In this document: one piece after another, positions 1 through 21,400 of the stretch
Numbering within the stretch: position 1 is the stretch's first letter
Layout of the letters: each line of letters opens with the position of its first letter
IMG/VR virus record: IMGVR_UViG_3300037153_000249
Location: 1 to 21,400 of that record
Origin: a virus
Strand: one strand, 5' to 3'
Length of the DNA stretch: 21,400 bases
The notes under the pieces: model-generated
Database searches by the model: none
Told to the model about the DNA's origin: nothing
The model's input: the letters and a program-made list of their open reading frames with translations, nothing else
Made by a program: the position numbers and the translations under genes

Positions 1-747
1 CTTGAAACGACCATCCTCGCCTCCTTCGGACTGAAATACGAGGAGGCGCAGCATCCCCGCGCGCCAGCCGGCACGCCGACTGGCGGGCAGTGGGTCTCGG
101 CCATCCCGGCCGACCAGATCGGCGCGCTACAGGAGGAAGCACGCAAGGCCGGCTTCTCGACCGGCGAGACGGCTGCGGTGGTGCAGAGCGCGCAGCGCTT
201 CGCCAACACGATCGACGCCGTCGACCGGCGCGACAAGTGGCGGATCCAGTCGCAGAGCTGGGGACCAGACACTCATGGGCTCACCTGGAAGGTCCTGGGC
301 ACGAAGGCGGGCGGCGCGACCTGCGATCTAGAGCTGGCCTTCGATCCCGGCGAGCACGCGTTGAAGGTGTATGGCGTCGGTGTCCCGGCGACAATGCAGC
401 ATCACGGCTTCGGCCAGAAGACGGCCGAGATCGTGCGGGACGCCGCGCTGGGGACGCATGCGGGCGCGGTCACGTTCTTTGCCGTGAGCGGGTCGGGGCT
501 CGTCGGCGGCTACGTTTGGGCACGGCTCGGGGCGCAATTCAGCGATGAGCACGAGCTGAAGACCTGGCGCGAGCAGTACGAGCTGTGGTTGTCCGACAAG
601 ACGGGTGATACGCATTCGCGCGAGGTCGAGCTGTTCAAGACGCCGCAGGACTTCGTGTCGCACACGGTCGACGGTCGGCCACTCGGCAAGATGTTCTTGA
701 CGACCGAGCACGTCTCGTTTCACGCGCGGATTCCCATCGCCCGATGA
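1..747 (+). CDS. Head-associated phage protein, C-terminal part (5' truncated by window edge)
   Basis: The frame is open from base 1 to the TGA at 745-747, giving 248 visible residues; the true start lies upstream. Residues about 19-32 carry RAPAGTPTGGQW, a linker common near the C-terminal parts of phage portal or minor head proteins, where it often joins a variable domain. Residues about 60-248 form a separate globular domain that includes GFGQKTAEIVRDAA and GGYVWARLGAQF. This helix plus G-x-Y-x-W-A-R-x-G pattern resembles a small domain I recall from other phage head proteins, somewhat like an acetyltransferase fold, but I cannot confirm the fold. The stop overlaps the next start (ATGA), so the two genes are translationally coupled. 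A portal fusion or an ejected head protein are both possible. I do not assign an enzymatic activity. Confidence 0.6.
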   Translation, partial: LETTILASFGLKYEEAQHPRAPAGTPTGGQWVSAIPADQIGALQEEARKAGFSTGETAAVVQSAQRFANTIDAVDRRDKWRIQSQSWGPDTHGLTWKVLGTKAGGATCDLELAFDPGEHALKVYGVGVPATMQHHGFGQKTAEIVRDAALGTHAGAVTFFAVSGSGLVGGYVWARLGAQFSDEHELKTWREQYELWLSDKTGDTHSREVELFKTPQDFVSHTVDGRPLGKMFLTTEHVSFHARIPIAR

Positions 748-1532
748 GCCCGCAAATCGATTGGAGCACGCTGCTCGCCCAGGATCACGGCTGGGAGGAG
801 GAGATCCGCCTGCTGCAGGCCGAGGCGCGGCAGCTCAGCCGGAAGGCGGCCCATTGGGTCGACACGGCCGTCGACCGCTTCGCGCAGCAGTGGGCGAGCT
901 ACCCCGCCGTGCCGCACGATCCCGGCCGCGCACTCGCGGCCTGGGAGGCCCTGCTGCCGTCTGTCCGGCGCGAGGCCATGCGCCATCTGACGACGGGCGA
1001 GACCAATCCCGCGCTCGACCGGATCGCCGGGGCGCTGTTCGATACGTTCGTCGGGGGCCTGGGCGATCGCCGCATCAAGCCGGCCATGGCGTCGGACGAT
1101 CCGCTGGGCGCCTACCTGCAGGTGCCCACCATGCTGGCGGTCGCGCTCAATTGGGTCGCGACCCGCGTGGCCAGCTTCGAGTCGCTCCGCGGCCAGGCGC
1201 TCACGAAGGCCGAGCCCAGCTCCGAGCTGCTGCCCGAGGGCTATGACGGCCACCAGCGCTACCGGATTCTCACGGCCGGCGACGACCGCGTCTGCCCGGT
1301 CTGCGAGTACATGGAGGGCCTCTCGGGCTCGTTTCGGCTGACCGATGCCGTCTCGACGTTCGATGCCTACCTGCAAGCCTGGGAGGACGGCGTGCTCGAC
1401 ACGGCGATCGAGGATGTCGGGATCCCGAAGATGGACGACATCGAGGGGCTCGGCGTGCAGGCGCTCTCGCAGCTCGGCTGGGACCTGCCGCCGTTTCATC
1501 CCCGCTGCCGGTGCAGCGTCGTCCTGGTCTAA
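744..1532 (+). CDS. SPP1 gp7/Mu gpF-like minor head (head morphogenesis) protein
   Basis: This 262-aa protein ends in the signature of the phage Mu F/SPP1 gp7 family. A helical N-terminal half is followed by a TAGDDRVCPVCEYMEG segment (Cys184 and Cys187) and the terminal PPFHPRCRCSVVLV (His252, Cys255, Cys257). In this family the C-terminal Cys/His cluster forms a compact, probably metal-binding knob. The protein is packaged inside the procapsid in few copies near the portal and can be ejected with DNA. Length is in the usual range for the short form. It starts at ATG 744, overlapping the previous stop, with no strong ribosome-binding site, which fits coupling. It precedes protease, scaffold and capsid genes, the normal gene order. 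Family assignment is firm; the exact role in this phage is inferred. Confidence 0.85.
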   Translation: MSPQIDWSTLLAQDHGWEEEIRLLQAEARQLSRKAAHWVDTAVDRFAQQWASYPAVPHDPGRALAAWEALLPSVRREAMRHLTTGETNPALDRIAGALFDTFVGGLGDRRIKPAMASDDPLGAYLQVPTMLAVALNWVATRVASFESLRGQALTKAEPSSELLPEGYDGHQRYRILTAGDDRVCPVCEYMEGLSGSFRLTDAVSTFDAYLQAWEDGVLDTAIEDVGIPKMDDIEGLGVQALSQLGWDLPPFHPRCRCSVVLV

Positions 1533-1594
1533 TCGTTCCGCCCACGGCTCCGATCGTTCCAGAACCCGCGCCAATCGTTCCACGATCGATCCCG
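1532..1594 (+). repeat. Three tandem 21-bp units led by ATCGTTCC
   Basis: ATCGTTCC occurs at 1532, 1553 and 1574, exactly 21 bp apart, in the 105-bp gap after the MuF gene. The 13 bp between the cores are only partly conserved (C/G-rich, mostly ending CCG or CCA). The period equals seven codons. In the frame beginning at 1511 the three units read IVPPTAP, IVPEPAP and IVPRSIP, so a degraded proline-rich coding tail is possible. A DNA-binding site array is the alternative. Confidence 0.6.
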
Positions 1595-1637
1595 AAAGCG
1601 ATTGGCGCTACGTCCGCGAGCCGAAGGAGGGTCGGTG

Positions 1638-1952
1638 ATGCGGACACTGCTAGCGGTCGGTGGTTTGGTGGGGATGCTCGGGGCGACGGCCTGGGCCGTC
1701 AGCCAGGACGACTTCGCGGCGTTCGTCAAGAAGAACAGTGGCGTCGGGACCTTCGTCACGACGCGCAAGGCGTGTGTCTGTCACGGCGGCGCGCTCGACA
1801 ACTTCGCCGGCTTCGCCGTCCTGGAGTTCAACGCGCCGGGGCAGCCGTCCTACGTCGAATGCGTCGTGCCGCAGTGGGGCAGCGACGGCCAGGAGACGAT
1901 CGAGACGGGCTGCATCGACAAGGGGGGGACCGTCGAGGTCCTGGCACGATGA
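1638..1952 (+). CDS. Small secreted Cys-rich protein, function unknown
   Basis: This 104-aa protein has a clear Sec-type signal peptide: MR, then a hydrophobic stretch LLAVGGLVGMLGATAWA, with likely cleavage after Ala-Trp-Ala (residue about 19). The mature part has four Cys residues (CVC, then one in VECVV and one in TGCID), which fits two disulfide bonds outside the cytoplasm. ATG 1638 is chosen over the upstream start at 1602 because GGAGG lies at 1626-1630 in front of it and because the signal peptide begins there. It ends in ATGA overlap with the next gene. A secreted protein amid virion genes is unusual. Superinfection exclusion or envelope modification are guesses only; I recognise no family. 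Confidence 0.65.
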   Translation: MRTLLAVGGLVGMLGATAWAVSQDDFAAFVKKNSGVGTFVTTRKACVCHGGALDNFAGFAVLEFNAPGQPSYVECVVPQWGSDGQETIETGCIDKGGTVEVLAR

Positions 1953-2191
1953 GCTACTTCACCCGCATGGGGCCGACCATCGCGCGCACGCTGGTCGCCA
2001 AGGCGGCCGCGGAGTGCGACGACTGCGGCCTCGTCACGAAGGACAACATCGACAACCTGGCCAAGCACTTCGAGAAGGAACCGCATCCGTTCAGCGCGTG
2101 CATGGACGAGCTGGCGAAGCAGTATCCCGACGAGGCGCGGCGCAAGCAGGTCTGCGGCGCCGTGAAGGCCCGCATCGGCGGCACGGGTTGA
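1949..2191 (+). CDS. Small Cys-containing phage protein, function unknown
   Basis: This 80-aa protein starts at ATG 1949, overlapping the preceding stop by four bases. Residues about 24-30 contain CDDCGL, and the C-terminal half contains HPFSACMDEL followed by KQVCGAVKAR. The pattern of a Cys near a helix start, an acidic spacer and a second Cys in a short terminal helix resembles small proteins that accompany head genes in many phages, which are of unknown function. Four Cys in two pairs could bind a metal or form a helical hairpin. It has no signal peptide or membrane segment. The same frame is open upstream to 1511, but that extension runs antiphase through the previous gene and is rejected. 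Confidence 0.6.
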   Translation: MSYFTRMGPTIARTLVAKAAAECDDCGLVTKDNIDNLAKHFEKEPHPFSACMDELAKQYPDEARRKQVCGAVKARIGGTG

Positions 2192-2225
2192 GTGGGAAGG
2201 CGCTCCCCGCTACGGGCGCGGCACC

Positions 2226-2570
2226 ATGGCTGGGACTGATACCGCGCTCGTGACCGAGCAGTTTCCCTACACGCTGGGCGACTTCACGACGAAGGACGGC
2301 CAGCAGGCGGCGATCGACGGCGTCCAGTCGGTCGAGGTGTCCGATCCGGCCGTGGCAAGTGTCGCGGAAGACGCCGGCCGGCTGACCGGGTACATCGTCG
2401 GCCTCGGCCCCGGCAAGGTGAGCGTCACCTGGAAGGTCGACGGGCACGTCGGCAGCGACGCGGAAGCGCTGTTCCCGATCACCACGAGCGTCGAATTCAC
2501 GGCGCCGGACGAGGCGAGTCTCGACGCCGTCGCAGGCCGCGTGGTGCTGGGCGTGCCGGTGCCGCAGTAA
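2226..2570 (+). CDS. Ig-like (Big_2-type) domain protein, putative virion decoration
   Basis: This 114-aa protein is mostly one predicted beta-sandwich. The central region VEVSDPAVASVAEDAGRLTG, then GLGPGKVSVTWKVDG, matches the bacterial Ig-like group 2 pattern: strand, 'sSdpsVAtVd', turn, then 'glGpGtvtvt'. Such domains are frequent add-ons on phage capsid, tail tube and tail fibre proteins and usually mediate weak surface binding. Here the domain is free-standing, with a short extended C-terminus (VVLGVPVPQ). It has no signal peptide, so a virion surface or decoration role is more likely than secretion. The start at ATG 2226 has a weak upstream site. The domain call comes from pattern recognition and the function is inferred. 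Confidence 0.6.
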   Translation: MAGTDTALVTEQFPYTLGDFTTKDGQQAAIDGVQSVEVSDPAVASVAEDAGRLTGYIVGLGPGKVSVTWKVDGHVGSDAEALFPITTSVEFTAPDEASLDAVAGRVVLGVPVPQ

Positions 2571-2584
2571 AGGGAGGTCCTGCC

Positions 2585-2719
2585 ATGAGTCCAGGGCGCA
2601 TCTTCGATGTGGTGGCGATTGTCTGCTTCGGGGTCGCGACGGTCCCCCAGCTCACGCCGCCGGTCAATCTCACGGCGCTGGGGCTGGTCTTCTTCACGCT
2701 CGGCCACATGTTCCCGTGA
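2585..2719 (+). CDS. Tiny membrane peptide (44 aa), function unknown
   Basis: An ORF of 44 residues is preceded by AAGGGAGG at 2571-2578 at good spacing, which supports translation. The peptide has two hydrophobic stretches, VVAIVCFGVATV and LTALGLVFFTLGHMF, split by a short polar Pro-containing turn (PQLTPPVN). It looks like a helical hairpin in the membrane or one kinked helix. The C-terminal half resembles the 'NLxALGLxFxxLGxxx' ending I recall from many small phage membrane proteins. It overlaps the next tiny gene. Possible roles are holin-like, antiholin-like or regulatory; the sequence alone does not decide. It lies far from any recognisable lysis gene in this window. Confidence 0.55.
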   Translation: MSPGRIFDVVAIVCFGVATVPQLTPPVNLTALGLVFFTLGHMFP

Positions 2720-2868
2720 ATGTCCTCCTCATCGTCCTGCTGATCCTGCTGCTGGTCGGCGCGTTGCCGATCCATCCGTACTCGGGGCAGTGGGGCTACG
2801 GGCCGTCCGGCGCCCTCGGGCTCGTCTTGGTGGTCCTGCTGATTCTCGCGCTCGCGGGCCGGCTCTGA
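2716..2868 (+). CDS. DUF3309-like small membrane protein
   Basis: This 50-aa peptide starts at GTG 2716, sharing GTGA with the previous stop. Its layout is that of the DUF3309 family: an N-terminal Leu/Ile/Val membrane helix ending in LVGALP, the conserved core HPYSGQWGYGPSGALG, and a second Leu-rich helix ending in AGRL. Length and motif order match the family closely. The family is widespread in bacterial genomes and has no known function. Its presence inside a phage structural cluster, paired with another tiny membrane peptide, is uncommon. The GTG start is chosen because the helix begins directly after it and the only ATG nearby (2720) is out of frame. Confidence 0.75.
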   Translation: MNVLLIVLLILLLVGALPIHPYSGQWGYGPSGALGLVLVVLLILALAGRL

Positions 2869-2909
2869 TTTGATTCCGAAGAAGGCGCGCGGCAAGGGAC
2901 GCCAGCCAG

Positions 2910-3605
2910 ATGGGCTCCCTTGCCGTCAGCCTCGCGACCGCCATCGCCCTCGAAACTCGCGTTTCTGGTGGGCGGGTGTCCAAGCACCAGGCGGGGGAGC
3001 GCGTCGCGATCGAGCTGCGCTTCAAGCGCGACAACCCGATGCTCCAGATCGCGTGGAGCGAGGTCTACGTCCCCTATGACCTCGACACGCACGATGAGTG
3101 GCTGCGTCCGGAGACCGTGCGCAAGATGGCGCACGAGTTCATCCGGCGGCTCATCGAGAAGGGGCACCTCGGGATCGACGTCGATCACGACAACCGCCCC
3201 GGCCGGGCCGAGATCGCGGAGACCTTCGTCGCCCGCGACGGCGATCCGGACTTCACGCCGGGGGCCTGGGTGATCGGCATCCACTTCCTCGATCCGCAGC
3301 TCTGGGACGAGGTCTTGAAGGGCGAGAAGGGCGGCGTGTCCTTCCAAGCCTGGGTCAACAAGGTCGTCCGCACCGTCGAGGTGGCGACCGAGAGCCAGCT
3401 CGCGGGCGTAACGACCAAGCACGACGGGCACGACCACGAGTTCAGCGTCCGGCTCGATGAGCGCGGCAACGTGATCCACGGGGCCACGCAACGCGCGCCA
3501 GACGGGCATTTCCATCGCATTCGCGAGAACGTCCGCACCGACATGGCCGCGGGCCACCGACACGGCTTCACGATCGCGCGCAGCATCACCGGAGTCGCCG
3601 CATGA
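2910..3605 (+). CDS. XkdF-like prohead (capsid maturation) protease
   Basis: This 231-aa protein has the XkdF/prohead protease pattern. A strand SEVYVPYDLDTHDEWL is followed by a helix (ETVRKMAHEFIRRL), then GIDVDHDN with the candidate catalytic His93. Next come a segment around GAWVIGIHFLDPQLW and GGVSFQAW with the candidate nucleophile Ser144. Such serine proteases cleave scaffold and capsid termini during procapsid maturation. After the protease core, residues about 165-225 form a His-rich tail with three G-H-x-H motifs (GHDH 173-176, GHFH 199-202, GHRH 215-218), a possible metal-binding or adhesion-like repeat domain. The start at ATG 2910 has only a weak AGGGA upstream. The stop overlaps the scaffold start (ATGA), coupling protease and scaffold. 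Family assignment is good; catalytic residues are inferred by pattern. Confidence 0.8.
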   Translation: MGSLAVSLATAIALETRVSGGRVSKHQAGERVAIELRFKRDNPMLQIAWSEVYVPYDLDTHDEWLRPETVRKMAHEFIRRLIEKGHLGIDVDHDNRPGRAEIAETFVARDGDPDFTPGAWVIGIHFLDPQLWDEVLKGEKGGVSFQAWVNKVVRTVEVATESQLAGVTTKHDGHDHEFSVRLDERGNVIHGATQRAPDGHFHRIRENVRTDMAAGHRHGFTIARSITGVAA

Positions 3606-4822
3606 AGATCCAGGCGACGGAGCTGACCGATGCGCGCGCCGAGTTCGTCTCCGTCGTCACGCGCGGGGCCAATCGCCGGCCGTGGAAGCTGAAAAAGGAC
3701 GATACCCCGCCGGGCATGCGTTACCCCGAGCAGGGCGTCCCGCCGCGCCGCAGGCGACGGCGGAAGGAGGAGACCGTGAGCGATCAGGTGAGCCAGGGGG
3801 TCGCCGGCCGGCTACGGCAGTCGATCAAGACGATGGTCGCGATGCTGAAGGGCGTCGCGCCGAACGACCCGCTCGTGCAGCTCGCGGAGCCGGGGGGCGA
3901 GGTCGGCATCCAGCAGTTCGTCTTCTCGAAGGACGCCTGGGCGCCCGAGGCGGCGGCCGAGTTCGCCGGCCAGCACGGCTTCAAGGGGGACCTGATCGAG
4001 GACGGGCCGGTCTACCGCGCCGAGCTGTTCCCGGCCGACCAGATCGATCCGAATGCCGCGGACCAGACGGAGGTCTGGCGGGCCGACGACTGGCCGGACG
4101 GGGTCACGGCCATCAAGGCGCTGCAGGTGACGTTCGCGCCGGGGGCGCTCAGCGTCACCTACCCGGCGAAGCGCTCGCTCATTGGCTTCCCCCCGGCCTC
4201 GGTCGGGGTCCCGAAGACCGCCCAGAAGCAAGCGAAGGCGAAGACCTGTCCGACCTGCGGACAGCCCATGCCCGATGACAGCGAAGACACCGGCAAGGAG
4301 GACACGATGACGGCCGACCAGAAGGTCGAGGCGGTTTTGACCGCTCTCCAGCAGCTCCCGGCCCAGGTCTCGGCCGCGATCAAGGCGTGCTCGACGGAGC
4401 ATCCCGGTCCGCGCAAGCCGAAGATGAAGGCCGGCGATCCGGATGAGGACAAGCCCGGTGGGGACGAGCCGGCCCCGGGGGAGCAGCCGGCGCCGGCACC
4501 GGCTCCGAGCGACGTGCCGCCCCCGGCGGGCGACGAGCCCGGCTCGGCCGAGCAGCGGCTCGACAAGGTCGAGGCGGCCGTCCGCGACCTGCAGACGTCG
4601 ATCAAGGACCAGATCGCCGCCGGCTTCGCGGGCCTGCAGGGCGAGCTGGGCGACCGGGTCGAGAAGGTCGAGCGGCGCACCTTCGGCCGCCGCGGGTCGT
4701 CGGAAGTGACCAAGACGCCCGAGCAGATGGGCCGTGGGCGCGATGCCGGCGTGTTCGATACGCGCTTCCCGTCCGGCTTCCGCCGCAAGGCGGGCGGCCA
4801 CAATCAGATCGAGGACGTGTAA
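3602..4822 (+). CDS. XkdF C-terminal-like/scaffold protein, full-length form
   Basis: This 406-aa protein starts in overlap with the protease. Residues 1-33 (TELTDARAEFVSVVTRGANR) match the segment found after the protease core in XkdF-like proteins. Residues about 100-210 contain FSKDAWAPEAAAEFAGQHGF, again typical of that second half. A single CPTCG (Cys216, Cys219) follows, then the C-terminal part: a helix, an acidic Pro/Ala-rich linker (residues about 275-320), a heptad-like coiled coil (EQRLDKVEAAVRDLQ onward) and a basic tail. The acidic, helical, low-complexity C-terminal half between protease and capsid genes points to a scaffold. So the gene appears to join an XkdF-like half to a scaffold. 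Two internal starts with perfect Shine-Dalgarno sites are annotated separately. Confidence 0.7.
   Translation: MKIQATELTDARAEFVSVVTRGANRRPWKLKKDDTPPGMRYPEQGVPPRRRRRRKEETVSDQVSQGVAGRLRQSIKTMVAMLKGVAPNDPLVQLAEPGGEVGIQQFVFSKDAWAPEAAAEFAGQHGFKGDLIEDGPVYRAELFPADQIDPNAADQTEVWRADDWPDGVTAIKALQVTFAPGALSVTYPAKRSLIGFPPASVGVPKTAQKQAKAKTCPTCGQPMPDDSEDTGKEDTMTADQKVEAVLTALQQLPAQVSAAIKACSTEHPGPRKPKMKAGDPDEDKPGGDEPAPGEQPAPAPAPSDVPPPAGDEPGSAEQRLDKVEAAVRDLQTSIKDQIAAGFAGLQGELGDRVEKVERRTFGRRGSSEVTKTPEQMGRGRDAGVFDTRFPSGFRRKAGGHNQIEDV
3776..4822 (+). CDS. Possible nested product from internal GTG (348 aa)
   Basis: In-frame GTG 3776 (codon 59 of the full-length gene) is preceded by AAGGAGG at 3764-3770 with a 5-nt spacer, a near-perfect ribosome-binding site. 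The product would drop the N-terminal 58 residues, including the VTRGANR segment and an Arg-rich stretch, and begin VSDQVSQGVAGRL. The AAGGAGG is itself coding (Lys-Glu), so a chance match is possible. It is less persuasive than the second internal start because it uses GTG. Confidence 0.4.
   Translation: MSDQVSQGVAGRLRQSIKTMVAMLKGVAPNDPLVQLAEPGGEVGIQQFVFSKDAWAPEAAAEFAGQHGFKGDLIEDGPVYRAELFPADQIDPNAADQTEVWRADDWPDGVTAIKALQVTFAPGALSVTYPAKRSLIGFPPASVGVPKTAQKQAKAKTCPTCGQPMPDDSEDTGKEDTMTADQKVEAVLTALQQLPAQVSAAIKACSTEHPGPRKPKMKAGDPDEDKPGGDEPAPGEQPAPAPAPSDVPPPAGDEPGSAEQRLDKVEAAVRDLQTSIKDQIAAGFAGLQGELGDRVEKVERRTFGRRGSSEVTKTPEQMGRGRDAGVFDTRFPSGFRRKAGGHNQIEDV
4307..4822 (+). CDS. Probable nested scaffold protein from internal ATG (171 aa)
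   Basis: In-frame ATG 4307 (codon 236) lies 5 nt after AAGGAGG at 4295-4301, one of the best ribosome-binding sites in the window and better than that of the full-length gene. The product begins MTADQKVEAVLTALQQLPAQ and consists only of helix, acidic Pro-rich linker, coiled coil and basic tail, which is the composition of a stand-alone scaffold. The arrangement parallels lambda C/Nu3, where the scaffold is made from an in-frame start inside the protease gene. Use of the start is inferred, not shown. Confidence 0.55.
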   Translation: MTADQKVEAVLTALQQLPAQVSAAIKACSTEHPGPRKPKMKAGDPDEDKPGGDEPAPGEQPAPAPAPSDVPPPAGDEPGSAEQRLDKVEAAVRDLQTSIKDQIAAGFAGLQGELGDRVEKVERRTFGRRGSSEVTKTPEQMGRGRDAGVFDTRFPSGFRRKAGGHNQIEDV

Positions 4823-4864
4823 CCCGGCGCCAACGCCGATCGCCAAGGTGGGGAGAGAACAACC

Positions 4865-5773
4865 ATGACGAACCAGCAGTTGATCGAGAAGGCTGACCTG
4901 GCGCTCTCGGACTTGTCAGCCGGTGGTCTGCTCACGACCGAGCAGGAAAACGCGTTCTTCCGCAAACTCATCATCTGGCCCACCATCCTGCAGGATGCCC
5001 GGGTCGTGCGGATGGGGGCGCCGAAGCGCGAGGTGAACAAGATCGGCTTCGGGTCGCGCGTGCTGCACAAGGCGACGGCGACCACGGCGCCGACCAGCGG
5101 CCAGCGGTCCAAGCCGGACCTCTCGCGCGTGACGCTCGACACGGTCGAGTTCATCGCGGAGGTCGACCTGCCGTACACGGCCCTCGAAGACAACATCGAG
5201 GGGCAGTCGATGGCCGACACGATCATGGAGCTGCTCACGCAGCGCGTGGCGACGGACATCGAGGAAATCATCCTCCTCGGGGACGTCGGCAGCGGCGATC
5301 CGGACCTGGCGGCGCTCGACGGGATTCTCAAGCAGTCGACGTCGAACATCGTGAACGCCGGCAGCTCGTCGGTCAGCTCGACGCACTTCCGGAACATCGT
5401 GCGGACGATGCCGGACCAGTACCTGCGCAACCGCAACGCGTTGCGGCACTACGTCTCGATGGACGTCGAGACCGATCTGCGGGATCGCCTCGGGCAGCGC
5501 GCGACTCAGGTCGGTGACACGATGCTCACCGGGCTCAACCAGATCTACCTGTTCGGCATTCCCGTGACGCCGGCCCCAATGATGCCGAACGCCAACACGC
5601 TCACGACCGACCCGAAGAACATCATCGTCGGCTTCCACCGCGAGGTGATGGTCGAGGTCGACAAGGACATCCGCCAGCGCCAGTGGATCATCGTGCTGAC
5701 CCTCCGCATGGACGTGAAGCTGGAGGAGGAGCCGGCCCTCGTGAAGGGCACGAACCTCGCGCTGGCCGCGTAA
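4865..5773 (+). CDS. Major capsid protein (HK97 fold)
   Basis: This 302-aa protein sits directly after protease and scaffold, the canonical capsid position. An N-terminal helical arm (residues 1-35) is followed by a strand-rich region, then the long 'spine' helix region around ATDIEEIILLGDVGSG, and DGILKQSTS. The A-domain-like region YVSMDVETDLRDRLG follows, then GIPVTPAPMMP. The terminal strand block NIIVGFHREVMVEVDKDIRQ plus EEEPALVKGTNLALA is the usual C-terminal pattern of HK97-fold capsid proteins. There is no long prodomain, consistent with a separate scaffold. The ribosome-binding site is GGGGAGAG about 6 nt before the ATG; the 42-bp gap also holds a small CGGCG/CGCCG hairpin with a CCAA loop (4825-4838). 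It is the most confident structural call here apart from the tape measure. Confidence 0.85.
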   Translation: MTNQQLIEKADLALSDLSAGGLLTTEQENAFFRKLIIWPTILQDARVVRMGAPKREVNKIGFGSRVLHKATATTAPTSGQRSKPDLSRVTLDTVEFIAEVDLPYTALEDNIEGQSMADTIMELLTQRVATDIEEIILLGDVGSGDPDLAALDGILKQSTSNIVNAGSSSVSSTHFRNIVRTMPDQYLRNRNALRHYVSMDVETDLRDRLGQRATQVGDTMLTGLNQIYLFGIPVTPAPMMPNANTLTTDPKNIIVGFHREVMVEVDKDIRQRQWIIVLTLRMDVKLEEEPALVKGTNLALAA

Positions 5774-5798
5774 CCGCACGGAGCGAAGGAGTCGAGTA

Positions 5799-6233
5799 AT
5801 GCCGACCGCGACGGGACTCGCGAAGGAGACGCGCACCTATGCGCGCCTCAAGTACGGGCAGCGCTTTCACGTCACCATGCCCTCGGGCGACTACGGCCTG
5901 TTCGAGCGCGGCCAGCCGCGCCGCATCCAGTCGAAGGCCGACCAGCGGATGCTGTCCAAGATCATCACCATCAAGAAGCCGTCCGGCATCAAGGTGCGCG
6001 CGTTCGAGATTCTCACCGAGGACGATCTGCGCCGCGAGTTCAAGGCGGCGCAGCGCAAGCACCGCGCCCAGCGGCTCAAGTTCGTCTTGCCCGACGAGCT
6101 GATCGACGAGGTCACGCCCGACGACACCCTCGACCTGAGCGAGGCCGAGGAGGAGGTCGAGGACGAGCCCGAGCCCGAGGAGTTCGAGGAGGCGCCGCCG
6201 GCTGCGGCGACGCGCCGCCGCGCGCGGCACTAG
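5799..6233 (+). CDS. Small protein with acidic C-terminal tail, head-region, function unknown
   Basis: This 144-aa protein starts at ATG 5799 with AAGGAG at 5785-5790. Residues 1-90 are basic and mixed alpha/beta (KYGQRFHVTMPSGDYGLFER, later KKPSGIKVRAFEILTEDDL), and look like a small DNA- or capsid-facing domain. Residues about 100-132 are extremely acidic (runs of Glu, Asp and Pro), followed by a basic tip RRRARH. The charge split suggests an interaction or regulatory tail. The position directly after the capsid gene fits a head accessory, decoration or head-completion protein. I recognise no family. It is followed by AGGAGG of the next gene after only a few bases, so the two are probably co-translated. 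Confidence 0.6.
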   Translation: MPTATGLAKETRTYARLKYGQRFHVTMPSGDYGLFERGQPRRIQSKADQRMLSKIITIKKPSGIKVRAFEILTEDDLRREFKAAQRKHRAQRLKFVLPDELIDEVTPDDTLDLSEAEEEVEDEPEPEEFEEAPPAAATRRRARH

Positions 6234-6242
6234 GAGGCCACG

Positions 6243-6932
6243 ATGTCCGATCCGATCACGCGTCTCCCCGACCTGGCTGGGGGGGCTGGCATCAACGACG
6301 GCGCGCTCGGCGCACTGCTGAAGCAGCTCACGACCAAGAAGACGATTCCGGTGGCCAGCGGCGGCGGCATTGCCGTGGCCGCGCCCGCAACGGTCAACTT
6401 GTCGGACGGCACGAACAACACGCTCAGCATCACGGCGCGGCTGCCAGGCCAGCACGGCAACAGCATCTTCTACAAGACGGCCCGGCGCACGGGCAGCGGC
6501 GGCGAGCTGCTGTTCGATCTGACGATCTACTACCCGAACAACACGACCGTCGTGGAGACGTGGGCGAGCCTGTCGATGGCGGCGGCCTCCCCGCGCTACG
6601 CGCCGACCGTGCTGGCCGGCGGGCAGGTGGGCGGTGCGGGTGCCGCCTCCGAGTGGGTCGTGCTCGCGGACCTCGGGGCGGCCGAGGCGGACGATCGGCC
6701 GGTCGATGGCGGTCCCACGGCGCTCACGGGCGGCACCAACGAGTTCGCGCTGACGGGCGTCAAGCGCGGCGACTACATCGCCGGCTGCATCGACATCACG
6801 ACCGCAGCGGCCCCGGTGGCGATCGATGTGACGAAGCTCTACTGCGTCGACACCGGCAAGATCGCGGCGCTCACGGGCGGCACGGTGGCGGCCTCGCATG
6901 GGCTCATCTTCGAGATCTGGCCGAAGCCGTAA
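6243..6932 (+). CDS. Head-region protein resembling a tail-sheath segment; putative decoration protein
   Basis: This 229-aa protein starts at ATG 6243 with AGGAGG at 6234-6239. Residues about 60-190 follow the pattern of myovirus tail-sheath proteins: strand, PGQHGNSIFYKTAR, a DLTIYYPN strand, then VVETWASLSMAAASPRYAP, then a Ser/Gly loop, then TALTGGTNEFALTG and GDYIAG. In sheath proteins these correspond to 'GxxGNxI', 'VExwxxLSMxxxSpRY' and 'LxGGxDGxxxLTxxDYIG'. The protein is half the usual sheath length and lacks the C-terminal sheath core. Its own C-terminus (TKLYCVDTGKIAALTGG, then a strand) looks like a capsid-decoration ending. Because it follows the capsid gene in a phage with siphovirus-type tail genes, a decoration role is more likely than a contractile sheath. 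The similarity is from memory of the family pattern. Confidence 0.55.
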   Translation: MSDPITRLPDLAGGAGINDGALGALLKQLTTKKTIPVASGGGIAVAAPATVNLSDGTNNTLSITARLPGQHGNSIFYKTARRTGSGGELLFDLTIYYPNNTTVVETWASLSMAAASPRYAPTVLAGGQVGGAGAASEWVVLADLGAAEADDRPVDGGPTALTGGTNEFALTGVKRGDYIAGCIDITTAAAPVAIDVTKLYCVDTGKIAALTGGTVAASHGLIFEIWPKP

Positions 6933-6947
6933 CGCGGCCATGGCCCC

Positions 6948-7628
6948 ATGGAGCTGCAGTCCAACGCGCTGATCGACATTCCCACGTTCAAGGCGTGGTT
7001 CCGGGCCTCGCCCGATGACGTCGCGCTCGATCCCGAGCTGACGATCTACATCAACGCCGCGTCGGACCTGATCGAGGCGCACTGCCGGCGCGTCTTTCAG
7101 CAGGCGACGCTGACAGAGGGGCTCGACGGAGACGGTGGCACGAGTGTGTATGTGTCACGGCCGCCGATCGACGCGGCGCAGCCGGTGACGGTGGTCATTG
7201 CGGACCCGTTCAGCGGCGTCACGCTCACGCCGGACCAGTACGTCGTCTATGGCAAGCTCGGGAAGATCGCGCTGTCCGAGCTGGTCGTCGGGCTGCCGCG
7301 GCAGCTCATGTACCCGGCCTTCCCGATTGGGCGGCAGAACATCCAGGTGACGTACACGGGGGGCTACGCCGCGGTGCCGGCGGCCGTGCAGCTCGCGTGC
7401 TGTCTCGCGGTGGCGGCGAGCTGGTACGGCATGGCGAAGGACCCGCTGGTGGCGACGCAGGCGGCCGGCGGGGCCAGCCAGACGCGAAAGGAGCCCCAGG
7501 GCGTCACGCTGCCGGCGGCGGCCGTCAACCAGCTCGTGCCCTACGTGCTGCCGCTGACCACAACCGTGGTCGCCCGTGATCCGGGCGATCCGTACCCGCT
7601 GCGCGTCTGGTGGAGAGGAACGCCATGA
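6948..7628 (+). CDS. Head-tail connector protein (HK97 gp6-like adaptor)
   Basis: This 226-aa protein has the adaptor pattern. An N-terminal helical part (PTFKAWFRASPDD, then ELTIYINAASDLIEAHCRRVF) is followed by strands with SRPPIDAAQPVTVV and the conserved QVTYTGGYAAVP, then a long C-terminal helix (AVQLACCLAVAASWYG). 'Tyr-Thr-x-Gly-Tyr-x-x-x-Pro' followed by a helix is typical of gp6-like adaptors, which bind the portal ring as a dodecamer and form the first neck layer. The start at ATG 6948 has a poor ribosome-binding site. The C-terminus ends in ATGA overlap with the next gene. The last about 60 residues (ASQTRKEPQGVTLPAAAVNQ to the end) are variable in this family. Confidence 0.75.
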   Translation: MELQSNALIDIPTFKAWFRASPDDVALDPELTIYINAASDLIEAHCRRVFQQATLTEGLDGDGGTSVYVSRPPIDAAQPVTVVIADPFSGVTLTPDQYVVYGKLGKIALSELVVGLPRQLMYPAFPIGRQNIQVTYTGGYAAVPAAVQLACCLAVAASWYGMAKDPLVATQAAGGASQTRKEPQGVTLPAAAVNQLVPYVLPLTTTVVARDPGDPYPLRVWWRGTP

Positions 7629-7960
7629 GAGTCGTCACGCTGCTCGACAACCAGCTCGCCACCGTGCAGGGCCAGTGGATTGCCACGGACCGCTGGCTGA
7701 CCAAGGTGCTGAACATCCAGGCGCTCATCGGCGCGGCGTCGATCCGCATCTGCGTGTCGGCCCGGGACAGCCAGCCGCTCAACACGGAGGACGAGACCGC
7801 GCTCACGCCGGACTACGTCGTGGGCGACATCAACAAGCCGATCCAGCTCGGCGCGGCCTGGTATCCCTGGATGAAGGCGAACAAGATCGCGGGCGGCGCC
7901 GGCACCGGCAATACGCGGGTCTACCTGATTGTCCCCGATGGGGACGACAGCATCGCCTGA
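7625..7960 (+). CDS. Beta-rich small structural protein, neck region, function unknown
   Basis: This 111-aa protein starts at ATG 7625, preceded by GGAGAGG (7612-7618); an in-frame GTG at 7610 is rejected because the ribosome-binding site lies between them. It looks like one beta-sandwich: IQALIGAASIRICVSARDSQ, a loop, then AAWYPWMKANKIAGGAG followed by TRVYLIV. The 'G-A-a-S-I-x-I ... W-M-K-A-N ... G-x-G-N-T-x-V-Y-L' order resembles small phage virion domains in which a 'wiRAnv...sGtvtV' motif ends the fold. It lies between adaptor and gp10-like protein, where a stopper or decoration protein would be expected. The 1-nt overlap with the next gene (TGATG) indicates coupling. No firm family. Confidence 0.55.
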   Translation: MRVVTLLDNQLATVQGQWIATDRWLTKVLNIQALIGAASIRICVSARDSQPLNTEDETALTPDYVVGDINKPIQLGAAWYPWMKANKIAGGAGTGNTRVYLIVPDGDDSIA

Positions 7961-8589
7961 TGCTGTCAGTCGATCTCCAGATCGACGCCGACTCGGTCCT
8001 GGCCGGGCTCGGGCGGATCCCGCCGCTCGTGCGGACGATCGTGCGCGACGAGCTGAGCCAGGCCGCCAGCGACGCCATCAATCGGATGACGCGCGAGTCG
8101 CTCAATGCGAGCGCGCGGAACACGCGCACGCTCATGCGGCGCAGCGGCACGCTGATCCGGTCGTTCCGGTACAAGACGCGGGTGCAGACGGCCGAGGACG
8201 CCACGGCCTTCGAGGTCGAGATCTACCAGCTCACCGGGCTCCGGGGCACGCTCGGGGCGAATCCGGCGGTCTACGGGCCGGTGCTGGAGTACGGGGCGAC
8301 GATCCGGCCGCGGACGAAGCAGTGGCTCACCATTCCGGCCAACCCGCAGGCCGAGGGCCGGCGCGCGACCGCCTTCTCGTCGCTCTTTTTCATTCCGATC
8401 GACGGCCAGCGGGCCATGCTGGCGCGGCGCCAGCCGGGCTCCAAGCGCGGCATCCAGGTCATGTACTGGCTGCGGAAGTCGGTCACGATCGTCGGCCGGG
8501 GCTATTTCCAGCGCATGTACGAGGAGCTGGCGCGGACGCTGCCCGAGCGGCTCGAACGGGCCGCGGAGCGCTTTCTGCCCCGGGAGTGA
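7960..8589 (+). CDS. HK97 gp10-like/virion morphogenesis neck protein
   Basis: This 209-aa protein starts at ATG 7960, overlapping the previous stop by one base. The helical N-terminus (DADSVLAGLGRIPPLVRTIV, then MTRESLNASARNTRTLMRRS) is followed by strands and the conserved YGPVLEYGATIRPRTKQWLT and IPA. 'L-E-Y-G-x-x-I-x-P+x-x-x-x-L-t-I-P' is characteristic of gp10-like and tail-completion proteins that rigidify the head-tail joint. The RRQPGSKRG segment and C-terminal ERLERAAERFLPRE helix also fit. It is longer than HK97 gp10 itself, in the range of gpG-like morphogenesis proteins. Order adaptor, small protein, gp10-like, terminator is standard. The longer ORF open from 7576 is antiphase through two genes and is not used. 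Confidence 0.7.
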   Translation: MLSVDLQIDADSVLAGLGRIPPLVRTIVRDELSQAASDAINRMTRESLNASARNTRTLMRRSGTLIRSFRYKTRVQTAEDATAFEVEIYQLTGLRGTLGANPAVYGPVLEYGATIRPRTKQWLTIPANPQAEGRRATAFSSLFFIPIDGQRAMLARRQPGSKRGIQVMYWLRKSVTIVGRGYFQRMYEELARTLPERLERAAERFLPRE

Positions 8590-8592
8590 GCG

Positions 8593-9081
8593 ATGGCCAT
8601 CTTCCCGGATGCCCCGGGCATCATCGAGCTGCTCGTGCGGCGCTGCCAGGAGAACATCGCGGGCATCCGGCGCGAGAACGGCTACACGACCGACGTCCAG
8701 CCGCCGATCTACGACAAGGCGTTCAACGCCTTCACGGCCCCGCGGCTGCCGGCGGCCGGGGTGTCGATCGTGGCCGACCAGCCGCTCGATCTGGTCGAGT
8801 CGCATCGCTACGAGGCGCGGCTGCTGGTGATCCGGGTCGAGGGCTGGCTGCGGGAGATTGCGGTCGGCAGCCTGACGGCCGACATCGAGCGCTTCATCGT
8901 GGACGTCTACCGGGCCATGGTGGCCGACGTGCATCAGGGCGGGCTCGCGATCGACACGAAGCCCCGCGAGGTGGTTCGCGTCGAGCACGAGGACCCGAAG
9001 ACGCGGGAAGGCGGTTTTACGGCCGTCTACGAGATCAGCCTCCGGTGGCTCGTGGGCGATCCGACCGTCGTCCAAAGTTGA
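8593..9081 (+). CDS. Tail terminator protein
   Basis: This 162-aa protein has the size and layout of tail terminators (gpU-like). The N-terminal helix IIELLVRRCQENIAGIRREN is followed by GYTTDVQPPIYDK and a P-L-P-A-A-G-V-S-I-V strand. The central strand VIRVEGWL is followed by a helix with DIERFIVDVYRAM and a late EGGFTAVYEISLRWLV strand pair. The 'helix, GY-x-t-D-V, strand, R-V-E-G-W, Dhh, h-h-x-Y-x-I' order is that of hexameric proteins that cap the tail tube and join it to the neck. It begins 3 nt after the previous stop, with GGGAG in the overlap zone. In most phages the tail tube gene follows directly; here an HNH gene and a glycosyltransferase intervene. Confidence 0.7.
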   Translation: MAIFPDAPGIIELLVRRCQENIAGIRRENGYTTDVQPPIYDKAFNAFTAPRLPAAGVSIVADQPLDLVESHRYEARLLVIRVEGWLREIAVGSLTADIERFIVDVYRAMVADVHQGGLAIDTKPREVVRVEHEDPKTREGGFTAVYEISLRWLVGDPTVVQS

Positions 9082-9088
9082 GCGCGCG

Positions 9089-9595
9089 GTGGGGTTCGCG
9101 ACGGTCGGGCAACGGGCGCAGGTCCTGCCGGCCCGGTTCGGCGTGCGCTTCTGGCGGCGCGTGGCCCCCGCGAATCGCCGCGGTTGTCGGCTCTGGCGCG
9201 GGGCGCGGAACAAGGGCGGGTACGGGGTGCTCGTCGTCGGGGGCGTCTTCTGGCTGGCGCATCGCGCGGCCTGGACCCTCGCCCATGGGCCGATCCCCGC
9301 GGGGCTCCTGGCGTGCCACCACTGCAACGTGCCGCTGTGCTGTGAGCCCACGCATCTGTTTCTCGGGACGCAAGTCGACAGCATGGCCGAGATGGCGGCC
9401 AAAGGGCGGCGCCGCAGCACACGGGGCACGACGTACCGGCGCGCGAACCGGCTGACCGTGAAGGCGGTGCGCGCCATCCGGCGTGCCCATCAGACCGGGC
9501 GGGTGTCGGCGGCAGGCTTGGCCCGGCACTGGGCCGTCACGGAGCGCACCATCTGGCACATCGTGCGGCGCCAGACCTGGCCGACCATTTCTTGA
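9089..9595 (+). CDS. HNH homing endonuclease with C-terminal DNA-binding helix-turn-helix
   Basis: This 168-aa protein has an HNH nuclease core. HRAAWTLAHGPIPAG begins at His58, followed by CHHCNVPLCCEPTHLFLG with Cys76, His77, His78, Cys79, Cys84, Cys85 and His89, then DSMAEMAAKGRR. This is the layout of phage free-standing HNH endonucleases of the I-HmuI-like/HNH_3 type: the His pair and Asn form the nuclease site, and Cys residues may hold zinc. Residues about 120-165 (RLTVKAVRAIRRAH, then SAAGLARHWAVTERTIWHIV) form a helix-turn-helix for site recognition. The GTG at 9089 lacks a clear ribosome-binding site; GTG 9143 (VRFWRRVAP) is a reasonable alternative start, since many relatives begin there. 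The gene is inserted between tail terminator and glycosyltransferase, as a mobile gene would be. Confidence 0.8.
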   Translation: MGFATVGQRAQVLPARFGVRFWRRVAPANRRGCRLWRGARNKGGYGVLVVGGVFWLAHRAAWTLAHGPIPAGLLACHHCNVPLCCEPTHLFLGTQVDSMAEMAAKGRRRSTRGTTYRRANRLTVKAVRAIRRAHQTGRVSAAGLARHWAVTERTIWHIVRRQTWPTIS

Positions 9596-9657
9596 TTCCG
9601 AAGGCCCTTCGGGGAACGAAGCGCCCCGTGGTCAGTCCGCGGGTCCATGTTCGTCGC

Positions 9658-9690
9658 GCCGGCCTGGGGAGCGAGACTGCCCAGGCCGGC
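9658..9690 (+). promoter_or_regulatory. Strong stem-loop in the HNH-glycosyltransferase gap
   Basis: GCCGGCCTGGG (9658-9668) pairs perfectly with CCCAGGCCGGC (9680-9690): 11 bp, almost all G-C, with an 11-nt loop. It lies 17 nt before the glycosyltransferase ATG at 9708. No T-run follows, so it is not a standard intrinsic terminator. It could limit read-through, protect the downstream mRNA or control access to the start codon. Confidence 0.55.
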
Positions 9691-9707
9691 CCCTCCTCCG
9701 AGGCCGC

Positions 9708-10763
9708 ATGAAGCTCGCCTGGGCGTCCCACGGCATCGAGCACGGCAACGCCTTCGGCTACTACCAGGCCAACGAGGAGCTGGCCCGCGGCTTCGTCGCG
9801 GCCGGCGGCACCATCGATCCGGCGGCCCACCTCGTCATGCAGCTCACGTATGCGCCGCTCTTTCAGCGCTTCCCGGCCCCGTACTCGAACATCCTGATGA
9901 CGATGTACGAGAACGAGGAGACGCCGCTCTCGTTCCAGAAGGCCCTCCAGCGGCCCGACCTGATCCTCGTGCCGACCGAGTGGAACCGGGAGGTCTTCGC
10001 GCGGCACACGGCCGTGCCGATCCGCGTCGTGCCGCTGGGCGTCGACCTCGATGCGTGGCCCGGCATCATTCGCCCGCGCGCGCGCCGCCGGCCGTTCCGC
10101 TGGCTCTGGTCGGGCGCGCACAACCCGCGCAAGGGCTGGCGCCACGTCGCGGCCGCCTGGAAAGAGGGCCGGTTCTATCTGCGGCCGGACTGCGAGCTGT
10201 ACCTCAAGTCGACCGAGGTCGATCCGGTGCTGTTCGAGGAGGCGCACTCGGCCGTGACGCCGCGGCCGACCGTCGACCAGATGATGCGGGTCCGGCGCGT
10301 CGGCAACGTGATCTTCGACAGCCGGCGCGTGTCGCACCTCGACCTGCTCGCGATCTACGCCGAGGCCGACGCGTTCGTCTTCCCGTCGATGGGCGAAGGC
10401 TGGGGATTGACGCTGCTCGAAGCGATGGCGACCGCGCTGCCGTGTGTGGCGACGGTGGCGACGGGGCAGCAGGAGTTTGCGGCCGGCGTCGTGCGGCCGG
10501 TCGACTGGACGCTGCGGCCGACTGCGGTGCGCGACGGCCGGCACGGCCCCTGGCTGGAGGAGCACGTCTGCGACGCCTCCATCCCCGACCTCATTCGGCA
10601 GATGGAGTGGATCATGGAACACCCGGCGAAGGCGAAGCGACTCGGGCTCGCCGCGCATCGGCGGGCGCAACGCTATGGCTGGGCCGCTGCCGGGCAGCGC
10701 TTGCTCGCCGTGCTGCGGGAACACTTCGAGACCGCCGCCCCGGCGGCGTCGTGTGGAGGATAA
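9708..10763 (+). CDS. GT-B glycosyltransferase (family 4-like) within the structural operon
   Basis: This 351-aa protein has a GT4-type C-terminal domain. RWLWSGAHNPRKGWRHV (residues about 131-147, with the donor-binding R/K pair) is followed by SHLDLLAIYAEADAFVFPSM, then EGWGLTLLEAMATALPCV, in which Glu230 and Glu238 form the E-x7-E motif, and GQQEFA. The N-terminal domain (WASHGIEHGNAFGYYQANEE, YENEETPLSFQKALQRPDLI, PTEWNREVF) is the acceptor side. The full domain length is present and no frameshift is seen. ATG 9708 is chosen because recognisable fold starts there (MKLAWASHG); the frame is open to 9483 but that part overlaps HNH antiphase. The gene lies next to the tail tube gene, so modification of a virion protein is a plausible role. 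Modification of host surface glycans is the alternative. Sugar and acceptor are not predictable. Confidence 0.8.
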   Translation: MKLAWASHGIEHGNAFGYYQANEELARGFVAAGGTIDPAAHLVMQLTYAPLFQRFPAPYSNILMTMYENEETPLSFQKALQRPDLILVPTEWNREVFARHTAVPIRVVPLGVDLDAWPGIIRPRARRRPFRWLWSGAHNPRKGWRHVAAAWKEGRFYLRPDCELYLKSTEVDPVLFEEAHSAVTPRPTVDQMMRVRRVGNVIFDSRRVSHLDLLAIYAEADAFVFPSMGEGWGLTLLEAMATALPCVATVATGQQEFAAGVVRPVDWTLRPTAVRDGRHGPWLEEHVCDASIPDLIRQMEWIMEHPAKAKRLGLAAHRRAQRYGWAAAGQRLLAVLREHFETAAPAASCGG

Positions 10764-10766
10764 GCG

Positions 10767-11768
10767 ATGGCGAACTACATGCTCACCCGCCGGACCGTCA
10801 TCACGGCGAAGAAGGAGACCGTGGAGGGCACCGATTCGGCCCCGACCCCGACGACGGATGCGATCCTCGCCGTCAATCCGACCGTCGAGATGCGCGGCAA
10901 TCCGGTCAACCGCCCGATCGTAACGCAGACGTTCTCGAAGCTCGGGCAGGTGATCGGCACCCGCTCGGGGCAGATCAGCTTCGGGACGGAGTATCGCGGC
11001 ATTGACGCGATCCCGAGTGCGGCCTCGCCGCTGGCCGAGAATCCGCTGTTCCTCGCCTGCGGCATGAGCCCGACGTACGCGGCGTCGAGCGCGATCTACA
11101 AACCGCTCACGGACTTCGGCGCGACCGTGAACAGCGTCACGATCTGGGCCTACCTCGATGGCCTGCTGCACGCCTTCAACGGCTGCCGCGGGTCGTTCTC
11201 GTTCGATGCCACGGTCGGCGCGATTCCGACGTACCAGTGGACCTTCCAGGGGACCTTCACGGCGATCAACCTGTCCCCGACCGGCACGGACGGTGTCCGC
11301 GACGTCACCTTCCCAGCAAGCGTCACCTACCAGGCGTACAGCGTGCAGCCGCCCATGGCGCTCGGCGCGACGCTCACGGCCTACGGCTACAGCGCCGTCG
11401 CCCGCCAGATCACGTTCGACATGAAGAACGACGTGCAGGGCCGGGAATCCCTGGCGGCCCCGAACGGGCTCGTCTCGTACTACATCAACGGCCGCGATCC
11501 GGGCGGCACGCTCGATCCGGAAGCCGTCACGCGTGGCACGTCGGACTTCTGGTACCGCTGGGTCTCCGCGGCGAAGGGCGCGATCAGCTTTTCGCTCGGG
11601 CAGCCGGTGGCGAGCGGCGACGGCAAGGTGCAGTTCGATGCGCCGGCCGTGCAGCTCGGCGCGATGACCTACGCCGACCGCAACGGCATCCGGAACTTCA
11701 ACATGCCCTATAGCTGCGCGGGCAACACGACCGCGGGCGACGACGAGGTGACGATCACCTACTCGTGA
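10767..11768 (+). CDS. Major tail tube protein
   Basis: This 333-aa protein starts at ATG 10767 with GGAGGA at 10756-10761. The N-terminus has the tail tube pattern KKETVEGTDSAPTPTTDAIL, then NPTVEM. It continues with a G-x-I-S-F-x-T-E-Y-R-G strand, NPLFLACGMSPTY, and a strand block SVTIWAYLDGLLHAFNGCRG with FSFDATVG. 'ETxxGTdsxPT ... AIL ... NPtvE', 'LfLACGM' and 'DGxxhxfxGcRG' are typical of siphovirus major tail proteins that stack as hexamers around the tape measure. Repeated strand-turn patterns in the second half suggest an extra domain on the tube surface. It precedes the chaperone pair and tape measure as expected. It may also be the acceptor of the adjacent glycosyltransferase (inference). 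Confidence 0.8.
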   Translation: MANYMLTRRTVITAKKETVEGTDSAPTPTTDAILAVNPTVEMRGNPVNRPIVTQTFSKLGQVIGTRSGQISFGTEYRGIDAIPSAASPLAENPLFLACGMSPTYAASSAIYKPLTDFGATVNSVTIWAYLDGLLHAFNGCRGSFSFDATVGAIPTYQWTFQGTFTAINLSPTGTDGVRDVTFPASVTYQAYSVQPPMALGATLTAYGYSAVARQITFDMKNDVQGRESLAAPNGLVSYYINGRDPGGTLDPEAVTRGTSDFWYRWVSAAKGAISFSLGQPVASGDGKVQFDAPAVQLGAMTYADRNGIRNFNMPYSCAGNTTAGDDEVTITYS

Positions 11769-11775
11769 CACACCC

Positions 11776-11812
11776 GCTGGCCGGCGGGCTGCTGGGGGGC
11801 TCGCCGGCCGGC
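11776..11812 (+). promoter_or_regulatory. Long GC-rich stem-loop after the tail tube gene
   Basis: An imperfect 14-bp stem pairs 11776-11789 with 11799-11812 around a 9-nt loop. It includes an 8-bp perfect core, GGCCGGCG with CGCCGGCC, and two G-U pairs. It begins 8 nt after the tube stop codon. No T-run follows. This placement fits a partial terminator or 3' mRNA stabiliser that keeps tube protein expression far above that of the following genes. Confidence 0.5.
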
Positions 11813-11824
11813 CGAGACGCGCCG

Positions 11825-11841
11825 CCTCGCGTGGAGCGAGG
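11825..11841 (+). promoter_or_regulatory. Second small stem-loop before the tail chaperone gene
   Basis: CCTCGC (11825-11830) pairs with GCGAGG (11836-11841) around the 5-nt loop GTGGA. It lies between the larger hairpin and the GGAGG ribosome-binding site (11855-11859) of the next gene. A role as part of an attenuator pair is speculative. Confidence 0.3.
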
Positions 11842-11865
11842 TCGCGCCAGCGACGGAGGTTGCGC

Positions 11866-12351
11866 ATGATCCGCGGGAAGATTCAGGGCAAGATCCGCGA
11901 GTACGTCCTCAAGGAGGACCGCGGGAATCCGGCCGAGGAGCAGACCGTGTTCCTCTACCAGCTCCTCAAGGCCGACGATGCCTGGAACATCCAGGACGGC
12001 GTGATGGAGCACATCGTCCCGCAGGGCGGCAAGGATGCCGACGTGCGGACGATCGTGCACAACGGGCGCTCGCAGAAGGCGGCGCTGCTGCGCGGCCTGG
12101 TCGGCGTCCGCAACATGCAGGACGAAGACGGCAACCCGGTCGTCTTCACGACGCCGAAGGACAAGGCCGGCCAGATGCAGGTGATCGACATGCTCGACAA
12201 CAAGCAGCGCGTCGAGCTGGCGAACGCCATTCTGGGCGACGCGGACCTGACGCCGGCTGAAAAGGGAAACTCGCTTTCGCAGTCTGGGCCTCTCTCGTCG
12301 GAGGCAAAGACTGCGGATACCGAGACCCCGCAACCTGTGGCTGCCGCCTAA
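11866..12351 (+). CDS. Tail assembly chaperone, short form (G-like)
   Basis: This 161-aa protein starts at ATG 11866 with GGAGG at 11855-11859; an in-frame TTG at 11860 is not needed. The layout matches tail assembly chaperone G proteins: an N-terminal strand/helix domain (KIREYVLKEDRG, TVFLYQLLKADDAW), a middle region (LLRGLVGVRNMQDEDGNPVV), then RVELANAILGDADLTPAEKG. 'ELAnaIl...LTpaEkgNS' just before a frameshift site is typical of this family. After the slip site at 12261-12267 the zero frame encodes only a Ser/Thr/Ala-rich tail of about 28 residues. The G and G-T forms together are needed for tube assembly around the tape measure in lambda-like phages. Confidence 0.8.
   Translation: MIRGKIQGKIREYVLKEDRGNPAEEQTVFLYQLLKADDAWNIQDGVMEHIVPQGGKDADVRTIVHNGRSQKAALLRGLVGVRNMQDEDGNPVVFTTPKDKAGQMQVIDMLDNKQRVELANAILGDADLTPAEKGNSLSQSGPLSSEAKTADTETPQPVAAA
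12261..12317 (+). promoter_or_regulatory. Programmed -1 ribosomal frameshift signal
   Basis: The heptamer A-AAG-GGA (12261-12267) sits in the zero frame of the G-like gene as X-XXY-YYZ, so both Lys and Gly tRNAs can re-pair after a -1 slip. Eight bases later begins a hairpin. 12276-12285 pairs with 12308-12317 (10 bp, including perfect CGCAGTCT/AGACTGCG and one G-U). Inside it are a GG/AA internal loop, then GCCTC (12288-12292) with GAGGC (12301-12305), and a short loop. The -1 frame is open from there to 12647. Slip site, spacer and stimulator all fit the standard model. Confidence 0.85.
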
Positions 12352-12647
12352 CGCCGCAGCTCGTCAACTACTCCGTGGAGGAGCCGGACCCTGACCATCC
12401 TGGCCGCACCAAGATGGTCGTCAAGTTCGGGTGTCCCTTGGAGGGGATCACGGACGATGCCCACCACTGGATGATGCTCTACGGGCACTACAAGAACGGC
12501 TTTCTCCTGCACGCGGGCGGGATCGGAGACCAGCCCTATCGGTACGTCTCGGCCATGGCGACGCTCGATGCCGAGTTCGCCAAGGTGCTCCGCGACGAGC
12601 GGGCGAAGCAGGAGGAGGCCGCGGCGCGCGCGGCCGGGGGGCGGTAG
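12267..12647 (+). CDS. Tail assembly chaperone T-domain, expressed by -1 frameshift (G-T fusion)
   Basis: After a -1 slip at 12267 the frame runs 126 codons to TAG 12645-12647, giving a G-T fusion of about 260 residues (134 from G). The T part begins KLAFAVWASLVGGKDCGYRD, then PATCGCRL with three Cys, then a domain with EEPDPDHPGRTKMVVKFGCP, HHWMMLYGHYKNGFLL and a helical C-terminus. A free-standing start at GTG 12375 exists but has no ribosome-binding site and would delete the Cys segment, so expression by frameshift is preferred. The Cys cluster right after the slip site recurs in tail chaperone fusions as I recall them, possibly a zinc-binding knuckle. The fusion probably recruits the tape measure to the tube. 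It ends 4 nt before the tape measure start. Confidence 0.8.
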   Translation, partial: KLAFAVWASLVGGKDCGYRDPATCGCRLTPQLVNYSVEEPDPDHPGRTKMVVKFGCPLEGITDDAHHWMMLYGHYKNGFLLHAGGIGDQPYRYVSAMATLDAEFAKVLRDERAKQEEAAARAAGGR

Positions 12648-12651
12648 GTAG

Positions 12652-15600
12652 GTGGCACTCGAACTGACCGTCGTCATCCGCGCGCGCGAGGAGCTGACCA
12701 AGGTCGCGCAGCAGGCCGCGGCCGCCGTCAAATCGTTCGCGACGACGGCGGGCCAGGACGTCGGCAAGGTCGGCGCGGCCGGCCAGGTCTCTGCGGCCGC
12801 GTTCGCGGAAGCCTGGAAGCAGGTCGCGGCCGGCGTGAAAGAGAGCGCGGGCGAGACGGCCGAGAGCTTCGATCGCACGCGCGAGACGACCACGAAGCTG
12901 ATCGAGGGCGTCAAGGCGCTGCACGACGTCTGGATGACCTCGGGCAAGGCCGCGACCGATGGCGCGACGGCGACCAGCGAGGCCATGGCGGCGACCGGCG
13001 CCAAGACCGAGAGCATGCTCGCGGCGCTCAAGGGCGGGGCGAGCGATGCCGGGGGCGCGCTCGGCAAGCTCGCCACCGACTTCTTGACGAGCGAGGCCGG
13101 CGCGGCGGCGCTCTCAGGCGGCGTCGCGACGCTCATCACCGTCTTCGGGGCGGGCGTGAAGGCGGCCCTGGAGTTCGACGAGTCTCTCCAGGGGCTCCAC
13201 GCGACGACCATGGCCAGCGCGCAAGAGCTGGAGGTGCTGCGCGAGGCCGCGATCAAGATGTCGAGCGAGTCGACGCTCTCGTTCACGCAGGTCGTGCAGG
13301 CGATGGAAGCCGTCGCCCAGCAGCGGCCCGAGCTGGCGGCGAGCGGCGCGGCCCTGGCCGAGATGACCGAGCAGGTCGTCAAACTCTCCGAGGCGACCGG
13401 GACGGATCTGCGCCAGTCGACCAAGGTGACGACGGAGGTGCTGGGGCAGTTCGGGCTCACGGCGGATGACGCGGGCCGGGTCGTCAACGTGCTCGCGGCC
13501 GCGTCGGCCAAGGGGGCGGCGAGCGTCGAGCAGATCGGGGCGATCCTCGCGCGCACGGGCACGGCCGCGCACGGGGCGGGGCTCTCGTTCGAGGAAACGG
13601 CGGCGGCGCTGGAGATTCTCGCCAACTCGCACATTCCCACCTACCGGGCCGGCAACGCGCTGATCGAGGTGCTGCTCAAGCTGCAATCGGGCGCGCAGGA
13701 GACGAATCCGGCCATCGTCGGCCTCGGCACCGCGCTCGACAATCTCGCCAAGCAGCAGCTCTCGGCGGCCGACATCGCGGCCAAGTTCGGCCAGACGGCC
13801 GTCCCGGTCGTCCAGGCACTCCTCGCGCAGCGGGAGCAATTCAGAGCCCTCGTGCCCGCGATCACGGACACGACCGCGGCCGAGGACCAGGCGCGCATCC
13901 GGACCGACACACTGGCCGACACGCAGCAGAAGCTGCGTAACTCGATCGTCGACCTGGCCGCAGCCTGGGGGCAGCCGTTCGTCGACACCATCAAAGCCGC
14001 AGATCGCACGCTCGCGGACTTCGCCGCGCAGCAGGCGCAAACGGCCAACAGTCTCGCGCGCGGTCCGCAGTCGATCGCGCAGTTCGACGCGGCCATCGAG
14101 CAGCTCCAGCAGCGCTTGGCCCAGGTGCAGGCGGCGCCCGGCATCCCGGCGCTGGGGGCCATCACGCCCGGCGTCAATACCGGGGAGCTGGAGAAGCAGA
14201 TCGCGGCGCTGCAGCAGCAGCGGGCCGCGCTCCTCGCCGGGCAAGACGCCGTCGAGCAGTACAACACGGCGCAGAAAGCGCTGACGGCGCAGCAGGCGCG
14301 GACGAACATCGCAGCCGGCGAGGTCAACCGGATCCTCGGCACCGACTTCGTCAAGGCGGCGCAGGCCGCGCTCGAACACTCGCGCGACCTCGCCCGCGTG
14401 GGCGTGCAGACGGAGCAGGGCTTCAAGGTCGCGTCGCTGGCGGCAAACGAGCTGGCGCTCCGGGAGCGGGAAGCGGCTGACGGGGCGATCATCCTCGCGC
14501 GGGGACTGTCGCAGATCACGACGCAAGCGCTCGCGCGTGACTTCCGGCAGCTCGCGGACGCGGTCCGCGCATCGCTCGAAGGCGCGAAAGCGCTCGTCAT
14601 CGACTTCCAGCACGAGACCGTGACGCTGGCGCAGCAGATCGCGTCCTACGGCACCCGGGCCGAGCGGCAGGCGGCGGACATCGCGGCGATCCGCGACAAA
14701 GCGAGCCAGGAGGCTCAGAAGACCGGCACGCAGACCGCGGACCAACTGCGGGAAATCGACGCCCGGCTCAAGGAGATTGCCGAGACGCAGGCGGGCCTCA
14801 AGACGCTGCAAGAGGCGCCCCGCATCACGATCCCGGTCGAGGTCAAATTCGAGGGGACCGGGCCGCTCGCGAACCTTGGCAAGCCGGGGGCGGGTCCCGT
14901 CATCTTGCCGCCCATCGAGCAGCCAGTGAAGTTCACGGGCGCCGGCCCCACGTCGACCGATCCGCAGGCGCTGCAGGCAGAAAAACAAGTCCTCGAAACG
15001 AAGCGCGCGGAGCTGCTCGTCGGCCGCGATCAGGTCCAGAACCTCGACCAGCAGAAGGCCGACCTGGCCGTGGCGGCCCGGCAGTACAGCGACATCAAGA
15101 CGACCGCGGACCAGGCGCTGCAGACACAGAATGCCGGGCTGACGACGCGCGAGTCCGAGCTGCGCACGCTGCTCGAACAGGCCCACTCCGAGGAGAAGGT
15201 CGCCCAGACGCAGGACCAGCGCGAGGCGATTCTGCGGAACGTCCAGAGCCTCGAAGATCAGTTGAAGGCGGTCTCGGCCGACAAGCTGCGGAACGAGATT
15301 GCGTCGCTGGAGAATCTGCAGAAGCAGGCGGCCGCGATCCAGGTCATCTCGCGCGATGCCCAGGGCAAGCCGATTACCATCTCGGTCCGGCTGAGCGGCG
15401 CGATCGAGGATCTGCAGCACATCATCGACCTGCGGCGGCAAGAGCTGACGGCAGCCGAGCAGGTGACGACGCAGGAGACGAAGGACAACGCGATCCTGGC
15501 GACGCGCCAGCAGGACAATGCCCGGCTGCTCCAGAACGCGGTCCAGCAAGCGGCCACCGACGCGAACGCGGCCAAGGCGCAGATCGATCAGCACACGCAG

Positions 15601-18600
15601 ATTCTCCAGCTCGGGCTGCAGGAGGAGACGAGCGTCACCGTCCGCCAGTCGATCCAGCACGCGATCATCGACGACGCGCGGAAGAAGCTGGCGATCGACA
15701 CGCAGTCGCTCCAGACGCAGATCGCGCTGAACCAGGCCGCGCTCCAGAACAATCAGCTCGCGGCGCCGGCCCGCGAGCAGGCCGAGCGGAACCTGCGGGC
15801 CGAGCAGGCGCAGCTCGCGACCCTGGCCGGGCAGAACGCGGTGCTCGACAAGCAGGATGAGCACGTCAAGCAGCTCGGGCAGGACACCGCGCAGGTCGGC
15901 CGCGATTTGGAGTCCGCGCTCGGGGACCTCGGCAGCGGGCTCATCTTCGGCAAGGCGACCGATGCCTTCAAGAGCTTCCGCGACTCGGGCGTCAACATCC
16001 TGAAGGAGATCTTCACCTCGACGCTCAAGAACAAGCTGGGGTTCGAGGAGGCGGTCAACCGCAACCTGTTCACGGACAAAGACGGGCTCGTGCACTCGTT
16101 CACGACCGCCTTCGGGCTCATCAAGGACACAGGCGACAAGACGCTGCCGAAGGTCGCGGACAGTGCGAAGCAGGCGGCCGACGAGGTGGGGCCGCCGTTC
16201 GAGGCCGCCGCGAAGCAGGTGGGCGATTCCGCGCAGACGGCGCAGAGCGGCTGGGCGACGTTCTTCAGCTTCCTGGAGGACACGGGCAAGAGCGTGTTCG
16301 ACAAGCTGGTCTCGTTCGCGGAGGGCTTTCTCAAGCTGCTCGGGTCCGGCGGCAGCTCGATCGTCGGCGGGCTCACGAATCTCGCCACCTGGGTCGGCGG
16401 GCTCTTTAGTGGCGGCGGCGGTGCGGCCGGGGTCGCCGCGGCCGCGCAAGGGGGCGCCGGGGGCGGCGCCGGGGGGGCCATCATCACGGGCGGCAACCTC
16501 CTCGGGGCGAGTGGCTTCATTGCCAAGCAGCTCGCCGGGGCGCTCTCGGCCACGCCGCTCGGGTCGACCATGTCGACCATCAGCTCGACGCTCACGAACC
16601 TCGTGTCCGTGATCGGGCCGATCCTGTCCTTGGCAGGTGGCATCTTCGGGCTCGTGAAGGGCGGCGGGGGCTTCCTCGGGACCGCGCTGTCGGGGATCGG
16701 CGTCCTGGGAGGCATCCAGGGGCTCACAGGAGCCGCTGTGAGCGCGTTCCCGGCCCTGGTCGGGCCAGGGGCCATCTTCGGGCCTGGGACGGCCGCTAGC
16801 CCGCTCCTGACGGCCCTTGCGAACATCTTTGGCGCGAACATCGCCGGGCCGACTGTCGGGGCGGCCGGGATCGCCTCCCAAATCCCGGTCATCGGGCCGG
16901 TGCTCGATGCGCTGGTGAGCGCCATCCAGTCGGCTATCAGCGCGATCACCGGGGTCGTGGGCGGCCTCGGGGGCGGGGCGCTTGGCGGCGCTCCAGCCGC
17001 CGCGGCGGCCGGCGCAGCGGGGGGCGGCGTTGCGGGCGCCGCTGCTGGGGCCGGGATCGGGGCCGCGCTGGCGGGCTCGGCGCTAGGTGCCCTCGGCCTG
17101 CAACATCTGCTGGCCGCCGGGGACGAGGGGAAGATCGTCGGCATGACGGGCAAGGCGTCCCTGGCGCAGGGAGCGAGCCTGGGCATCGTCGCCGGCCCGC
17201 AGCTTCTGGCCGCCGGGAACACGACGGCGGGGCTCGCAACGCTCCTCATCTCGATCATTGGCGGGCCGATCGGAGAGATCATCAACAAGGTCCTCGTCTC
17301 GGTCGGGATCGATCTGTTCGGCCTGACCGAGACGGTTACGGAACATCTGCGGCATGTGTTCGCGGATCAGGTCAAAGAGGCCACCGGCAAGACCATCCAA
17401 GGCACGACGCTCAAGGCCAGCGCCCGCACGTTCTTTGGTGGCGGCGTCGGGACCGGCACGGCGCTCGATGTCCTCGGGGGGGCGGCCGTGGGGGCGCTCA
17501 GCACGCGCGGGACCGCGCCCAGCCTCGAACAACTCCGGGGCGAGTTCACGGGCGCGCTCGGCAACCTGCTGCCGACGAAGAAGCCGGCCGAGGAGGTCGA
17601 TGCCGCGTTCCGGAAGCTGACGACGCAGCTCTACGGCGGGATGCTGCCGACGCTGCAGCTCTGGAACACCTACCTGAAAGACTCCACCGCGCTCACGAAG
17701 GGCGACATCACCGACAAGCAGTTCTTGAAGCGGGTGAGTGCCGCCGGGGACTTCGGCAAGAAGTTCCAGCCGGACATCCCCGAGAGCGTCGGGATCAACC
17801 TCGCGACGATCTTCGAGAAGGCCGTGACGGCCAAGGGGATCGACGTGAAGCAGATCCGCGAGGCCATCGAGGGGCCGCTGCTCGACGCGATGGCGAAGGG
17901 GCAGGGACCGACGCAGAAGGAGCTGCGGCAGTTGGGCGACCGGATGACGCTCACCGTGGCCGCCATCGGCAAGGTGACGGGCGATCCGAAGAAGGCGGCG
18001 GCCGATGCGGCGGCGCTGGTGGCGGCGAACCCGGAGATTACCGCGCGCCAGGTGCAGCGGGCGCTCATCGAGAAGGAAAACCTGACGCCGACGCGCCAGC
18101 TCGTGACGGCGGCCGGGCTCAAGCCCGAGGATGTCTCGCAATCGCTGCTCGACGCGCTCGAAAAGTTCGTCGGGCGGCAAGAGCGGCCGCGGCGCGAGCT
18201 GACGGAGCCCGAGAAGAAGCAGCGGGACCTGCGCGATCAGATCGCGGCCGACCTCCTCGGCGTCGTCCGCACGATTCACGACGCCATGACGCAGCTCGCG
18301 GCGACGATCGCCGGCACGCCGCTCCTCGGCCAGGTGAAGGCGTCGGCCGACGCGCTGGAGCGGGTGAAGACGCGCTTCACGCAGATCGAGCGCGACATTC
18401 CCCAGGCGAAGGGGAAGCGGCGCGAGCAGATGACGCAGGAGCTGGCGCAGCTCGAACAGCAGGCGGCGCAGGCGACCGCGCAGTGGGCCGATGCCGTGAG
18501 CCAGCTCATCGACCAGCTCAAGTCGACCGAGCGGTCCATCAGCGACTTCACCATCAAGAGCCGCGAGCAGCAGGACGCGCTCACGGGCGCGAACAACACC

Positions 18601-20976
18601 GCGGAGGTCTACAACCAGGCGCTCACCGACAACGGCGTGCTCTACCTGCACCTCGCCGCATCGGGCGGCAGTGCGGCGGCGCAGCTCGATGCCGTGAACC
18701 GGCAGATGGACCTGCTCTCGCAGAAGGCGCAGGCGCAGATCCAGGACATCCGCGACACGGTCGCGATGTACGAGAAGGAGATTGCGGCCGAGGCGAAGGT
18801 GCTGACCGATCGCCAGAAGGTGCTCGACGCGCAGGCCGAGGACATCCAGGAGCAGATCCAGCAGAAGCAATACCTCATCGAGGACGCGCAGGCGCGGCTT
18901 GCAGACAAGCAGGCGCTCATCGACGCGAAGCAGGCGCTCATCGACTCGGCGCAGGCCCGGCTCGACGAGAAGCAAGAGCTGATCGACCACAAGCAGCGGC
19001 TCATCGAGGATACGCAGGCCCGGCTCGACGAGAAGCAGGCGATCATCGACACGAAGCAGACGCGGCTCCAGGACCTCGCCGTCCGCCGCCAGGAGCTGCA
19101 GGACCGGGTCGACGTCATCAGCGCGATGGCGGGCATGGTCGACTCGCTCAAGCAGCAGCGCGATGCGCTGCAGGGCTCGGTTGCGGGCGGCGGCTTCCGC
19201 CAGCTCGCCATCACGCGCCAGCAGCTCGGGGAAGCGCTCGGAGCGTTCCAGCAGGCGAAGCCCGAGGATCAGGCGAAGGCGGCGGCCGAGGTGCAGCGGC
19301 TCGCCCAGCTCAGCGTCGAGCAGGGCGGCAAGCTGTTCGCCGCGGGCAGCCGCGACGCGGTGCGCGTGCAGCAGCAGGCGCTCGATGCGACCGAGCAGGT
19401 CTACGAGGTCGCGCAGAAGGCGGCCGACGAGCAGAAGGACCTGCTCGACAAGATCAAGACCATCGATGACGAGTCGAAGGGGCTGCAGAAGGACATCTAC
19501 GACGTCCAGGTCGCGATGCGCGCGGACCAGCAGCTCATCAAGGACTACAACAAAGATATTCGCGACATCCAGGTCTCGATGCGGCCCGACCAGGACCTCA
19601 TCAAGGGCTACCAGAAGGACATCCGCGACATCCAGACCGACATGAAGGCGGATCAGGACCTCATCAAGCAATACAACAAGGACATCTATGACCTGAACGT
19701 GCAGATGCGGCCGATCACGGAGGAGCAGCGGGACATCCAGAAGCGGCTGAAGGAGCTGGACGAGGCGCGCGCCGTCCTCGAATACAACGCGACGATCGCG
19801 ATCGACTCGATCAACCAGAAACTCGCCGCGCAGCTTGCCGTGTGGGCCAACAAGGTCGTCCCGCTGCTGCAGGCGCAAGCCGGCGCGATCCGCCAGGAGC
19901 TGTCCGACATTCTGCCGGCCGGGACGGACATCGATGCCCTGATGAACGATCCGGCATCGCTCCAGGCGTTCCTCGCGCGCGCGCAGCTCGAATCGATGCA
20001 GAACATCGAGGACTACGTCGAGGCGATTGCCGCGCTGCTGAAGGTGCCGGCCGTGACGCACCACCATCATCACGCCGCGGCCGGGGCCGTCATCACGGGG
20101 CCGACCGAGCTGCAGGCCGGCGAGGCCGGGCCGGAAGCGTTCATTCCGCTGACCGATCCGCGCGCGCGGCAATTCCTGGAGTCCATGCAATCGCCGGCCG
20201 CGGAGGCCGTGGGCGACCAGACCAGGCAGCTCGTCGAGCTGGCGGCCGCGCAGGACAAGCGGCTGGCGGACCTGAACGTGCGGACGGAGCGGCTCATCGC
20301 GCTCACGCAGCAGGGCCTCAAGGGCGTCACCCGGGACAGCGCCAGTGCCGCGGATGTCGCCATGCAGCAGCAGCAGCAGACGATGGTCGACCAACAGCAG
20401 AAGGGGCTCCAGACGACCCGCGAGCTGCGCGACCTCGTGCGCCAGCAGGCCACCGATACCCAGCGGCTGCGTGTGCTGGGCGAGGGGACGGCGCGGCTCG
20501 ATTACGTCTCCACGCTGACCATCACCTCCATGAACCGCCACCTGGTGCTGGACGTCCTGCCGATTCTGCGGAGCCAAGTCGCTGCGGTGGACCGCTTGGT
20601 GGCGACGACGGAGAAGGGCGTCCTGCCGATCCTGCAGCGCCAGCTCGCTGCGGCGGAGGCTGGCCCGAAGACGCATGCGGCGCAGGGCGCGATTGTCACG
20701 CAGCGCACGTTCCTCGAAGCGGGCGAGGCCGGCCCGGAAGCGGTCATTCCGCTGCGCGATGCGCGGGCGCGGCGCTGGCTGCGGGCGATCGAGGGCCGGG
20801 CCGAGCAGCCGGTGCAGCAGACGACGACGATCAACATCAGTCCGACGATCGTGGTGCCGGCGGCGCGGACGCCGCAAGAAGCGCAGCTCTACGGGCGCAC
20901 CGCGGCGACCGAGTTCGGCCGCCAACTGCAGCGCGAGTACCCGGGACTCGTCCGACGCGTGGGGGGGCAGCGGTAG
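12652..20976 (+). CDS. Tape measure protein (very long, 2774 aa)
   Basis: The gene begins at GTG 12652, close after the chaperone. The TP901-1-type tape measure core spans residues about 170-445 (LEFDESLQGLHATTMASAQE, LSFTQVVQAMEAVAQQ, LRQSTKVTTEVLGQFGL, LSFEETAAALEILA, DTQQKLRNSIVDLAAAWG). Residues about 470-1220 are Gln/Ala-rich coiled coil. Residues about 1240-1490 are Gly/Ala-rich and strongly hydrophobic (several membrane-helix-like stretches), the part expected to enter the host membrane. Residues about 1490-2060 are helical. Two arrays of 21-residue repeats lie at 2077-2139 and 2281-2364. Two copies of a GEAGPEA-x-IPL terminal module lie at 2490-2500 and 2691-2701. There is a natural His run (2470-2474) and no visible peptidase or lysozyme domain. 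It sets tail length and is ejected at infection. Confidence 0.9.
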   Translation: MALELTVVIRAREELTKVAQQAAAAVKSFATTAGQDVGKVGAAGQVSAAAFAEAWKQVAAGVKESAGETAESFDRTRETTTKLIEGVKALHDVWMTSGKAATDGATATSEAMAATGAKTESMLAALKGGASDAGGALGKLATDFLTSEAGAAALSGGVATLITVFGAGVKAALEFDESLQGLHATTMASAQELEVLREAAIKMSSESTLSFTQVVQAMEAVAQQRPELAASGAALAEMTEQVVKLSEATGTDLRQSTKVTTEVLGQFGLTADDAGRVVNVLAAASAKGAASVEQIGAILARTGTAAHGAGLSFEETAAALEILANSHIPTYRAGNALIEVLLKLQSGAQETNPAIVGLGTALDNLAKQQLSAADIAAKFGQTAVPVVQALLAQREQFRALVPAITDTTAAEDQARIRTDTLADTQQKLRNSIVDLAAAWGQPFVDTIKAADRTLADFAAQQAQTANSLARGPQSIAQFDAAIEQLQQRLAQVQAAPGIPALGAITPGVNTGELEKQIAALQQQRAALLAGQDAVEQYNTAQKALTAQQARTNIAAGEVNRILGTDFVKAAQAALEHSRDLARVGVQTEQGFKVASLAANELALREREAADGAIILARGLSQITTQALARDFRQLADAVRASLEGAKALVIDFQHETVTLAQQIASYGTRAERQAADIAAIRDKASQEAQKTGTQTADQLREIDARLKEIAETQAGLKTLQEAPRITIPVEVKFEGTGPLANLGKPGAGPVILPPIEQPVKFTGAGPTSTDPQALQAEKQVLETKRAELLVGRDQVQNLDQQKADLAVAARQYSDIKTTADQALQTQNAGLTTRESELRTLLEQAHSEEKVAQTQDQREAILRNVQSLEDQLKAVSADKLRNEIASLENLQKQAAAIQVISRDAQGKPITISVRLSGAIEDLQHIIDLRRQELTAAEQVTTQETKDNAILATRQQDNARLLQNAVQQAATDANAAKAQIDQHTQILQLGLQEETSVTVRQSIQHAIIDDARKKLAIDTQSLQTQIALNQAALQNNQLAAPAREQAERNLRAEQAQLATLAGQNAVLDKQDEHVKQLGQDTAQVGRDLESALGDLGSGLIFGKATDAFKSFRDSGVNILKEIFTSTLKNKLGFEEAVNRNLFTDKDGLVHSFTTAFGLIKDTGDKTLPKVADSAKQAADEVGPPFEAAAKQVGDSAQTAQSGWATFFSFLEDTGKSVFDKLVSFAEGFLKLLGSGGSSIVGGLTNLATWVGGLFSGGGGAAGVAAAAQGGAGGGAGGAIITGGNLLGASGFIAKQLAGALSATPLGSTMSTISSTLTNLVSVIGPILSLAGGIFGLVKGGGGFLGTALSGIGVLGGIQGLTGAAVSAFPALVGPGAIFGPGTAASPLLTALANIFGANIAGPTVGAAGIASQIPVIGPVLDALVSAIQSAISAITGVVGGLGGGALGGAPAAAAAGAAGGGVAGAAAGAGIGAALAGSALGALGLQHLLAAGDEGKIVGMTGKASLAQGASLGIVAGPQLLAAGNTTAGLATLLISIIGGPIGEIINKVLVSVGIDLFGLTETVTEHLRHVFADQVKEATGKTIQGTTLKASARTFFGGGVGTGTALDVLGGAAVGALSTRGTAPSLEQLRGEFTGALGNLLPTKKPAEEVDAAFRKLTTQLYGGMLPTLQLWNTYLKDSTALTKGDITDKQFLKRVSAAGDFGKKFQPDIPESVGINLATIFEKAVTAKGIDVKQIREAIEGPLLDAMAKGQGPTQKELRQLGDRMTLTVAAIGKVTGDPKKAAADAAALVAANPEITARQVQRALIEKENLTPTRQLVTAAGLKPEDVSQSLLDALEKFVGRQERPRRELTEPEKKQRDLRDQIAADLLGVVRTIHDAMTQLAATIAGTPLLGQVKASADALERVKTRFTQIERDIPQAKGKRREQMTQELAQLEQQAAQATAQWADAVSQLIDQLKSTERSISDFTIKSREQQDALTGANNTAEVYNQALTDNGVLYLHLAASGGSAAAQLDAVNRQMDLLSQKAQAQIQDIRDTVAMYEKEIAAEAKVLTDRQKVLDAQAEDIQEQIQQKQYLIEDAQARLADKQALIDAKQALIDSAQARLDEKQELIDHKQRLIEDTQARLDEKQAIIDTKQTRLQDLAVRRQELQDRVDVISAMAGMVDSLKQQRDALQGSVAGGGFRQLAITRQQLGEALGAFQQAKPEDQAKAAAEVQRLAQLSVEQGGKLFAAGSRDAVRVQQQALDATEQVYEVAQKAADEQKDLLDKIKTIDDESKGLQKDIYDVQVAMRADQQLIKDYNKDIRDIQVSMRPDQDLIKGYQKDIRDIQTDMKADQDLIKQYNKDIYDLNVQMRPITEEQRDIQKRLKELDEARAVLEYNATIAIDSINQKLAAQLAVWANKVVPLLQAQAGAIRQELSDILPAGTDIDALMNDPASLQAFLARAQLESMQNIEDYVEAIAALLKVPAVTHHHHHAAAGAVITGPTELQAGEAGPEAFIPLTDPRARQFLESMQSPAAEAVGDQTRQLVELAAAQDKRLADLNVRTERLIALTQQGLKGVTRDSASAADVAMQQQQQTMVDQQQKGLQTTRELRDLVRQQATDTQRLRVLGEGTARLDYVSTLTITSMNRHLVLDVLPILRSQVAAVDRLVATTEKGVLPILQRQLAAAEAGPKTHAAQGAIVTQRTFLEAGEAGPEAVIPLRDARARRWLRAIEGRAEQPVQQTTTINISPTIVVPAARTPQEAQLYGRTAATEFGRQLQREYPGLVRRVGGQR
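18880..19068 (+). repeat. Three 63-bp (21-residue) repeats in the tape measure, array A
   Basis: Residues 2077-2139 are three tandem 21-residue units beginning EDAQARLADKQ, DSAQARLDEKQ and EDTQARLDEKQ. Each equals three heptads of the form K-Q-x-L-I-D-x, so a continuous coiled coil is expected. Both DNA and protein repeat (for example GCCCGGCTCGACGAGAAGCA occurs twice), pointing to recent tandem duplication. Confidence 0.8.
19492..19743 (+). repeat. Four 63-bp (21-residue) repeats in the tape measure, array B
   Basis: Residues 2281-2364 are four tandem 21-residue units with starts DIYDVQVAMRADQ, DIRDIQVSMRPDQ, DIRDIQTDMKADQ and DIYDLNVQMRP. The first three end L-I-K-x-Y-x-K; the fourth has diverged (ITEEQRDIQK). 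The period is the same as array A but the sequence differs, so the two arrays arose separately or diverged long ago. Confidence 0.8.
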
Positions 20977-21400
20977 ATGGCCAACGAGTTTCCCGGCGCG
21001 CTGCCGACGCTGACGTCGGCCATCCAGGACTCGGTCGTCACGCCGGCCGACTGGCTGAAGGTCGTGCAGGAGCTGTTCCTCGGCGTCATGCCGAACATCG
21101 GCGTGAACGCCCACATCGCGCTCGACGGCACGGTCTACGCCGACCTCGCGACGCGACTCGATACGTTGCAGACCCAGGTCACGGCGCTCGCGCGCGCGGG
21201 CTTGACGAATCTGCGGATCACGAACGACGCGGCGAACCCGAACTACCAGCTCGACGTCACCTGGGACTTCCTGGGCATCGAGGGGTTCGGGATGGGGGCG
21301 TTCTCGGGCGGCGTCGACATGACGGTCGAGGGCCTCGGTGGCTTCGACAATCTCACGGCCGACCCGGAAGACGCGAATACCTGGTACTACCTCTGGGCCG
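20977..21400 (+). CDS. Tail protein downstream of tape measure (3' truncated by window edge)
   Basis: The gene starts at ATG 20977, one base after the tape measure stop (TAGATG); 141 residues are visible and the frame is open at the window end. The N-terminus MANEFPGALPTLTSAIQDSV continues through a helix (VVQELFLGVMPNIG), then VNAHIALDGTVYADLATRLD and a short coiled coil (TLQTQVTALARAG). A beta-rich region follows (LRITNDAANPNYQLDVTW, GVDMTVEGLGGFD, NTWYYLWA). The 'G-G-x-D-x-x-x-x... x-x-W-Y-Y-x-x-x' pattern recurs in phage tail-tip and fibre-like proteins. A distal tail, baseplate or receptor-binding protein is the likely class. The missing C-terminus prevents a firmer call. Confidence 0.55.
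   Translation, partial: MANEFPGALPTLTSAIQDSVVTPADWLKVVQELFLGVMPNIGVNAHIALDGTVYADLATRLDTLQTQVTALARAGLTNLRITNDAANPNYQLDVTWDFLGIEGFGMGAFSGGVDMTVEGLGGFDNLTADPEDANTWYYLWA

Follow-up and report, generated by a model that had tools for sequence, protein, structure and literature searches.

A probable lambda-type -1 frameshift signal at the end of a tail assembly chaperone gene in a viral contig

Producing two versions of a tail chaperone through a -1 ribosomal slip is a well-known phage strategy. The G/GT tail assembly chaperone frameshift of lambda reportedly takes place on the slip site GGGAAAG, as Xu, Hendrix and Duda are said to have described in 2004. In Caulobacter phages, the chaperones encoded before the tape measure gene slip on AAAAAAC in phiCbK and on GGGAAAC in Colossus (PMC3556154). 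GGGAAAC and AAAAAAC are also the sites of HCTV-1 and HCTV-2 (PMC5009743). Both heptamers are thus already published for phage tail chaperones, and the signal described here is an ordinary case.

The window studied here is a viral contig of 21.4 kb, in which two overlapping frames, G and T, are found 3' of a tail tube gene and directly 5' of a tape measure gene (Table 1). The order tail tube, G, T and tape measure, the placement of T in the -1 frame and a heptamer of the form X_XXA_AAZ close to where G ends resemble lambda G/GT. Unlike in lambda, the heptamer ends in AAC rather than AAG, a strong stem follows it, T has four cysteines, and neither G nor T is detectably similar to known families. 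The chaperones of phiCbK and Colossus share identical slip heptamers and an identical role, and neither phage was retrieved as a sequence relative of T at the thresholds used. We consider it probable that the locus carries a programmed -1 frameshift of the lambda G/GT type, in which slippage occurs mainly on GGGAAAC and a stem follows 5 nt downstream. That a programmed -1 frameshift would join G to T is well supported, as gene order, the homologues, the missing start signal of T and the stem kept in the closest relative all point to it. An earlier sequence-only reading of the window had reached the same view of the frameshift, but the heptamer it chose as slip site, AAAGGGA, is probably wrong.

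Table 1 Features of the chaperone locus and its putative frameshift signal (positions in the 21.4 kb window)
Feature	Coordinates	Strand	Evidence and remarks
Major tail tube protein gene	10767..11768	+	Pfam Phage_tube_2 E 3e-13; PHROG 290 E 4e-18; upstream neighbour of G
Shine-Dalgarno GGAGG of G	11855..11859	+	Duplex with 16S tail -10.2 kcal/mol
G, tail assembly chaperone	11866..12351	+	161 aa zero-frame product; between tail tube and tape measure
A_AAG_GGA, first-proposed heptamer, possible secondary site	12261..12267	+	In phase; GAAGGGG in closest relative
G_GGA_AAC, likeliest slip heptamer	12264..12270	+	In phase; register matches AAAAAAC, GGGAAAC and AAAAAAG of relatives and GGGGGAA of L059
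T, extension read in the -1 frame, four conserved cysteines	12264..12647	+	Open frame; homologues
Spacer from GGGAAAC to stem, 5 nt	12271..12275	+	Equal length in L059
Two-part, putatively stimulatory stem-loop	12276..12317	+	Fold z = -3.55; eight outer pairs likewise present in L059
Tape measure protein gene	12652..20976	+	Hits to several tape measure PHROGs (lowest E 1e-33); PhageMin_Tail E 6e-29; downstream neighbour

The G frame runs from ATG 11866 to TAA 12351, and towards its end the zero-frame codons read GAA AAG GGA AAC TCG. As the sequence-only reading stated, A_AAG_GGA lies here in the correct zero-frame phase, is separated from the stem by 8 nt (12268-12275) and is followed by a -1 frame that stays open until TAG 12645-12647. 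All the features it had listed for a complete signal are present, but it overlooked a second in-phase heptamer, G_GGA_AAC, which overlaps the first by 4 nt and sits three bases downstream. The likely genes of the window amount to 5,924 codon positions, and an in-phase X_XXY_YYZ heptamer is found at 11 of them; nine of these repeat only G or C, as expected at the base composition of the window, and the other two are AAAGGGA and GGGAAAC, the latter occurring once on the + strand of the 21.4 kb. When codons were resampled synonymously, some heptamer arose at the slip position in about 16% of the trials, and the heptamer alone is therefore weak evidence. We regard as decisive the conservation of the slip site across relatives rather than the motif itself.

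Searches with the tail tube protein and T led to homologous loci in named phages and in three IMG/VR contigs. The phages are Agrobacterium phage JP1, whose G matches that of the window, Alteromonas phage P24, Microcystis phage Mae-JY22, the Rhizobium phages RHph_I4, L338C, P11VFA and RHph_TM16, and the Rhodobacter phages RcMenchie, RcTiptonus, RcDurkin and RcZahn, with Rhodobacter phage homologues carrying the annotation 'tail assembly chaperone'. Each of these loci has, where G ends, a canonical heptamer in phase, which is AAAAAAG for RcMenchie and its group and otherwise AAAAAAC or GGGAAAC; beyond it the -1 frame is open and encodes a homologous T. The -1 products begin with KKL or GKR, which match GKL in the window and thereby set the slip register. 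JP1, RHph_I4, L338C, RcMenchie, RcZahn and P24 share with the window a homologous cysteine-cluster T and an X_XXA_AAC or AAAAAAG heptamer in register, yet they are only ~20-30% identical, and several are without a strong stem. In addition, the same heptamers are found in S-CBS1, S-CBS3, S-LBS1 and RcapMu, which have related tail tubes and a different type of T, and the RcapMu record itself marks a potential -1 frameshift at the heptamer.

The closest relative found, IMGVR_UViG_3300031576_000021 (L059), is 60% identical to the window in the capsid protein, 48% in the tail tube, 44% in G and 37-41% in T. It is the one close relative found, and it was reached by a capsid search of viral_contigs, followed by a search for a tail tube gene in the records that matched. 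When G, T or the tail tube protein served as single queries against viral_contigs, no relatives were obtained; alignment scans recovered only the L059 contig, and scans of genome_contigs with T and the tail tube found nothing. L059 and L012 form one record of 88,217 bases with the capsid gene at its right end and the tail tube gene at its left. Such a layout points to a near-complete genome that is circularly permuted, in which case the window is probably a fragment.

At the slip site, L059 reads CAG AAG GGG GAA TCA CCT TCG CAG, which aligns without gaps to GAA AAG GGA AAC TCG CTT TCG CAG of the window. The position of AAAGGGA is occupied by GAAGGGG, a heptamer outside the canonical slip sites, and GGGAAAC is replaced, exactly in register, by the non-canonical heptamer G_GGG_GAA. 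In a survey of SEA-PHAGES genomes, GGGGGAA was the only sequence seen for the 'fivetwo' slip motif, about a thousand times; its slippage is explained by G-U re-pairing, and the motif is frequent in actinophages (PMC10885494). GGGAAAC with its 5-nt spacer is the likelier main slip site, as the relatives have canonical heptamers at the matching place and L059 has lost AAAGGGA and has GGGGGAA in register. Of the two elements on which the sequence-only reading had built, L059 lost the heptamer and kept the stem, in the same place as in the window. The remark that the heptamer of the window is of a less common type is probably mistaken as well, the GGGAAAC register being kept in homologues and GGGAAAC being a published phage slip site. 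When two slip heptamers overlap, reading one sequence by itself can lead to the wrong choice, and comparison with relatives can decide between them.

It could be speculated that both heptamers are used, the decamer AAAGGGAAAC offering two slip chances and giving two fusions that differ by one residue (K/N). While both heptamers are in phase and one stem is in reach of both, the first register (AAAGGGA) is not conserved, and the AAG (lysine) codon preceding GGA can be explained independently at the protein level, K or R being common there; dual use is thus unlikely. Quite unlikely, too, is the same frameshift taking place on A_AAG_GGA alone, with the 8-nt spacer and a junction EKGKL. This heptamer is in phase, its spacer lies in the usual range and both tRNAs would re-pair perfectly except at the wobble base, but it is not conserved: L059 differs, RHph_I4 and RcapMu keep GGGAAAC with other bases at the positions specific to AAAGGGA, and no report of AAAGGGA as a slip site was found in the literature searched.

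Separate initiation of T, with no frameshift, would have to start from GTG 12375, the first start codon after the slip in the T frame and the one at which, as foreseen by the sequence-only reading, ORF calling would begin the gene. The codon is available and gives 90 aa, and short T genes are annotated in relatives such as JP1 and L338C, with none called in P24. Yet we judge this reading very improbable. No Shine-Dalgarno is found before GTG 12375, unlike before G, the tail tube and the tape measure genes, and the duplex with the 16S tail is +1.1 kcal/mol here, whereas G reaches -10.2 and the tape measure gene -9.4. A T begun at GTG 12375 loses three of the four conserved cysteines, and at least three would be missing from a T that began at the first available start codon in the window, L059, JP1, P24, Mae-JY22, RcMenchie and L034. 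Moreover, the in-phase slip sites are conserved, whereas no T start codon is conserved among the relatives, the first available start varying in position. Finally, a sequencing or assembly error splitting one long G-T gene, conceivable in a metagenomic contig, is scarcely credible, as in at least 16 other records G and T also lie in two frames and the frame changes at the corresponding point. The homologues were thus the ground for rejecting both a separate start of T and an assembly error, and transcriptional slippage was set aside, the site having no long homopolymer run. As an annotation rule for this unannotated tail chaperone group, T should be taken to begin at the XXXAAAC slip and not at the first GTG, and calling T from the first GTG deletes the cysteine cluster.

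The stem-loop downstream of GGGAAAC bears out the two-part hairpin proposed earlier. The outer helix (12276-12285/12308-12317) has 10 bp including one U-G; a GG/AA internal loop separates it from the inner helix, which consists of five Watson-Crick pairs and a U-G. The RNA folding that the sequence-only reading had suggested, run on 12255-12340, gave -38.7 kcal/mol (z = -3.55), with none of 200 shuffles as stable, and the 50 nt after GGGAAAC rank 23rd in stability of 1,422 windows. In L059, the stem starts at the same base and has eight outer pairs in common with the window, while the inner helix is rebuilt using different bases and the whole is weaker, at z = -1.8 over 50 nt and z = -0.3 when an 86-nt frame is folded. 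In one outer pair both bases differ, U-A of the window being C-G in L059; pair-count shuffles on the two sequences, window and L059, were not significant. The double change is suggestive only, coming from two sequences with arms that also encode conserved residues in two frames, and protein constraint on these dual-coding arms could account for part of the conservation of the stem. Structure downstream of the heptamer is strong in the window, present but weaker in L059 and variable in distant relatives, with poor folding downstream of the slip in P24, Mae-JY22 and RcMenchie.

From these features we infer the occurrence and rate of frameshifting, the main use of GGGAAAC and the roles of the products, and the predicted course of events is as follows. 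Most ribosomes would translate G to its stop, while a minority would pause at the stem-loop with tRNA-Gly and tRNA-Asn on GGA AAC. Both tRNAs would then move back by one base and re-pair with GGG AAA, after which the -1 frame would be read to TAG 12647, giving a G-T fusion with the junction ...AEKGN-LAFAVW.... A slip on GGGAAAC would yield the junction EKGN-L and the tryptic peptide GNLAFAVWASLVGGK, and a slip on AAAGGGA the junction EKGK-L and the tryptic peptide LAFAVWASLVGGK preceded by GK, so that one tryptic peptide would separate the two slip sites. By analogy with lambda, G may serve to coat the tape measure protein, and recruitment of tail tube subunits may fall to the T part. In E. 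coli, A_AAA_AAC is far less shift-prone than A_AAA_AAG (PMC5009743). A slip site ending in AAC may accordingly be weak in some hosts.

The cysteine cluster noted earlier just after the slip proved to comprise four cysteines conserved across phages of several hosts. The T relatives of this type are JP1, P24, Mae-JY22, RHph_I4, L338C, RcMenchie, RcZahn, RHph_TM16, L034, L039 and L043, and in relatives the four cysteines are followed by G-x-L-x3-G and then Q. The cysteines are spaced CxxC...C...CP in most relatives and C-x7-C-x-C...CP in the window. G and T gave no match in PHROGs or Pfam, T gave no relevant match in NCBIfam, and an Rfam search returned nothing meaningful. A sequence match to a chaperone family is usual but not defining, as these proteins diverge fast. 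The AlphaFold model of T is of modest confidence (mean pLDDT 68.8), and as this is lowest across the first cysteines, the model cannot test metal binding; a Foldseek search of BFVD with it gave no match below E 0.001. The four conserved cysteines suggest metal binding, and we tentatively propose, as a possibility short of an even chance, that T is a four-cysteine metal-binding domain of an undescribed family, mainly in phages of Alphaproteobacteria, with the cysteine cluster only in the frameshift product.

Two further observations concern the neighbouring genes. The tape measure protein, at 2,774 aa, is very long and suggests a tail of ~400 nm if spanned as an extended helix. Positions 9089-10763, which separate the tail tube gene from that of the tail terminator, encode an HNH endonuclease and a glycosyltransferase of group 1, and genes of this sort are uncommon there. 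In RcZahn (MW677529.1), an in-phase AAAAAAC is found at 1501-1507, at the end of gene 27, and the -1 frame is open through gene 28. While the RcZahn paper states that a frameshift signal is not clearly evident in this phage (PMC8601537), the presence of AAAAAAC suggests that this statement should be revised.
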